DNA of 64,000 nucleotides from an uncultured Lachnospiraceae bacterium (lineage in GTDB: Bacteria; Bacillota; Clostridia; Lachnospirales; Lachnospiraceae). Where the stretch lies: NCBI GenBank assembly GCA_947177445.1, contig CAMWUL010000005.1, positions 1 through 64,000 of the forward strand. The letters run 5' to 3'. The position numbers and the translations under genes are program-made. Positions 1 through 64,000 of the stretch are shown here, in pieces (position 1 is the first letter of the stretch; the number at the start of each line of letters is the position of its first letter). The notes under the pieces were generated by a model that was given only the letters and a program-made list of their open reading frames with translations, had not been told where the DNA came from and ran no database searches.

Positions 1-202
1 AGGCTGCTTCAGCAGCTTACCGAACCTACCGGCTTTAGCCGGTAGTGGTTCAGTTAATTAACGTTTGAATGAATAAAAAAACTTGTAAAAAGAACATGCA
101 TGAAAAAAATCAACAAAATTGGAAGAAATCCAATTACTGCCCTTCGTCCTATGTTTTTACACAGCAATTTATAACATTTCCCAGGTTTTGTATACTTCAT
201 AG

Positions 203-231
203 TTGTAAATGCTTTTGGAAAATGTTATTAT
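203..231 (+). promoter_or_regulatory. candidate sigma-A promoter (TTGTAA-N17-TATTAT with extended TG)
   Basis: TTGTAA at 203-208, TATTAT at 226-231, 17 bp spacer, TGn before the -10; lies upstream of the small ORF at 359. Confidence 0.4.
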
Positions 232-358
232 ACATTTAAGCGCATTATGAACAGGTATTAAGGAGAAATCATTACAATACCTTAAGCGAAATAGGGCGCA
301 GGAAACAGGTATGGATTGGATTTGAAGACTCAATTATTTGAGAAAACAGGAGGCACAT

Positions 359-589
359 ATGGCAGATTTATATGGAATTGCATTTAATGTTGAGACCGCT
401 GAAGCGGATTGTGATCTTTCCGATTTTCCGGAGGTAGTAGTTGCCTCGACAGAAGAACAGGCGGTTGACTTTGCTAAAAGGATAAGTGCCTATTGCAAGT
501 TTGTTATACCGTTTAGAAATTCCGAGAGGCGAGAGAAGGTGGACTGGCATTATATTAAAGAGAATGAGATTGTAGCCAACGCAACCTGA
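359..589 (+). CDS. small conserved protein (76 aa), copy 1 of a flanking pair
   Basis: ATG at 359 preceded by an AGGAGG ribosome-binding site; protein MADLYGIAFNVE...CDLSDFPEVVVASTEEQAVDFAKRISAYCKFVIPFRN.. is near-identical to the ORF at 9289. Confidence 0.75.
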   Translation: MADLYGIAFNVETAEADCDLSDFPEVVVASTEEQAVDFAKRISAYCKFVIPFRNSERREKVDWHYIKENEIVANAT

Positions 590-614
590 TGGATTTGAAT
601 ACGTCGACATTATG

Positions 615-655
615 GTGCACATAATAGTCCAATGAAATCGGAATGTTATGTGCAC
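615..655. promoter_or_regulatory. perfect 10-bp inverted repeat upstream of the RADAR-like operon
   Basis: GTGCACATAA (615-624) and TTATGTGCAC (646-655), 21 bp spacer, in the gap between the small ORF and the operon. Confidence 0.4.
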
Positions 656-709
656 TTTCAAGGAGACTTGGCATATATTATGCTATAGGCCGGTATAAAG
701 AGGTATTGT

Positions 710-2161
710 ATGTTACGAATCCATTTTACGTATACCAGTTCAGAGATATGTCCAAGCGTATACTTTCTACTGTTTTTTCGACTGACCGGCGCTTATTTGT
801 ATGAAAGCTATTTTGACTCAGATGCGCAGAAGCAGGGTATGCTTTTGAATTGTCTTCCGGAGGATGCGGAAATAGAGAAAAGGCATGCGTATGATGCCTA
901 TGATCTTGAGTTGTATTATATAGCAAACAATGAAGAATATGAAAAATATGCCTGCGAAGTAATGGATATGCCGGAAAGGGATGCAGCAAGGCATATATTG
1001 GTGTGCTCACACGAAGTAAACAGAGCAGAGAGTCCGTTGCTGCCGGCAGAAGGCGGTTCTGTAAATCATTCAGCAGTGGTTCACAAAGCAGGCGCAGAGC
1101 TTGCAGCACTGCGGGATGTTCTGGATGAACTGCTGCGCAGAGAGATTATTTTCAGGGATGAATATGCTGATTTACGAGATTGCCTGCAGCTTTATGAAAA
1201 GTATAGAATATGGGAGCTGTCGCTGCAGGGAAGATTCTTTTATGCTGCAAAGGAAGATAAAGAAGATTATGTAAGAATACGGGGACGATTCGTGAAGGCG
1301 TCAAAAGCTTATTTTGAGGAGTTTATGAGTCGGGGAGGCTGGAGAAATGCAGCGACGCTTCATCTGCAATATGCATTTTTGAATCTGGCGTATGAAGGAA
1401 ATTTACACTGTATCAGAGGCGGAGGCCCAATGATCTATACGGCGGACAGTCTGGCTCATATGTGCAGGAGTTTGCTGCAGAGCTCGGACGAAGAGGGCTG
1501 GAAGGAAAGCTTCAGTCTATTATTGGCTCAGGTATATGATGATCTTTTAATGGATTATAATAAGGCTTTTGAGTATTACATTGAGTGCTGCAATGATTTT
1601 AACGCGTATGCATATTATCGCAAGGGAATTATTTTTCAGGATCAGGCAGGAGATTATGAAAAGGCGCTGAAGTATTATTTGATCAGTGTGCAAATTTACC
1701 CTGAATACTATCGAGCATGGTACAGAATCGGACGGTGCTATATGCTGCTGGATCGATATAGGGACGCGTTGGAAGCGTTTCGTAATATTATGCGGATTCT
1801 GGAGCCCCGGTTGAATGCAGATGTTTTGCGGCCTATGGAAATAGAATATTTATTTAAGGCACAGAATCAGTGCGCATATATTTGCAATAAGGCGTTGGGC
1901 AGACTGGGACAGTCGGTTATAGAGAATCAGATTGCCGTAAAGGTATGGAAGACGATCAACACCAGCAGTTTTTTTCAGCAGGCAGGTTATTCGAAAAGGC
2001 CGAGGCAGCTTTGGGAGAGGACAAAGAAAGAGCTCTGTGTAAGAAAGATATATGATGAGATTGTGAAGCTGGCAGTCAAATTGGAGGACGATCAGCTGAA
2101 AAGAAATACGCAGGAGGAGATGACGCTTTATGAGGGAGAGTGCAATGAGCGGTACGGATGA
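710..2161 (+). CDS. TPR-like repeat protein, first gene of the RADAR-like operon
   Basis: 483 aa; C-terminal helical repeats (AYAYYRKGIIFQDQAGDYEKALKYYLISVQIYPEYYRAWYRIGRCYMLLDRYRDALEAFRNI); overlaps the start of the ATPase gene. True start could be downstream of 710. Confidence 0.8.
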   Translation: MLRIHFTYTSSEICPSVYFLLFFRLTGAYLYESYFDSDAQKQGMLLNCLPEDAEIEKRHAYDAYDLELYYIANNEEYEKYACEVMDMPERDAARHILVCSHEVNRAESPLLPAEGGSVNHSAVVHKAGAELAALRDVLDELLRREIIFRDEYADLRDCLQLYEKYRIWELSLQGRFFYAAKEDKEDYVRIRGRFVKASKAYFEEFMSRGGWRNAATLHLQYAFLNLAYEGNLHCIRGGGPMIYTADSLAHMCRSLLQSSDEEGWKESFSLLLAQVYDDLLMDYNKAFEYYIECCNDFNAYAYYRKGIIFQDQAGDYEKALKYYLISVQIYPEYYRAWYRIGRCYMLLDRYRDALEAFRNIMRILEPRLNADVLRPMEIEYLFKAQNQCAYICNKALGRLGQSVIENQIAVKVWKTINTSSFFQQAGYSKRPRQLWERTKKELCVRKIYDEIVKLAVKLEDDQLKRNTQEEMTLYEGECNERYG

Positions 2162-4736
2162 AATAATCAGGAGCAAAAGGCTGGATGCGGTTAACCGGAT
2201 TAAATATGAGCGTTATGAGGAATTTGAGGAATCTTTATTCGCAGATGTATATGAGAAGGCAGTTGTACTGACATCGTATATTGTTGATGCGAATTTGCGG
2301 GATGAGTGCGATAAAGCACTTGACGGAAGAGCCTGTATGGAAGAGCAATATAGTAATATTATTGCATTTTTAGGTGAGCGTGGCATGGGGAAATCCTCTG
2401 CCATGCTTTCCTTTGCTCTTTTTTTGAAAAAATATGACGACAAAAGAATAGAAGGACGATATAAGTTGTCTTGCAAAAGGGCCCGTAATATAAACCATCC
2501 GCTCAAGTTTTATGTATTGTCAAGAATTGATGCGGCCATGCTGGTGAAAGGCGAAAATCTGATCGACATTGTTCTTGCTAAAATGTGGAGCGAATTTCGC
2601 CAAAGGATCGATGAGAGTATGGGACAGCAGAGTGAGGGAAGGGAGACGAGAGAATGCTTTGAGGCTGTAAAAAAATCCTATGAGGTTTATCAGCGCGCTG
2701 TTTCAGGCAGGGATGATCGCAATATGACATCCATCAGGCAGATGGATGAGCTTGCACGGTGCTTGAATTTGCGGAATGATTTCAGGAAGCTTGTAAATGC
2801 GTATCTGGAGTATATGTCAGGCAGGTGCCGCAGTTCCTTTTTTGTTCTCACAATAGACGACTTGGATATAGTTTCCGGGCGCACGGATGAAATATTAGAG
2901 CAGATCAGATTGTTTTTGATGGTGCCCAGAGTGATTGTACTGGCGACGGCAGATTATGGCCGGCTTTTTTTGGAATGCAATAAGTCTCTGTCAAGCAGCC
3001 TGATATGTCCCGGCAATATTGAAGAGCGGGAAAAACGGCAGATCAGAGGCTATACGGAAAAGTATCTGGCAAAAATATTTCCCGGTAATATGAGAATACA
3101 TATGCCGCGGCTGAACGTGATAGGAGGTATTCCTTTTACACTTAATGTGCAGGAGCTGGGAATTATTGAACAGGAAAAGAATGCATCAACTACGATGGAT
3201 CAGACAGAGGACAAGCAGGCTCTATTTTGGATGATTGCGTATTATTCCGGAATTATGATGTATCCCTTTGACAATCATTTACATATCCTGCAGAAACAGT
3301 CGCTGCGTGCTATTGTCAATGAATTATTTGAGTTGAAAACTCTTAAGGATATGTCTGAGCAGAGCCGGTTTCGTGCTGTATGCCGATGGCTGCAGACTGC
3401 GCTGATCGATTATGGCAGAACGGTAACGGATAAAAAGACTTATGAACAAATTCAGATATTTTTGGGCAGGGAGGTGGAATCATTTTTTGACGTGACTGCG
3501 GAGGTGCTTTTGTCATGTATCGCTGAATTTGCACTTGAAAAAGCCAACAAATTCCGGCGGCGCATAAATTGGGCGGGCTATGGCAGAATCATGCTGTATC
3601 TGTATACCCTGGAGAAGGAGGGGTATCACGGCTTTGTCCAGTTTGTTTTAGTATGGTATTCGGTTCAGCTGAGTGAGGAGAAGAGACATATAGAAAATAT
3701 AAAGCAGGACGGAACAGATATATTTTATTCCATATTGGAAGAGAAAAACTACAGTGAGGCAAGAGGCAGGAATAGACTGAGCCCTGACAAGATAAGTACG
3801 ACGCATTTGCAGCTTGTGCTGGCGGTGTCGCCGGCAGAAGATGTCGAAAAGTGGATGCTGGATAATATGGATATGATCTGCGATGCATTTAGAGTCGCTA
3901 ATCTTGGGGAATGGAATTTGTGGGACAGTGACGGAGCGGATTATCTTCAATTATATGCAGAGAAAATAAGAGATAACAGTCCCATGTTCGAGATACAGGA
4001 TGCTGATTTGAGGGTGCGATATCGGGAAAAGCTTAGGGAAGGAAAAATTATTATAAAAATCACAGCTGGAAACGAGCTTGTAGAAACATCAAAATCATCC
4101 TTTGAGATAATGCTATACAATGCATTGGAATACAGAGAACATCTGGAGGGATTTTTGGCAAATATTTACAGTGCGTTGAGCAGGCTGGCCGAAAGGACTC
4201 AGCTGTCGGAAGAGTCATATAATTCAGAGGGCGAAGATGGTGCAGGGGATATAAAAGCTGTGGAAGGTGTGGGGAAGACGGCAAATCCAAAGGATATGAC
4301 GGATGTGCTGAATAGTATCATGCAAAATAAAGTATTTGAAGAAAGAATGCATCTGAAACAATTTGATGAATGGAAAAACGGAGAATTGTATTCGAAAGCT
4401 TTGGAGGAATGGCTGCCCGTAGAAAGCATGGAGGTAATGCTTCACCTGGCGGAGGAGATCTGTAAAATCAATGCCATGTATTACAGTGATAATCTATTAG
4501 AGAGGGTTATTCATTTTCAAAGCCGGCAGCTGGGAAAGATCATTGCAGAACTGGAAAAGGTGGAGAAGTATTATAGACCTGTAAAGGGAGAAAAACACGA
4601 GTATGCCGCCAGATGGAGAATGCTGCAGGAGATCGTTGATCCATATAACATCGGGAAATCATTTATCAGAATGGCACCTGATGTTGCCAGGAATGTGACG
4701 GATGCGAATGGGATAGGCGGGAATACGGAAGTTTAG
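2145..4736 (+). CDS. rdrA: RdrA-like P-loop ATPase (RADAR ATPase subunit)
   Basis: Walker A GERGMGKSS (2374-2400), Walker B-like FFVLTIDDLDI; about 860 aa; immediately precedes a divergent adenosine deaminase. ATG 2145 with a GAGGGAG site is preferred over 2130. Confidence 0.75.
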   Translation: MSGTDEIIRSKRLDAVNRIKYERYEEFEESLFADVYEKAVVLTSYIVDANLRDECDKALDGRACMEEQYSNIIAFLGERGMGKSSAMLSFALFLKKYDDKRIEGRYKLSCKRARNINHPLKFYVLSRIDAAMLVKGENLIDIVLAKMWSEFRQRIDESMGQQSEGRETRECFEAVKKSYEVYQRAVSGRDDRNMTSIRQMDELARCLNLRNDFRKLVNAYLEYMSGRCRSSFFVLTIDDLDIVSGRTDEILEQIRLFLMVPRVIVLATADYGRLFLECNKSLSSSLICPGNIEEREKRQIRGYTEKYLAKIFPGNMRIHMPRLNVIGGIPFTLNVQELGIIEQEKNASTTMDQTEDKQALFWMIAYYSGIMMYPFDNHLHILQKQSLRAIVNELFELKTLKDMSEQSRFRAVCRWLQTALIDYGRTVTDKKTYEQIQIFLGREVESFFDVTAEVLLSCIAEFALEKANKFRRRINWAGYGRIMLYLYTLEKEGYHGFVQFVLVWYSVQLSEEKRHIENIKQDGTDIFYSILEEKNYSEARGRNRLSPDKISTTHLQLVLAVSPAEDVEKWMLDNMDMICDAFRVANLGEWNLWDSDGADYLQLYAEKIRDNSPMFEIQDADLRVRYREKLREGKIIIKITAGNELVETSKSSFEIMLYNALEYREHLEGFLANIYSALSRLAERTQLSEESYNSEGEDGAGDIKAVEGVGKTANPKDMTDVLNSIMQNKVFEERMHLKQFDEWKNGELYSKALEEWLPVESMEVMLHLAEEICKINAMYYSDNLLERVIHFQSRQLGKIIAELEKVEKYYRPVKGEKHEYAARWRMLQEIVDPYNIGKSFIRMAPDVARNVTDANGIGGNTEV

Positions 4737-4752
4737 ATACAGGGGAATACAT

Positions 4753-7578
4753 ATGGATAATTTGCGGGCAGTGATCAAAAATCTTTTTTGCTATGTGCCG
4801 CCGCAGGAGATATTGACGGGAAAGGTACAATATAACAAAATCAGTAAAGATCTGTTTCAGCAGCTTGGCAGCGGATACATATCGCGGTACTCTAACGATG
4901 AACTGATCAATATGTATCATTTTCTGGAGACGGAATTCTGGTGGCAGAACAAGAAGCTGAAGGGTGAGGTGCCTTTCGATGAAAAGCAGGGCAAGTCTCT
5001 GAATGTGTTTGATGCGCTGGTGGCTTTTGAATATGCAGTGCTGATTGAGGAAAACGGAGTGCCCTTGTGCCAGTATAGCCAGCTGCTGCGCTGGCGCGAT
5101 ATGATTACTGCCTTGGAGGAGGATTTGTTTATTGCTTCCTACTTTGCATATAAAGATATTCTCAATGGGAAAAAGAGGAAAAACTTTTTTTGGAAACCTG
5201 TGATCGGACATAATAACAGAGCGCTGAATCGTCTGGTATCCAAAGGTGTGGCGGAAAATCACTTTCACCTGAAGGGCTCCGCACCACATTTTCATCTTTC
5301 ATGGATCAGCCTTATGAATCAGCCGGACAAGCCGGAATTTGCCAAGGAGCTTAACAAATATGAAGAAAACCGGCTGCAGAAAAATCTGGAGCTTCATTCT
5401 GATGTCCCATCGGGAAAGCTGAGTTATCTGTGGCGTCAGGCTGTGCTTATCAGAGTTTTCCTGTTTTCCGTGTTAAAGGGAGACTGTCTTTCCTGGAGGG
5501 ATGTGTATGTTTCTGCGAATGTTATATTGGAGGCTGTAAGCGGGAGTGAGTTTTTTGATGAGGTTTTAAGAGCGATTGAGATGAGCGGGCCTGCCGATAC
5601 ACAGAAGGTCAGGCTGGATGCTTACAGGCGATATTTGGGCGAGAAAGCAAGAGACATAGAATGGCGCTGCACGGTGAATAAGGTAGGCGCGTTATTGAAG
5701 GATGATGCTGATCTGGCAAACCATGCAGGTGTTATTCAGGAGAACATTGACAGGTTTCAAAGAAAATATGCCAAACGGGATTTGGATTATATGATATGCG
5801 AGGGGTGGCTGGCATACAATGGGCCTGCCGATACCAATGGTCCGCTCAGCGGGGAAAGATGGTTTTTGTATCGGATGTTTAAAGCAGTATATGCAAGGGA
5901 AGCGGAGTTTGAACCCTATATTAACTGGTTTTATCTTTATCTGATTATTAAGGCGAATATCAGAAGGGAGCTGGTACAGGCAAATGCCAATGTTGGATTT
6001 GACAATTTCCTGCGGTATCAAAACAGAAAGGATGTTTTTGTAGAAAATAGTATATATGAGAAGGTATATATACGTATGGCCGTAAGGGATACTATATATA
6101 ATCAGCACATTAAAAGCCTGGAGGCCAGGATAGTGCCCAAAAGAACGGTTGATGAAAATATCAGGGCAATCAGAAAATATGACAGTTGGATCACGGATGC
6201 CTTGGATGATGAGCGCGAGAAAAGAGATTTGCAGGAAAAATATTTTTATGTATATCATTTTGTAAAGGATTCCGAGAGAATCGAGAGAAGTAGTCCGGAT
6301 CTGGAAAAATTTCGTCATTATGCAAAGCGCTGGGAGGTAAAGGAGCAGGCGCTGGCTATAGCGGGACTTCGGGAAAGAGGTGTGCCTGAATCGGCCCGGA
6401 TTAAAGGGATAGATGCGGCTTCTCCTGAAATTTGGTGCAGACCGGAGGTATTTGCGCAGGCATTTCGATTTCTCAAAAATCATTGGGTGGAGAGCGGGCG
6501 GTTTCCATTTGCAGAGACGGAGTGCAGCACCCTTCTGGCTACATACCATGTGGGAGAGGATTTTCTTGATATTCTGGATGGACTTCGGGCAATCGACGAG
6601 GCGATTCTATTTTTGAATCTGCGCTGTGGGGACCGGCTGGGTCATGCGTTAGCGCTGGGCGTAGATATTGATGAGTGGTATGAGAGCAAGTCAAACAGAA
6701 TCTTGATCAACAAGATGGGCTATTTGGATAATCTTGTCTGGATATATGGGAAGCTGAGGCAATTTAATATAGCGGGATGCGATAAAGCAAAAACTTATAT
6801 TGAAAAGCGATTTCATGAATATTTTCTCGAGATATATGAAAATAACATGAAAAGAGATATGATCGAGTCAGTTATAAGACAGGCAGAGCAATATTATGAT
6901 AAGCATGGTATCAAGCATAATTACGGGCATGATATGCTGTCTTTTAATATTGATGGATATTATGATGCCTGGAAGCTCCGCGGAGATGCTCCAGAGCTTT
7001 ATGAGGACGGCTTTTTTAAGATCCACAATACAATTATGGATGAGTGGGACGAATATGCTTTGAACAGCGAATTCCCGCTGAACTATAGAATTCGTTATGT
7101 TCCGGAGACTGCCCTGCTTTATCATTTGTACCATTTTAACCCTGATGTGAAGATTGCGGGGGATGAGATGGTGGAGATCAAGATTCGGCCCTGCATCATA
7201 GAGGCCGTCAAGAAGGTACGTGAAGCAATGCAAAGGGAAATCTGCCGTATGGGAATTGCTATTGAGACTAATCCTTCCTCGAATTATTTGATCGGTACTT
7301 TCAGGCGGTACGATAAGCATCCTATCATTCAATGGTACAACTATGGACTGACATTAAATCAGGAGGAGCTGCAGCGGTGTCCCCAAATGCAGGTGTCGAT
7401 TAATACGGATGATCAGGGGGTATTTTCCACTTACATTGAGAATGAATACGCTTACTTGGCTTTGGCGCTGGAGAAGCGGAAGGATGAAAACGGTAACTTT
7501 GTATATAACAGAACCATGATTCTGCAGTGGCTGGATCATATCAGATTAATGGGGATTGACCAAAGCTTTTGGAGATGA
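4753..7578 (+). CDS. rdrB: RdrB-like divergent adenosine deaminase (RADAR deaminase subunit)
   Basis: 941 aa with ADA-superfamily motifs in order: NHFHLKGS (HxH, 5260-5268), YHVGED (HxGE, near 6547), DRLGHA (6634-6648), IETNPSSN, INTDDQGVF (NTDD 7402-7413); 16 nt downstream of the ATPase stop. Confidence 0.8.
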   Translation: MDNLRAVIKNLFCYVPPQEILTGKVQYNKISKDLFQQLGSGYISRYSNDELINMYHFLETEFWWQNKKLKGEVPFDEKQGKSLNVFDALVAFEYAVLIEENGVPLCQYSQLLRWRDMITALEEDLFIASYFAYKDILNGKKRKNFFWKPVIGHNNRALNRLVSKGVAENHFHLKGSAPHFHLSWISLMNQPDKPEFAKELNKYEENRLQKNLELHSDVPSGKLSYLWRQAVLIRVFLFSVLKGDCLSWRDVYVSANVILEAVSGSEFFDEVLRAIEMSGPADTQKVRLDAYRRYLGEKARDIEWRCTVNKVGALLKDDADLANHAGVIQENIDRFQRKYAKRDLDYMICEGWLAYNGPADTNGPLSGERWFLYRMFKAVYAREAEFEPYINWFYLYLIIKANIRRELVQANANVGFDNFLRYQNRKDVFVENSIYEKVYIRMAVRDTIYNQHIKSLEARIVPKRTVDENIRAIRKYDSWITDALDDEREKRDLQEKYFYVYHFVKDSERIERSSPDLEKFRHYAKRWEVKEQALAIAGLRERGVPESARIKGIDAASPEIWCRPEVFAQAFRFLKNHWVESGRFPFAETECSTLLATYHVGEDFLDILDGLRAIDEAILFLNLRCGDRLGHALALGVDIDEWYESKSNRILINKMGYLDNLVWIYGKLRQFNIAGCDKAKTYIEKRFHEYFLEIYENNMKRDMIESVIRQAEQYYDKHGIKHNYGHDMLSFNIDGYYDAWKLRGDAPELYEDGFFKIHNTIMDEWDEYALNSEFPLNYRIRYVPETALLYHLYHFNPDVKIAGDEMVEIKIRPCIIEAVKKVREAMQREICRMGIAIETNPSSNYLIGTFRRYDKHPIIQWYNYGLTLNQEELQRCPQMQVSINTDDQGVFSTYIENEYAYLALALEKRKDENGNFVYNRTMILQWLDHIRLMGIDQSFWR

Positions 7579-7591
7579 ATCGTGTTAAGAT

Positions 7592-9214
7592 ATGGATAAC
7601 TTTGAGAAATTGCGGATGTCGGGATCCTTTTATGTTGATAAGTCATCATTTATAAAAGAGTGGTGGGAACAGGATGACGATGTTACTTTAATTACACGTC
7701 CACGCCGTTTTGGAAAAACGTTAAACATGAGCATGATGGAATGCTTCTTTTCTATAAAGTATGCAGGACGAAGCGAGCTGTTTGAGGACCTGTCTGTTTG
7801 GAACGACGAGATTTTTCGGAAGCTTCAGGGGACATTTCCGGTGATATTTGTGAGCTTTGCAGGGGTAAAGGCAAACAATTTCCGCGGGGCTAAGGACGGT
7901 ATTATCAAAGCTATAGCTAATGCATATAATGCCTGTTCCTATGTAAAGGAAAGCGGGGTTTTGACAGAGGAGGAGAAATCTTTTTACGATATTTTTCAAG
8001 ACTATTCGGTTAATCCGTCTCCGGAAAAGAGGATTTCGGATCTTGTTGTAACTGCGTCGCTTCAGACGCTTGCGTTGTATATGGAGCGCCTTTACAGTAA
8101 AAAGGTTTTGATATTTTTGGATGAGTATGATACGCCGCTGCAGGAGGCGTATATATCAGGATATTGGGATGAACTGGCGGGCTTTGTCAGAGAATTATTC
8201 AATTTAACCTTTAAGGAAAATAAGGGGCTAGATCGCGCAATTATGACAGGAATCACCCGTGTAAGTAAGGAATCTATCTTCTCGGATTTAAACAATTTGG
8301 AAGTAGTAACTACGACGTCAGATAAATACTGTGAGTCGTTTGGATTTACAGAAGACGAAGTCAATGAGGCGCTGAACCAGTTGGGCAGGGAGCTATGCTG
8401 GGACGTGTGCGGCATTGGTATGACGGATTTCGATTTGGCAGTAGGGAAGGAATCTATAATCCCTGGTCAATTACAAAGTTTTTGGATACAGGCATGTTTG
8501 ATACGTATTGGGCAAACACGAGTTCCAACAGCTTGGCCGGGAGGCTTATTCGAGAGGGCGGAGCTGAAATAAAGATTGCAATGGAGGATTTGCTGGAGGG
8601 AAAGAGTATTGAAACTACGATAGATGAGGAAGTGGTGTTTGACCAATTGGAAGATAATAGCAGTGCAGTGTGGAGTCTGCTTCTTGCTGCGGGTTATCTA
8701 AAGGTGACGGGTATATCTGAAAGCAGTGATGAAGAGGATACTATGTACAGTCTGGCGTTAACTGATCTTGAGGTTAAAAAAGAATTTCGCAGAATGATAC
8801 GCAGCTGGTTCAGCAGATCTTCCGTGCGCTACAATGATTTTATAAAAGCACTTCAGGCGGACAATGTGAGCTATATGAATCAATATATGAACAGGGTGGC
8901 ATCGTCAGTGTTTAGCTTTTTCGACACAGGGAAGCATCCCTCGGGGCAGTCGGAGCCGGAGCGTTTTTATCATGGGTTTGTATTGGGGCTGATTGTTGAT
9001 TCGCAGTTGGATTATGTGATTACGTCTAACCGCGAAAGCGGCTTCGGAAACAACGTTGGAAGAAACCGTGCAGAGTGCTTTAAACCAGATTGATGAAAAA
9101 GGTTATAATAAAGTACTGATGGAAAGGGGAATACCTGAAGGCCGGATCCGGCATTATGGATTTGCGTTTGAGGGAAAGCAGGTGCTTATAGGGGACAGCC
9201 GAATGAGGCCCTAA
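7592..9214 (+). pseudogene. AAA-ATPase-like / PD-(D/E)XK nuclease family protein, disrupted
   Basis: N-part MDNFEKLRMSGSFYVDKSSFIKEWWEQDDDVTLITRPRRFGKTLNMSM; frame changes near 8395 (continues as VRHWYDGFRFGSREGIYNPWSI); after SGFG (about 9045-9055) the frame shifts again to ETTLEETVQSALNQIDEKGYNKVLMERGIPEGRIRHYGFAFEGKQVLIG. Confidence 0.8.
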
Positions 9215-9288
9215 AACAGCTGTTGCGCTAACGGGGAAGAGAGGGCTAGTCAGCTGAAATAACAGTAACGATACAGCAGGAGGAATAT

Positions 9289-9513
9289 ATGGCAGATTTA
9301 TATGGGGTTGCATTTGCGGTTGAGAACAATGAAGAGAATTGTGATCTTTCCGATTTTCCGGAGGTAGTGGTTGCTTCAACGGAAGAACAGGCAGTTGACT
9401 TTGCGAAAAGGATAAGCGCTTATTGCAAATTTGTTATACCATTTAGGAATCCTGAGAGACGTGAAAAGATGGATTGGCGCTACATTAAGGAGAATGAAAT
9501 TGCGAGTAAGTAA
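9289..9513 (+). CDS. small conserved protein, copy 2 of the flanking pair
   Basis: AGGAGG site before ATG 9289; MADLYGVAFAVENNEENCDLSDFPEVVVASTEEQAVDFAKRISAYCKFVIPFRNPERREKMDWRYIKENEI, about 87% identical by eye over 71 aa to 359-589. Confidence 0.75.
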   Translation: MADLYGVAFAVENNEENCDLSDFPEVVVASTEEQAVDFAKRISAYCKFVIPFRNPERREKMDWRYIKENEIASK

Positions 9514-9561
9514 ATAGTGAAATGGCATGGGGTATTTCATCCCAATGGATCTTTTGAATGG

Positions 9562-9606
9562 TCTGCCGCACATCTGACAATTTCGTCATTTGTGCGGCAG
9601 ATTTTT
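9562..9606 (+). terminator. intrinsic terminator
   Basis: TCTGCCGCACA (9562-9572) / TGTGCGGCAGA (9591-9601) stem followed by TTTTT. Confidence 0.75.
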
Positions 9607-9623
9607 CTATATCAAAGCCTATG

Positions 9624-10739
9624 TCAAAGCTTCCTGGACTCATTTTCATCCTCGTCCTCTTCCAGCGTTTCCCTGTATTTTTTCAAAATCTGATACGTAA
9701 ATTCATCTGCCTTGGAGCCGACTTTGGAGTATTTTGCTCCGGAGGAGTATTTTCTCAGCAGGCAGATGCACTTGATCTTATCCTCTGAAGATACCAGGTG
9801 ATTTGCCCGTATGGCAAGCTCTGATATCCGCATATAACAGCTTTTTCCTTGAATGAGTTTTTCCAGGTTATTTCTGTAATAGTCCGGAAGCTCGGGATCA
9901 GTCAGGAGCTGAGTCATATTTTCTTCTGAAAGCAGGATGTCCGAATGGTTTAGCAGCAGCTGTCCGGCCAGATAATGTTCTGCGATATTGTGGATTTTCT
10001 TCCGGCTGATCAGCATGCGGTGGACAGTAGGCAGGCGGTTGCCGCCGGCGGATGCGGTTGCCACCAGGGCCAGGCGGCAGACGAGATCCTCGTAATTGAT
10101 CTGGTCATAATGGAAGAGGAAGTAGCAGATTTCCCCGATTTCTTCACTTGTCAGGGTACAGTAAGCAGTGTTCATGGACGTAGAGATCACCATTTCACCA
10201 TGATATTTTTTCTGAATGGGGTTGCCGCGTTGGTCATTTTTCCCTGTTTCCAATATCAAATTGGCCAGGCAGCGGCTTCCGGTCTGAGATTTTTCCAGGT
10301 TCAAGAGTCCGTGGAGGATCACATCTTCGCTTGATATGGTGGAATAGAAATAACAGTGGTATGTCCCGAAATATCCGTGAAAAGCACGGTTGTCTCCGCG
10401 ATAAATCAGGGAAGAGACCGTATCGGTTATTTCTCTCCGATATCTGGGAGCATCGTCAGATAAAACCGCAGTAATATCTTCGTTCAGCGCCTTGCAGATC
10501 TGCAGCAGGTTTGGAAGGGAAATGGAAGTAGTTCCCTGCAGTATTCTGGACAATGTACCCTGGCTGATGAAATAGTTGTTTTCCGCACATTTTTTCTTGA
10601 GGTCGGCCTGAGAGATTCCTTTTTGTTTCATAATGGAATCAAGCTTTCCGGCAATAGTCTGATAGCAGTTTCGGCTGAATTCTTCGGTTGGTTTTTTTAG
10701 TAAGCTTTCTTCGTCGCTTTGCAGTTTTTTCATAGACAA
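9624..10739 (-). CDS. XRE-family helix-turn-helix regulator with long C-terminal domain
   Basis: 371 aa; HTH: IAGKLDSIMKQKGISQADLKKKCAENNYFISQGTLSRILQGTTSISLPNLLQICKALN. Confidence 0.8.
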   Translation of the reverse strand: MSMKKLQSDEESLLKKPTEEFSRNCYQTIAGKLDSIMKQKGISQADLKKKCAENNYFISQGTLSRILQGTTSISLPNLLQICKALNEDITAVLSDDAPRYRREITDTVSSLIYRGDNRAFHGYFGTYHCYFYSTISSEDVILHGLLNLEKSQTGSRCLANLILETGKNDQRGNPIQKKYHGEMVISTSMNTAYCTLTSEEIGEICYFLFHYDQINYEDLVCRLALVATASAGGNRLPTVHRMLISRKKIHNIAEHYLAGQLLLNHSDILLSEENMTQLLTDPELPDYYRNNLEKLIQGKSCYMRISELAIRANHLVSSEDKIKCICLLRKYSSGAKYSKVGSKADEFTYQILKKYRETLEEDEDENESRKL

Positions 10740-10975
10740 CCTCCTTTTTGTGTGTTTTGCCTAATTCGATTTTGAATTAGACAGGCTAAACAATGAATGC
10801 CATATGTTTTTATGAATAAGACATATTGAAAAATATGGATAAAAATTGTAAAATCAAATCATAATAATCAATAAATGATTATCAAATATTGTACAATATT
10901 TTAATATAGATGTAAATATTTAATAATAATTTATATTATTCAAACCGGAGGTTTATAGCAAGAGGAGGGCGGATT

Positions 10976-11485
10976 ATGAGTAAGAAACAAGAAGCTGTAA
11001 AGTGTGTTTTGGTACATGCCGGTTTGGCAGCTACGGGATGCGGGGTATTTAAAGCGGTAGTGCCAGTTCCCTTCATTGAGGTGGGGGTGTTGACTATGGC
11101 AACAAAAAAGATGTGTAAAAAGCTGGCAAATATATATGGATACGATGGGATTGCAGGAGTGACAACATTGATTGGTGTGGCAGTAGGGGCAGGTTTCGGA
11201 GGAAGCCTTGCCACCCGGATCGGCGACTTTATACCAGGAATCAATGTTGCGGCAAATGTAGCATCAACAACTATCCTTCATCTGACTACCGGAGCCATCA
11301 TGATTGCAGCATTTGAGCTGATGAAGGACGGGTATATTGATCCTGCGTCTTTGACGAAATCCAGTTCGGTTTCTCTGGTGAATGAATTGGCAGTCTGCGC
11401 TACTGCCATGGTGGGAGGCGTATTGCGGGGAGGCAGTCTGGATGAGGTGGTTACAAGCATGAAGAACAAATACCAGCAGGCATAG
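10976..11485 (+). CDS. small glycine-rich membrane protein (possibly DUF697-like), divergent from the XRE regulator
   Basis: 169 aa, RBS GAGGAGGGCGG; VPVPFIEVGVLTMATKKMCKKLANIYG...GVAVGAGFGGSLATRIGDFIPGINVAANVASTTILHLTTGAIMIAAFELM. Confidence 0.55.
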   Translation: MSKKQEAVKCVLVHAGLAATGCGVFKAVVPVPFIEVGVLTMATKKMCKKLANIYGYDGIAGVTTLIGVAVGAGFGGSLATRIGDFIPGINVAANVASTTILHLTTGAIMIAAFELMKDGYIDPASLTKSSSVSLVNELAVCATAMVGGVLRGGSLDEVVTSMKNKYQQA

Positions 11486-12157
11486 AGGAATGTTTTGAAA
11501 GACGGATGTATAAGAGGATGCATTACATAGGGTAAATAGGTTTATCAGATGCAGAGAAATAGATCTGTTCAGGAAAAAGCTTTTGGGAGTCGTGTGCGGC
11601 TGCCTAGAGCTTTTTCTTTTGCAGGCAGACGTCATAGACTCAGAATCAAAATAGAATCGAATTTCAGAAGGTGAGGGCGCAGTGTGGGTAGTACTGTGAT
11701 CATGACAAACAAAACGATGTAGATGATCAGAAAACGGTATATAGAAGTAATGGGTAGTTCTTAATGACGTTGAGAAAAAGCTCCGAAGTAGCATTTCATT
11801 TATCTTTTGTATACTACGCCCCTGACATTATTATAAGACATACACAGAATGTCGTCAATATTCTTTTTAGTATAATTTAAAGTTTTTTAAATCTTTGCCA
11901 GGCAGCTTGTCTTGGGAAATATTTTATAGGAAAAAGCCTGTCTGGCTATGGACTGCTAATTCCTGTAAAATTTAAGTGACATTCCCAGTGGTTTTTTCAG
12001 GACAACTATGTTAAAATACAAGGGCAGTTTTAATGTGAGGGGCATCGCTTTCTCCGAAAGCGTATTGGAAAGCCAAAGGATTTCCGGGCGCTGAAAAGTC
12101 AGGAGGGGCGGGGCCGCAATAATGGTGGAGCGCTGCAGGCGCCGGTGAGGTAGATAG

Positions 12158-13453
12158 ATGATAAAAGTAATTGGTGTGAGATTTCGGACAGCGGGGAAAA
12201 TATATTTCTTTGATCCGCTGAATTTTGACATAAAGAGGGGCGACCACGTGATCGTGGAGACAGCCAGAGGGATTGAGTTTGGAACGGTGATGTCGGGAAT
12301 TACGGAGGTGGCGGATGACAAGGTCATTCAGCCGCTTAAGCCGGTGCTTCGTCTTGCCAATCAGCGTGACATGGAACAGGAGGCTTCCAACAAGCAGAAG
12401 GAGAAGGAAGCCTTTAAGGTGTGCCTGGAAAAGATTCGGAAGCATGGATTGGATATGAAGCTGATTGATGCGGAATATACCTTTGATAATAACAAGGTTC
12501 TTTTCTATTTTACGGCAGATGGCCGCATCGATTTCCGGGATCTGGTGAAGGATCTGGCGGGTGTGTTCAAAACCAGGATTGAACTGCGTCAGATCGGGGT
12601 CAGGGATGAGACGAAGATTGTGGGAGGGATCGGCATCTGCGGGCGCCCTCTATGCTGTCACAGCTATCTGGCCGATTTTGTGCCGGTATCCATCAAGATG
12701 GCAAAGGAACAGAACTTGTCTTTGAATCCCACAAAAATTTCGGGAATGTGCGGAAGGCTGATGTGCTGTCTGAAAAATGAGGAGGAAACCTACGAGGAGC
12801 TTAACAAAAAGCTTCCTGGTGTGGGTGATTATGTGACAACGGCAGACGGTCTGCGGGGAGAAGTGCAGAGCGTAAACGTGCTGCGTCAGCTGGTGAGAGT
12901 CATAGTGGACAAGGGCGACGAGAAGGAGATCAAGGAATATTCCGCCAATCAGCTTCAGCTGAAGCGCAAAAAGGGGAAGAAGGAAAAGCTGGATTTGTCC
13001 AGAGAGGAAATGCAGGAGCTGGAGCGGCTGGAGGAGGAAGAGCTGGAAGACGAGGAGGGCCAGGCGGCGGAGCGTAAGTCTGAGCCATCCCGCCGGCAAA
13101 ACAGGAATCGCCAGGGTGAAGGCCGTCAAAATGAAGGCCGTCAGGGCGAGGGGCGTCAGAACAGGAATCTGCATCATGAGGAGCTGAAAGAGGAGGGCAC
13201 AGCTCAGAATGTGGGAAACCAGGACGGAGAGCGGCTGCGGGAAGACAGGCGGAGTCGTGAAGGGTTCAGGCATCGTGACGACAGAAGAACTGATGAAGAG
13301 AGAAGAAGTGATAAAGAAAGTGAGTTCTATAGGGAGAACGAATCTTACAGGGAAGGCAGAAGCCGTCAGAACAACAGCCGCCGTTCCCGGGGAAGGAACC
13401 GGCATGGCAGGCCGCGGAATTATGAAGGGGCCGGGCAGGAAAGTCAGGAATGA
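12158..13453 (+). CDS. ricT: PSP1-domain protein, regulatory complex subunit RicT (YaaT)
   Basis: MIKVIGVRFRTAGKIYFFDP...GDHVIVETARGIEFGTV; GGIGICGRPLCCHSYLADFVPVSIKMAKEQNLSLNPTKISGMCGRLMCCL; long charged repetitive C-terminal tail. Confidence 0.9.
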   Translation: MIKVIGVRFRTAGKIYFFDPLNFDIKRGDHVIVETARGIEFGTVMSGITEVADDKVIQPLKPVLRLANQRDMEQEASNKQKEKEAFKVCLEKIRKHGLDMKLIDAEYTFDNNKVLFYFTADGRIDFRDLVKDLAGVFKTRIELRQIGVRDETKIVGGIGICGRPLCCHSYLADFVPVSIKMAKEQNLSLNPTKISGMCGRLMCCLKNEEETYEELNKKLPGVGDYVTTADGLRGEVQSVNVLRQLVRVIVDKGDEKEIKEYSANQLQLKRKKGKKEKLDLSREEMQELERLEEEELEDEEGQAAERKSEPSRRQNRNRQGEGRQNEGRQGEGRQNRNLHHEELKEEGTAQNVGNQDGERLREDRRSREGFRHRDDRRTDEERRSDKESEFYRENESYREGRSRQNNSRRSRGRNRHGRPRNYEGAGQESQE

Positions 13454-14232
13454 ACGGTGAACAATTGGGGCGCATGCCGCATCCGGAACATATGATGTCT
13501 GTGGAATTGAAGGAAAACGAGCGGATAGACGATCTGCAGAGGAACGGATTTCGGATCATCCAGAACCCGGATAAATTCTGTTTCGGCATGGATGCGGTGC
13601 TGCTCACCGGGTTTGCCCATGCACGCAAGGAGGACAGGCTGTTGGATCTGGGAACGGGAACGGGTATTATTTTGCTGCTCATGGAAGCGAAATATCACCC
13701 TGCCGGTCTCACTGGCCTGGAAATCCAGGCGGAGAGCGCGGATATGGCCGCCAGAAGCGTTGCCCTTAACCGTCTTTCCCATAAGATTGATATTGTAACA
13801 GGAGATATCAGGGAGGCAGACCATATTTTCCAGTCTGCTTCTTTTGATTGTATTACCTGTAATCCGCCTTATATGGTGGGGCGGCATGGGCTTGCAAATC
13901 CGGAAGCGCCCAAAGCCATTGCCAGGCATGAAATTCTATGTACCCTTGAGGATGTGGTTCGACAGACGGCCATGTTGTTGAAGCCGGGCGGCCATTTTTT
14001 CCTGGTGCACAGGCCTTTTCGTCTGGCGGAGATTATGGCGCTTCTGGTGCGGTATAAGCTGGAGCCCAAAAGAATGCGTCTGGTATATCCTTTTCAGGAC
14101 AGAGAGCCCAATATGGTGCTTTTGGAGGCTGTCAGAGGAGGCAGGTCCCGCATGACAGTGGAGAAGCCCTTGATTGTGTTTCAAAATCCCGGAGTATATA
14201 CCCATGAGGTCAGTGAGCTGTACGGTTTTTAA
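13450..14232 (+). CDS. trmN6: tRNA1(Val) (adenine(37)-N6)-methyltransferase family
   Basis: FGMDAVLLTGFA..LLDLGTGTGIILLLM...FDCITCNPPYM (NPPY motif); ATGA overlap with ricT. Confidence 0.85.
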   Translation: MNGEQLGRMPHPEHMMSVELKENERIDDLQRNGFRIIQNPDKFCFGMDAVLLTGFAHARKEDRLLDLGTGTGIILLLMEAKYHPAGLTGLEIQAESADMAARSVALNRLSHKIDIVTGDIREADHIFQSASFDCITCNPPYMVGRHGLANPEAPKAIARHEILCTLEDVVRQTAMLLKPGGHFFLVHRPFRLAEIMALLVRYKLEPKRMRLVYPFQDREPNMVLLEAVRGGRSRMTVEKPLIVFQNPGVYTHEVSELYGF

Positions 14233-14260
14233 GAAGAAATACGCAAAGAGGGGTATAGAA

Positions 14261-15109
14261 ATGGCGGGAACTTTATATTTGTGTGCCACACCTATCGGAA
14301 ATCTGCAGGATATGACGCCCCGGGTCGTAGAGACGCTTCGGTCAGTGGATGTGATTGCGGCGGAGGATACCCGCAACAGTATCCGTCTGCTGAATCATTT
14401 TGATATTCATACTCCCATGACAAGCTATCATGAGTATAATAAGGTGGAAAAGGCACAGCGGCTGATTGGACGGCTTCAGGAAGGGCAGAATATTGCGCTG
14501 ATTACAGACGCTGGAACCCCGGCCATTTCGGATCCCGGGGAGGTTCTGGTGCAGATGTGCCATGAAAATCATATTCCGGTGACTTCATTGCCGGGGCCGG
14601 CGGCCTGCATTACGGCGCTGACTCTTTCCGGGCTTTGCACCAGGAGATTTTGCTTTGAAGGATTTTTGCCGGCGGATAAAAAGGAGAGAAGGGCTGTGCT
14701 GGAGGAGCTGCGGGGGGAATCCCGCACGATGGTTCTTTATGAGGCGCCGCATCATTTGACCGGTACTCTGGAGGAGCTGTACGGGAGTCTGGGACAGCGG
14801 CGTATCACTCTTTGCCGGGAGCTGACCAAAAAATTTGAAACGGTTATGCCCACAACTCTGCGGGAAGCCCTGGAGTATTATGAAAATCAGGAACCCAGGG
14901 GAGAGTATGTTCTGGTGGTGGAGGGAAAGAGCCGGGAGGAAAAGCGGCAGGAGGAGATCGCTTCCTGGGAGGAAATGAGTATCAAAGAGCATATGGCATA
15001 TTATGAAAAGCTGGGAATGGACCGCAAGACGGCCATGAAGCAGACGGCAAAGGACCGGGGCGTGGGAAAGCGGGAGATATATGCATATTTGAATGGCAAT
15101 GAAGGGTGA
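14261..15109 (+). CDS. rsmI: 16S rRNA (cytidine(1402)-2'-O)-methyltransferase
   Basis: LYLCATPIGNLQDMTPRVVETLRSVDVIAAEDTRNS...LITDAGTPAISDPGEVLV...SLPGPAACITALTLSGL. Confidence 0.93.
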   Translation: MAGTLYLCATPIGNLQDMTPRVVETLRSVDVIAAEDTRNSIRLLNHFDIHTPMTSYHEYNKVEKAQRLIGRLQEGQNIALITDAGTPAISDPGEVLVQMCHENHIPVTSLPGPAACITALTLSGLCTRRFCFEGFLPADKKERRAVLEELRGESRTMVLYEAPHHLTGTLEELYGSLGQRRITLCRELTKKFETVMPTTLREALEYYENQEPRGEYVLVVEGKSREEKRQEEIASWEEMSIKEHMAYYEKLGMDRKTAMKQTAKDRGVGKREIYAYLNGNEG

Positions 15110-15122
15110 AGAGGAAGAATAT

Positions 15123-15302
15123 ATGGCAGCAGGGAGTTGTGACGCATGCGTCAATTATGTGTATGATGAGGATTGTGAATATTATTATTGTCTGGTAAAC
15201 CTGGATGAGGATGAAATGTATCGCTTTCTGTCAGGGACTCAGCGCGAGTGTCCTTATTTCAGACCAGACGATGAGTACGCGGTGGTCCGACATCAGATGT
15301 AG
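15123..15302 (+). CDS. small Cys-containing conserved protein (DUF6472-like)
   Basis: MAAGSCDACVNYVYDEDCEYYYCLVNLDEDEMYRFLSGTQRECPYFRPDDEY; four-Cys pattern. Confidence 0.7.
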   Translation: MAAGSCDACVNYVYDEDCEYYYCLVNLDEDEMYRFLSGTQRECPYFRPDDEYAVVRHQM

Positions 15303-15387
15303 AGGACAAGGGGCAGGATCCGTCGGAGGCAGCGGGCAGGAGGCAGGATCCGACGGAAGCAGCGGGTACACCCCGGGAGGAGCGGAT

Positions 15388-15897
15388 ATGAAGTTTTTGA
15401 AGCAATTGTCAATCATTATGGGTATATCCTTTCTGGCGGAAATCATGGAATATTTGATACCGCTGCCGGTGGCGGCCAGCATTTATGGACTGGTGCTGAT
15501 GCTTGCCGGGCTGGCTACAGGGCTTATTCCGCTGGAAAAGGTGGAGGGCGCGGCGGATTTTCTGATAGAGATCATGCCGGTTGTATTTGTTCCCCCTGCA
15601 GTAAGTCTGATGGCCAACATAGAGGCACTGGCAGAGATGGCGGTGCCTCTTTTTGTAATCTGTATTGTTACAACGATTTTTGTTATGGGGGTAACGGGCA
15701 GAACTGCCCAATGGATTATTCGAAGCGGCAGGAAAAGTAAAGCTTCCCGAATGCGGGAATGTGGCGGGACCGGAACGGGAAAGGAAGCCGCCGGAGGCCA
15801 GGAAACAGGCATATTGCAGGGGACAGGCATATTGGAGGAAGCGGGCATATTGCAGGAAACAGGCATATTGCAGGGAACAGACCATAGGATAAAATGA
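15388..15897 (+). CDS. lrgA: CidA/LrgA family membrane protein with repetitive C-terminus
   Basis: MKFLKQLSIIMGISFLAEIMEYLIPLPVAASIYGLVLMLAGLATGLIPLEKVEGAADFLIEIMPVVFVPPAVSLM; adjacent lrgB. Confidence 0.85.
   Translation: MKFLKQLSIIMGISFLAEIMEYLIPLPVAASIYGLVLMLAGLATGLIPLEKVEGAADFLIEIMPVVFVPPAVSLMANIEALAEMAVPLFVICIVTTIFVMGVTGRTAQWIIRSGRKSKASRMRECGGTGTGKEAAGGQETGILQGTGILEEAGILQETGILQGTDHRIK
15801..15890 (+). repeat. 18-bp tandem repeat, about 4.5 copies, inside the lrgA 3' end
   Basis: units GGAAACAGGCATATTGCA / GGGGACAGGCATATTGGA / GGAAGCGGGCATATTGCA / GGAAACAGGCATATTGCA. Confidence 0.85.
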
Positions 15898-15904
15898 GGC
15901 ATAT

Positions 15905-16600
15905 ATGAATGAGATTTTGGAAAAATCGGTGTTTTTTGGAATGTTTTTGACCTTGATCTGCTATCAGATCGGATTATGGGTGAAAAAGAAAGCAAAATGC
16001 TCTATTGCAAATCCGCTTTTGATAGCAGGCGTTCTGATTATCGCAGTTTTGCTGGTTTTTCGCATCGATTATAAAGTATATGATAATGGGGCGAAATATA
16101 TTCAATATTTTCTGACGCCGGCTACCGTGAGTCTGGCAGTGCCTCTGTACCGCCAGCTTTCCGTGCTGAAACGGTATCCCAAGGCCATATTCGGAGGGAT
16201 CGCTGCCGGAGTGCTGACGGCTATGGCAGGTATCTTTTTGTTAAGTCTGGCATTTGGACTGACTCATGAGCAATATATAACGCTTCTGCCCAAATCGATC
16301 ACTACCGCCATCGGAATGGGTATTTCTGAAAAAATGGGTGGCATACCGGCCATCACGGTGGTTTCTATTGTGATAACAGGTATATGCGGCGCGGTTCTGG
16401 CAGAGGGAGTTTTTAAGCTTTTGAAGATCCAGGAGCCTGTGGCCCGAGGGCTGGCCATCGGAACCGGCGCCCATGCACTGGGAACCTCCCGGGCCATGGA
16501 GCTGGGGGAGGTGGAGGGCGCCATGAGCAGCCTGTCCATTGTGGTGGCAGGGATCCTGACCGTGGCGGCGGTACCTGTTTTCGCGGGGCTGATTCCTTAG
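15905..16600 (+). CDS. lrgB: LrgB family membrane protein
   Basis: FLTPATVSLAVPLYRQLSVLKRYPKAI...LLPKSITTAIGMGISEKMGGIPAIT...GLAIGTGAHALGTSRAMELGEVEGAMSSL. Confidence 0.92.
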   Translation: MNEILEKSVFFGMFLTLICYQIGLWVKKKAKCSIANPLLIAGVLIIAVLLVFRIDYKVYDNGAKYIQYFLTPATVSLAVPLYRQLSVLKRYPKAIFGGIAAGVLTAMAGIFLLSLAFGLTHEQYITLLPKSITTAIGMGISEKMGGIPAITVVSIVITGICGAVLAEGVFKLLKIQEPVARGLAIGTGAHALGTSRAMELGEVEGAMSSLSIVVAGILTVAAVPVFAGLIP

Positions 16601-16665
16601 AGAAGGTGCGTAGCGCGATTCGTTACTTTACATGGAGTGGTTAACAAAATATAACAGGAAATCTA

Positions 16666-16694
16666 TTGACAAGGTATAGCAGGCCGCTTATAAT
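16666..16694 (+). promoter_or_regulatory. consensus sigma-A promoter (TTGACA-N17-TATAAT)
   Basis: TTGACA 16666-16671, TATAAT 16689-16694; inverted repeat GTATAG (16674-16679)/CTATAC (16697-16702) around the -10. Confidence 0.85.
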
Positions 16695-16733
16695 GACTAT
16701 ACAGGCAAAAGCGGTCAAATAGGAGGCGTTAAA

Positions 16734-17324
16734 GTGCCAAAGAGCTATTCGGAGCAGGAACGGGAATATATTAAGAAGCGGTTGAAGGAAGAAGCGGCAA
16801 AATGTCTGGCCCAATACGGTGTTCGCCGCACGACGGTGGATGAAATCGTGAAGCGCGTTCATATTCCCAAAGGAACCTTCTATCTCTTTTATCAATCAAA
16901 GGAACTGCTTTTGTTTGATGTTATTCAGGAACAGCAGGAGATTATCAACCGTAAGCTGTATCAGTCCATTTCTGATATTGCCGACAGGTCGTTTTCAGCA
17001 GAAAAACTAACCGATGTGATCTTTGAGTTCTATAAAATGGCAGAAAAAATGCCGGTTTTGAAGCTGCTTGACACAAGCGAAGTGGAACTGCTTGTGCGCA
17101 AGCTGCCCCGGGAAACAGTAGAGGAGCATTTGCAGGATGATACGGATACCATTGAAAAAATGTTTATGCTGCTCCCTGTAAAAAAAGAAGCAGACATAAA
17201 GGTTATCAGTGCAGCATTCCATGCAATCTATTATGCAACGCTGCATAAAGCGGAGATTGGGGAAGAACAGTACGATGAGGCGCTGCGTACTTTGATTTAT
17301 GGTATTGTTGTGCAGGTTTTCTAA
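16734..17324 (+). CDS. TetR/AcrR family transcriptional regulator
   Basis: LKEEAAKCLAQYGVRRTTVDEIVKRVHIPKGTFYLFYQSKELLLFDVI HTH; GTG start, AGGAGG upstream. Confidence 0.88.
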   Translation: MPKSYSEQEREYIKKRLKEEAAKCLAQYGVRRTTVDEIVKRVHIPKGTFYLFYQSKELLLFDVIQEQQEIINRKLYQSISDIADRSFSAEKLTDVIFEFYKMAEKMPVLKLLDTSEVELLVRKLPRETVEEHLQDDTDTIEKMFMLLPVKKEADIKVISAAFHAIYYATLHKAEIGEEQYDEALRTLIYGIVVQVF

Positions 17325-17407
17325 AAAGTCCGGCAAGGAGCCGGACTTAAAACAGGTCGTTAATTGACTATTAAGTTAAAAATGGTCATATAGTACAAGG
17401 AGGGCAT

Positions 17408-18253
17408 ATGATACAGGTCAGCAATCTTTCGTTCAGCTATACGAGGCAGCCTTTTATTTCCGACATGTCTTTTTTTGTTTCTTCGGGCGAAATCTTTGGA
17501 TTTTTAGGGCCCTCCGGGGCAGGCAAAAGCACATTGCAAAAAGTGCTGATAGGGATGCTCACTGCTTATCAGGGCTCTGCCATGGTAAACGGCATTGAGT
17601 GCAGGCATCGCACAAGGCGTTTCTATGAGGATATAGGAGTGGACTTTGAATTTTCAACCATGTATGAGAAATTGACTGCCAAAGAAAATCTGCAGTTTTT
17701 CTCATCGTTGTATGAAAAAAAGACGCGTCCGATCGATGAGCTTTTAGAAATGGTAGGATTGGAGCACGACGGGGATAAGCGCGTGGCCGATTATTCAAAG
17801 GGCATGAAATCCCGATTAAACTTTATAAAAGCATTGCTGCATGATCCTCTTTTGCTCTGCCTTGACGAGCCAACCAGCGGGCTTGATCCCACGAACAGCC
17901 GAATGATGAAGAATATGATTTTAGCTGAAAGGGCAAAAGGGAAAACGATTCTTTTGACCACACATAATATGCAGGACGCCGCCGAGCTTTGCGACAGAGT
18001 AGCGTTTATCGTCAATGGTAAAATATGCGCCCTTGACAGCCCGCATAATTTGATTATGTCAAAAGGCGCGGCAACCGTAACATATACATGGATTGACAAT
18101 GGGGAGCATAGTGCAAGCTGTCCCATTGACCGTTTATCTGACGATGAACAGTTGAAAAGGCTGATTGCGAATAACTGCCTGCAGTCCATTCATAGCAGCG
18201 AGCCAAATCTAAATGACATTTTTATGGATATTACGGGGAGAACATTATTATGA
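17408..18253 (+). CDS. ABC transporter ATP-binding protein
   Basis: Walker A GPSGAGKST, signature-like YSKGMKSRLNF, Walker B LLLCLDEPTSGLD. Confidence 0.92.
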   Translation: MIQVSNLSFSYTRQPFISDMSFFVSSGEIFGFLGPSGAGKSTLQKVLIGMLTAYQGSAMVNGIECRHRTRRFYEDIGVDFEFSTMYEKLTAKENLQFFSSLYEKKTRPIDELLEMVGLEHDGDKRVADYSKGMKSRLNFIKALLHDPLLLCLDEPTSGLDPTNSRMMKNMILAERAKGKTILLTTHNMQDAAELCDRVAFIVNGKICALDSPHNLIMSKGAATVTYTWIDNGEHSASCPIDRLSDDEQLKRLIANNCLQSIHSSEPNLNDIFMDITGRTLL

Positions 18254-18930
18254 GATTAGGCAGTTTGTTCTTATGGGATATACGCTTTCAGGCAAAACAT
18301 GGTTTTTACTTTTTGTATGCTGTCTTAACGGTTCTCTATGTGGCTGTCCTTTTTGCTGTTCCGGAAAGCTGGAAAGAAAAAACCGCGGCTATTTTGATTT
18401 TCTCTGATCCGGCTTCAATGGGCCTGTTCTTTATGGGAGCTATTATCCTTTTGGAAAAAAGTCAGCATACGCCATGTGCATTTGCGGTTTCTCCTGTTTG
18501 CCCAATGGAATACATTATTGCTGAGGTTAGTTCATTGTCTGCCATTTCACTTGCCGCAGCCGTGGTATTAGCGTCAGCTGCAGGTGCAGACAACTTACAT
18601 ATTGTACTGCTTGGTACGGCTATATCCAGCATGATATTTACGCTTTTTGGTATTATTATTGCAACAAAAATAAGCAGCCTGAATCAGTTTATTTTATGGA
18701 CTGTACCAATAGAAATTGTTTGCTTTGGCCCTGCAATATTGCACTTATTCAAAATTACTCCGGCCTGGCTTCGATATTATCCTGTCAATGTATGTATGGA
18801 AATGGTTTCAGGCGGTACCCCGTCCGCAATGGGAATTCTGATTGTAATGGCATTGCTGGCAATTCTATTTATTTTATCAAAACATTGTGTCTTGAAAATG
18901 TGGAGCAGTACGGGAGGCGTGAAGCTATGA
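18250..18930 (+). CDS. ABC-2 type exporter permease
   Basis: hydrophobic, ATGA-coupled to the ABC ATPase. Confidence 0.75.
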   Translation: MRLGSLFLWDIRFQAKHGFYFLYAVLTVLYVAVLFAVPESWKEKTAAILIFSDPASMGLFFMGAIILLEKSQHTPCAFAVSPVCPMEYIIAEVSSLSAISLAAAVVLASAAGADNLHIVLLGTAISSMIFTLFGIIIATKISSLNQFILWTVPIEIVCFGPAILHLFKITPAWLRYYPVNVCMEMVSGGTPSAMGILIVMALLAILFILSKHCVLKMWSSTGGVKL

Positions 18931-19637
18931 GAGCTATTCGGTCAAGTTTCTTCCAAATGCTGGCATATATGCGGCGCGACATGATGTTGTTTGCCGCCTG
19001 CCCTGCGCCAATTCTCGCAGGTCTTTTCTTTCGGTATGCCATACCTTTTTTAGAAGCTGTATTAGCAGACTATTTTCATATGCCGGCAATCATTTCTCCT
19101 TATTACAGGTTGATTGACGTATTGTTTGTAATGATAACGCCGACGATGTTTTGCTTTGTTTCGGCGATGGTTTCCTTAGAGGAAGCTGATGAAAAGACAG
19201 CTGCCTATCTATTTATTACGCCCTTAGGGAGAACGGGCTATCTATCTGCGCGGCTTGGCCTTCCTGCGGTGATCGCATTCCTGGTAACCGTTATTTTGCT
19301 GCCTGTCTTTAAACTGACAACATTCTCATCCATTGCCATTTTATTACTTGCAGCGTGTGGTACCTTACAAGGTGTGATTGTTGCACTGTTAGTTGCAGCA
19401 CTGTCTTCAAACAGGTTAGAGGGTATGGCGATAACAAAGCTGTCTATGCTGACTGTTTTTGGCGCCGTTATCCCGTTTTTTGTCAAGGACAGCATACAGT
19501 ATGCTTTGTGTCCATTGCCTTCTTTTTGGATAGGGAAGGCAGGCAGCGAGAATACATTGCTTTATATGTTTCCTGCATTTGCTTTATCGGCTATATGGAT
19601 TTGTTTTTTGCTAAAATGGTATTTGCGGAAAATGTAG
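18927..19637 (+). CDS. ABC-2 type exporter permease
   Basis: MRAIRSSFFQMLAYMRRDMMLFAACPAPILAGLFF; hydrophobic; ATGA overlap with the previous gene. Confidence 0.75.
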   Translation: MRAIRSSFFQMLAYMRRDMMLFAACPAPILAGLFFRYAIPFLEAVLADYFHMPAIISPYYRLIDVLFVMITPTMFCFVSAMVSLEEADEKTAAYLFITPLGRTGYLSARLGLPAVIAFLVTVILLPVFKLTTFSSIAILLLAACGTLQGVIVALLVAALSSNRLEGMAITKLSMLTVFGAVIPFFVKDSIQYALCPLPSFWIGKAGSENTLLYMFPAFALSAIWICFLLKWYLRKM

Positions 19638-19759
19638 AAAAAATAATCCGAAAAAAGCAAAAGACCTGCTTCGTATATTTTTGGAGGGATGGTCAACAAT
19701 AAGGATACCTGAATTAAAAAAACGGAATCAGGTATGTAAAAATAAGGAGGTTACGGATA

Positions 19760-19944
19760 TGAGCAATATTTCGGAGTTGGATCTGCAGAATCTGCGCCAT
19801 TTGATCGGCGGCTTTGACACCACACACTGTAAGATGCAGGCCTATGCCAAGGAGGCAACGGATCCTCAGATCAGGCAGTTTTTCGAGAAAGGTGCGAAAT
19901 CTGCAATGGACAATAAGCAGCAGCTTATGAAGTTTTTGGGGTAA
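19760..19944 (+). CDS. small spore coat-like (CotF-associated) protein
   Basis: MSNISELDLQNLRHLIGGFDTTHCKMQAYAKEATDPQIRQFFEKGAKSAMDNKQQLMKFLG; paired with a CotF-like gene. Confidence 0.65.
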
Positions 19945-20019
19945 GTCCTGAAGACCAAAAAGCGGAAAACGTAAAATCGAGAGATCAATAGACCGGAAGA
20001 CGGTGGAAGTGAGGTAAAT

Positions 20020-20274
20020 ATGCAGGAAAAAACTATGGTGGCAGATACCCTTGCAGGTATCAACGGAGAATTAACCCGCTACGCGGGAATGATCGCGCAG
20101 TCTGAAAACAAGGAGCTGAAGCAGACTCTGAAGCAGCTCCGCAATGCATGTGAGCAGTCTCAGGAGGAGCTGTATCAGATTGCAAGGGCAAAGTCTTACT
20201 ATGTGCCGGCCAGCAAGGCCACGGATGAGGAAGTGGCACATGTGAAGGAATTGTTTACCCAGGGAACTTTATAA
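20020..20274 (+). CDS. CotF-like spore coat protein
   Basis: MVADTLAGINGELTRYAGMIAQSENKELKQTLKQLRNACEQSQEELYQIARAKSYYVPASKA. Confidence 0.75.
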   Translation: MQEKTMVADTLAGINGELTRYAGMIAQSENKELKQTLKQLRNACEQSQEELYQIARAKSYYVPASKATDEEVAHVKELFTQGTL

Positions 20275-20286
20275 TTCAGTGACCCT

Positions 20287-20319
20287 TGAAGGGCGGCGTG
20301 GAGAAAGCGCCGCCCTTCA
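20287..20319 (+). terminator. strong 12-bp stem-loop downstream of the coat-like genes
   Basis: TGAAGGGCGGCG / CGCCGCCCTTCA; no immediate T-run. Confidence 0.5.
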
Positions 20320-20458
20320 GGCTTGAGCACCTTCTTTTACAGCGATTTCAAGCATTTTCTCTGGCATAGGAGGGAGGCTGGTTCCATAGACTGTAATAAG
20401 GGATGGTTACGGCCCGGCCGTGAGGACGACGGGCGGTAACGGCAAGGCGGAGGCAGTT

Positions 20459-21355
20459 ATGCTGAATGCAATATGGGCGATAATGATATTGGCGGCTGTG
20501 ATCTTTGGGGCCTGTACGGGAAGGATGAGCGAGGTGACCAACGCGGCACTGGACAGCGCGGGGGAAGCTCTGTCGCTGTGCTTTACCATGGCCGGTGTGG
20601 TGGCTTTGTGGATGGGGCTGATGGAGATAGCTTCCAGCGCCGGATTGATTCGGAAATTGACAAAAGGGATTTCTCCCTTTCTGAGGTTTCTGTTTCCGCG
20701 GATACCCAAGGACCACCCCGCGGGAGAATACATAGCGACCAATGTGATTGCCAATATACTGGGTCTGGGCTGGGCCTGCACTCCCGCGGGGCTTAAGGCC
20801 ATGGAGGAACTGGCAAAGCTGGAGGCCCAGCGGGGAAACCCGGAATATCTGGAAGCGGGACCCGGGGAGGCCGGTTATGGCCGGGGAAGCTTAAAAGGCC
20901 GGGAGGCCGGACGAAGGGAAAGCGCGGTCAGGGGCAGGCGCGCCAGCAATGAGATGTGTAATTTCCTGATTTTAAATATTTCATCCCTGCAGCTGATTCC
21001 TGTGAATATGATTGCCTACAGAAGCCAGTACGGCAGTGCCAATCCCACGGCGATTATTGCGCCGGCCATTGCGGCTACACTGGTCAGCACACTGGTGGCG
21101 GTGGTATACTGCAAAATCAAGGATTGCGTTAGCGCAGACTACATAAGCGGAAACAGCATAAATAGAAATCACATAGATAGAAGCCGCACAGACAAAAGCC
21201 GTATAGACAAAAAAGCAGTGAGGCATGCCGGAAGCGTTGATTTGACAGCCAGTGAAGCCCGCGGGATATCAGAGAGAGCAAGGGGGTTCCGTCAGGCTGA
21301 CACGCCAGACACATTGTCGGATAAAAGAAATAGCAGAGGAGGGAGAGCAGTATGA
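20459..21355 (+). CDS. spmA: spore maturation protein A (nucleoside-recognition domain) with insertions
   Basis: MLNAIWAIMILAAVIFGACTGRMSEVTNAALDSAGEALSLCFTMAGVVALWMGLMEIA...NVIANILGLGWACTPAGLKAMEEL; ATGA overlap with spmB. Confidence 0.88.
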   Translation: MLNAIWAIMILAAVIFGACTGRMSEVTNAALDSAGEALSLCFTMAGVVALWMGLMEIASSAGLIRKLTKGISPFLRFLFPRIPKDHPAGEYIATNVIANILGLGWACTPAGLKAMEELAKLEAQRGNPEYLEAGPGEAGYGRGSLKGREAGRRESAVRGRRASNEMCNFLILNISSLQLIPVNMIAYRSQYGSANPTAIIAPAIAATLVSTLVAVVYCKIKDCVSADYISGNSINRNHIDRSRTDKSRIDKKAVRHAGSVDLTASEARGISERARGFRQADTPDTLSDKRNSRGGRAV

Positions 21356-21879
21356 ATGCATTGGCTCATTTATCGGATATTGTCATTCCCATCCTGATTT
21401 TCTTTATCGTTGGCTATGGTTATGTTTCCAAAGTAAAAGTGTATGAGACTTTTTTGAAGGGGGCAAAAGACGGCCTTAAGATTGTGGTAGATATTGTACC
21501 TACGCTGATCGGTCTGCTGGTGGCGGTGGGGATGCTGCGTGCCTCGGGATTTTTTGATGTGCTGGGCAAGCTGCTGGGGCCTGCCGCGGCAGCGGTTGGT
21601 CTGCCTGCCCAACTGATGCCGCTGTTGGTGGTGAAGCTGTTTTCGTCCTCCGCGGCTACGGGACTGGTGCTGGACATTTTCCGCACCTCCGGACCGGATT
21701 CCTACGCGGGGATGCTGACCTCGATTCTCATGAGCTGCACGGAGACGGTGTTCTACACCATGAGCGTATATTTTCTGGCAGCCAAGGTGACCAAGACAAG
21801 ATATACCCTGACTGGGGCATTGCTGGCTACGCTGGCGGGGACGGCGGCAAGCGTGGTGCTGGCGAGAATGATGGTGTAA
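21352..21879 (+). CDS. spmB: spore maturation protein B
   Basis: AHLSDIVIPILIFFIVGYGYVSKVKVYETFLKGAKDGLKIVVDIVPTLIGLLVAVGMLRASG. Confidence 0.9.
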   Translation: MNALAHLSDIVIPILIFFIVGYGYVSKVKVYETFLKGAKDGLKIVVDIVPTLIGLLVAVGMLRASGFFDVLGKLLGPAAAAVGLPAQLMPLLVVKLFSSSAATGLVLDIFRTSGPDSYAGMLTSILMSCTETVFYTMSVYFLAAKVTKTRYTLTGALLATLAGTAASVVLARMMV

Positions 21880-22759
21880 TACGCCTTTCCCTGTACTCCG
21901 TCGGGGTGCACCCCAGGATTTTTTTGAAATGATGGATAAGATGATTTACGTTTTCATAGCCTACTTCATAGCTGATTTCGTGTATCTTCACGGTGGTTTC
22001 CGCTAACAGCTCCGCGGAGGCCTGAATACGCATTTTGTGCAGATGCTGCATGGGAGAGCTTAGGTAATGTTCTTTGAATTCCCGGCAGATGCGGTACCTG
22101 TTTATTTTATATTTTCGTTCGAACTGTTCCAGAGTATGTTTTTTATAATATTGTGTATCTAATTCTTTTTTTATCTCTTTCAAATAGGGCGGTATTTTCC
22201 GGATTGGGGCGGCGCCGTCCAGAATCATCTGCGTCAACAGCTTTGTCAGAAGCAGATGGCAGACCAGGGGTTCCTCCTGCCTGTTCTCAAAAAGAGACAG
22301 CAGTTCTGAAGGGAGCCCTGTCATGGGATGCCACTGAAAGAAGGAGGATAGAGTCAGGAGCTTTCCAATGTACCAGGGGATACTGTGGCCATCAAATAGA
22401 AGCACAGTATAGTCTGACGGCGCGGATACTGTGATGCGGCGTGGCATATCGCACCGAAATAGCAGCAGAGAGCCTTCTGCCGGGGAAATGGTTTCTTCCA
22501 CAGAGGACATGCCAGGTGGAGTGTTCTGCTCTGTGGGGAAGAGCCGAAGCTGCAGGCGGCCTGCCCTCAGGCAGAGCAGTCCCAGTCCCGGACTGGCTGC
22601 TGCGCTGTAGGACATAGGAACCCGGAGGGCGGCGCTTTCCAGGGCTGTCCGATGCAGCAGATATTGCGCTGTCTCCTGGTCCGGTGTAAAAGATGTAAAG
22701 GTATATCCGAGATTTGACAATATGGTAAGGCTTGGTGTGTATATATTTTCCCAGTTCAT
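21827..22759 (-). CDS. AraC family transcriptional regulator
   Basis: C-terminal HTH YKINRYRICREFKEHYLSSPMQHLHKMRIQASAELLAETTVKIHEISYEVGYENVNHLIHHFKKILGCTPTEYR; divergent from the esterase gene. Confidence 0.88.
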   Translation of the reverse strand: MNWENIYTPSLTILSNLGYTFTSFTPDQETAQYLLHRTALESAALRVPMSYSAAASPGLGLLCLRAGRLQLRLFPTEQNTPPGMSSVEETISPAEGSLLLFRCDMPRRITVSAPSDYTVLLFDGHSIPWYIGKLLTLSSFFQWHPMTGLPSELLSLFENRQEEPLVCHLLLTKLLTQMILDGAAPIRKIPPYLKEIKKELDTQYYKKHTLEQFERKYKINRYRICREFKEHYLSSPMQHLHKMRIQASAELLAETTVKIHEISYEVGYENVNHLIHHFKKILGCTPTEYRERRITPSFSPAPRLPPSPPA

Positions 22760-23059
22760 TATCCTATTCCCTGTTTTCTGCAGATTTATTTCTTCCTGCG
22801 AATATCACTATTTTAGTTTTTTTTAAGTGCTCCTGTTTTTCAGCTGCAGCTGCTCTTTGGGCTGTACACTATAAATTATAATAGGGAGAAAGCAATATTC
22901 CCATAGTTAAATCAGCTGAAAAACTTTTTTAAAATTTGTGTAAATAGATGAAAAAACGAAATTGTCAAAAATTATATATAGAAATCAAGAATAATGGATG
23001 ACTAAATTAACCACGTGTGTGAGAATTAAATCAGAATTTAAGAAAAGGATTCTAAAGCG

Positions 23060-23139
23060 AGGAAATAGAAAAAGGAAAATAGAGAAGGAAAATAGAAAGA
23101 AAAATAGATAAGAAAATAGGAAAGAAAATAGAAAGGAAA
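23060..23139 (+). repeat. A/G-rich tandem repeat (GGAAAATAGA-like, about 12 nt period) in the 5' leader of the esterase gene
   Basis: six ATAG-containing units immediately before ATG 23144. Confidence 0.8.
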
Positions 23140-23143
23140 TCAG

Positions 23144-25459
23144 ATGAAAGCAGAAGATATTTTGAAAGATTACATAGCGAATGATGAGTGTCCGGTGCTG
23201 CCGGAGGATTCTCACCTTCAGTACGAGGGCAGGATTGATTTTGGGAAGGAGGAAGGACCTTTGTGGACCTATCCGGCTACCAGCGTAAGACTCCGATTCC
23301 GGGGCAGCAGCCTGAAGGTGGTGTTGTCCAATTATCGTGCCTACTGGGACAATTTCCTGGGATATGTGTTGGATGGGGTGGAGCATTGTGTGAAGCTGAA
23401 TGAGAGCGGGATTACTGTTATTCGTCTGTTTGAGGGAGAATCAGAAGAGGAAGCAGAACAGGAAGCAGAACAGGGCGGCGCTTTTACCTGCCGGGAAGGA
23501 GAGGCTGGGAGAATCCATGATCTTTTGCTGTTCAAGCGTCAGGATTCCTGCCATATGGTGCAGATTCACGGCTTTATCGGCAGCGGGGACTTTGAATTAC
23601 ATTCCTGTCCACCTCTTTCCTCCAGAAGAATTGAGGTCTATGGGGACTCTGTGTCTGCAGGGGAGGTGTCTGAGGCGGTGGAGTACTGCGGGGAACCGGA
23701 TCCGCCGCACAACGGAGAGTATTCCAACAGCTACTATTCTTATGCATGGCTGACAGCCAGGAAGCTGGGGGCAAGGATTCATGATATTGCTCAGGGAGGC
23801 ATCGCTCTTATGGACGGCACAGGGTATTTTATGGAGCCGGAGCAGCAGGGCATAGAGCGTATTTACGATAAGGTGCAGTATCAACCGCAGATTTTAAACC
23901 AGTCCGCCTGTCCTTTGGGCGCAGACGGGGGAAGAGATCCTTTGAAGTGGGACTTTTCCCGGTATGAGCCGCAGGTGGTGATTGTGGCAGTGGGGCAGAA
24001 CGATGCCCATCCGATGGATTTCGCCGGGGAGGACTACGAGGGGGAGCGGATGCGCCAGTGGAAGAAGCAGTATATGGTTTTTCTGGACAGGCTGAGGAGG
24101 GTGCATCCCTGTGCCCACATTATCTGCATGACCACCATATTGGGGCATCACGAGAACTGGGATCGTGCCATTGAGGAAGTATGCCGCAGCACGGGAGACA
24201 GCAGAGTGTACCATTTCCTTTTCAGCAATAACGGAAGGGGGACCAGAGGGCATATTCGCAGGCCTGAGGCGGAGCGGATGGCAGAGGAGCTGTCTGCTTA
24301 CATCGAAGGGCTGGGGGAGCAGATCTGGAGAGACACTTATCGGATGGAGGCGGCATTTGCAAAAGCAAGCGCCGGAGAGAGCTTGACCGCAGGTTTTTTA
24401 GGAGGCTCCATCACTCAGGGAAGCCTGGCTTCTGTGCCGGAGAACTGTTATGCCAGTCGGGTCTGCAGGTGGTGGCAGGAGAAGTTTCCTGGCACAAAGA
24501 TTCGGTATGTCAATGCAGGCATCGGGGGCACTACATCTCATTTCGGCGTGGCCAGAGCCTGGGAGGATTTGCTGTTCACCAGGCCGGATGTGGTGTTTGT
24601 GGAGTTCTCTGTCAACGACGAAGACACGGAGCATTTCAGGGAATGCTATGAGGGGCTGCTGCGGCGGATTTTGAACTGTGACTGGAATCCCGCGGTGGTG
24701 CTGCTTCATAATCGCTTTTACAGTGACGGGCGCAGCGCCCAGAGGATTCATGATGAACTGGGGAGGTATTATTGTCTTCCCAGAGTGTGCATGGGAGACG
24801 CTATTTACCCCAGGATTGCTTCTGGGGAGCTGGCCATGGAGGAGATTACCCCTGATGGACTTCATCCCAATGACAGAGGTCATGCCATGCTGGCGGATTG
24901 TATTGATGCCATGCTGGAGCGGGTATATCATGGCTTCTGTGAGAGGAAGGATTTTTGGAAGGCCGGGGACAGAATTGCAGGGAAGGTTCCGGCTGGTTTT
25001 AACGAGGAGGATGTATCAGGCTGTGCGTTCCCCTCCCCTATGACGAGGAACCGCTATGAGAGTGCCCGCAGGCTCAGAAATGAGACGGTTACGGTGTATT
25101 GCAGGGGATTTGAGGCGGATTATGAGGTGCAGGGGGGAATTAAGGATGTTTTTAAAAAGGGCTGGCAGGCTGGCCATGCGGGAGCGGAGATTTGTTTTGA
25201 GGTTGAGGCCGCTTGTATTGGGATTCAATACCGCAGAACAGTGAGGAAGCCCGCGCCCAAGGCCGTGGCTGTGATAGACGGCAATGAAGAGGGAGCTGTG
25301 GTGCTGGACGGCAATTTTGATGAGGATTGGGGGGATTGTCTTGCCCTGCAGCTGCTGCTGGAGGATGCGGAAGCCGGGCATCACACAGTCACGGTCAGAA
25401 TTGTGGAAGCGGAGGAGGTTGTGACACCGTTTTATCTGGTGTCTCTGATCGTGGCCTGA
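23144..25459 (+). CDS. bimodular carbohydrate esterase: CE2-like plus CE17-like SGNH domains
   Basis: N-terminal beta domain then SGNH block RRIEVYGDSVSAGE / AVGQNDAHP; second SGNH block TAGFLGGSITQGS / NAGIGGTTSHFG / VEFSVNDEDTEHF / DGLHPNDRGHAML; C-terminal beta domain. Confidence 0.75.
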   Translation: MKAEDILKDYIANDECPVLPEDSHLQYEGRIDFGKEEGPLWTYPATSVRLRFRGSSLKVVLSNYRAYWDNFLGYVLDGVEHCVKLNESGITVIRLFEGESEEEAEQEAEQGGAFTCREGEAGRIHDLLLFKRQDSCHMVQIHGFIGSGDFELHSCPPLSSRRIEVYGDSVSAGEVSEAVEYCGEPDPPHNGEYSNSYYSYAWLTARKLGARIHDIAQGGIALMDGTGYFMEPEQQGIERIYDKVQYQPQILNQSACPLGADGGRDPLKWDFSRYEPQVVIVAVGQNDAHPMDFAGEDYEGERMRQWKKQYMVFLDRLRRVHPCAHIICMTTILGHHENWDRAIEEVCRSTGDSRVYHFLFSNNGRGTRGHIRRPEAERMAEELSAYIEGLGEQIWRDTYRMEAAFAKASAGESLTAGFLGGSITQGSLASVPENCYASRVCRWWQEKFPGTKIRYVNAGIGGTTSHFGVARAWEDLLFTRPDVVFVEFSVNDEDTEHFRECYEGLLRRILNCDWNPAVVLLHNRFYSDGRSAQRIHDELGRYYCLPRVCMGDAIYPRIASGELAMEEITPDGLHPNDRGHAMLADCIDAMLERVYHGFCERKDFWKAGDRIAGKVPAGFNEEDVSGCAFPSPMTRNRYESARRLRNETVTVYCRGFEADYEVQGGIKDVFKKGWQAGHAGAEICFEVEAACIGIQYRRTVRKPAPKAVAVIDGNEEGAVVLDGNFDEDWGDCLALQLLLEDAEAGHHTVTVRIVEAEEVVTPFYLVSLIVA

Positions 25460-25572
25460 GGGCTGGACGCTGAACGATGAATGGGATATCAGAGGTTATT
25501 CGGCAGAAGCGGATAGAGTGTGATGCAGTGTGAGATTTGGCAGATGATGATACAGGAGGATAGGAGGCAAAG

Positions 25573-26928
25573 ATGAGGAGAAGAACGGCAGCTGTAATTC
25601 TGGCGGTGGTGCTGGCTTTGGCGGGCTGTGCAAAAACAGATCACGCAGAGGGAGACGGCATGACGGAAGGAAGCGGCGCGGGAGCGGAAGATTCAGGCAG
25701 CGCGAACGGCGGGAACACGGGCGGAAGTGGGGAAGGCAGCGCAGAAGAATATGCTTCGGAGGAAGGAGAAGCCGGGGCGGAAGGGGATGAGACGGCACAA
25801 TATGAGATCGTGAAGGTGCCGGACTGGAAGGAAGTGGAGATCCCGGAGAGTGAGGCTCTGGCCTTCGTGGAGGACATGCAGCTGGGCTGGAGCCTGGGCA
25901 ACACCTTTGACGCATCCAACTGTAATGCGGCAAATGAGCTTGACTATGAGAAGGCCTGGAATGGCGTGATGACGGAAAAGGAGATGATCCACGCGGTGGC
26001 GGAAGCGGGCTTTCGAACCATCCGCATTCCGGTTTCGTGGCACAACCATGTGGACGAGAATGACCAGATCAGCCAGGCGTGGATGAACCGCGTCCAGGAG
26101 GTTGTGGACTGGGCGGTGGAGGAAGAATTGTATGTGATCCTGAATATTCACCACGATAATGAGGAGGGCTTTTTGTACCCCTCCTATGACCAGCTGGAGC
26201 GGTCAAAAGAATATGTGGGGAATGTGTGGGGGCAGATCGCGGAGCGGTTTGCGGACTATGACGAAAAGCTGATTTTTGAGGTGATGAATGAGCCCAGACA
26301 GGTGGAGACGGATCATGAGTGGTGGATTAATGTAAATACAGAGACGGGCAAGGAGTGCATAGACGCGGTGAATCAGCTGAATCAGGCAGGGGTGGATGCG
26401 ATCCGTGGAAATGGAGAAGGCTATAATTCTTCTCGTTATATCATGGTTCCCGGATATTGCGCGTCACCTGAATTCGCCCTGGCGGATGGTTTTGTACTGC
26501 CTGTGGATACCGGCATTGCCCAGAACAGGATTCTGGTGTCGGTTCATGCCTATACTCCCTACAATTTTGCGTTGGCGGGGGAGAATGACCAAAACAGCAC
26601 GGATGCTTTTTCCGTTTCAGACAGCAAGGGGACGGGGGATATTGATTCTTTTATGTTCAGACTCTATGAGAAGTATGTATCCAAGGGAATCGGTGTGGTC
26701 ATCGGGGAGTTCGGCGCAAGGGCGAAGCAGAACAATGTGGAGGCGCGGAAGGAATATGCCGCTTATTATGTGGCGGCAGCCAGACATTATGGTATGACTG
26801 CGTGCTGGTGGGACAATAATGCCTTTGGAGGCAGCGGAGAGAATTTCGGGCTTCTGCGCAGACTCAAAAGCGAGTTCCTTTTCCCGGAGATTGTAGCGCA
26901 GATGGTGTATTACAGCGAGAATAGATAA
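25573..26928 (+). CDS. GH5 glycoside hydrolase lipoprotein (putative endo-beta-mannanase)
   Basis: lipobox LALAGC; MQLGWSLGNTFDASN, RIPVSWHNHVD, ILNIHHDN, FEVMNEPR, VVIGEFGA. Confidence 0.8.
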   Translation: MRRRTAAVILAVVLALAGCAKTDHAEGDGMTEGSGAGAEDSGSANGGNTGGSGEGSAEEYASEEGEAGAEGDETAQYEIVKVPDWKEVEIPESEALAFVEDMQLGWSLGNTFDASNCNAANELDYEKAWNGVMTEKEMIHAVAEAGFRTIRIPVSWHNHVDENDQISQAWMNRVQEVVDWAVEEELYVILNIHHDNEEGFLYPSYDQLERSKEYVGNVWGQIAERFADYDEKLIFEVMNEPRQVETDHEWWINVNTETGKECIDAVNQLNQAGVDAIRGNGEGYNSSRYIMVPGYCASPEFALADGFVLPVDTGIAQNRILVSVHAYTPYNFALAGENDQNSTDAFSVSDSKGTGDIDSFMFRLYEKYVSKGIGVVIGEFGARAKQNNVEARKEYAAYYVAAARHYGMTACWWDNNAFGGSGENFGLLRRLKSEFLFPEIVAQMVYYSENR

Positions 26929-27044
26929 GCAGACATATCTTTAAAATCGATTAAATGTGTGTTAAAATACAAAATTGATTTGTGGATTTTAGCTATTTTA
27001 AAATCATGAAATTTCCCCTATTATAAGTATGGAAGAAGGGAGAG

Positions 27045-29276
27045 ATGAGTGACATGAATATTTCGTATGACGAGAAAACGAGAATTTTTAAGCTGGATAC
27101 AGCCCGCACCAGCTATCTGATTGGAATCGTGGATGATGAGGGCTTTATTGGTCATGTGTATTATGGGAAGATCATCAGTGACAGCAGTGCCTCATATTTG
27201 ATGCGGACAGGGGAGGCACCTTTTGTACCCTCCCAAAACAGCAGGGACAGAAGCTCCTTCTTCGATGCCTTCCCCATGGAGTTTCCCAGCTGCAACACAG
27301 GGGACTACAGGGAGAGCGCAATAGAGCTGCTGGATGCCAGGGGACATAATGGCGTTGAAATCGTGTATCAGGCGCACCGGATCCTGAAAGGCAAGCCGGG
27401 CCTTTCGGGGCTGCCTGCTACCTTCGGCGGCGAGACGGAGTGCATGACCCTGGAGATCGACGGGATGGACAAGGTGCTGGGGCTTAAAGTAACATTGCGC
27501 TACAGTATCTTTGAGGATGTGGATGTGGTGGCCAGGAGTGTGTCTGTGAAAAATATGTCAGAAGAAAGTTTTTTTCTCACCAGACTGATGTCCGCCAGCA
27601 TTGACATGGATCAGGAGGATTACCGCCTGCTGACTCTTCATGGCTCATGGGCCAGGGAACGGCATATGGAATCCCGGGAGATTGGCTGCGGGAAGACAAG
27701 TGTGGGCTCCACGAGAGGTGAGTCCTCCCATCAGGAGCATCCCTTTATGGCGCTGGTATCTGAGACAGCTGCCCAGGAGCGAGGCAGCGTTTACGGCTTT
27801 CATTTTATATATTCCGGCAACTTTATTGCTCAGGTGGAGAGGACCCAGTTTGACAGTCTTCGGGTGCAGATGGGAATTCACCCGAAGAATTTCTGTTATC
27901 AGGTGAAGCCGGGAGAAGTGTTCCAGGCACCGGAGGTGATTCTGACATACTCTGACGAGGGGCTGGGGGGGATGAGCAGAACTCTTCATGATCTGTACCG
28001 GAACCATTTGATCAGAAGTCCTTATAAGGATAAAAAGCGTCCCATACTCATTAACAACTGGGAAGCCACTTATTTTAACTTTAACACGGAAAAGCTGCTG
28101 GATATTGCCAGAGAGGCCAGGAAGGCCGGCATCGAGATGCTGGTTATGGACGACGGCTGGTTTGGCCGCCGGAATGATGACAATACCAGCCTGGGTGACT
28201 GGAAGGTGAATGAAGAGAAGCTGAAGGGCGGCTTAAAGCCTCTGGTGGATCAGGTGAACCGGATTGGCTTGAAATTCGGCATCTGGTTTGAGCCGGAGAT
28301 GGTGTCTCCGGATTCTGATCTGTACCGGACCCACCCGGACTGGGCGATTGCCATACCGGGCCGTACTCCCTGCCGCTCCAGGAATCAGTTCGTCCTGGAT
28401 CTGACCAGGCGGGAGGTGCTGGAGTATGTCTACAACTCTGTGGCGGAGGTGCTGCACAGCGCCAATATCGAGTATGTGAAATGGGACATGAACCGTCAGC
28501 TTACGGATCTGGGCAGTCTGTATCTGGGCCGTGAGAATCAGGGCGAGCTCAGCCACCGTTATGTGCTGGCGGTGTATGAGCTGCAGGAGAGACTTATAAA
28601 GGAGTTCCCTGATCTGCTTCTGGAGAACTGCTCCGGCGGCGGTGCAAGGTTCGATCCGGGTATGCTTTATTACAGTCCGCAGATCTGGTGTTCTGATGAT
28701 ACGGATGCCATTGAGCGTCTGGTCATCCAGGAGGGGACGGCGTTGATTTATCCTCTTTCCGCCATAGGCGCCCATGTGTCGGATTGCCCCAACCATACAG
28801 TGGGCAGGAGTACGCCCTTTTCTACCAGAGGGAACGTGGCACTGGCGGGGACTTTCGGCTATGAGCTGGATATTACGAAGATTTCTGAAGAAGACAAGGC
28901 GCAGATTCCGGAGCAGGTGGCCCTGTACCATAGATACAATGACCTGGTAAGAGAGGGAGACTACTATCGTATTGCCTCATATCGGCAGAACCATTTCTAT
29001 GACTGCTGGGCGGTGGTGTCTAAGGATAAGAAAGAGGCGCTGGTCACATTTGTGCAGGTGCTCAGGCGTCCGAATCATCACAGCAGGATGATAAAGCTGA
29101 AAGGGCTGAATCCTGAGATGCGGTACAAAGTCTGTGAAGGGACAAATCCGGATGAAGGGGTGGGATGTGTGTACTATGGGGATACCCTGATGAACGCCGG
29201 AATTCCAATGGAAGAAATGTGGGGGGATTGTCAGTCCAGACTGATCTTTCTTGCGGCAGAAGGGAGCGGCGTATGA
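27045..29276 (+). CDS. GH36 alpha-galactosidase
   Basis: EMLVMDDGWFGRRNDDNTSLGDWKVNEEKL, GIWFEPEMVSPDSDLYRTHPDW, YVKWDMNRQLTDLGS, ENCSGGGARFDPGMLYYSPQIWCSDDTDAIERL. Confidence 0.95.
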   Translation: MSDMNISYDEKTRIFKLDTARTSYLIGIVDDEGFIGHVYYGKIISDSSASYLMRTGEAPFVPSQNSRDRSSFFDAFPMEFPSCNTGDYRESAIELLDARGHNGVEIVYQAHRILKGKPGLSGLPATFGGETECMTLEIDGMDKVLGLKVTLRYSIFEDVDVVARSVSVKNMSEESFFLTRLMSASIDMDQEDYRLLTLHGSWARERHMESREIGCGKTSVGSTRGESSHQEHPFMALVSETAAQERGSVYGFHFIYSGNFIAQVERTQFDSLRVQMGIHPKNFCYQVKPGEVFQAPEVILTYSDEGLGGMSRTLHDLYRNHLIRSPYKDKKRPILINNWEATYFNFNTEKLLDIAREARKAGIEMLVMDDGWFGRRNDDNTSLGDWKVNEEKLKGGLKPLVDQVNRIGLKFGIWFEPEMVSPDSDLYRTHPDWAIAIPGRTPCRSRNQFVLDLTRREVLEYVYNSVAEVLHSANIEYVKWDMNRQLTDLGSLYLGRENQGELSHRYVLAVYELQERLIKEFPDLLLENCSGGGARFDPGMLYYSPQIWCSDDTDAIERLVIQEGTALIYPLSAIGAHVSDCPNHTVGRSTPFSTRGNVALAGTFGYELDITKISEEDKAQIPEQVALYHRYNDLVREGDYYRIASYRQNHFYDCWAVVSKDKKEALVTFVQVLRRPNHHSRMIKLKGLNPEMRYKVCEGTNPDEGVGCVYYGDTLMNAGIPMEEMWGDCQSRLIFLAAEGSGV

Positions 29277-30298
29277 CAAAATCGGTAAAACTTGCGGATA
29301 TCGCACAGAAGGTGGGAGTCAGCGTGGTAACTGTCTCCAAGGCGCTGTCCGACCAGAAGGGCGTCAGCGAGGAGATGCGTGAGAGAATAAAGAAGCTGGC
29401 GGAAGAGATGGGATACAGGCCGCCCTCCGCGGTGAAAAAGGAATCTGCCAAGCCGCGGAGCTACAATATTGGCGTGCTGATAGAGGAAGAATACCTGGAC
29501 AATTACGAATCCTTCTACTGGAAGATCTATCAGCAGATATCCATCTATGCCCTGCAGCAGGAATGCTTTGCCATGATGGAAGTGGTGAGCGGTTCTATGG
29601 AGGAGCAGATGGAGCTGCCGAAGCTGGTAAGGGAGCGTAAGGCTCACGGCATCATTGTCTTGGGCAGGATGCCGGACAGATATTTAAAGCTGCTGAAGGA
29701 GGACGAATCTGTCCCTGTGGTATACATTGATTTTACAGACGATGATCCGGACACGGATGCGGTAGTTTCCGACAGCTATTATGGTGCCTGCCGCCTGGTT
29801 AATTATCTCATCGGACAGGGACATACCAGGATTGCTTATGTGGGAACGCTGCTGGCTACCAGTTCTATCACGGACAGGTATTTCGGCTATGCGAAGGCGC
29901 TGATGGAGCATGATATTCCTCAGAGGGAGGACTGGAGGTTGGACGACAGACATGTGTCCAGCGGTTTTATTCAGGAGGGGTTGATGCAGATACCGGAGGA
30001 AATGCCTACCGCATTTTTCTGCAACTGTGACCTGACGGCAGGCAAGCTGATCCAGAAATTGCGTCAGGGAGGCTATCAGGTGCCTGAGGATATTTCCGTG
30101 GTGGGCTTCGACAACTATATCTATCCGGGAGTCTGTGACTTAGGGATCACCACCTATGAGGTGGATCAGGCAGAGATGGCGGCCCAGGCGGTGAAGATAC
30201 TGATAAAACGGATGGGAAACGAAGTAGACCGTCCCAGAACTTATATGGTTGAAGGCCGTATTGTTGTAAAGGATAGCGTAAAGAAAATAGAAAGTTAA
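29273..30298 (+). CDS. LacI family transcriptional regulator
   Basis: VKLADIAQKVGVSVVTVSKALSDQKGVSEEMRERI HTH; periplasmic-binding-like effector domain; ATGA overlap with GH36. Confidence 0.92.
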   Translation: MTKSVKLADIAQKVGVSVVTVSKALSDQKGVSEEMRERIKKLAEEMGYRPPSAVKKESAKPRSYNIGVLIEEEYLDNYESFYWKIYQQISIYALQQECFAMMEVVSGSMEEQMELPKLVRERKAHGIIVLGRMPDRYLKLLKEDESVPVVYIDFTDDDPDTDAVVSDSYYGACRLVNYLIGQGHTRIAYVGTLLATSSITDRYFGYAKALMEHDIPQREDWRLDDRHVSSGFIQEGLMQIPEEMPTAFFCNCDLTAGKLIQKLRQGGYQVPEDISVVGFDNYIYPGVCDLGITTYEVDQAEMAAQAVKILIKRMGNEVDRPRTYMVEGRIVVKDSVKKIES

Positions 30299-30323
30299 AA
30301 TTGGCTAAATTTAATCAACGCGA

Positions 30324-30359
30324 AAATGCCGGTTTCTCAGGAGTGGGAAATCGGCATTT
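30324..30359 (+). terminator. stem-loop after the lacI-type gene
   Basis: AAATGCCGGTTTC / GAAATCGGCATTT (one G-U pair), no strong T-run. Confidence 0.45.
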
Positions 30360-30460
30360 GTGTATTTGTCACAAAAATATGGGCGTAAAATTGGTAACAT
30401 GGTAGAAATAACCAAATAATAACATAAAAAGGTTGAATTAATTTAACAAGAGGTTTATTA

Positions 30461-30480
30461 TTAGCTTAATAAGAAGCTAA
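30461..30480. promoter_or_regulatory. palindrome TTAGCTT-N6-AAGCTAA upstream of GH26
   Basis: perfect 7-bp arms, 31 nt before the GH26 ORF. Confidence 0.35.
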
Positions 30481-30510
30481 ATTAAAGAGCGGATTTAGCA
30501 ATAAGCTTTT

Positions 30511-32031
30511 ATGGGGAGCGCGGATATGAAAAGATGGAGGAGAACAGCGGCATATCTGATAGTGCTGGCTTTATCCGGCGGACAGCTTACAGGCTGTGGA
30601 CGTGATGTGCCCGGGGAGTCTGATGAAGCGGAGGAATTTACTGCGGAGGTCATCGCTGTCTATGAAGCGGAGGAGGCTGTCTTTGCGGGAAAGGTTCATG
30701 AGGAAATGGGCAAAGAGGAGTGCAGCGGAGGCGGATATGCCACCGGCTTCCAGGATGATGGGGATTCCTGCATGTTCAGTGTTGAGATACCTGAGGACGG
30801 CTTTTACGATCTGCAGTTTGGCAGCGCGGCCAGCGATTACAAGGAAAATTATGTGCATGTAGATGGAGAACCCATGGGGAATCTGGTGACGGACAGCAAG
30901 GCTTTTGCGGAGTCGGGAATCAGCAGAGTCTACATGACGGCCGGTGCCCATGAGGTTTCGGTTTTCAAGTTCTGGGGGTGGATTGACTTGGATTATCTGA
31001 AAATAATGACATCGAAGCCCATACCTGCCTCCACCTATCAGGTTTCCGCAGAGCTTGTCAATGAGAACGCTATTGATAACGCAAAGCGGCTGATGAGCTA
31101 TCTGGCGGACAACTATGGAACCAAAATTCTCTCCGGACAATACTGCGACACCGGAATCAACGGCAAAGAATTCCAGGTCATCAAAAAAGTGACCGAAAAG
31201 CTGCCGGCGGTGCTGGGATTGGATTTTATGGAATATACACCCTCCTTTGTGGAGCATGGAAGTACGGGACATTCCACGGATTTGGCTATTCAATGCTGGG
31301 AACAGGGGGGGATCGTAACCTTTTGCTGGCATTGGAATGCCCCGACGAAGTACCTGACCGGGAACTGGTACAGCGGTTTTTATACAGAATACACCAATCT
31401 GGATCTGGCAAAGGTGATGAACGGGGAGGATGCGGAAGGGTACGCTCTGCTGATGCAGGATATTGATGCAATTGCCAGTCAGCTATCCATTCTGCAGGAG
31501 GAGGGAGTCCCCGTCCTCTGGAGGCCTCTTCATGAGGCCAGCGGCGGCTGGTTCTGGTGGGGAGCCGCGGGGCCGGAAGCCTATATACAGCTCTACAGAC
31601 TGCTCTATGACAGGCTGGTCAACGAACATGGGCTGAATAACTTGATCTGGGTTTGGAACGGCCAGGACAAGGACTGGTATCCCGGGGATGAGTACGTTGA
31701 CATCATCGGCGAGGACATTTATCCCGGAGAGCGGGTGTACACTTCCCAGGTCAATAAGTATTTGGAGGCGGTGGAATACACAGAGGCAGGGAAGATGGTG
31801 GTTCTCTCGGAGAATGGCTGTGTGTTCGACCCGGATCTGGCGGTGAGAGACGGAGCTATGTGGGGGTTCTGGTGTACATGGAGCGGTGAATTTGTGGCAA
31901 AGGACACAGCCGTTTTCACCTACAGCGATCAGTACACGGAAAGCGACGCACTGAAGCGCTTCTATGAGGCAGAGGTGGTAGTTACTCTGGATGAGCTGCC
32001 CAATCTGAAAGAATATCCGATCCGGAATTAA
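30511..32031 (+). CDS. GH26 beta-mannanase lipoprotein with N-terminal CBM35-like module
   Basis: lipobox GGQLTGC; CBM35-like YEAEEAVFAGKVHE..GGGYATGF; GH26 block KILSGQYCD, WRPLHEASGGWFWWG, VLSENG. Confidence 0.88.
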   Translation: MGSADMKRWRRTAAYLIVLALSGGQLTGCGRDVPGESDEAEEFTAEVIAVYEAEEAVFAGKVHEEMGKEECSGGGYATGFQDDGDSCMFSVEIPEDGFYDLQFGSAASDYKENYVHVDGEPMGNLVTDSKAFAESGISRVYMTAGAHEVSVFKFWGWIDLDYLKIMTSKPIPASTYQVSAELVNENAIDNAKRLMSYLADNYGTKILSGQYCDTGINGKEFQVIKKVTEKLPAVLGLDFMEYTPSFVEHGSTGHSTDLAIQCWEQGGIVTFCWHWNAPTKYLTGNWYSGFYTEYTNLDLAKVMNGEDAEGYALLMQDIDAIASQLSILQEEGVPVLWRPLHEASGGWFWWGAAGPEAYIQLYRLLYDRLVNEHGLNNLIWVWNGQDKDWYPGDEYVDIIGEDIYPGERVYTSQVNKYLEAVEYTEAGKMVVLSENGCVFDPDLAVRDGAMWGFWCTWSGEFVAKDTAVFTYSDQYTESDALKRFYEAEVVVTLDELPNLKEYPIRN

Positions 32032-32088
32032 GGAGTCGGGCACCAGACATGGAGAAAGAGAGTATCTGAAAATGGTTCGGAAGAAGCG

Positions 32089-32775
32089 ATGGGATACGGG
32101 GGAAATGGCAGGGGTATGAAGAAAAAGAATTCCGGCGGCCTGCTGGCCAATGAAGGAAAAATCGTAGGTCTGCTGAACAAATCGGGGGAGATCATTCTGC
32201 TGAATATGGCTTTTCTGCTGTGCTGCCTGCCGGTCGTTACCATAGGGCCGGCCCTGGCTTCACTGTATTATGCCACCATGAAGAGCATCCGGCGGGAGCG
32301 AGGGTATCCGGTGCGGGAGTTTTTCTCATCTGTGAGGAGGACGCTTAAAAAAGGAATTCTGCTTACTTTGCTGGCTGCCGCCTGGCTGGGATGTCTGTTC
32401 TTCGGCAGGTATTACGCCAGGACGGGGCAGTGGAAGGCGTCGCCGGGTGCAGGGCTGTATGATGCGTTCATCATCGTCAGTATCTGTGTATTGATTTACA
32501 TTTTTCCGGTGCTTTCCAGGTTCGAGATGAAGCTGACCGGAATCATAAAGCTCAGCTTTCTGATGAGCATACGATTCCTGCCGTTGACGGTTATCAGCAT
32601 TGCAGGCTTGGCGGCGGGAGTTTTACTGATGATTTACGTTCTTCCGATTCCCTGCATTTTCTTTGTGCCGGGACTGTGGTGTCTGGCGCTGACCTTTTTG
32701 ACAGAGAGGGCGCTGCAGGCCTATACGCCTGAGGCGGGGCCGGGAGAAGAACAATGGTTTGACAAAGAGCCTTAA
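32089..32775 (+). CDS. YesL-like (DUF624) membrane protein
   Basis: LLNKSGEIILLNMAFLLCCLPVVTIGPALASLYYATMKSIRRERGYPVREFFSSVRRTLKKGI. Confidence 0.82.
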   Translation: MGYGGNGRGMKKKNSGGLLANEGKIVGLLNKSGEIILLNMAFLLCCLPVVTIGPALASLYYATMKSIRRERGYPVREFFSSVRRTLKKGILLTLLAAAWLGCLFFGRYYARTGQWKASPGAGLYDAFIIVSICVLIYIFPVLSRFEMKLTGIIKLSFLMSIRFLPLTVISIAGLAAGVLLMIYVLPIPCIFFVPGLWCLALTFLTERALQAYTPEAGPGEEQWFDKEP

Positions 32776-32807
32776 AATATGTGCATGGCGCGGAAAAGGG
32801 GAAAACA

Positions 32808-35804
32808 ATGAAGCGAGATAAAGTTTTGAGAAAGTCGATAGCAGCCGTTCTTCTTGCATCAATGGTGCTTGCTATGCTGCCTGCTGCGGGCATGGAGGCA
32901 ATGGCAAAGACAGACTGCTCCATGGATGAGTTTGACGAGATGATAAGCACCTACAATGTGGATGACTCCATTCCTTCCTACAATGAGTACAAGACATTGC
33001 ACTCGGATGCCGCTTATCCCGACACCGTGGTGGAGATTCCCGCTTCGGGCTTCGTCAGGTATGAGGAGAGCGATGTACCTGCGGCGCCGGAGGTTTATTC
33101 TGATTATGAGGGGATGGCGGGAGACAGCGTGCTGACAGGAGAGGACTCCCTGATTGAGTTTGAAGTGAATGTGGCTCAGAGCGGCATGTACAATCTCTCG
33201 GTGGTCTATTATCCCACAGAGGGCAAAAACTCTGATATTCAGAGAAGTCTGTTTGTGGATGGCGCGCTGCCTTTTGAGGAGATGGCGCTGCTGAGCTTCC
33301 CCAGAGTGTGGACTAATTATGTGGCGGACACCGGGACAGACGAGAACGGCATCACGGTCATGAACTGGGAGAAGGATAATCAGGGCAATGATGTGAAGCC
33401 GAAGACAATGGAGATACCGGAGTGGCAGACCAGATACCTGTATGACAGCGACGGCTATGTCACCGAGCCCCTCTCCGTTTATCTGGAGGCGGGAGAACAT
33501 ACCATCAGCATCGTATCGCTGCGGGAGCCCATGATGATTAACAAGCTGGTTTTAAGCAATGCCCAGGAGGTTAAAAGCTACGCGGAGGTAAAGGCGGGAT
33601 GGGATGCGGCGGGAGCTTCAGATACTACCGGCACCCACATCCTTCTGGAGGGAGAATATGCCACCAAGACATCCTCCCAGATGCTTTATCCCCAGCAGGA
33701 CCAGTCCTCCCCGGCAGTGTCACCCTCCAGCGCCAAGGCTCTTCTGAACAACTCCATCGGCGGCAATTCCTGGAGACTGGTAGGACAGTGGATTGAGTGG
33801 GAGTTTGACATCCTGGCGGATGGTTATTACTGCATTTCCTTTTATGACAAGCAGAATTTCTCCAGAGGTATTCACGTATCCCGCCGTATCACTATCGATG
33901 GTGAGGTGCCCTTTGCGGAAATGAATGATTACGCCTTCGATTACAGCCAGAACTGGCGTGAAGATAAGCTGTCGGACGCAAGCGGCGAACCTTACCGCTT
34001 CTACATGAAGGAAGGGCACCATGTACTCCGCATGGAGGTAGTGCTGGGCGAGTTCTCCGAGATTGTAGGCCTGGTGGAAGATGCAGTGCAGCAGCTGAAC
34101 AGTATTTACCGCCAGGTCATCAAGGTCACCGGCGTGGCGCCCGACACCTACCGGAGCTATCAGCTGGAGGCAACCCTTCCGGATTTACATAACCAACTGG
34201 TGGAAGCCAGAGATACTCTGAACGAGGCTCTGGAAAAGCTGGAAGCGGTGGCGGGCAGCAATACAGACAAAAAGGCTGTGCTTCTGACTATGAGAGACCA
34301 GCTTGACGATTTGATTAAGGACGGAGAGTACTTTGTCAGGGTCATCAGCGCTTACAAGATAAATGTCCGTGCCCTGGGCACATGGATTACCAACGTAATC
34401 AGCCAGCCCCTCCAGATAGACCGCATCAATATCTATTCTCCTGATGTGAAGATAAAGTATGACAAAACCGGATTCTTCAGCCAGGCGGGATATGAAATCA
34501 GCCGACTATACTATTCGTTTGTAATTGATTATAACAACATAGGAAGTGTGAATGAGAGCAGCGGCAAGGACAATGCGGCGCTGACTCTGTGGGTTGGTTC
34601 CGGACGTGACCAGGCAAATGTAATCAAGGGGCTGATAGATGATACCTTTACCAGCGAAACAGGTATCAGCGTCAATGTACAGCTGGTGGATATGAACACC
34701 CTGCTGAAGGCAACGCTGGTGGGAGAGGGTCCCGACGTGGCAATTCAGGTGGCAAACACCAACGGCGCGGCCGGAGCGGTGCTTTACACCGGCAACGATA
34801 CGCCGGTGAACTACGGAATCAGAAACGCGGTGCTGGATTTGACTCAGTTTGATGACTATAAAGAGGTGCTGGCGCGGTTTCCTGAAGCGGCAAACACCCA
34901 GTTCACCTACGATGGAGCGGTGTATGCCCTGCCGGAGACCATCACCTACCCGGTTATGTTTTACCGGAAAGATATTCTGAAGGAAATCGGAATGGAGGTT
35001 CCCGAGACCTGGGACGACGTGAAGGTTGCAATGACCGTGCTGGCAAAGAACCAGATGGAGTTCGGCATGCTGGCAAACGAGCAGATTTTTGCCTCCCTGC
35101 TGTACCAGAACGGAGGCCGTTATTACAACGACGATGGCAGCGCTTCAGATTTGGATTCCGACATTGCGGTAAACACCTTCAAGGATTTCTGCGAGTACTA
35201 CACGGACTACAAGCTGGATAAGGAGACCAGCGTGGAAGAGCGGTTCAGAACAGGTGAGTGTCCCATCATCATATCGGACTACACCACCTACAACAACTTT
35301 GCCGTGTCCGCGCCGGATATTGCGGGACTGTGGAGCTTTACCCAGATTCCCGGAACCGTGCAGGCGGACGGCAGTGTGGACCACTCCGTGGCAGGCACCG
35401 GACTGGCCAGCATGATTATGGCGGACACCGATTATCCGGACGCAAGCTGGGAGTTTATCAAGTGGTGGACCAGTGCAGACACCCAGACCCGGTACGGACG
35501 GGAGATGGAATCCCTGATGGGCTCTGCGGCCAGAGTTCCCACCGCAAACTATGAGGCGTTTCTGAATATGCCCTGGCCGGTGGATGATTTTGAAGCTCTG
35601 AAGGAGGCTATGGAGAGCGTCAGGGGAATTCCCCAGGTGCCCGGCGGATATTATTCCTGGCGTAATGTTTACAACGCGTTTTATACGGTGGTCAACGATA
35701 TCGACACGGCGCTTCCCAGGGAGGAGCTGATGGATAAGGTTATTTACATCAACGCGGAGATTGACTATAAGCGCGAAGAGCTGGAACTGGACAAGAAGAA
35801 ATAA
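32808..35804 (+). CDS. extracellular sugar-binding protein fused to N-terminal lectin-like (CBM35-type) domains
   Basis: Sec signal without lipobox; two beta domains (ARRITIDGEVPF / LFVDGALPF style); C-terminal CUT1 SBP region TLWVGSGRDQANVIKGLIDDTF..VALPETITYPVMFYRKDILKEIG. Confidence 0.8.
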   Translation: MKRDKVLRKSIAAVLLASMVLAMLPAAGMEAMAKTDCSMDEFDEMISTYNVDDSIPSYNEYKTLHSDAAYPDTVVEIPASGFVRYEESDVPAAPEVYSDYEGMAGDSVLTGEDSLIEFEVNVAQSGMYNLSVVYYPTEGKNSDIQRSLFVDGALPFEEMALLSFPRVWTNYVADTGTDENGITVMNWEKDNQGNDVKPKTMEIPEWQTRYLYDSDGYVTEPLSVYLEAGEHTISIVSLREPMMINKLVLSNAQEVKSYAEVKAGWDAAGASDTTGTHILLEGEYATKTSSQMLYPQQDQSSPAVSPSSAKALLNNSIGGNSWRLVGQWIEWEFDILADGYYCISFYDKQNFSRGIHVSRRITIDGEVPFAEMNDYAFDYSQNWREDKLSDASGEPYRFYMKEGHHVLRMEVVLGEFSEIVGLVEDAVQQLNSIYRQVIKVTGVAPDTYRSYQLEATLPDLHNQLVEARDTLNEALEKLEAVAGSNTDKKAVLLTMRDQLDDLIKDGEYFVRVISAYKINVRALGTWITNVISQPLQIDRINIYSPDVKIKYDKTGFFSQAGYEISRLYYSFVIDYNNIGSVNESSGKDNAALTLWVGSGRDQANVIKGLIDDTFTSETGISVNVQLVDMNTLLKATLVGEGPDVAIQVANTNGAAGAVLYTGNDTPVNYGIRNAVLDLTQFDDYKEVLARFPEAANTQFTYDGAVYALPETITYPVMFYRKDILKEIGMEVPETWDDVKVAMTVLAKNQMEFGMLANEQIFASLLYQNGGRYYNDDGSASDLDSDIAVNTFKDFCEYYTDYKLDKETSVEERFRTGECPIIISDYTTYNNFAVSAPDIAGLWSFTQIPGTVQADGSVDHSVAGTGLASMIMADTDYPDASWEFIKWWTSADTQTRYGREMESLMGSAARVPTANYEAFLNMPWPVDDFEALKEAMESVRGIPQVPGGYYSWRNVYNAFYTVVNDIDTALPREELMDKVIYINAEIDYKREELELDKKK

Positions 35805-35821
35805 CAGAAAGGGGCATATAA

Positions 35822-36787
35822 ATGGCAGAGCAAACGCAAGCGTCCGCCAAGACGGCGGGTGTATCCCAGGAGACCCTGGATCTGATTAAAAGGCAGGGAA
35901 CCTTGGGGTATCAGATTAAGAAAAGTAAATCATCCTATTTCATGCTGGCTCCATACTTTATTTTGTTTTTCTTCTTCACCGTGCTGCCGGTGGTGATGAG
36001 TGTGGCATTCAGCTTTACCTACTACAACATGCTGGAGATGCCTGAGTTTGTGGGCTGGAAGAATTACATCAAGCTGTTTTTGGAAGATGATATTTTCATG
36101 ATTTCCCTGAAGAACACGCTGATTCTGGCATTGGTTACGGGACCGGTCAGCTACTTCCTGTGTCTGCTGTTCGCCTGGATTATCAATGAGTTCAAGGGAT
36201 GGCTGAGAGCCTTCCTGACCCTGATTTTCTACGCGCCCAGCATCTGCGGTAACGCCTATGTGGTCTGGAATCTGATTCTCTCCGGAGACAGATACGGTTA
36301 CCTGAACGGTATTCTCCTGAGGCTTGGCATTATGGATGAGGCCGTGATATGGATGAAGACGGAAAAGTATGTGCTGCCCATGCTGATTGTGGTACAGCTG
36401 TGGCTGAGTCTTGGCACCGGCTTCCTGTCCTTTATCGCGGGACTTCAGACCGTAGATAAGAGTCTGTATGAGGCGGCCGCCCTGGACGGCGTCAAAAACC
36501 GCTGGCAGGAGCTGTGGCATGTGACGCTTCCGGCCATGAAGCCTCAGCTGATGTTCGGCGCGGTCATGCAGATTACCCAGTCCTTCGCCATCGCGGACGT
36601 GTCCATTCAGCTGGCGGGCAACCCTTCCGTGAACTATTCGGGAGCCACTGTGGTTACTCACCTTCTGGACTATGGCACCGTGCGATTTGAAATGGGTTAT
36701 GCGTCGGCGATAGCCACGGTGCTGTTCCTGCTGATGGTAGGCAGTAACAAACTGGTACAGAGACTCTTAAGGAGGGTTGGCGAATAA
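35822..36787 (+). CDS. CUT1 sugar ABC transporter permease
   Basis: YEAAALDGVKNRWQELWHVTLPAMKPQ EAA loop. Confidence 0.93.
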   Translation: MAEQTQASAKTAGVSQETLDLIKRQGTLGYQIKKSKSSYFMLAPYFILFFFFTVLPVVMSVAFSFTYYNMLEMPEFVGWKNYIKLFLEDDIFMISLKNTLILALVTGPVSYFLCLLFAWIINEFKGWLRAFLTLIFYAPSICGNAYVVWNLILSGDRYGYLNGILLRLGIMDEAVIWMKTEKYVLPMLIVVQLWLSLGTGFLSFIAGLQTVDKSLYEAAALDGVKNRWQELWHVTLPAMKPQLMFGAVMQITQSFAIADVSIQLAGNPSVNYSGATVVTHLLDYGTVRFEMGYASAIATVLFLLMVGSNKLVQRLLRRVGE

Positions 36788-37665
36788 TGAAAAATAAGAA
36801 AAAAAGATTTTTCAAGCCAAAGGAGAAAAGACTGAATCGTTCCATGGCGGGAAATACCCTGTTGTTTGTGCTGATGTTTATCTGCGGCCTGGCGATGATT
36901 CTTCCTCTGGTGATGGTAATCAACAACTGCCTGAAGCCTCTGGATGAGCTGTATCAGTTCCCGCCCAGAATATTTGTGAGAAACCCTACCTTTGAGAACT
37001 TTTCGGATTTGTTCACACTGATGAGCGATTCCTGGGTGCCTTTCTCCCGTTACGTGCTGAATACTGTCATTATCACCGGAGGCGGTATGGTGGGGCACGT
37101 CGTTGTTGCATCCCTGGCGGCTTATCCTCTGGCGAAGCACCGGTTCCCCGGCAAGAACATTCTGTTCAGCATGGTGGTGCTCTCCATGATGTTTTCCTGG
37201 ACGGTTACCCAGACGCCTCAGTATATGATTATTTCCTGGCTGCACATCAACAATACATACCTGGCCCTGATTCTGCCGGCGTTTTCCTTTGGAATGGGAC
37301 TCTATCTGATGAAGCAGTTTATGGAGCAGCTGCCGGATTCCCTGATGGAGTCGGCCAGACTGGATGGAGCCAGCGAGTGGAAGATATTCTGGAATATCGT
37401 TATGCCTAACGTAAAGCCCGCATGGCTGACACTGGCTATCTTCCAGTTCCAGCAGATGTGGGGCAATACGGGAAGCACCTTCCTGCGTGACGAGGAGCTG
37501 AAGCCTCTGCAGTATGCTTTGCAGCAGGTTTCCGCAGGCGGTATGGCGAGAGCCGGTGCTGCGGCGGCAGTAACCTTTATCATTGCGGCGGTGCCCATTA
37601 CCTTCTTCCTGATCTGTCAGAAGAACGTATTGGAGACCATGACATCTTCAGGTATGAAAGACTAG
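36787..37665 (+). CDS. CUT1 sugar ABC transporter permease
   Basis: LMESARLDGASEWKIFWNIVMPNVKP EAA loop. Confidence 0.93.
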   Translation: MKNKKKRFFKPKEKRLNRSMAGNTLLFVLMFICGLAMILPLVMVINNCLKPLDELYQFPPRIFVRNPTFENFSDLFTLMSDSWVPFSRYVLNTVIITGGGMVGHVVVASLAAYPLAKHRFPGKNILFSMVVLSMMFSWTVTQTPQYMIISWLHINNTYLALILPAFSFGMGLYLMKQFMEQLPDSLMESARLDGASEWKIFWNIVMPNVKPAWLTLAIFQFQQMWGNTGSTFLRDEELKPLQYALQQVSAGGMARAGAAAAVTFIIAAVPITFFLICQKNVLETMTSSGMKD

Positions 37666-37690
37666 GCTGCAGAAAGGCAGGGTAATATTA

Positions 37691-39184
37691 ATGAAAAAAT
37701 TCCGGAAATTTATGCGGGGCCTGTCCCTTTGTCTGGCATCCTTGCTGCTGGCGGGCATGATCGCAGGGGACGTATATGCGACTTCCATTCCCTACGATAC
37801 TTACAATTACGATTACAGAAACTACATCCATTTTACCCCCGCGGCCTATGTGCCGGAGAGGACCATCCGCGGGAATTCCTTTACCTACAACGGGGAGCCT
37901 CTGGGAAACTTTGTGACGCCTCAGGATTTGTGCCAGGCGGACGACGGCAGGATTTATGTGGCGGACACCGGCAATAACCGCATTGTGGTGCTGGATGAGA
38001 AAATGAGACAGGTTCTCAATGTTATCACGGTTTTTGACAACAATGGAACGGAGGACAGCTTCAAGCAGCCTTATGGTGTGTTTGTATCCGAAAAGAATGA
38101 AATCTACATAGCGGATTCCCAGAACAACCGCATTGTGGTGCTGAGTCAGGAGGGAAAGCTGATAAAAATTGTGGCGAATCCACAGTCGGAGAGCCTGGAA
38201 GATGATTATGTATTCGTTCCATTAAAGGTTGCGGTGGATTACGCGGACAGAATATATTGTATCGCACAGAACATGTTTGAAGGAATCATGGTGTTTGAGA
38301 GCAACGGAAGCTTTTCCACCTTCTTCGGCACCATAGACGTGGAAATCAGCGCCTGGGAAAAATTCTGGGCAAGGCTGGCGTCCAAGGAGGAGAGAGCAAA
38401 GCAGCTGCTGTTTATTCCCACGGAGTTTACGGGAATCGACATTGATCCGGATGGGTTTGTGTATGCCTCCAATATCGACCCCAATGGGGAGCAGGGCGTG
38501 AGACGTCTAAACCCCAGAGGAGAGGACGTCATCAAAAAGGGCGAGAATAAAAATGTGGGCGGAGACCTGTGGATTAACAGCAGCACCGAGTATGCAGGGC
38601 CCTCCCAGTTCACAGATGTAGTGTATCGTGACAACGGCATATACTCCTGCCTGGACAGAAAGAGAGGGCGTATTTTTACCTACGACCATGAGGGCAATCT
38701 GCTTTATATCTTCGGCGGACTGGGCAGCCAGGAGGGAACCTTCGCACTGCCGGTGGCGGTTGAGGATATCGGCGATAGGATTGTGGTGCTGGACGCCACC
38801 AGGGGAGAGATTTCCTGCTTTGAGATGACCGAGTACGGCAGGTTAATCAATGAGGCGGTGGGCCTTCGCTACGACGGTGACGAGGCGTCCGCGGTGGCTA
38901 TCTGGGAAAGAGTTCTGGAGCTTGACGAGAATAACGAGCTGGCGAATACCGGTATCGGGAAGGCCTACCTGACGGCGGGAGATTACGAGCAGGCCATGAA
39001 ATATCTGAAGCTGGGCATGAACAGAGACCACTATTCCGTCGCCTTCAGACGCTACCGAAATGATATGCTGACAGCAAACGCCAGCTATTTCCTGACAGGA
39101 ATTGCGGTGCTTCTTATAGTCTGGTTTGTCTATAAGCAGTGGAAAAAGAAAAAGGGTAAAAAAGGAGGTGCGGCAAATGGGTAA
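37691..39184 (+). CDS. membrane-anchored NHL-repeat beta-propeller protein with C-terminal TPR and TM
   Basis: signal peptide; repeats DGRIYVADTGNNRIVVLDE, KNEIYIADSQNNRIVVLSQ; TPR-like AIWERVLELDENNELANTGIGKAYLTAGDYEQAMKYLKLG; terminal TM. Confidence 0.82.
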   Translation: MKKFRKFMRGLSLCLASLLLAGMIAGDVYATSIPYDTYNYDYRNYIHFTPAAYVPERTIRGNSFTYNGEPLGNFVTPQDLCQADDGRIYVADTGNNRIVVLDEKMRQVLNVITVFDNNGTEDSFKQPYGVFVSEKNEIYIADSQNNRIVVLSQEGKLIKIVANPQSESLEDDYVFVPLKVAVDYADRIYCIAQNMFEGIMVFESNGSFSTFFGTIDVEISAWEKFWARLASKEERAKQLLFIPTEFTGIDIDPDGFVYASNIDPNGEQGVRRLNPRGEDVIKKGENKNVGGDLWINSSTEYAGPSQFTDVVYRDNGIYSCLDRKRGRIFTYDHEGNLLYIFGGLGSQEGTFALPVAVEDIGDRIVVLDATRGEISCFEMTEYGRLINEAVGLRYDGDEASAVAIWERVLELDENNELANTGIGKAYLTAGDYEQAMKYLKLGMNRDHYSVAFRRYRNDMLTANASYFLTGIAVLLIVWFVYKQWKKKKGKKGGAANG

Positions 39185-39809
39185 ATACTTTTCAAAGGAA
39201 AAATGGAAATACATGTTTTACACCGTTACCCACCCCATGGACGGATATTACTGGATTCGCCACCAGGACAGGGGCAGTGTGCCCATGGCCATTCTGATGA
39301 TAGTACTGTTTTCCGCCAGCTTTTCAGCCAACCGGCTGCTGGCGTCCTTCGTGGTAAATGATGTGGATCCGAGAGCTGTTGACAGCTTGTATGAGTTGAT
39401 CGGCGTTCTGGCGGCCTATCTGCTGCTCTGCGTCAGCAATTGGTCCATCACCTGCCTGATGAACGGAGAGGGCAGAATGAAGGATATTGCCATAGCGGTC
39501 GGGTACGGCTCGGTGCCAATCACAATTATGATGTTTTTGGGAACTCTTGTGAGCCAGTTTGTGGCGGATGACGAACAGGCATTTTATGTCATGATACTTG
39601 CAGTGGGTATCGCCTACGGTGTGATTATGGTACTGGTGGGCATTATGCAGGTACACAATTACACTCTTGGCAAGACACTGATTACCCTGTTTCTCACTTT
39701 GGTGGCAATGTTTATCATCATCTTTCTGCTGCTTCTGCTGAGCAATCTTTTGGGTATGGTGGTGAATTTCTTCAGAAGCATCTACATGGAAATTATATTT
39801 AGGACGTAG
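39177..39809 (+). CDS. YIP1-family membrane protein
   Basis: multi-TM; WSITCLMNGEGRMKDIAIAVGYGSVPITIMMFLGTL; overlaps the NHL gene. Confidence 0.75.
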   Translation: MGKYFSKEKWKYMFYTVTHPMDGYYWIRHQDRGSVPMAILMIVLFSASFSANRLLASFVVNDVDPRAVDSLYELIGVLAAYLLLCVSNWSITCLMNGEGRMKDIAIAVGYGSVPITIMMFLGTLVSQFVADDEQAFYVMILAVGIAYGVIMVLVGIMQVHNYTLGKTLITLFLTLVAMFIIIFLLLLLSNLLGMVVNFFRSIYMEIIFRT

Positions 39810-39820
39810 GAGGCAGGAGC

Positions 39821-42169
39821 ATGAAATCTTCCAAGGAAAAGAAAATTAAAAAGCCCATGAGCCTGAAGAAAAAGGTGGTGCTTGGCCTTCTGTGTCTGGC
39901 GGCAGTGCTGGTGCTGGCTTATCTGCTGTACTACTTCATCCATTATACATGGTATGACAAGTACAAGACATACCTTTCCGGCTACGAGTACGAGACAGGA
40001 AGCCCTTTTACCCCAAAGCAGGAGGCGTCCAGTGATGTGCCGGGCTTTTTGCTGGTGGACGAGAATGAATACCTGAAGCTTTACACTGATACGGCCACGG
40101 CCAATGTGGCGGTGTATGACAAGAGGAACGGCAGTGTCACATACTCCAATCCCGTAAACGCGGATGAGGACAGCATTGCAAACAAGGCGAACATCAATTA
40201 TTTAAAGTCCCAGTTCATCCTGCAGTACTATAACGCGGATGTAAAGTCCAACAATCTGGATTCCTACAGCCAGGCGGTGGCAAAGGGACAGTTCTCCGCG
40301 GAGAGCATCGGAAACGGTATCCGATACATCTATCAGGTGGGAGATTTGACAGAGGGCCAGATTCACTTTGACATTCCTCTGGAGTACCGCCTGAACGGCG
40401 ACAAGCTGGAGGTTTCCGTCCCGGTCTGCGGCATCGGCGAGTACGGCGGCGGATATATCTACCGCGTTCAGCTGCTGCGCTACATGGGCGCCGCCCACAA
40501 CACCGAGGAGGGGTATCTGGTGGTGCCCAACGGCTCCGGCTCCCTGATACGGTTTAACAACGGCAAAACCTCGGCGGCCAATTACACACAATATGTTTAC
40601 GATATCGACCCCCTGGCGGCCAACTATACCACCATCGAGAACACCTACAGCGCAAAGCTGCCGGTCTTCGGTATCTGCCGGGAGGACAGAAGCCTGCTGG
40701 TGACGGTGGAGAACGGTGCCACAACCGCGGTGATTACAGCGGGCGTGTCCGGAAACTATAACGATTATAATTATGCGTATCCTACATTTGTTCTCAGAAA
40801 CATTGACAACCTGCGTATGTTCGGCAATTCCGCCACGGATGTATTCGTCATGGAGCCGGATATGTATGACATCAATATGAAAGTGAGTTACAGCTTTCCG
40901 GGAGAGGAATATAAGGGCTATTCAGGGCTTGCCAACTATTACAGGGAGCGCCTGATCGCAGAAGGGCTGCTCACACCTCAGACCACGGGAGGGGACATTC
41001 CCTTCTACTATGACGTGATTGCCGGGGTGAAGGAGACTGCCCACTTCCTGGGAGTACAGTATCTCCACACCTTCGTCATGACAGATTTTGACGACGCGGA
41101 AGCCATGGCAAGGGAACTGTCAGAGGCGGGCATCACCAATCAGGTGATGAACCTGCAGGGCTGGTTTAACGGCGGCTATTACCATGATGTGGCTGACAAG
41201 GTGAAGATCATGGGAAAGCTGGGCGGCAAATCCGGTCTGGAGGACTTGAATAAAACCCTGGCTGACCTGGGCGGCAGACTCTATGCGGATGTGGCCTTCC
41301 AGCAGGTAACCTTTGCGGACGATGACTTCAATTATAACGCAGAGGGTTCCCGGTACTACGGCGCGGGCTTTGTGGCTTCCTTCGGCCAGGTAAATCCTAC
41401 AACCCTCAGAAACACCTCGGGGCTGGATTACTATGAGACAAGGTACGATTTGCTCTCACCCAAATTCCTGCCCAGATATGTGGGCAAGTTTGCTGAGAAG
41501 ATAGAGAAATATGAGCTTTACGGTGTTTCCCTGCGGGATATGGGCAATGTGCTCGTCTCAGACAAGAAGCGGACGGAGATTATCAACAGGGAAGAGGCTC
41601 TGGATGTGCTTTTAGCGCAGTTTGATGTGTTGGAGAACACGGGTAAGAAGCTGATGACCAACGGGGCAAACGCTTACAGCTTCCCCTACAGCACAGACAT
41701 CATCAATGTGCCCATAGAGTCCAACAAATATCAGATAGTGGATGAGAGCATTCCTTTCTATGAGATGGTTATCCACGGCTGTATATCCTACTCCACTGAC
41801 CTGTTAAATTTTCAGGACGAGGAGGATATGACCGGCATTGTCCTGAAAATGATAGAGGCGGGAGCCTCCCCCCATTACGTCTTCACCTGGGAGGAGTCCA
41901 GCAGGATGAAGGACACCGGCATGAACCGCTACTATGCAACAACCTTTGACGTGTGGAAGGGCGAGGCAGCTGACATCTACAGCCGGGTAAACGGCGCGCT
42001 GAAATATGTGTCCGGCGCCATGATGACAGGACACGAGATTTTGGAGAGCGGCGTCAGAAAGATTACCTACGATAACGGCGTGATTTTCTATATCAACTAC
42101 GATGACGAGGCGCAGATGGCGGACGGCATGGAGATACCTGCAATGTCCTGCAGAACGGAGGGGATGTAA
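39821..42169 (+). CDS. membrane-anchored DUF5696-type protein
   Basis: N-terminal TM; large extracellular domain with TIM-barrel-like stretches (GITNQVMNLQGWFNGGYYHDVADK); genomic association with NHL/YIP1/permeases. Confidence 0.7.
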   Translation: MKSSKEKKIKKPMSLKKKVVLGLLCLAAVLVLAYLLYYFIHYTWYDKYKTYLSGYEYETGSPFTPKQEASSDVPGFLLVDENEYLKLYTDTATANVAVYDKRNGSVTYSNPVNADEDSIANKANINYLKSQFILQYYNADVKSNNLDSYSQAVAKGQFSAESIGNGIRYIYQVGDLTEGQIHFDIPLEYRLNGDKLEVSVPVCGIGEYGGGYIYRVQLLRYMGAAHNTEEGYLVVPNGSGSLIRFNNGKTSAANYTQYVYDIDPLAANYTTIENTYSAKLPVFGICREDRSLLVTVENGATTAVITAGVSGNYNDYNYAYPTFVLRNIDNLRMFGNSATDVFVMEPDMYDINMKVSYSFPGEEYKGYSGLANYYRERLIAEGLLTPQTTGGDIPFYYDVIAGVKETAHFLGVQYLHTFVMTDFDDAEAMARELSEAGITNQVMNLQGWFNGGYYHDVADKVKIMGKLGGKSGLEDLNKTLADLGGRLYADVAFQQVTFADDDFNYNAEGSRYYGAGFVASFGQVNPTTLRNTSGLDYYETRYDLLSPKFLPRYVGKFAEKIEKYELYGVSLRDMGNVLVSDKKRTEIINREEALDVLLAQFDVLENTGKKLMTNGANAYSFPYSTDIINVPIESNKYQIVDESIPFYEMVIHGCISYSTDLLNFQDEEDMTGIVLKMIEAGASPHYVFTWEESSRMKDTGMNRYYATTFDVWKGEAADIYSRVNGALKYVSGAMMTGHEILESGVRKITYDNGVIFYINYDDEAQMADGMEIPAMSCRTEGM

Positions 42170-43093
42170 ATGAAAAAAAAGAAAAAAATGACTCTTCTCC
42201 AAAAGCGCAGTATGATGGGATGGCTTTTCATTCTGCCGTGGCTGGTGGGGTTCCTGGTTTTCTACGTGAGGAGTCTGTTCATGACAGGGCAGTTTGCCTT
42301 CAGTACCATGACAATAGACGCGATCAACGGAGGTTACACTCTGGACTTTGCAGGGATTGAAAATTTTCGTTATGCCTTTATGGTACATCCCAGCTTTAAG
42401 CAGGAACTGACAACCTCTGTGATGAACATGCTGATTGACGTGCCGCTTATCACCTTTTTCAGTCTGTTCATGGCTATGCTGCTGAACAAGAAGTTCCCCG
42501 GCAGGACACTGGTCAGAGCGATTTTCTTCCTGCCGATTATCTTGAATTCCGGCGCCATCACGGCGGCAATGGAACTGAGCCAGCAGATGATGAACGGAGG
42601 AATTTCCACTCAGGCGGCGGATGCGGCAGTCACGGCAGGTACCACATTGGCTTTGGACGTGGATTACCTGATAAGCATGTTTATGAACCTGGGTCTGCCC
42701 GCCTCCATTCTGGATTACATTGTTCAGGCGGTGGCCCGAATCAATGACATTATCTCCGCCAGCGGCGTACAGATTATTATCTTTATCGCAGCCCTCCAGT
42801 CCATTCCGGGCTCCATGTACGAGGTGGCGAAGATTGAAGGCGCAACGGGGTATGAGACCTTCTGGAAGGTGACGTTCCCAATGGTGATGCCTCATATCAT
42901 CACGAACGTGGTCTACACCATTGTGGACAGCTTTACGGAGAGCAGTGTGGTGAATCTGGCATATGAAACGACTTTGACACAGTTCAATTACGGACTTGGC
43001 TCCGTATTCAGTCTGGTGTCCACAGTGGTCACCTGTGTGATTCTCGTTGTTGTATGCGGCTTTATCCAAAAGCGTGCATTCTACTATAACTAG
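42170..43093 (+). CDS. CUT1 sugar ABC transporter permease
   Basis: YEVAKIEGATGYETFWKVTFPMVMP EAA loop. Confidence 0.93.
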   Translation: MKKKKKMTLLQKRSMMGWLFILPWLVGFLVFYVRSLFMTGQFAFSTMTIDAINGGYTLDFAGIENFRYAFMVHPSFKQELTTSVMNMLIDVPLITFFSLFMAMLLNKKFPGRTLVRAIFFLPIILNSGAITAAMELSQQMMNGGISTQAADAAVTAGTTLALDVDYLISMFMNLGLPASILDYIVQAVARINDIISASGVQIIIFIAALQSIPGSMYEVAKIEGATGYETFWKVTFPMVMPHIITNVVYTIVDSFTESSVVNLAYETTLTQFNYGLGSVFSLVSTVVTCVILVVVCGFIQKRAFYYN

Positions 43094-43110
43094 TGAAGGA
43101 GGAGAGGAAA

Positions 43111-44103
43111 ATGCAAAAGGTAATAGCTCAAAACAAGCTGTTAAAGAAACTTAAAGCCTCCATGCAGGATGCCGACCAGCGGAAGAGCCTTGGAAACGAC
43201 ATCAAGAATATTGCCCTGATTATCCTAAAGGCTGCTATCATCATAGGCGTCGGATATGTCATCCTTTCCCCTGTGATAGGAATGCTGGTGAATTCCTTCT
43301 CCTCAGACATGGATGCCGTGGATCCCATGGTGTTCGTGCTGCCGAAGAAGCCGACGCTGGAGAGATATTCCCTGGCGGCGCTGAGGATGAATTATCTTCC
43401 AACCATGGCAAAGGATTTGATATACACGCTGACCCTGACCCTGCTGCAGCTTTTGATCTGCTCCATGGTAGGGTACGGCTTTGCCAGGTTTGATTTCCCG
43501 CTGAAGAAGCTTCTGTTCGGCTGTGTGGTGGTGATGATTGTCATTCCTGCCCACACCATCATGCTTCCCCTGTACCTGTCTTTTCGGGAGTTCAACCCTT
43601 TTGGACTGGTAAAGCTGATCACCGGTTCAACCATAAACCTGATGGGCACGCCCATCCCTATGTACATTATGACGCTGCTGGGCTGCGGCGTCCGCTCCGG
43701 ACTGTATATCTATATTTTCAATCAGTTCTTCCGGGGACTGCCCAAGGAAATTGAGGAGGCAGCGCTGGTGGACGGTGCCGGGGTATGGTACACCTACTTC
43801 CGGATTATGCTGCGAAATGCAATGCCCTCTGTCATTACGGTGGCTGTGTTCTCCATCGTTTGGCAGTTCAACGATACTTTTTACGCAAAGTTATTTTTGA
43901 TCAGCGAGGACGTGGTAATCAGTAAGAAGATAGCTACATTACAGGCAGTGATTGCAAACCAGGATAAGATTTTGTCGGTCACCATTCAGGAGCTGTATCT
44001 GGATGCCGGTATCATTCTGGTATTGCTGCCCATCGTACTGATTTATGTCTTCCTGCAGAAATACTTTATAGAAGGTGTGGAGAGAAGCGGTATCGTGGGA
44101 TAA
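43111..44103 (+). CDS. CUT1 sugar ABC transporter permease
   Basis: KEIEEAALVDGAGVWYTYFRIMLRNAMP EAA loop; GGAGAGG site. Confidence 0.93.
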   Translation: MQKVIAQNKLLKKLKASMQDADQRKSLGNDIKNIALIILKAAIIIGVGYVILSPVIGMLVNSFSSDMDAVDPMVFVLPKKPTLERYSLAALRMNYLPTMAKDLIYTLTLTLLQLLICSMVGYGFARFDFPLKKLLFGCVVVMIVIPAHTIMLPLYLSFREFNPFGLVKLITGSTINLMGTPIPMYIMTLLGCGVRSGLYIYIFNQFFRGLPKEIEEAALVDGAGVWYTYFRIMLRNAMPSVITVAVFSIVWQFNDTFYAKLFLISEDVVISKKIATLQAVIANQDKILSVTIQELYLDAGIILVLLPIVLIYVFLQKYFIEGVERSGIVG

Positions 44104-44117
44104 TGAAAACGATAACG
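44104..44117. promoter_or_regulatory. cre/LacI-operator-like site
   Basis: TGAAAACGATAACG, one mismatch to TGWNANCGNTNWCA. Confidence 0.3.
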
Positions 44118-44161
44118 ACTCTTTGCAAAACTAATCAACTTTTAACACACAAAAAAGGAGG

Positions 44162-46093
44162 ATGAAAAAGTTGAAGAAAAAATTTTTAGCCTGCTTTTTA
44201 GCGGGCACCATGGCGCTGGCCATGGCAGCGTGCGGCGATGACAGCCAGCAGGCTTCAGACAGTACTCCTTCAGAGGATGTGAGCCAATCTTCTGAGAGTG
44301 AGTCTGAGAGTCCCTCTGCATCCGAGCCTGAGGTACAGGAGCCGGCGGCAGAAGATGCAAGCATTGACTTTGAAGATGGAAATATGGGCTTTGTGTCCGT
44401 ATATTCCCAGCCTGCGGATGCAGCCGGCATAGAGATGTCTATTGTGGATTTTGCCGGCAGCAAGGCTCTGGAGGTAAAGAATCTGACGGGAAAGGTTCCC
44501 TATGTAGCCATTGACGCAACCAGTCTGCTGGGCGCAGACGTGGCAAAGGTGGCCAGCATTGAACTGACCATGGGCGTGTCCTATGAGGACGGCAGCTTTA
44601 ATGCCTGCTCCGGTACACTGATTGCCTGGAGCGGCCAGGATTTGGTGGAAAGCACGGACGACTGGTCTGTCTATCTGGAGAAGGCAAATCCCAGAAAGGT
44701 AGTGGCAACTCTGTCAGAAGGGGAAGAGTTCGTTGCAGACGCAGGCAATATGCTGGTGGTACAGTTAAAGACTGACAACGGTGTGGATGCAGGCGCAGGC
44801 AATGCTACCCTGTACATCGACAACATTCGTTTTCTGGATGCATCCGGCAATCTGCTGACTGCAGACAGCTCCGTGACTTTTGCGGCAAACAGCATGTTTG
44901 AGAGCAGCGGTCCTGATTATATCAATCTGGCATATCTGGCAAATCCTGTGACCTTTGAGGGTTTTGCATGTACAGGCGGCGGCTGGGGACAGAACGGCTT
45001 TGAAGTACCTCAGGAGGTTCTGGATGCCATGGTGCCCGGTTCTGTAGTAGAGATTGAGTACAAGTCTGAATCCGGTAATATGTGGATGCTGATGAATGCT
45101 GCTCAGGCAGGCTGGATTCGCGTAGGCTGCGGTCCGGTGGACGGTGTTGCGGAAGACGGCAGCCCGGATACCTCTTCCTTCTACAACAGCAGCAGGACGA
45201 AATGCCAGATTACTTATGAACAGCTGGCAGCCGCTTATGGCGATGATGTGTCCACCTGGGGAAACAGTATGCAGTGCGAATCTGACTCCGACTGGGAAGT
45301 ATTCTCCGTAAAGGTGGGCCAGGCAGCTCCTTACTATGCTCCGGCGGGCAGCGAAGCAGTAGAATTTTCCGGCTTTGCATGCAGCGGCGACGGCTGGGCA
45401 CAGAACGGCTTTGATATGCCTCAGGAGATTCTGGACGCACTGGTTCCCGGTTCTGTGGTTGAAATCAGCTACTCTTCCGAAAATGGTGATATGTGGATTG
45501 TAATGCCCGATTCCGCACAGGGCTGGAAGAGAGTTGCACAGAGCAATGAGAACGGCGAGGGCTGGGCAACCTGCGACGGCAGCAAGTGCTATGTGACATA
45601 TGAGCAGCTGGCAGCGGTTTGCGGCGATGACGTATCCGCCTGGGGTGCGAGAATGCAGTGTGAAGCTTCCGGTGCATGGGAGGTATTTGCCGTAAAGGTA
45701 GGACCCGCCAAGGAATTCAAGATGATGCGTGATCCTGTTGAGTTTGAAGGTTTTGCATGCAGCGGCGACGGCTGGGCACAGAACGGCTTTGATATGCCTC
45801 AGGAGATTCTGGACGCACTGGTTCCCGGTTCTGTGGTTGAAATCAGCTACTCTTCCGAAAATGGTGATATGTGGATTGTAATGCCCGATTCCGCACAGGG
45901 CTGGAAGAGAGTTGCACAGAGCAATGAGAACGGTGAAGGCTGGGCGGCAAGCAACGGAAATGTCTGCCAGATAACCTATGAGCAGATCGCAGCAGTCTGC
46001 GGCGGCGACGTATCCACCTGGGGCGCAAGGATGCAGTGCGAGTCTTCCGGCGCATGGGAGGTATTCAACGTAAAAGTCGGCTTTGTCCAGTAA
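44162..46093 (+). CDS. surface lipoprotein with three tandem CBM-like domains
   Basis: lipobox ALAMAAC; repeats beginning EGFACTGGGWGQNGF, SGFACSGDGWAQNGF, EGFACSGDGWAQNGF. Confidence 0.8.
   Translation: MKKLKKKFLACFLAGTMALAMAACGDDSQQASDSTPSEDVSQSSESESESPSASEPEVQEPAAEDASIDFEDGNMGFVSVYSQPADAAGIEMSIVDFAGSKALEVKNLTGKVPYVAIDATSLLGADVAKVASIELTMGVSYEDGSFNACSGTLIAWSGQDLVESTDDWSVYLEKANPRKVVATLSEGEEFVADAGNMLVVQLKTDNGVDAGAGNATLYIDNIRFLDASGNLLTADSSVTFAANSMFESSGPDYINLAYLANPVTFEGFACTGGGWGQNGFEVPQEVLDAMVPGSVVEIEYKSESGNMWMLMNAAQAGWIRVGCGPVDGVAEDGSPDTSSFYNSSRTKCQITYEQLAAAYGDDVSTWGNSMQCESDSDWEVFSVKVGQAAPYYAPAGSEAVEFSGFACSGDGWAQNGFDMPQEILDALVPGSVVEISYSSENGDMWIVMPDSAQGWKRVAQSNENGEGWATCDGSKCYVTYEQLAAVCGDDVSAWGARMQCEASGAWEVFAVKVGPAKEFKMMRDPVEFEGFACSGDGWAQNGFDMPQEILDALVPGSVVEISYSSENGDMWIVMPDSAQGWKRVAQSNENGEGWAASNGNVCQITYEQIAAVCGGDVSTWGARMQCESSGAWEVFNVKVGFVQ
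45374..45933 (+). repeat. 182-bp exact direct repeat (45374-45555 and 45752-45933)
   Basis: read base by base; 378 bp offset = 126 codons. Confidence 0.95.
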
Positions 46094-46117
46094 GGATTTT
46101 GGTGCAGAAAGGATTAT

Positions 46118-46153
46118 GCAGACCGGCTGAGCTTCCCGGCTGAGCCGGTCTGC
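46118..46153 (+). terminator. intercistronic stem-loop before the solute-binding protein gene
   Basis: GCAGACCGGCT / AGCCGGTCTGC, 11-bp perfect stem, no T-run. Confidence 0.55.
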
Positions 46154-46181
46154 CTCAAAGAATAGGAGGAAATATTCTAAC

Positions 46182-47795
46182 ATGAAAAACATCAAAAAAA
46201 TTATGGCTCTGGGACTTGCAACAGTCATGACTCTGTCTGTGGCAGCCTGCGGAAATGGTGAGAGCGGCAGCAGCCAGAGCGGCAATCAGGGCGATCAGGG
46301 AAATTCCGGCAGCCAGGGCGATTCCGGCAATCAGGGCAGCGGCAGCGGAACCGTTGACACAGATAAGGCTTTCGGCACCGGCGACGGCAGCATAGAGATT
46401 GGCGCCTGGTGGGTACAATACTATGACAGCAAAAATTATGCCGGGGGCGATATGTTTGTCAACCCTGACTGGGAAAATGCTCAGCCTTCCGACAGTGACG
46501 ATGAAGACACCGCAGCGCAGAAGGAGGTCAACAGGAATGTCGCACAGATGAAGTGGGACAATGTAAAGCTTATTGAAGAGAAGTACGGCGTGACTTTCTC
46601 CTGGGAAAATCTGACCTACGCCGGAGTTCAGGACTCCATTAATACATCCATCATCGCGGGATCCCCCGACTGTGAGGTGTATCTGGTGGAAGCTCAGATG
46701 GCAATTCCCGCACAGATGAACGGTCTGGCAGTGGATTTAAAGACGATCCTGCCCGCTGACGACGATTTGCTGACCGACCAGTCCAACATGGGTTATCTGG
46801 ATCTGGGAGACGGAAAAGCCTGCATTCTGTATCAGAAGTCAGGACAGAGCAACATAGAAGGTACTTATCCTCTGGGCTTCAACATGCAGCTTCTGGAGGA
46901 AAACAATCTGGAGGATCCCAGAGACCTTTGGGAGCGCGGTGAGTGGACCTGGGATAAGTTCATCGAATACTGCCAGATTCTGACACAGGACACCGACGGC
47001 GACGGACAGGTTGACCAGTACGGCTACTGCGGATACGAGCAGGAGACCTTTGAGCAGCTGATGATGTCCAACGGCGCAAATATTGCCTCCGGCACCACAG
47101 AGAATCTTTCCTCTGCTGCAACCGGCGAGGCTCTGCAGATGATGTACGATATGTACAACACCTATAAGTCCACAGACGGATACAGCATCTGCTATCCCTA
47201 TGACTATGACGGCAGCCCCTCCGACAGCATGAGAACCCAATACTGCCAGGGCAATATCGGTTTCTTCCCCATCGCAGTGTGGATTGCAAACGGCCAGAAC
47301 AACTATTCACCCAACACGGACCAGAACGACTACAGCGCGAAGCATCTGACCTTTGACACTGCATATGTGCGCTGGCCTGTAGGTTACTCGGGAGACAAGG
47401 ATACCAACCCCGGCAAGAACGCCGCATCCGGCACCAGCTATTATATCATCGCTGCAGGCAGCCAGAATCCCGGCACCGCATACAATGTGCTGGCTGATTT
47501 CTTTAACTGGTATCACGATGATGTTGAAATCCGTGATGACAAGGCAACTCTGAACTGGTGGTACAACGAGAACGCTTTTGAGCCGGAACTGCAGCAGGAG
47601 AACTATGATGTGATGTTCGACTGTGGTTCTCACTCAACGGTTGACTTCTGGAATTCTCTGGGAACCGAAACATACAGCACTGATGCCGGAAACGGTATTC
47701 AGCTTCTGATGAAGGGTGAGATGACTCCCGCACAGTTCCAGGAGAGCTTCAAGCAGAGAGTGCAGGATGCTCTGGATTCCACCTATGGCAACTAA
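46182..47795 (+). CDS. extracellular solute-binding lipoprotein (mannooligosaccharide importer)
   Basis: lipobox LSVAAC; CUT1 SBP architecture (LLEENNLEDPRDLWERGEWTWDKFIEYCQILTQDTDGDGQVDQYGY). Confidence 0.88.
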   Translation: MKNIKKIMALGLATVMTLSVAACGNGESGSSQSGNQGDQGNSGSQGDSGNQGSGSGTVDTDKAFGTGDGSIEIGAWWVQYYDSKNYAGGDMFVNPDWENAQPSDSDDEDTAAQKEVNRNVAQMKWDNVKLIEEKYGVTFSWENLTYAGVQDSINTSIIAGSPDCEVYLVEAQMAIPAQMNGLAVDLKTILPADDDLLTDQSNMGYLDLGDGKACILYQKSGQSNIEGTYPLGFNMQLLEENNLEDPRDLWERGEWTWDKFIEYCQILTQDTDGDGQVDQYGYCGYEQETFEQLMMSNGANIASGTTENLSSAATGEALQMMYDMYNTYKSTDGYSICYPYDYDGSPSDSMRTQYCQGNIGFFPIAVWIANGQNNYSPNTDQNDYSAKHLTFDTAYVRWPVGYSGDKDTNPGKNAASGTSYYIIAAGSQNPGTAYNVLADFFNWYHDDVEIRDDKATLNWWYNENAFEPELQQENYDVMFDCGSHSTVDFWNSLGTETYSTDAGNGIQLLMKGEMTPAQFQESFKQRVQDALDSTYGN

Positions 47796-47813
47796 TTTGT
47801 GTGAGGTATATTT

Positions 47814-48836
47814 ATGAGCAATATTAAGATGATTTCACCTGCAGTGCCCAATGTGCCCTGGCAGGAAAAGCCCGAAGGGCTTAAGGGAGCGCCTATCTGG
47901 AGATATACGGAGAATCCCATTATCGGGAGAAATCCCCTGGAGGGTGTGGCCCGTATCTTCAACAGCGCGGTGATGCCCTATGAGGGAAAGTTTATCGGCG
48001 TGTTCCGCGGAGAGCAGACCAACGGTATTCCCTATATTTATCTGGGGAGAAGCGAGGATGCTGTCCACTGGGAGTTTGATAAGGAAAAGATTCCTTTTGT
48101 GAACGAGGCAGGAGAGTCCTTTATGCCGATTTATGCCTATGATCCCAGGCTGGTAAAGGTGGAGGATACCTATTACATCATCTGGTGTCAGGACTTTTAC
48201 GGGGCGTCCATCGGCATGGCGAAGACCACGGATTTCAAGACCTTTACCAGACTGGAGAATCCGTTCCTTCCCTTTAACCGCAATGCGGTTCTGTTCCCCA
48301 GAAAGATTAACGGCAACTTTATGCTGCTGAGCCGGCCTTCGGATTCCGGTCATACGCCCTTCGGCGATATTTTTATCAGCGAGAGCCCGGATCTGGTATA
48401 CTGGGGCAGGCACAGGCATGTGATGAGCCGGGGAAACGAATGGTGGGAGTCCTTAAAAATCGGCGGAGGCGCAGCTCCTATTGAGACCAATGAGGGCTGG
48501 CTGCTGTTCTACCACGGCGTCAGCGGAACCTGTAACGGATATGTGTATTCTATCGGGGGAGCCATCCTTGATCTGGAGAATCCCTCCAAGGTGCTGTACC
48601 GCTGTGAGAACTTCCTGCTGACCCCTGAAGAGTGGTACGAAGAGAGAGGATTTGTTCCCAATGTTACTTTCCCCTGCGCTACCATCCACGATTCTGAGAG
48701 CGGAAAGATTGCTGTCTATTACGGCTGCGCGGACAGCTATGTGGGGCTGGCGTTTACCACGCTGGATGAGATCGTTTCCTATATCAAGGAACACAGCGTG
48801 ACCAACGAAACTGACAGAGAAATTGGAAAGAGATAG
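47814..48836 (+). CDS. GH130 glycoside phosphorylase (GH130_2-like mannooligosaccharide phosphorylase)
   Basis: NPIIGRNPLEGVARIFNSAVMPYEGKFIGVFRGEQTNGIPYIYLGRSEDAVHW; YDPRLVKVEDTYYI. Confidence 0.88.
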   Translation: MSNIKMISPAVPNVPWQEKPEGLKGAPIWRYTENPIIGRNPLEGVARIFNSAVMPYEGKFIGVFRGEQTNGIPYIYLGRSEDAVHWEFDKEKIPFVNEAGESFMPIYAYDPRLVKVEDTYYIIWCQDFYGASIGMAKTTDFKTFTRLENPFLPFNRNAVLFPRKINGNFMLLSRPSDSGHTPFGDIFISESPDLVYWGRHRHVMSRGNEWWESLKIGGGAAPIETNEGWLLFYHGVSGTCNGYVYSIGGAILDLENPSKVLYRCENFLLTPEEWYEERGFVPNVTFPCATIHDSESGKIAVYYGCADSYVGLAFTTLDEIVSYIKEHSVTNETDREIGKR

Positions 48837-48841
48837 TTTAG

Positions 48842-48884
48842 AGGGCCGTTGTAAATGAATTAAAATTTGTAACGGCCCTTTTTT
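48842..48884 (+). terminator. intrinsic terminator
   Basis: AGGGCCGTT / AACGGCCCT extended by A/T pairs, followed by T6. Confidence 0.9.
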
Positions 48885-48937
48885 ATATGTGTGGTTGGGC
48901 GGCTGCATGGAAAAGATAATTTTTGGAGGATATAACT

Positions 48938-49981
48938 ATGGCAGAAGCAATGAATTTTGTGAAAGGGATTAAAGCTGGCATCAGCATCGGGGATACACTG
49001 GACGCCGTGGATGCGTCAATCCCCCGGGATGCGGCGCCAAGCGCCTTTGAGACAGCCTGGCGCAATCCCGTTATCACACAGGAGCTGGTGGATGCCATGC
49101 TGCAGTCCGGCTTTAACATGATTCGGTTTCCGGTGTCATGGACCAATCATCTGTGGCCGGAGCCTGATTTCCTGATACAGGAAAGCTGGCTGGACAGGAT
49201 ACAGGAGGTGGTGGATTACGCTTATCGCAGGAGTGCTTATGTCATTCTGAATCTCCACCACGAGAACTGGAATTATCCCTATTATGACAACTGTCAGGCG
49301 GCTTGTGAGAAGATGAAGACGGTGTGGGAGCAGATTTGTGAACGGTTCGCGGACTATGATGAGCATCTGATTTTTGAAGCCCAGAACGAACCCAGAAAAG
49401 TAGGGACGGAAATGGAATGGAACGGCGGTGACGAAGAGGGCTGGGAGGTAGTAAATGCCACCAACCGCGCATTTTTGGCGACTGTAAGGGCGGGGGGCGG
49501 ATACAATCCAAAACGCTATGTCATGCTTCCCGGATATGCGGCAAATTGCACGGTGGGCATCCGGCATATTCAGGTGCCGGAGGATGAAAGGGTAATCATC
49601 TCCGTACATGCCTACGAGCCTTACGAGTTTGCGCTGGAGTTTCCCGGAAGGAGAACCTGGAATCACGACACGGAAATGATCGATTCTCTTATGGAGAGCC
49701 TGAAGGAGCTGTTTACAGACAAGGGTATTCCGGTTATCATCGGTGAGTTCGGGGCGAGAAATAAGGATGGAAACGAGGATGAGCGGGCGGAGTGGGTAAA
49801 ATATTACGTGACTGCCGCTGCAGCCGTGGGAATCCCCTGCGCCTGGTGGGATAACGGTTTGTTCGAGGGCAGCGGAGAACTGTTCGGCCTGTTTGACAGA
49901 TATAATTATTCATGCGTCTATCCGAAGGTTTTGGCCGGGATCATGTATGGGAAATCACTGAGTTCAGGAACAGCCCATTAA
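48938..49981 (+). CDS. cytoplasmic GH5 hydrolase (putative beta-mannanase/mannosidase-like)
   Basis: no signal peptide; RFPVSWTNHLWPEPDF, LNLHHENW, IFEAQNEPRK, VIIGEFGARNKDG; start MAEAMNFVKG after GGAGGATATAACT. Confidence 0.82.
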   Translation: MAEAMNFVKGIKAGISIGDTLDAVDASIPRDAAPSAFETAWRNPVITQELVDAMLQSGFNMIRFPVSWTNHLWPEPDFLIQESWLDRIQEVVDYAYRRSAYVILNLHHENWNYPYYDNCQAACEKMKTVWEQICERFADYDEHLIFEAQNEPRKVGTEMEWNGGDEEGWEVVNATNRAFLATVRAGGGYNPKRYVMLPGYAANCTVGIRHIQVPEDERVIISVHAYEPYEFALEFPGRRTWNHDTEMIDSLMESLKELFTDKGIPVIIGEFGARNKDGNEDERAEWVKYYVTAAAAVGIPCAWWDNGLFEGSGELFGLFDRYNYSCVYPKVLAGIMYGKSLSSGTAH

Positions 49982-50054
49982 GGGGCGGCATGCTTTCCGG
50001 TGCGGGAAAGCCGCACGTATTGTGAGAAAGCCTTTCATGGAAGAAGGAGATAAA

Positions 50055-51290
50055 ATGACGGAATTGACAAGACTTGCGGGGGAGACAAAGGAGCATATGC
50101 TGGGGAAAATCGTCCCCTTTTGGCGAAGCCTGCGGGATGATGAGCGGGGAGGCTGGTACGGCTATGTGTCCTTTGATTTGGAGACGGATCCTGAGGCAGT
50201 GAAAGGCTGTATCTTGAACAGCAGGATTACCTGGTTTTTTTCCAATGTATATAAGGGCTGTCTGGAAGGCCTGATTTCGGAGGAGGACTGCCGCCGCCAC
50301 GGGTTTTCACCGGAGGACTTAAAGGCAGAGGCAGCGCATGGCTATGAGTTCCTGAAAGGACACTGTCTGGATAGGAGAAATGGGGGGATTTACTGGTCCC
50401 TGCAGGCAGACGGCACTCCGGAGGATACCACAAAACATACTTATAATCAGGCATTTGCCATCTATGCTCTTTCCTCCTGTTATGAAGCTTTGGGTGAAAA
50501 GGAAGCGCTGAAGACTGCCATGGAGCTGTTTGACCTGATTGAAGAAAAATGCAGGGACGAGGCGGGATATCTGGAGGCTTTTACCGAGGATTTCCAGCCG
50601 GAGTCCAATGAAAAGCTTTCAGAGAACGGTGTTCTGGCGGCCAGGACCATGAATACGCTGCTTCATGTATTTGAAGCCTACACACAGTTGTATAAAGTTT
50701 CCCGGGAAAAAAGGGTGGAAAGGCGTCTGGAATGGATTCTGGACACTTTTACGGATAAGATATACAACCCGGAACGGCATCGTCAGGAGGTTTTTTTTGA
50801 CGAAAGCTATCACTCACTGATTGATCTGCATTCCTACGGGCACGACATTGAGGCGGCTTGGCTTGTGGATCTTGGGGTGAAGATTCTGGATAGTCCAGAT
50901 TATGAGAGGAAGCTTGCGCCTGTTACAAGAGATTTGACGGAGCAGATATACAGGGTTGCTTTTGACGGTCATTCCCTGGCAAACGAATGCGAAAAAGGCG
51001 TAGTTAATTCCCATCGCATCTGGTGGGTTCAGGCAGAAGGCGTAGTAGGTTTTTTGAACGGCTTCCAGAAGGACGGCGGGCACAGGGAGTATTTGGAGGC
51101 GGCACTGAGACAGTGGGAATTTATTCAGGAGCACGTGGTTGATATGCGAGCCGGCTCTGAGTGGTTCTGGGAGGTGGACGAGAAAGGAAGGCCTTATCCG
51201 GACAGACCCTTGGTGGAACCATGGAAGTGTCCTTACCATAACGGCAGAATGTGCCTTGAGATACTGAAGCGGGTACGTGAATTGAAATAG
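50055..51290 (+). CDS. AGE-family cellobiose/mannobiose 2-epimerase
   Basis: GGWYGYVSFDL, HTYNQAFAIYALS, HRIWWVQAEGVVGFLNG, EWFWEVDEKGRP. Confidence 0.88.
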   Translation: MTELTRLAGETKEHMLGKIVPFWRSLRDDERGGWYGYVSFDLETDPEAVKGCILNSRITWFFSNVYKGCLEGLISEEDCRRHGFSPEDLKAEAAHGYEFLKGHCLDRRNGGIYWSLQADGTPEDTTKHTYNQAFAIYALSSCYEALGEKEALKTAMELFDLIEEKCRDEAGYLEAFTEDFQPESNEKLSENGVLAARTMNTLLHVFEAYTQLYKVSREKRVERRLEWILDTFTDKIYNPERHRQEVFFDESYHSLIDLHSYGHDIEAAWLVDLGVKILDSPDYERKLAPVTRDLTEQIYRVAFDGHSLANECEKGVVNSHRIWWVQAEGVVGFLNGFQKDGGHREYLEAALRQWEFIQEHVVDMRAGSEWFWEVDEKGRPYPDRPLVEPWKCPYHNGRMCLEILKRVRELK

Positions 51291-51296
51291 AGAGGG

Positions 51297-52502
51297 ATGC
51301 AGACAATGATACATGAAAAATATTATGAAATGAGCAGGGAGCAGGAAAAGATCCTTGGCAGAAAAAACGTGAAAGACGCTTCTTTTTACAATGGCATTTA
51401 TGACCGTTATGTTCATCCTGTGCTGACAAGGGAGCATATTCCCCTGGCATGGCAGTACGATCTGAATAAGGAGAGCAACCCTTATTTTATGGAGCGTCTG
51501 GGTGTAAACGCAGTGATGAATTCCGGCGCGATCTATTTAAACGGGAAATATTATCTGGTAGCCCGCATAGAGGGGAATGACAGGAAATCCTTCTTCGGCG
51601 TGGCGGAGAGCGACAATGGGGTGGATGGGTTCCGGTTCTGGGATTACCCGATTTTGTTTGAGGATACCTGCCCGGAGGAGACCAATGTGTATGATATGCG
51701 CCTGACACAGCATGAGGATGGCTACATCTATGGTGTGTTCTGTTCCGAGAGCAAGGACAGGACGGCGGAGGATCTGTCCGCTGCTGTGGCTGCGGCGGGA
51801 ATCGTGCGCACAAAGGATTTGAAGCGCTGGGAGAGGCTGGACAATCTTGTGACGCTGCACTCTCCCCAGCAGAGGAATGTAGTGCTGCACCCGGAGTTTG
51901 TGGACGGCAAGTATGCTCTTTACACCAGGCCTATGGATGATTTTATAGAGACGGGAAGCGGAGGCGGTATCGGCTTCGGGTTATGCGGCGATATTACCCA
52001 TGCGGTGGTGGATGTGGAGAAGATAACCAGCCTTCGCAAGTACCACACCATTACCGAGTCCAAGAACGGCGCAGGCGCGGTTCCCATCAAGACAGATCTC
52101 GGCTGGATCCATATTGCCCATGGAGTGAGAAATACGGCGGCAGGACTGCGGTATGTGATTTATGCCTTTGCTACGGCGTTGGAGGATCCTTCCAAAGTCA
52201 TCGCTGAGCCTTCCGGCTTGCTGATCGGACCCAGAGGGGACGAGAGAGTGGGTGATGTCTCCAATGTAGTGTTCACCAACGGCGCTATTGTCAATGAGAA
52301 GGAAGAGGTATTTATCTATTATGCTTCCTGTGACACAAGGCTTCATGTGGCCGTTACCACACTGGACAGGCTGAAGGACTATGTGTTCCATACCCCCGCA
52401 GACCCTGGCAGGAGTGTGGAGTGTGTGGCACAGAGATGCGGCCTGATTCGGAAGAACCTGGAGCTGCTGTCGAGAGACGGTATTGCCAAAAGCCAGCCGT
52501 GA
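51297..52502 (+). CDS. GH130_1-like 4-O-beta-D-mannosyl-D-glucose phosphorylase
   Basis: [71 protein letters not shown]; adjacent to the epimerase. Confidence 0.88.
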
Positions 52503-52554
52503 AGGAAGCTCATATATCATTGGAACTGGAGTAAAAAGAAAGAGATAGTACATT

Positions 52555-55500
52555 ATGAGCAAAAAGACACTATTGTGTGACCAGTGGGAGTTTTCTAAAA
52601 ATCCAATCGGAACAAAATACGCAGATGGACTTGACTGGAGAAAGGTAGACATTCCTCACGACTGGCTTATCTATGATACCCGCAATTTATATGAAACTTC
52701 AACCGGCTGGTACAGAAGAAAGCTGTATGTAGAGAAAAAGCAGACAAAATGTATGTCGCTTCGTTTTGAGGGCGTCTATATGGATAGTTCCGTCTATGTG
52801 AATGGAGCGCTGGCAGGAGAGTGGAAGTACGGCTACTCCACCTTTGAGTTTGATATCACAGATTTTCTTTCTGACGGTGAAAATGAAATCTCGGTATGCG
52901 TGGATTACCACAGTCCAAATTCACGCTGGTATTCCGGTGCGGGGATTTACCGCCGTGTCTGGCTGAAGGAATATTCTGAATGTCATATAACAAATGACGG
53001 GATTTACATAAGCGCCGATATGGAGGGAAACGTGACTGTCACTACAGAGGTTGAACGTCCGCAAGGCGTTTCCGTAAGCGAGCTTTCAGTTCACTGTGCC
53101 ATTGTGGAAGGGGATAGGGTGCTTGCAGAAACGACTTCTCCCTGCTGTGCCTTTGATAAAAGCAGAATTTCAGAAAATATTTACAGAGAAGGGTGTTCTT
53201 ATTCCGTGAATACCAGTCTCTTAAAAGTTGCAGACCCGATATTATGGGATATCGAAAATCCAAAGCTTTATATGTGTGTATGTGAGATATTGCAAAACGG
53301 CAGGATTGTAGACCGGGAGGAGAGCAGCTTCGGTTTCCGGAAAATAGAATTCACTGCAGACAGAGGATTTTTCCTGAATGAAAGACATGTCAAGCTTCAT
53401 GGCAGCTGCGAACATCATGATTTAGGTTCTCTGGGCGCGGCGGTAAACCGCGCCGCTGTCAGGAGAAAGCTGGAAAAGCTCCGCACCATGGGGGTGAATG
53501 CCATCCGTACCAGTCACAATATGCCGGCTGTTGAGCTGATGGAGCTGGCAGATGAGATGGGGTTTCTTGTTTTATCAGAGGGTTTCGATATGTGGGAGAG
53601 ACATAAAACAGATTGCGACTATGCATTGTTTTTCCCAAAATGGATCCGCAAAGATGTTGCATCATGGATTCGCCGAGACCGCAATCATCCAAGCATAATC
53701 GGATGGAGTATAGGAAACGAAATTTATGATACGCATGCGGATGACCGTGGGCAGGAGATTACCTCTATGCTTTCAGGCCTTGTCAGGGAGCATGATTTCA
53801 GATCCAATGGGTATATCACCATTGGCTCAAACTATATGCAGTGGAGCAATGGCCAGAGATGCGCCGACATCCTGAAGCTGGCAGGCTACAATTATGGTGA
53901 GCGGCTTTATGAAGAGCAGCACGAAAAGCATCCTGATTGGATGATTTACGGCAGTGAGACAGCATCCGTTGTTCAGAGCCGGGGGATTTATCACTTTCCG
54001 CTTTCCCAGTCAGTCCTTATGGATGATGATGAGCAGTGTTCATCGCTTGGCAACAGCGCTACCGGCTGGGGGGCAAAAAACACGGAGGCTTGTATTATCT
54101 CTGATCGTGATGCGGAATTCTGCGCTGGGCAGTTTATTTGGACTGGTTTTGATTATATTGGCGAGCCTACACCCTATTCTACGAAAAACAGTTATTTCGG
54201 CCAGATTGACACGGCAGGCTTTTCGAAGGACAGCGCTTATATTTTCCGGGCGGAATGGACTTCCTGTGAAAGTGCGCCTTTTGTGCATATTTTCCCTTAC
54301 TGGGATTTTAACGAGGGACAGAGCATAGATGTGCGTGTTGCCAGCAATGCGCCTAAGGTGGCTCTTTTCTTTAATGATGAAAGGATTGCCGAAAAAGAGA
54401 TTGACCACAGACACGGCGTTGAGCTTACGCTGGATACCGTCATTGAGTATGTGCCTGGCGAACTGATGGCGATTGCCTATGATGAAGATGGGGCTGAAAT
54501 TGCCCGTGATGTCCAACGTTCCTTTGGAGACGCTGTGGAAATCCGTCTGCAGCCTGATAAAAATGAGTTAAAGGCAGATGGCGTCGATCTCATTTTTGTT
54601 GAAATTGCCGCTTATGATAAAGGGGGAACTTTTGTTGCCAATGCAAACAATCGTGTATTCGTAAAGGTTTCCGGAGCGGGACGACTTGTGGGACTGGATA
54701 ATGGCGATTCTACAGATTATGAACAATATAAGGGTACATCCCGCAGACTTTTTTCAGGAAAGCTGCTGGCTGTCATTGCGGCAAAGACAGAGGAGGGAGA
54801 TATCAATATGAAAGTGACATCTCCTACGCTGCCCGATAGAGAACTGATCCTGAAAGCGGTTCCCGCTGAGGCTCAGAAAGGAATAGCAGCGGAGGCGGAA
54901 AATTTCCACAGATTTGCGGAATGTCCTGACGAAGAAAATGATATTCCAGTGCGAAAAATCTCTTTTTTGGGAGAAGATCGTGTATTTACCTCTGATAGAA
55001 AAGTCATTACGTTTAAAACAGAGGTCTATCCTGCAAATGCTTCCTATGGAAACGAGATAGAATATAAACTTACAAATGTTCTCGGGATTGAATCCAATTT
55101 AGGGGAGATTGTAGCTGCTGAAAACGGCAATGTAACAGTTCGGTGCAATGGGGACGGCGAATTCTTTCTGCGTGCGCTCTGCAAAAACGGAACAAAAAAA
55201 TACCATGTTATGTCGATGCTTCCCCTGAAAGGCGAGGGGGTGGGATCGGCTTTCATCGACCCGTACAGCTTTGTTGCAGGCGGCTTGTTTACTGTCCAGA
55301 GCGGAAATGCAGGAAATGGCATTCAGCACGGTGCGGCATTTGCGGGAGAAAACAGCTGGTTCGGGTTTGAAAACGTGGATTTCGGAAGTCTTGGCAGCGA
55401 TACGGTGACAGTGCCTGTCTACGCCAATTGTACGACCCCGGTCAAGATTCGCTTTTACGATGGCATTCCGGGACAAGGAGGCGAACTCATCGGAGATTTC

Positions 55501-56010
55501 GTTTACCATGAACCGCCGCGATGGTTAACCTATATTCCAAATACTTTTCAACTTTCAAAGGTTCTTAGAGGAGTACACACCTTGGTTATGGAATCCGACG
55601 ACGGTTTCCAGGTACAGGGCTTCTGCTTTTTAAAGACCCGCAGGGAATTTTCTTTAATACGGGCTGTTGACAGTGAGCGCATTTATGGAGACAAATTTAC
55701 CAGTGAGGACGATGCAGTTACGGGGATAGGCAATAATGTAATACTGGATTTCGGAGAGTTTGATTTTACGGAGAGAAGGCCGACGGCAGTTGTTATCACG
55801 GGAAAGTCCGCTCTGTCCGTAAACAGTATCCACATTATATTTTCGGCGGACACGGAGATGAGGGTGCTTGCGGAATTTGAGGGTTCAGAGGTATATACGC
55901 AAAGATCCTTTAGTCTGGATGGACTGGATGGAATAAAGGGAAGGTGTAAAGTTTCATTTGTCTTTCTGCCTGGCAGCAATTTCGACTTTAAGTCTTTTGA
56001 ATTTATATAA
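52555..56010 (+). CDS. large GH2-family hydrolase (beta-galactosidase/beta-mannosidase type)
   Basis: SKKTLLCDQWEFSK..DIPHDWLI; NAIRTSHNMPA; IIGWSIGNEIYDTH acid/base region; GQFIWTGFDYIGEPTPY; extra C-terminal beta domains. Confidence 0.88.
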   Translation: MSKKTLLCDQWEFSKNPIGTKYADGLDWRKVDIPHDWLIYDTRNLYETSTGWYRRKLYVEKKQTKCMSLRFEGVYMDSSVYVNGALAGEWKYGYSTFEFDITDFLSDGENEISVCVDYHSPNSRWYSGAGIYRRVWLKEYSECHITNDGIYISADMEGNVTVTTEVERPQGVSVSELSVHCAIVEGDRVLAETTSPCCAFDKSRISENIYREGCSYSVNTSLLKVADPILWDIENPKLYMCVCEILQNGRIVDREESSFGFRKIEFTADRGFFLNERHVKLHGSCEHHDLGSLGAAVNRAAVRRKLEKLRTMGVNAIRTSHNMPAVELMELADEMGFLVLSEGFDMWERHKTDCDYALFFPKWIRKDVASWIRRDRNHPSIIGWSIGNEIYDTHADDRGQEITSMLSGLVREHDFRSNGYITIGSNYMQWSNGQRCADILKLAGYNYGERLYEEQHEKHPDWMIYGSETASVVQSRGIYHFPLSQSVLMDDDEQCSSLGNSATGWGAKNTEACIISDRDAEFCAGQFIWTGFDYIGEPTPYSTKNSYFGQIDTAGFSKDSAYIFRAEWTSCESAPFVHIFPYWDFNEGQSIDVRVASNAPKVALFFNDERIAEKEIDHRHGVELTLDTVIEYVPGELMAIAYDEDGAEIARDVQRSFGDAVEIRLQPDKNELKADGVDLIFVEIAAYDKGGTFVANANNRVFVKVSGAGRLVGLDNGDSTDYEQYKGTSRRLFSGKLLAVIAAKTEEGDINMKVTSPTLPDRELILKAVPAEAQKGIAAEAENFHRFAECPDEENDIPVRKISFLGEDRVFTSDRKVITFKTEVYPANASYGNEIEYKLTNVLGIESNLGEIVAAENGNVTVRCNGDGEFFLRALCKNGTKKYHVMSMLPLKGEGVGSAFIDPYSFVAGGLFTVQSGNAGNGIQHGAAFAGENSWFGFENVDFGSLGSDTVTVPVYANCTTPVKIRFYDGIPGQGGELIGDFVYHEPPRWLTYIPNTFQLSKVLRGVHTLVMESDDGFQVQGFCFLKTRREFSLIRAVDSERIYGDKFTSEDDAVTGIGNNVILDFGEFDFTERRPTAVVITGKSALSVNSIHIIFSADTEMRVLAEFEGSEVYTQRSFSLDGLDGIKGRCKVSFVFLPGSNFDFKSFEFI

Positions 56011-56074
56011 GGCGATAGTATGTTTATCGTCTTGCTGTCAGCTTTGGCGGCATTGCGCGGCTGCGCTGGAACCA

Positions 56075-56107
56075 GGCTGCAGCAGGCTGTTACAGCCTAT
56101 TGCAGCC
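56075..56107. terminator. stem-loop between convergent genes
   Basis: GGCTGCA..AGGCTG-TTA-CAGCCT..TGCAGCC two-tier stem. Confidence 0.45.
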
Positions 56108-56114
56108 CGACGGC

Positions 56115-56996
56115 TTATTCCAATTTGACACAAAAAGCAAAATAACCATGCCCGGTATTGAACAATAAGCTATAATCAAAGATCTCCGAATAAAACGCTT
56201 TTCTGAACTGGTCGCTTGTCATGATATGACTGCTTTCCAACTGATATTGTGAGGACAGGCGGCAATGCATACCAAGCTGTTCCGCGATCCGAAGTGAGAG
56301 CTCTTTACCTGCATTCATGACCAGCTTATCCATTTTTGTCAGCGGAATATCCAGCGCAGCGCTGACTGCTTTCAATACCAGGCTTTTTTCCAGAACCATG
56401 TAAATCTGTATCTTTTTTTGAGTATCTGACAAGTATGTCAATCGGACGATCAGGCTGGTTCCGAAATCTTCTCCACTGTAATGCTCGCTCATAATTTCCG
56501 TCTGCAATCTGAAAATTTCCTGTATTGTGACAGTCAGAGCATTTTCCAGGGCATTCATATCAGCACCGTTGTTGTCCGCTTTCCATCTGTTTGCAATTTT
56601 ACCTGTAATGGCCCGATCCTCAATTAGAATATGCGCAGTAAGCCATCCGAGGCAGATACCAAGAAAGTGCTGGATGGATTCCTGCGAATAGTTGGATTCA
56701 GTGAGCTCATTTTCCAGTGCGGGAAGTGTTTTATACTGCATGTCATCATGCAGGCGTTTGTGCATCTCATATCCTTTATAGCCAATTGACCGCATATAGG
56801 CTTCCTCATCGGCAAAGTGCTGCATGGCATAGCTTTTGAAGTATTTGATGCCCTCGGCACATGCCCAGTGTCCGTTATTTTCATCTCTGCTCAGATGGAT
56901 CAGTCTGTGCACAATTGAAAAGAGCTTTCGGTGTGCATTGTCGATGGAATCAACTCCGATGTTAAAGTGTTTGTTCCATTCAGTTTCTTTCAGCAT
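56115..56996 (-). CDS. bacteriohemerythrin with extra C-terminal domain
   Basis: WNKHFNIGVDSIDNAHRKLFSIVHRLIHL, YFKSYAMQHFADEEAYMRSIGYKGYEMHKRLHDDM, AHILIEDRAI. Confidence 0.85.
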   Translation of the reverse strand: MLKETEWNKHFNIGVDSIDNAHRKLFSIVHRLIHLSRDENNGHWACAEGIKYFKSYAMQHFADEEAYMRSIGYKGYEMHKRLHDDMQYKTLPALENELTESNYSQESIQHFLGICLGWLTAHILIEDRAITGKIANRWKADNNGADMNALENALTVTIQEIFRLQTEIMSEHYSGEDFGTSLIVRLTYLSDTQKKIQIYMVLEKSLVLKAVSAALDIPLTKMDKLVMNAGKELSLRIAEQLGMHCRLSSQYQLESSHIMTSDQFRKAFYSEIFDYSLLFNTGHGYFAFCVKLE

Positions 56997-57251
56997 GGCG
57001 CTCCTTGATCGGGTAGGAAATATCCCAAAGCTTCAGAATAGATTTGCTGATAATATATGTCGAAAAATACAATAAGGTGACGATTTTGGGGGATTGATCC
57101 TGAAAGCCGGAAGAGATAACAGCTCGGAGGAGATTGCTGTATACAAGAAAGGACTGGAAGTGTATAATAAGGGTCAGAAAAAAGCGGGGTGTCAACGGAA
57201 ATTTCGAAAGCTGACACAAAATTTGCAACAGCCCGGCAAAGGTTCAGGAGG

Positions 57252-58901
57252 ATGATGAATATGGAAGAAAAAGAAAGAACAGACAAAGGCAAATGGTGGA
57301 AGAGGGCCGTGATTTATCAGATTTATCCCCGCAGCTTTGCGGACAGCAATCAGGACGGCATAGGCGATCTGCAGGGAATCATCTCGAAGCTGGATTATCT
57401 GGAGAACCTGGGAATAGATGCCATCTGGCTTTCCCCGGTATGCAGGTCTCCCCAGGATGACAACGGGTATGATATATCTGATTATCGGGACATCGATCCC
57501 ATGTTCGGAACCCTGGCGGACATGGAGGAGTTGATTGTGGAGGCAGGAAAGCGCCATATCCGTATTATTATGGATTTGGTTCTGAACCATTCCTCGGACG
57601 AGCATCCCTGGTTTCAGGAAGCCAAAAAGAGCAGGGAAAATCCATATCATGATTATTATGTCTGGAGGGACGGCAGAGAAGGCGAGCTTCCCAATGACAT
57701 GCGGGCGGCATTCGGGGGGCCGGCCTGGGAGTGGGTGCCGGAGGTACAGCAGTACTATTTTCATCAGTTTTCCGTAAAACAGCCGGATTTGAACTGGGAG
57801 AATCCGAAGCTGCGCCGTGAAATTTATGATATGATTAATTGGTGGGTCGGAAAGGGTGTGGGCGGCTTCCGGCTGGATGTGATCGATCAGATCGCCAAGG
57901 AGCCGGACCGGAAGATCACCTGCAATGGACCAAGGCTTCACGAATATCTGCGGGAGCTGAGCCGGGAGACCTTTCAGAAGGCAGATCTGGTCACGGTGGG
58001 TGAAGCGTGGGGAGCCACGCTGGAGCTTGCAAAGCTATACAGTAATCCGGACAATAGTGAACTGTCTATGGTATTTCAGTTCGAACATATCTGCCTGGAT
58101 CAGATGGCGGGAAAGGAGAAATGGGATTTGGCGCCGCTGCCTTTTCTGAAGCTGAAGGAGGTTTTCGAGCGCTGGCAGACGCAGCTGTACGGAAAAGGGT
58201 GGAACAGTCTTTTCTGGAACAATCATGATCTGCCCAGAATTGTTTCCCGCTGGGGAAATGACGATGAATACCGGGTGGAATCCGCGAAAATGCTGGCGAT
58301 TCTCCTGCATGGAATGCAGGGAACACCTTATATTTATCAGGGGGAAGAGCTGGGAATGACAAATGTCCGGTATAAAATGGAAGAATACCGGGATATTGAA
58401 ACCTTGAATCTGTATCAGGAGCGTCTTGAGAAGGGCTATAAAGAAGAGGAAATCATGGCTTCCATTTATGCAAAAAGCCGGGATAACGCCAGGACTCCCA
58501 TGCAGTGGGACGACGGAGAAAATGCGGGCTTTACGGCTGCGGCGCCCTGGATTCGGGTGAATCCCAACTACAAGGAGATCAATGCGGCGGCACAGACGGC
58601 GGATGAGGATTCCGTTTTCGGCTGCTACCGGAAATTGATCCGCCTGCGCAAGGAATATCCTGTTTTTGTGGACGGAGAATTTCGGATGCTGCTGAAGGAG
58701 GATGAAAATATTTTTGCTTATACCAGGACAGATTCCGGGTCGCAGCTTCTTGTGGTCTGCAATTTCTATGATAAAACCGCAGATATATCCCTGGAAGAGC
58801 TTGACAATGCCGGGGAGCTTCTTGTGTGCAGCTATAAGGATGCGGGTCAGACAACCGTTCTGCGTCCTTATGAGGCCAGAATGTATTGGAAGAAAAGCTG
58901 A
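57252..58901 (+). CDS. GH13 alpha-glucosidase / oligo-1,6-glucosidase
   Basis: WWKRAVIYQIYPRSFADSNQDGIGDLQGI, DLVLNHSSDEHPWF, GFRLDVIDQI, VGEAWGA, FWNNHDLPRIVSRWG. Confidence 0.95.
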   Translation: MMNMEEKERTDKGKWWKRAVIYQIYPRSFADSNQDGIGDLQGIISKLDYLENLGIDAIWLSPVCRSPQDDNGYDISDYRDIDPMFGTLADMEELIVEAGKRHIRIIMDLVLNHSSDEHPWFQEAKKSRENPYHDYYVWRDGREGELPNDMRAAFGGPAWEWVPEVQQYYFHQFSVKQPDLNWENPKLRREIYDMINWWVGKGVGGFRLDVIDQIAKEPDRKITCNGPRLHEYLRELSRETFQKADLVTVGEAWGATLELAKLYSNPDNSELSMVFQFEHICLDQMAGKEKWDLAPLPFLKLKEVFERWQTQLYGKGWNSLFWNNHDLPRIVSRWGNDDEYRVESAKMLAILLHGMQGTPYIYQGEELGMTNVRYKMEEYRDIETLNLYQERLEKGYKEEEIMASIYAKSRDNARTPMQWDDGENAGFTAAAPWIRVNPNYKEINAAAQTADEDSVFGCYRKLIRLRKEYPVFVDGEFRMLLKEDENIFAYTRTDSGSQLLVVCNFYDKTADISLEELDNAGELLVCSYKDAGQTTVLRPYEARMYWKKS

Positions 58902-58923
58902 TAAAAGGCTTTTTCTCCCCGGC

Positions 58924-59859
58924 TTATGTCTGGCCGGATTCCATGGTGCCTTTTTCTTTTAAATGCGTCTCTCTTCGGTATGCCAATGGGGTTTTCTGAT
59001 ATTTTTTCCGAAAAGCCCTGGTAAAATATGACTGGTTATGGAAACCGCAGTTTGTCGCCACATCTATTACCTTCAGCTCTGTGGCTGACAACTGCCGGGC
59101 GGCCAGCTCCAGCCGGTAATTGACCAGATAGGCATTGAAGCTCATCCCCGTAAATTCCCGAAACAATTTCATGAAATGACTTTCTGAAAAGCCGCATCGA
59201 CTGGCGGCTGTCTTCACGGAAACATCCTGATCATAAAAATGCTGGACATAATAAAGAGAATCCTTCAGCCGGCTGTAGGCCAACTGCAGAAAGCGGTGCT
59301 CCCGGAGGGTCGTACTCTGCTGATTCATGTGGTGGAGAAGCAAAAACAGGTTGGACTTGATCAGCAGCTCATGGGTGGAGGCGCTGTCTCTGCGGTGCTC
59401 CAGCATGGATAAAATGCAGGGAGTTATGGTCTGGTTAAAATCGGAACCTGCCGGATGGAAGCATTCTATGGATCGTTCCCCGTTTAGGAAGGGTTGAACG
59501 TATTTTTCATAGCAGGGATCCTCCCCGGCGCCCTTGAAAAGGGCAGGTTGGAACATAATGTTAAAATACTTCCCGGTTTCGCTGCCGCACTGATCGATGG
59601 AATGTACCGCCCGGGGAAGAATCACCAGGAGATCTTCGGCGCAGAGAGTATATGACTGTCCCCATACGGTGGCCTGAATCTGTCCCTGGACGCAATAGAT
59701 CAGTTCAAAATCATCATGCCAGTGCAGAGGAAAGGACCGAATGAGATCGGGAATGATTCCCCGATAAACTGTGAACGGGAAAGCGGCAGTCCCATGAGTT
59801 TTGGTTTCGTGGACGGGCGTATGATCCATAAGGTACCTCCGAAGGCTTTTTGTACACAT
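58924..59859 (-). CDS. AraC family transcriptional regulator with cupin-like sensor
   Basis: FPLHWHDDFELIYCVQGQI; HTH DVSVKTAASRCGFSESHFMKLFREFTGMSFNAYLVNYRLELAARQL...CGFHNQSYFTRAFRKKYQKTPLAYR. Confidence 0.9.
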   Translation of the reverse strand: MCTKSLRRYLMDHTPVHETKTHGTAAFPFTVYRGIIPDLIRSFPLHWHDDFELIYCVQGQIQATVWGQSYTLCAEDLLVILPRAVHSIDQCGSETGKYFNIMFQPALFKGAGEDPCYEKYVQPFLNGERSIECFHPAGSDFNQTITPCILSMLEHRRDSASTHELLIKSNLFLLLHHMNQQSTTLREHRFLQLAYSRLKDSLYYVQHFYDQDVSVKTAASRCGFSESHFMKLFREFTGMSFNAYLVNYRLELAARQLSATELKVIDVATNCGFHNQSYFTRAFRKKYQKTPLAYRRETHLKEKGTMESGQT

Positions 59860-60008
59860 AAAAAATAGGATTATGTCAAAATGAAAGGATTATTTTACAA
59901 GAATTCTAGCATGCATAAGAGTATAATGCAAGTAAGCGGAGCCGCAGACAAAGCAGGCGGCAGACGCGGGCAGGGCTGCTGCGGCAGCAGAAAGGAACGG
60001 GAGGCAAT

Positions 60009-61730
60009 ATGGAATACGCGGCAATCAGACATTTTGCGGATAAAAGATACTGTTATGCTATGACCAAGGGGCATTTTTTGATCAGGCTCGAAGTAAAGCG
60101 GGGGGATGCGGCAAAGGTCATTCTTCATACCCAGAATAAATATCTGCCCCTTCGGTACATGGATACGAGGCAGGAATGTGCAATGTCAATTGCCTGTTCC
60201 GACAAATACATAGATTATTACGAAGCAGAGATTGACATAGATGTAGTTTGTCTCAGATATTTTTTTCAGATAGAGGATCGATCGGGAAATGTGGTCTATT
60301 ATGGCAATCACGGTTTTTATGACCAATGTATTACGGATATTGACAGAATGTTTGACTGTCCCCAGACACTTCGGGAGGAGGAGACATTCCGGCTGCCGGC
60401 ATGGGCTGAAAACAAGGTGGTCTACCAGATTTTTCCGTCCCGTTTTGCCGCGGATCAGGAAGTGGCAAGGGAGGAATGGTATCAGGCGCCCATCGGTCAT
60501 AAAGCCGATTTGAAGGGCTCGCTGAGAGGCATAATCAATCATTTTGATCATATCAGGAAGCTGGGAGTGGATATCCTTTACATGACTCCCATTTTTTGCT
60601 CCGATTCCACTCATAAATACAATATTGACGATTATTACAGGATTGATCCGTCCTTTGGGGACAAGGAGGATTTAAAGGAGCTTGTAGGGCTGGCTCATGA
60701 GGCGGGAATGTATGTGATTTTGGACGGTGTGTTCAACCATACGGGAATCAATTTTTTTGCCTTTAAGGATATCCGGGAAAAGCAGGAGCAGTCCCCATAT
60801 CTGGACTGGTATTACATCGAAAGCCTTCCTGTGGTGGCGGAGCGGGGGAAAAGGCCCGGCTACAAGACCTTCAGTTATGCCGGCTACATGCCGAAGCTGA
60901 ATCTCCAAAACCCGGAGACTGCAGATTATGTGATTGATGTGGCGGCATATTGGATCCGGGAATGTGATATCGACGGCTGGCGGCTGGATGTGGCGGATGA
61001 AATCAGCCACGGCTTCTGGAAGCGGTTCCGCAGAGAGATGAAGGCGGTAAAGAAGGATATTTTGCTGGTGGGAGAGATCTGGCATTATGCCGGCGATTTC
61101 CTGGAGGGGGATGAGTGGGACAGCGTAATGAATTATCCTTTTTACGATTCGGCCATGGATCTGATTGCCCTGGAAAAATGTGCTCCTTCGGCTTTTTGGG
61201 AAAACCTGAATTTTGTGAAGGGGAATTTGAATAAATGTCTGGAGGGATATCTGTGGAATATGATAGACAGTCATGACACGGCCAGATTTTTGCACAGCGC
61301 CGGAAATGATATCAGGAAACAGAAGCTGGCGGCGGCTCTGCAGCTTCTGCTTCCCGGCATGCCTATGATTTATTACGGAGATGAGGTGGGAATGGAGGGC
61401 GGCCCGGACCCGGACTGCAGACGGGGGATGCTCTGGGATGAAAGCAGACAGAACAGAGAATGTCTGACATATTATCGGAGGCTGATTCAGATCAGACACC
61501 GATATCCGGCGCTGACAAAGGGAAGGATAACAAGACAGTACGCAGACGATGACGCAGGAGTTCTTTATATGGAAAGAAGCCGGGAGGGACGGCGCGTCAT
61601 CCTGATTTTTCATGTAAGACAGGGAAGCGCTGCCCTGCCGGAGCTGGAAGGCTGGCGGAATCTGATAAGCGAAGAGCCCTTTTCGGGCAGCCTGGGGGAT
61701 TATGAGGCGGCGGTGCTTGTGGGGGCGTAA
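60009..61730 (+). CDS. GH13 neopullulanase/cyclomaltodextrinase-like enzyme
   Basis: AWAENKVVYQIFPSRFA, LDGVFNHTGINFF, GWRLDVADEISHGFW, LVGEIWH, MIDSHDTARFL. Confidence 0.93.
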   Translation: MEYAAIRHFADKRYCYAMTKGHFLIRLEVKRGDAAKVILHTQNKYLPLRYMDTRQECAMSIACSDKYIDYYEAEIDIDVVCLRYFFQIEDRSGNVVYYGNHGFYDQCITDIDRMFDCPQTLREEETFRLPAWAENKVVYQIFPSRFAADQEVAREEWYQAPIGHKADLKGSLRGIINHFDHIRKLGVDILYMTPIFCSDSTHKYNIDDYYRIDPSFGDKEDLKELVGLAHEAGMYVILDGVFNHTGINFFAFKDIREKQEQSPYLDWYYIESLPVVAERGKRPGYKTFSYAGYMPKLNLQNPETADYVIDVAAYWIRECDIDGWRLDVADEISHGFWKRFRREMKAVKKDILLVGEIWHYAGDFLEGDEWDSVMNYPFYDSAMDLIALEKCAPSAFWENLNFVKGNLNKCLEGYLWNMIDSHDTARFLHSAGNDIRKQKLAAALQLLLPGMPMIYYGDEVGMEGGPDPDCRRGMLWDESRQNRECLTYYRRLIQIRHRYPALTKGRITRQYADDDAGVLYMERSREGRRVILIFHVRQGSAALPELEGWRNLISEEPFSGSLGDYEAAVLVGA

Positions 61731-61820
61731 GGATCAGCTGGCCGGCAGTGCTTATGGAGGCGTGAGCCGGCGTGGAAATTATGAAAATTTGTTCAGGACA
61801 GGCATAGAAACAGGATGATT

Positions 61821-62375
61821 ATGGAAAAAGCATATGAAAATAAAAGAATGCTGGTAAACGAAAAGGAATATAAAATCCGAAGGCTTCTGGGGAAGGGAAA
61901 AGGCGGATATTCCTATCTGGCGCAGGACGGGTCAAAGGAATATGTTTTGAAGCAGATTCATCATGAGCCCTGTGACTATTATCAGTTTGGAAATAAGCTG
62001 GAGGCGGAGATAAACGATTATCACCGATTGAAGAAAGTCGGCATAAAAATGCCGGTCATGATTGATGTGGATTCGAAAAGTGAGCGTATTTTGAAGGAGT
62101 ATATTGAGGGGAGAACAATTTACGAATTGATTTTGCGGGACGAGATGCAGCCTGCGTATATGGAGCAGGTACGGGATATGTGCACGGCGCTGTATGCGGC
62201 CAATATAAATATCGATTATTTTCCAACTAATTTTGTGGTTCGAAACGGTGAAATCTATTATATTGATTTTGAGTGCAATGAGTATACGGAGGAATGGAAT
62301 TTCGAGAATTGGGGCATAAGCTACTGGTCGAAAACACCGGAGTTTCTGCAGTATGCGAAAAAAACAGGTGACTAG
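61821..62375 (+). CDS. miniature protein-kinase-like protein
   Basis: YKIRRLLGKGKGGYSYLAQDGSKEYVLKQIHHE (Gly loop and Lys), INIDYFPTNFV (catalytic D..N), IYYIDFECNE (DFE). Confidence 0.65.
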   Translation: MEKAYENKRMLVNEKEYKIRRLLGKGKGGYSYLAQDGSKEYVLKQIHHEPCDYYQFGNKLEAEINDYHRLKKVGIKMPVMIDVDSKSERILKEYIEGRTIYELILRDEMQPAYMEQVRDMCTALYAANINIDYFPTNFVVRNGEIYYIDFECNEYTEEWNFENWGISYWSKTPEFLQYAKKTGD

Positions 62376-62389
62376 CCTGTTTTTCGCAT
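62353..62389 (+). terminator. stem-loop with U-rich arm after the kinase-like gene
   Basis: ATGCGAAAAAAACAGG..CCTGTTTTTCGCAT. Confidence 0.65.
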
Positions 62390-62435
62390 ATTGCAGATAT
62401 GACCGGTGTTTCTGCCGTGTCTTTTGCTTCACAAA

Positions 62436-63203
62436 TCAGATAAACAGCTGATTTTCTTTTCTTGTGGAACAGGCCTTTTTAATTGCCAGTGCGGCGACGG
62501 AAACCATGGCTCCATTTACTTTGCGGGCCGACTGCGGGCAATGTACAACACAGCGCATACATGAAATACATTTGCCGCTGTCTGTAATTTTCGGATTTTC
62601 TTTGTTTATTGCCTGCGCGGGACACTGTTTGGCGCAAAGGCCGCAGCTGGTACAGCTATTGTTCGCCTTTGGAACTAAGCCGGCTCCGCCTGCCTTTTTA
62701 TAGGGGCGGTTTCCCGGAATTTGCGGTGCGGAAACAGCATTTAAGCTTCCGTTTATTTTATCTAAAATCTTCTTTGCAAAACAGTTCAGCTGGCTTATGT
62801 CATTATCGTCGGGCCGGCCCGCCGCATACTGGTGCATGATGGAATGCTCTGCGATGGCAGCGATGGCGGCGATTACCCTGAAACCGCTTTTTTCTGCTGC
62901 ATCCTTTAATTCAATCAGGGTATCTTCATATGCCCTGTTGCCATATACGCAGACAATGACACAGGGAGCTTGATCGGCGTGAATGTTTGAAATTCTCTGG
63001 ACGGCAAGACCTGGGACGCGTCCTCCATAAGAAGGAACCGCAATAATTGCAATATCCTCTTTCTCAATGTCAAGTGAGGAATAATCCGTTTGCGCATTGG
63101 ACAAATCAATTTTATTGACAGGCATTCCCCAGGCTTTTGTTATGATTTCTGCAACCTTTCCGGTTCCTCCGGTGGGGCTGAAAACAATTTGTGAGACTTT
63201 CAT
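62436..63203 (-). CDS. EFR1-family flavodoxin/ferredoxin protein
   Basis: MKVSQIVFSPTGGTGKVAEII flavodoxin loop; two ferredoxin motifs CTSCGLCAKQCPAQAI and CISCMRCVVHCPQSA. Confidence 0.85.
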   Translation of the reverse strand: MKVSQIVFSPTGGTGKVAEIITKAWGMPVNKIDLSNAQTDYSSLDIEKEDIAIIAVPSYGGRVPGLAVQRISNIHADQAPCVIVCVYGNRAYEDTLIELKDAAEKSGFRVIAAIAAIAEHSIMHQYAAGRPDDNDISQLNCFAKKILDKINGSLNAVSAPQIPGNRPYKKAGGAGLVPKANNSCTSCGLCAKQCPAQAINKENPKITDSGKCISCMRCVVHCPQSARKVNGAMVSVAALAIKKACSTRKENQLFI

Positions 63204-63229
63204 AGCTGTCTTCCATGTAATTTTTAAAT

Positions 63230-63324
63230 TTACACCATTATAGCAAGAGCGTGGTGTAATGTCAAGATTTACAGCAGTACATGTATATGTTACACTATTG
63301 CTGTTGTTACTTTTCACGTTACAC
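63230..63324. promoter_or_regulatory. cluster of TTACAC/GTGTAA elements between divergent EFR1 and Rrf2 genes
   Basis: TTACACCA-N14-TGGTGTAA (63230-63259) plus GTTACAC at 63289 and 63318. Confidence 0.5.
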
Positions 63325-63347
63325 TTGAAACGGAAAGGGGAGTTGTC

Positions 63348-63773
63348 ATGCATATCAGCACAAAATGTTCAATTGCCATTCATTGCCTGATTTTTATTTA
63401 TGAATATGGAGACAAGCGAAAGGTAACCAGCGACCTTTTAGCACTATCTACCGGAAGTAATCCTGTTACAATCCGAAATATTTTAAGCGCATTAAAAAAA
63501 GACGGCATTATATCTGTTAAATTTGGAACAGGCGGCGCAGCGCTGAGCTGTCCGTTAGACGAAATAACCTTATATCGCATATGCAGGGCCATAGAACCGG
63601 ATTTTGGCACTAAGCTGATCGGTGTCCACCCATTGCCCTCGCCGCTGTGCCCCATAGGAAAAAATATTCATAGTGTATTGGACTGCTCTTATCAGAAAAT
63701 CAGAAATGATTTATATAAAAGTTTAAGGAATATTACATTGAAAAATATTGTTTTCGATTATCATAACGTTTAA
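63348..63773 (+). CDS. Rrf2 family transcriptional regulator
   Basis: MHISTKCSIAIHCLIFIYEYGDKRKVTSDLLALSTGSNPVTIRNILSALKKDGIISVKFGTGGAALSCPLDEITLYRICRAIE. Confidence 0.88.
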   Translation: MHISTKCSIAIHCLIFIYEYGDKRKVTSDLLALSTGSNPVTIRNILSALKKDGIISVKFGTGGAALSCPLDEITLYRICRAIEPDFGTKLIGVHPLPSPLCPIGKNIHSVLDCSYQKIRNDLYKSLRNITLKNIVFDYHNV

Positions 63774-63836
63774 AATAGAGCTGTCAGATCTTTCCGGTCA
63801 GGAAAGTTGTTTTAAGAAAAATTACGGAGGAGAGTC

Positions 63837-64000
63837 ATGGACGTAAAGGAGTTGACAGAGCTGCTGGTGGAATCCAGCGAAAAATTTAACCGGGCCAGGT
63901 TTATTCCCTGGTGGGAGGGCAATCACAAAGATGCCACCTACCGGTATGACATGCTTGAGGAAAAAACCATAAAGGAGGCGGAAGAATGCCTGGCGGAATG
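63837..64000 (+). CDS. start of an unidentified protein, truncated by the window end
   Basis: GGAGGAG site, ATG 63837, open to window edge: MDVKELTELLVESSEKFNRARFIPWWEGNHKDATYRYDMLEEKT. Confidence 0.5.
   Translation, partial: MDVKELTELLVESSEKFNRARFIPWWEGNHKDATYRYDMLEEKTIKEAEECLAE

What the first reader, a model, noticed from the sequence alone, without database searches (positions are those of the whole stretch)
710..7578. RADAR-like anti-phage operon in a Gram-positive gut-type genome
Seen: a P-loop ATPase (Walker A GERGMGKSS, Walker B-like LTIDDLDI) is followed 16 nt later by a 941 aa protein with every ADA-superfamily landmark in order: HFH, YHVGED, DRLGHA, IETNPSSN, INTDDQ. Known: RADAR pairs the RdrA ATPase with the divergent deaminase RdrB and protects against phage through adenosine/ATP-pool deamination. 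Inference: this is a functional, divergent RADAR locus, since both catalytic motif sets look intact.
Basis: partly seen in the sequence, partly recalled or inferred. Interest (0 to 1): 0.85.

Follow-up and report, generated by a model that had tools for sequence, protein, structure and literature searches.

The report
RADAR phage-defence operon with third gene
A gut Lachnospiraceae bacterium carries a strongly diverged but apparently intact copy of the RADAR phage-defence system (an ATPase plus an ATP-deaminating enzyme), and its branch of RADAR nearly always has a third gene, for a tetratricopeptide-repeat protein, directly in front, so the usual two-gene description is incomplete for this branch.

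Summary
2130-4736 encodes an RdrA-type AAA+ ATPase and 4753-7578 an RdrB-type adenosine deaminase, 16 nt apart, with every listed motif at the stated place. Profile searches of solved structures support RADAR specifically: the RdrA profile hits only E. coli RdrA entries; the RdrB profile scores 230 bits on RdrB against 35 on ordinary adenosine deaminases. Identity to an E. coli-type RADAR (27-29%) is like that reported between phage-tested RADAR systems.

710-2161, overlapping rdrA by 32 nt, encodes a protein with an N-terminal flavodoxin-like alpha/beta domain and a TPR solenoid. It is no chance neighbour: in an RdrB tree of 93 loci, one clade of 45 holds all 39 loci with this gene, always adjacent to and co-directional with rdrA; in 394 genomes of the family all 8 full-length members sit in front of rdrA-rdrB. 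Relatives also carry known RADAR accessory membrane genes (Csx27-like, SLATT-like) downstream.

Most likely mechanism: phage-triggered ATP/dATP deamination, with the TPR protein as a RADAR-specific sensor or adaptor acting on RdrA (inferred). New variant of a known kind. Whether published four-gene RADAR already includes this gene could not be read.

The parts
710..2161 (+). third gene of the operon: 483-aa protein with N-terminal alpha/beta domain and TPR solenoid
   Evidence: ORF; Pfam TPR hits; models; conserved directly upstream of rdrA in 39 of 39 loci that have it; 8 of 8 full-length family members in 394 genomes are RADAR-linked
710..1147 (+). N-terminal flavodoxin-like (Rossmannoid) domain, residues 1-146, with conserved FFRxxGxxVxE motif
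   Evidence: AlphaFold pLDDT 84, pTM 0.77; nearest folds PurE, CheY-like receivers, flavoproteins at E 0.004-0.02; conservation
2130..4736 (+). rdrA: AAA+ ATPase, 868 aa; overlaps the upstream gene by 32 nt
   Evidence: NCBIfam RdrA 3.9e-12; PADLOC RdrA 9.6e-6; profile hits only E. coli RdrA in the PDB, 2e-19
2373..2399 (+). Walker A GERGMGKSS
   Evidence: G82, R84, G85, G87, K88 invariant in 12 relatives
2847..2870 (+). Walker B LTIDDLDI
   Evidence: D243, D244, D246 invariant in 12 relatives
4753..7578 (+). rdrB: divergent adenosine deaminase, 941 aa
   Evidence: NCBIfam RdrB 3e-55; PADLOC 7.8e-35; PDB 8fnv 2.5e-25; profile 7.8e-67
5260..5268 (+). HxH zinc-binding motif (H170, H172)
   Evidence: invariant in 18 relatives; corresponds to E. 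coli RdrB H152/H154
6544..6561 (+). YHVGED: third zinc His (H599) and catalytic Glu (E602)
   Evidence: invariant; aligned to E. coli H498/E501
6631..6648 (+). DRLGHA: fourth His (H631)
   Evidence: nearly invariant; aligned to E. coli H530
7399..7416 (+). INTDDQ: conserved active-site Asp pair (D886, D887)
   Evidence: invariant in 18 relatives
7592..9093 (+). downstream PF09820 AAA-ATPase-like gene in two overlapping frames (frameshifted); probably not part of the system
   Evidence: PF09820 8.5e-39; two ORFs 7592-8572 and 8395-9093
340..572 (+). left copy of a direct repeat (small gene) that brackets the operon
   Evidence: 84% identity to 9270-9502, only two copies in the genome
9270..9502 (+). 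right copy of the same direct repeat

Best explanation
This is an apparently intact, diverged RADAR operon of a three-gene clade found mainly in Lachnospiraceae: TPR protein - RdrA - RdrB. By homology, RdrB is a zinc deaminase that turns ATP/dATP into ITP/dITP during phage infection, and RdrA is the AAA+ ATPase that docks on and activates it (shown for E. coli RADAR, inferred here). The upstream gene makes a protein with a flavodoxin-like N-terminal domain and a TPR solenoid; its fixed position and exclusive occurrence indicate that it works with RADAR. Its most likely role, inferred, is a sensor or adaptor that binds RdrA and couples a phage signal to it. Sub-confidences: RADAR homologue 0.95; third gene is a functional component of this clade 0.85; sensor/adaptor acting on RdrA 0.45.
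For: RdrB: NCBIfam 3e-55, PADLOC 8e-35, PDB RdrB 2.5e-25, profile 230 bits on RdrB vs 35 on ADA. RdrA: profile hits in the PDB are only E. coli RdrA. Active sites conserved. Third gene: directly upstream of rdrA, same strand, 39 of 39, median gap 12 nt; one RdrB clade of 45 with SH-aLRT 98 holds all of them; 8 of 8 full-length members in 394 genomes are RADAR-linked; tandem second TPR-rdrA pair in L062. Relatives carry Csx27-like and DUF4231 (SLATT-like) genes downstream, the accessory genes of published RADAR subtypes.
Against: No functional data. NCBIfam equivalog cut-offs are not met. The RdrA C-terminal half has no recognisable similarity to E. coli RdrA. The clade nearest to it lacks the TPR gene, so RADAR can exist without it. 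Nothing shows that the TPR protein touches RdrA.
Confidence: 0.75

Rival explanations
1. Plain two-gene RADAR: the TPR gene is a co-inherited neighbour or expression regulator with no part in the defence reaction.
For: The sister clade and canonical RADAR work or exist without it; L122 lost it.
Against: Strict adjacency and orientation in 39 of 39 loci, one clade, and no full-length member outside RADAR loci in 394 genomes; a gene with no role would be lost or found elsewhere more often.
Confidence: 0.12
2. The TPR protein is a brake or safety device (negative regulator) of RdrA-RdrB rather than a sensor: it keeps the deaminase off until infection.
For: RADAR activity drains ATP and so needs control; the gene comes first in the operon and is tightly linked.
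Against: No direct evidence either way; L122 keeps rdrB without it, but its rdrA is in two frames, which fits either reading.
Confidence: 0.3
3. The ATPase-deaminase pair is not defence but another nucleotide-handling unit, such as a CARF-ADA-like effector or a metabolic deaminase.
For: A weak PADLOC hit to CARF5--CARF_ADA and a sub-threshold Pfam A_deaminase hit.
Against: CARF_ADA scores 17 bits against 118 for RdrB and matches only residues 830-903; the RdrA partner and known RADAR accessory genes go with it.
Confidence: 0.04
4. The locus is a decaying remnant and inactive.
For: The downstream AAA-like gene is frameshifted, and some relatives are broken: L063 rdrA interrupted by a transposase-like gene, L042 rdrB with an internal deletion.
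Against: All three window ORFs are full length with catalytic motifs intact.
Confidence: 0.07

Closest known systems
RADAR, RdrA/RdrB (E. coli, C. rodentium, S. suis; PMC9994260)
   Same: Adjacent AAA+ ATPase and divergent adenosine deaminase; same zinc and catalytic residues; profile matches specific to the solved RdrA and RdrB; similar degree of divergence.
   Different: RdrA C-terminal half not recognisable; an extra conserved upstream TPR gene; RdrB 941 aa against 798-799 aa in the solved chains.
Csx27-associated (rdrABC) and SLATT-associated (rdrABCD) RADAR subtypes, as named in PMC7699616
   Same: Relatives in the same clade carry a Csx27-like or DUF4231/SLATT-like membrane gene after rdrB.
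   Different: The window has neither. What all four genes of the published SLATT type encode could not be read (primary paper not held), so one of them may be this TPR family.
CARF-fused adenosine deaminase (Cad1 type)
   Same: ADA-superfamily catalytic end.
   Different: No CARF hit, weak score (17 bits), separate ATPase partner.
Generic TPR proteins (MamA, CTPR, O-GlcNAc transferase TPR region)
   Same: TPR repeats and a superhelical solenoid.
   Different: Own N-terminal alpha/beta domain; linked to RADAR loci; no PADLOC model recognises the family.

Membership tests
RADAR | RdrB: ADA-fold deaminase with HxH, His, Glu, His and Asp catalytic set | tested here: met
   Motifs present and aligned to E. 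coli H152/H154/H498/E501/H530; invariant or nearly so in 18 relatives
RADAR | RdrB is nearer to RdrB than to ordinary ADA or CARF-ADA | tested here: met
   230 vs 35 bits in the PDB; PADLOC 118 vs 17 bits
RADAR | RdrA: AAA+ ATPase of the RdrA type with Walker A and B | tested here: met
   Profile hits only E. coli RdrA in the PDB, 2e-19; Walker residues invariant
RADAR | RdrA C-terminal helical domain of the two-layered ring | tested here: inconclusive
   No sequence match outside the ATPase core; RdrA was not folded. PMC9994260 reports the same low conservation among tested systems
RADAR | rdrA and rdrB adjacent, same strand | tested here: met
   16 nt apart; same in relatives
RADAR | RdrA heptamer and RdrB dodecamer assembly | not testable with these tools
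   Needs biochemistry or cryo-EM
RADAR | ATP/dATP to ITP/dITP conversion and phage protection | not testable with these tools
   Needs expression and phage challenge
NCBIfam equivalogs NF041743 (RdrA) and NF041744 (RdrB) | Score above the curated cut-off | tested here: not met
   45 of 600 bits and 188 of 800 bits. I read this as narrowness of the models: the best E-value among 18 relatives, including the loci without the TPR gene, is only 5e-64
CARF-fused adenosine deaminase | CARF domain with the deaminase | tested here: not met
   No CARF hit; only residues 830-903 match, at 17 bits
TIR domain proteins (considered for the N-terminal domain of the third protein) | Sequence-profile or fold similarity to TIR | tested here: not met
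   hhalign probability 0.8% against 26 TIR_2 domains; no TIR among the 50 best PDB fold hits, although two relatives read FISY(S/N)S at strand 1
Csx27- or SLATT-associated RADAR | Csx27 or SLATT gene in the operon | tested here: not met
   Window: the gene after rdrB is PF09820 AAA-like; the membrane genes occur only in relatives

The most novel reading that the evidence does not exclude
A monophyletic three-component RADAR subtype in which a dedicated alpha/beta-TPR protein is the phage sensor or activity gate of RdrA, supplying the sensing step left open in the two-gene system ('unknown phage signal', PMC9994260).
Probability: 0.45. Interest if true: 0.7.

Novelty: new variant of a known kind. 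Interest (0 to 1): 0.5.

Why it matters
How RADAR notices a phage is unknown; in E. coli the RdrA C-terminal domain is only proposed as the sensor (PMC9994260). A clade with a separate, strictly linked TPR subunit gives a genetic handle on sensing: remove or swap one gene and ask whether phage specificity, ITP production or toxicity changes. It also suggests that RADAR in gut Lachnospiraceae is commoner than narrow models would show: 16 of 397 genomes of the family matched an RdrB query, while the window locus itself falls far below the NCBIfam cut-offs and reaches PADLOC's RdrA models only weakly.

Tried and rejected
(1) TIR identity for the N-terminal domain, suggested by FISY(S/N)S in L073 and L062: not supported by profile comparison or fold search. 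One search was faulty because minus-strand loci were not turned; redone. (2) CARF-ADA membership: rejected. (3) The downstream PF09820 AAA-like gene as a fourth component: frameshifted in the window and similar genes near only a few relatives' loci. (4) A first genome-contig scan with the single sequence found nothing; the alignment-based scan gave 220 relatives, of which 80 were kept. (5) PADLOC accessions next to the RdrB models, tried in case they held RdrC/RdrD, are Tmn and Upx. (6) Empty-site test with the flanking small gene: no copy in 60 other genomes of the genus, so no empty site could be read. (7) Phage records: no match; plasmids: 8 distant matches. (9) One search aligned RdrA with RdrB by mistake and means nothing.
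Full report
OBSERVATION. The interval 710-7578 contains three ORFs, not two: 710-2161 (483 aa), 2130-4736 (868 aa) and 4753-7578 (941 aa), with junctions of -32 and +16 nt. The window is the left end of contig 5 of a genome in family f1. The family is Lachnospiraceae: the family member's contig held as L031 has the same length and gene table as L096, whose public record is titled uncultured Lachnospiraceae bacterium. The operon is single copy in the genome.

RdrB. The 941-aa protein matches RdrB models in PADLOC (8e-35) and NCBIfam (3e-55) and the solved E. coli RdrB (2.5e-25). A profile of 18 relatives gives 7.8e-67 on RdrB over positions 86-845, against 4e-08 on ordinary adenosine deaminases, which match only the C-terminal segment. 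Reading the alignment to 8fnv, window H599, E602 and H631 fall on E. coli H498, E501 and H530; the HxH (H170, H172) corresponds to H152/H154. These are the zinc ligands and catalytic residue named in PMC9994260. HxH, H599, E602 and D886/D887 are invariant in all 18 sequences.

RdrA. Alone the 868-aa protein finds nothing in the PDB, but a 12-sequence profile finds exactly two distinct sequences at E below 0.01, both the RADAR ATPase (8fnt/8fnw and 8hr7; 2e-19). The match covers the ATPase core; the C-terminal half is not recognised. That is also how PMC9994260 describes the tested systems: RdrA conserved only in the ATPase domain (22-25%) and RdrB only in its C-terminal part (24-28%). Window against the E. 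coli-type L141 gives 29% and 27% for two RdrB segments and 28% for the RdrA core, so the divergence is about that between systems shown to defend. NCBIfam equivalog cut-offs are far from met.

THE THIRD GENE. Pfam sees TPR repeats in 710-2161. AlphaFold of the full protein (8 sequences, mean pLDDT 67) gives an alpha/beta start followed by a helical solenoid that matches TPR structures. The N-terminal 146 residues with 40 rows fold well (pLDDT 84, pTM 0.77) as an alpha/beta domain; the nearest PDB folds are PurE, CheY-like receivers and flavoproteins at E 0.004-0.02, none below 0.001, so only the fold class is suggested. Two relatives read FISY(S/N)S at the first strand, which recalls TIR, but profile comparison gave 0.8% probability and no TIR appeared in the fold hits shown. 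The most conserved feature is F-F-R-x-x-G-x-x-V-x-E, with the glycine in all 41 sequences.

IS IT LINKED TO RADAR? Three looks. (a) Synteny: wherever it was found in front of RdrA, it is on the same strand and directly adjacent, 39 of 39, median gap 12 nt. (b) Phylogeny: in a tree of 93 RdrB sequences one branch (SH-aLRT 98) holds all 39 loci with the gene, 5 whose contigs end too early to tell, and one without (L122, whose rdrA is in two frames). The neighbouring clade of 39 (Bacteroidota, Fusobacteriota, Clostridia) and the more canonical loci lack it. The pattern fits one gain and vertical keeping; the tree is a quick build, rooted at the midpoint only. (c) Specificity: a genome-wide profile search of 394 genomes of the family found 8 full-length members, all in front of rdrA-rdrB, and two weak partial hits elsewhere. 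L062 adds a tandem case: after the first operon and one further gene comes a second family member whose end overlaps the start of another rdrA-like ORF, cut by the contig end.

KNOWN ACCESSORY GENES. Downstream of rdrB, relatives carry either a Csx27-like protein (L090 2.5e-07, L116 3e-04; similar-looking genes in L039, L069, L078, L083) or a DUF4231 (SLATT-like, from my own knowledge of that Pfam family) protein (L107, L093, just below the Pfam cut-off; similar-looking genes in L032, L033). Csx27 and SLATT are the accessory genes of the published RADAR subtypes rdrABC and rdrABCD. They vary within the clade while the TPR gene is constant. The window has neither: a PF09820 AAA-like gene in two overlapping frames follows rdrB. 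What the four genes of the published SLATT type encode could not be read. My recollection, unverified, is that the additional genes are small membrane proteins, which the TPR protein is not. The novelty claim for the TPR gene is therefore provisional.

MECHANISM. Shown elsewhere: RdrA enhances RdrB, which deaminates ATP/dATP during infection, and the phage signal is unknown (PMC9994260). Shown here: conserved catalytic parts and a near-obligate third gene. Inferred: the TPR protein binds RdrA and passes on or gates the signal. A negative-regulator role is the main rival for that last step.

SETTING. The segment lies between two 84%-identical copies of a 233-nt repeat carrying a small gene found nowhere else in this genome and not in 60 others of the genus, which suggests an acquired cassette but does not prove it. 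To the right begin chromosomal genes (12158 onward); the rest of the window looks metabolic by eye. There was no match in phage records and 8 distant ones on plasmids.

VERDICT. Real, correctly recognised, incomplete as described. New variant of a known kind; interest 0.5, raised by the third gene and limited by the absence of functional data and by the unread primary subtype description.

Noticed in passing
window 340-572 and 9270-9502: A 233-nt direct repeat (84% identical) carrying a 73-76 aa gene brackets the operon; these are its only two copies in the genome and none was found in 60 other genomes of the genus. It may mark the ends of an acquired cassette.
   Followed up: partly
window 615-655: A perfect 10-bp inverted repeat (GTGCACATAA ... 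TTATGTGCAC, 21-nt spacer) lies 55-95 nt upstream of the first gene; possible operator or hairpin.
   Followed up: no
L079, L087, L097, L124, L126 (Bacteroidota); also L108, L080 and L122: RdrA is encoded in two consecutive ORFs (about 310-360 aa with the ATPase core, or 505 aa in L108, then about 385-700 aa) in several genera: gene fission, frameshifting or repeated breakage.
   Followed up: no
L042 6772-9255: RdrB carries an in-frame gap of roughly 210 residues relative to the window (about 627-836), which removes the DRLGH histidine, while its TPR and RdrA genes are intact. Real deletion or assembly error.
   Followed up: no
L062 126-10628: Two RADAR operons in tandem: TPR-rdrA-rdrB, one gene, then a second TPR gene and the start of a second rdrA at the contig end.
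   Followed up: partly
G029, G176, G345 (L031/L047, L032/L048, L038/L046): Three genomes carry two different RADAR loci at once: one of the window's wider group and one more distant, without the TPR gene.
   Followed up: partly
L063 3230-7191: In a Candidatus Acetatifactor relative the rdrA gene is interrupted by an IS110-like transposase ORF and rdrB is in two frames, so the locus is decaying there (IS110 by eye).
   Followed up: no
window 7592-9093: PF09820 AAA-ATPase-like gene in two overlapping frames directly downstream of rdrB; the close relative L058 has a similar gene at the same place.
   Followed up: partly

Follow-up and report, generated by a model that had tools for sequence, protein, structure and literature searches.

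The window analysed here, a stretch of 64,000 nucleotides from an uncultured Lachnospiraceae bacterium (GenBank assembly GCA_947177445.1, contig CAMWUL010000005.1, positions 1 to 64,000), carries near its start a gene for a tetratricopeptide repeat (TPR) protein directly ahead of genes resembling rdrA and rdrB, the two-gene core of the RADAR phage defense system. This arrangement raises the question of whether the TPR protein is a component of RADAR and, if so, what it contributes to a system whose solved representatives assemble from RdrA and RdrB alone (PMC9994260).

Layout of the operon and divergence of the RADAR-type pair

The TPR gene is an intact reading frame whose product starts with MLRIHFTY, and it is followed on the same strand by the rdrA-like and rdrB-like genes in the order A-B (Table 1). 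The RdrA-like frame offers ATG codons at 2130 and 2145; since the latter corresponds to the start of the homologue in locus L013, we took it as the start of rdrA, which results in a gene overlap of 17 nt and bears out the overlap that a sequence-only reading of this DNA had noted from the end of the first frame at 2161 and the ATPase ATG at 2145. The rdrB gene begins 16 nt past the end of rdrA. Translational coupling of the TPR gene to rdrA had also been proposed, and for the window locus, where the overlap is real, it may hold; however, the spacing between the two genes varies from -32 to +119 nt across the loci described below, and a conserved gene overlap was therefore rejected. A gene matching PF09820 (AAA-ATPase_like) lies 13 nt after rdrB and is perhaps broken, given that it is read as two overlapping ORFs (7592-8572 and 8395-9093) within 7592-9093.

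Table 1. Features of the operon and its flanks, in window coordinates
Feature	Position (nt)	Strand	Basis or context
Left copy of 233-nt direct repeat (two copies 84% identical), with 76-aa ORF	340..572	+	Flanks operon
TPR protein, candidate third RADAR component, 483 aa	710..2161	+	ORF; Pfam TPR; homologues ahead of rdrA in nine other loci
N-terminal alpha/beta domain, residues 1-143	710..1138	+	Family alignment; AlphaFold2 strand/helix order
C-terminal helical-repeat (TPR) domain, residues 149-482	1154..2155	+	Pfam TPR; AlphaFold2 model; PDB fold matches
Divergent RdrA AAA+ ATPase	2145..4736	+	NF041743; PADLOC RdrA; Walker motifs
Divergent RdrB adenosine deaminase	4753..7578	+	NF041744; PDB 8fnv/8fnw; active-site motifs
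Right copy of the same 233-nt direct repeat (ORFs of the copies 74-76 aa)	9270..9502	+	Flanks operon

The window ATPase matched the NCBIfam RdrA model NF041743 with an E value of 3.8e-12 and 45.5 bits (equivalog cut-off 600), and the deaminase matched the RdrB model NF041744 with an E value of 3e-55 and 188.2 bits (equivalog cut-off 800), so that neither protein reaches its cut-off, which is an annotation threshold and not a biochemical feature. The ATPase also matched PADLOC RdrA (E 9.5e-6), and the deaminase matched the solved RdrB structures 8fnv/8fnw in the PDB (E 2.5e-25), while a search of solved structures with the RdrA sequence returned no match. Both the Walker A (GERGMGKS, nt 2373-2396) and Walker B (FFVLTIDDLD, nt 2838-2867) motifs of RdrA are intact, as are the HFH, HVGED, RLGH and NTDD motifs of RdrB. 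The window operon thus resembles classical RADAR in that an adenosine deaminase whose active-site motifs are intact comes immediately after an AAA+ ATPase, and differs from it in its scores, far below the NCBIfam cut-offs, and in the TPR gene that stands ahead of the described core. Because the scores fall below the equivalog range, we call the pair, as judged from its sequences, a homologous but very divergent RADAR-type system and not standard RADAR. RADAR is further characterised by a heptameric RdrA that sits on a dodecameric RdrB, by ATP-to-ITP activity and by phage protection.

The 233-nt repeat that flanks the operon has only two copies in the assembly, and the GC content of the operon is ~0.43, compared with 0.497 for positions 11000-64000. 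The repeats and the low GC content would fit horizontal acquisition of the operon in a window that starts at the contig end, where the left flank beyond it is absent.

Domains and predicted fold of the TPR protein

The sequence-only reading had placed TPR/SEL1-like helical repeats in the C-terminal half of the protein. Pfam TPR_1 (35.5 bits, cut-off 27.8) and TPR_2 (28 bits, cut-off 27) matched repeats at about residues 271-361, whereas no SEL1 family matched the 483-aa protein at E values up to 1, and we therefore retained the TPR assignment and rejected SEL1 repeats. For the N-terminal half, the same reading had recognised nothing, in agreement with the lack of a Pfam match there; the family alignment nevertheless reveals a homologous domain conserved across the family, with an FFRxxGxxVxE motif near residues 22-32. 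No membrane segment is predicted in the 483-aa protein, no hydrophobic stretch being above threshold, and the protein is accordingly predicted to be soluble.

An AlphaFold2 model (three sequences; mean pLDDT 80, pTM 0.85) shows an alpha/beta domain at residues 3-143 followed by helical repeats at residues 149-482, the latter with pLDDT values mostly of 80-96. The PDB matches in a whole-chain fold search were TPR superhelices, including APC/C and BBSome subunits. By sequence and fold, the C-terminal helical repeat is like that of TPR proteins (Pfam TPR_1 and its relatives; MamA, CTPR and APC/C subunits), to which the window protein adds the conserved N-terminal domain without a Pfam match. Modelled in isolation, this domain reached a pLDDT of 62, which is low confidence, and its fold matches, none of them significant, were headed by a SEFIR-containing entry (E 0.02), followed by TIR domains and flavodoxins. 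The strand/helix order of the model and the several TIR/SEFIR entries among the top matches are reminiscent of TIR/SEFIR domains, whereas the modest best E value, the flavodoxins matching about equally well and the lack of a sequence match are not. Given these weak fold matches and the missing Pfam match, a TIR assignment is not claimed, and the model weakly suggests a TIR/SEFIR/flavodoxin-like fold, as a lead only.

Homologues of the TPR protein beside other rdrA genes

Nine further loci have a member of the TPR family immediately ahead of rdrA in the same orientation, making ten genomes with the window; the possibility that other rdrAB loci carry no homologue, raised together with the sequence-only reading, was thus checked and did not occur. 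Locus L013, also from Lachnospiraceae, contains the same trio, with identities to the window proteins of 44% for TPR, 46% for RdrA and 68% for RdrB in the genome scan, and a same-genus genome (G016; loci L002 and L055) contains homologues with 33-35% identity for TPR and 37% for RdrA. We then ran RdrB profiles against genomes at four taxonomic levels, in overlapping sets (order, 392 genomes; class, 391; phylum, 399; family, 358), and read the genes around each match, which gave seven more loci (L042, L045, L084, L086, L087, L088 and L090) with the TPR gene in the same position. In L055 (G016:C59), rdrA and rdrB are both read in more than one frame, which reflects decay or an assembly error; solely for the tree, the translations of the two overlapping frames of this rdrB were merged into a single row.

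The ten TPR homologues are 14-44% identical in pairwise comparison. A profile of either half of the protein, N-terminal or C-terminal, recovered all ten and nothing else from 1785 ORFs of the scanned loci. Since the ten are themselves contained in the profiles, what counts here is that no other ORF matched, along with the N-terminal scores obtained when each member was left out in turn (E 4e-37 to 1.5e-4, with the alignment kept fixed). Our first TPR profile matched only the window and G319 among the 392 genomes of the order, both beside RADAR, in a search that was not exhaustive and missed the very divergent L042. With the ten-row profile, each of three genomes yielded one full-length member, the remaining matches being local TPR. 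No strong full-length bacterial homologue away from rdrA was found in the genomes searched. By tblastn, relatives of the TPR protein were found in neither phage nor plasmid records, and relatives of RdrB were not found in phage records, while plasmid records gave seven distant RdrB matches. A scan of viral contigs for RdrB gave no match with a single sequence and six loci with an alignment.

Co-inheritance with the RADAR genes

In an RdrB tree of 35 rows, for which a root was not inferred, a divergent clade of 23 rows (100/99) stands apart from the classical RADAR deaminases, which include the annotated Aliivibrio RdrB (L092) on a long branch. Twelve rows of the divergent clade (100/99) are either without the TPR gene or truncated at the end of a contig. 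The gene is present in nine of the ten rows of their sister group (87/85) and in L042, i.e., in 10 of the 11 rows outside the 12-row group. The TPR label requires three changes on this tree compared with 8.8 in shuffles, and none of 500 shuffles was as low. The one row without it, L041, lies inside the TPR-bearing branch and has its rdrA in two ORFs; a single gain of the TPR gene plus a loss in L041 is possible.

TPR distances correlate with those of RdrA (Mantel rho 0.81, p 2e-4) and RdrB (rho 0.53, p 1e-3), and the TPR and RdrB trees have the same subgroups. The TPR gene is therefore co-inherited with the RADAR genes, although correlated distances alone do not show contact, and shared vertical history alone would also yield correlated divergence. 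Between the window and L013, RdrB has changed more slowly (68% identity) than the TPR protein (45%) and the C-terminal part of RdrA (36%), and it is the slowest of the proteins in four other pairs as well. The conserved upstream homologues that the sequence-only reading had called for are thus present, in ten loci that cluster on the RdrB tree and co-diverge with RdrA.

Relation to described RADAR subtypes

The RADAR subtypes described so far are stand-alone, Csx27-associated and SLATT-associated (rdrABC, rdrABCD) (PMC7699616). The window operon shares with the Csx27 and SLATT subtypes the combination of a RADAR core with an accessory gene, but here the accessory is a soluble alpha/beta-TPR protein encoded by the first gene and, given its 483 residues and the lack of a hydrophobic segment above threshold, not a small SLATT/Csx27-type membrane protein. 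To this extent the architecture differs from those subtypes, as had been expected; it is not, however, a simple alternative to them, since L084 and L086 contain both the TPR gene and a DUF4231/SLATT-like gene in the same locus, and we rejected the TPR protein as a replacement for the SLATT accessory. No prior account of RADAR with a tetratricopeptide protein was found in the literature searched, where no paper joined RADAR, tetratricopeptide, adenosine deaminase and phage defense; subscription papers and supplements lay outside that search, and an earlier description is possible. As far as this literature goes, the accessory is undescribed as proposed, and the loci likely represent a divergent Clostridia RADAR subtype with a dedicated TPR component, a variant on known RADAR.

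Several TPR-free RADAR loci have other neighbours. SLATT/DUF4231 genes lie beside three of them (L070:327-836; L041:3689-4207, after rdrB; L057:11732-12439). In L047, from the same clade, a 1083-aa leucine-rich-repeat protein, which may be another repeat-protein accessory, is encoded 6 nt after rdrB (L047:12869-16120), and in the clade member L085 a 602-aa MORN-repeat protein is encoded upstream of rdrA with a gap of 88 nt (L085:7272-9080). In a further locus, L043:864-2872, an RdrB-like gene is followed by a gene for a 345-aa protein that by eye looks like a nucleotidyltransferase (no Pfam match) and then by one for a TIR-STING protein, suggesting a CBASS adjoining RADAR.

A solitary homologue on a phage contig

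A 68-kb IMG/VR contig (L094; IMGVR_UViG_3300006217_000030) encodes a 436-aa homologue of the TPR protein (L094:9001-10311; residues 1-413, 27% identity), flanked by anaerobic nucleotide-reductase genes on one side and dUTPase and integrase genes on the other, with tail-type proteins encoded elsewhere on the contig. No RdrB was found across the 68-kb record. In the TPR tree, this homologue groups with those of the window, L013 and L055 (98/97). That it acts as a RADAR decoy or blocker is a reasonable guess; a cargo gene serving some different function is also possible.

Possible roles of the TPR protein

Our preferred explanation, to which we assign about an even chance, is that the TPR protein serves this divergent RADAR subtype, found in Lachnospiraceae and related Clostridia, as a dedicated third subunit, one that docks on RdrA and senses or relays a signal. 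The TPR superhelix would dock on the RdrA ring, probably on its fast-evolving C-terminal lobe, and together with the N-terminal alpha/beta domain it would sense, or relay, a phage-made protein or state; RdrA would then license RdrB to convert (d)ATP into (d)ITP, leading to abortive infection. The simplest reading of a co-inherited protein whose rate of divergence is close to that of RdrA and above that of RdrB is a partner of RdrA involved in sensing or gating, and the solitary phage copy without RdrB looks as a decoy aimed at such a contact might look. RADAR produces (d)ITP, and the limitations section of PMC9994260 names its trigger as still to be found; this, together with the proposal of the C-terminal lobe of RdrA as sensor (PMC9994260), we also count for a sensing role. 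Since 12 members of the same clade and the classical RADARs are without the TPR gene or truncated at the end of a contig, the protein would not be essential to RADAR chemistry. L041, which lacks the gene inside the TPR-bearing branch, counts against a dedicated subunit, though with its rdrA in two ORFs, and fast divergence is also expected of a structural or an inhibitory partner. It is tempting to speculate that a separate TIR-like/TPR sensor reads the infection trigger in this subtype and that phages counter it with a solo sensor copy as decoy, but we consider this full scenario unlikely.

The TPR protein could instead act as an antitoxin-like gate that keeps RdrA-RdrB inactive until it is released or degraded on infection. 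As the product of the first gene it would be made ahead of a deaminase that is toxic when overexpressed alone (PMC9994260), and a solitary phage copy would be a ready-made RADAR blocker. Related genomes nevertheless tolerate RADARs without the TPR gene, and the protein has no similarity to antitoxin families; we regard inhibition as unlikely. TPR superhelices often scaffold multi-protein complexes, and the APC/C and BBSome subunits among the fold matches would suit a scaffold or chaperone for the assembly of a very large RdrA-RdrB complex. RADAR indeed functions in assemblies that reach up to 10 MDa (PMC9994260), but the solved systems require no third protein for assembly (PMC9994260), the gene is absent elsewhere in the same RdrB clade, and scaffolding leaves both the N-terminal domain and the phage copy unexplained; we regard it as unlikely but, like inhibition, as a live rival. 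That the gene is an unrelated passenger travelling with the operon, with no role in RADAR, would agree with the variable spacing and with the many RADARs that lack it, yet it is very improbable for a gene kept beside rdrA in ten genomes despite protein divergence to 14-45% identity and with no strong homologue away from rdrA.

Because the curated RdrA and RdrB equivalog models score so far below their cut-offs, current annotation may miss this Clostridia subtype. If the TPR protein is a third subunit, a removable component co-inherited with RdrA would provide a direct handle on the activation, toxicity and assembly of RADAR.
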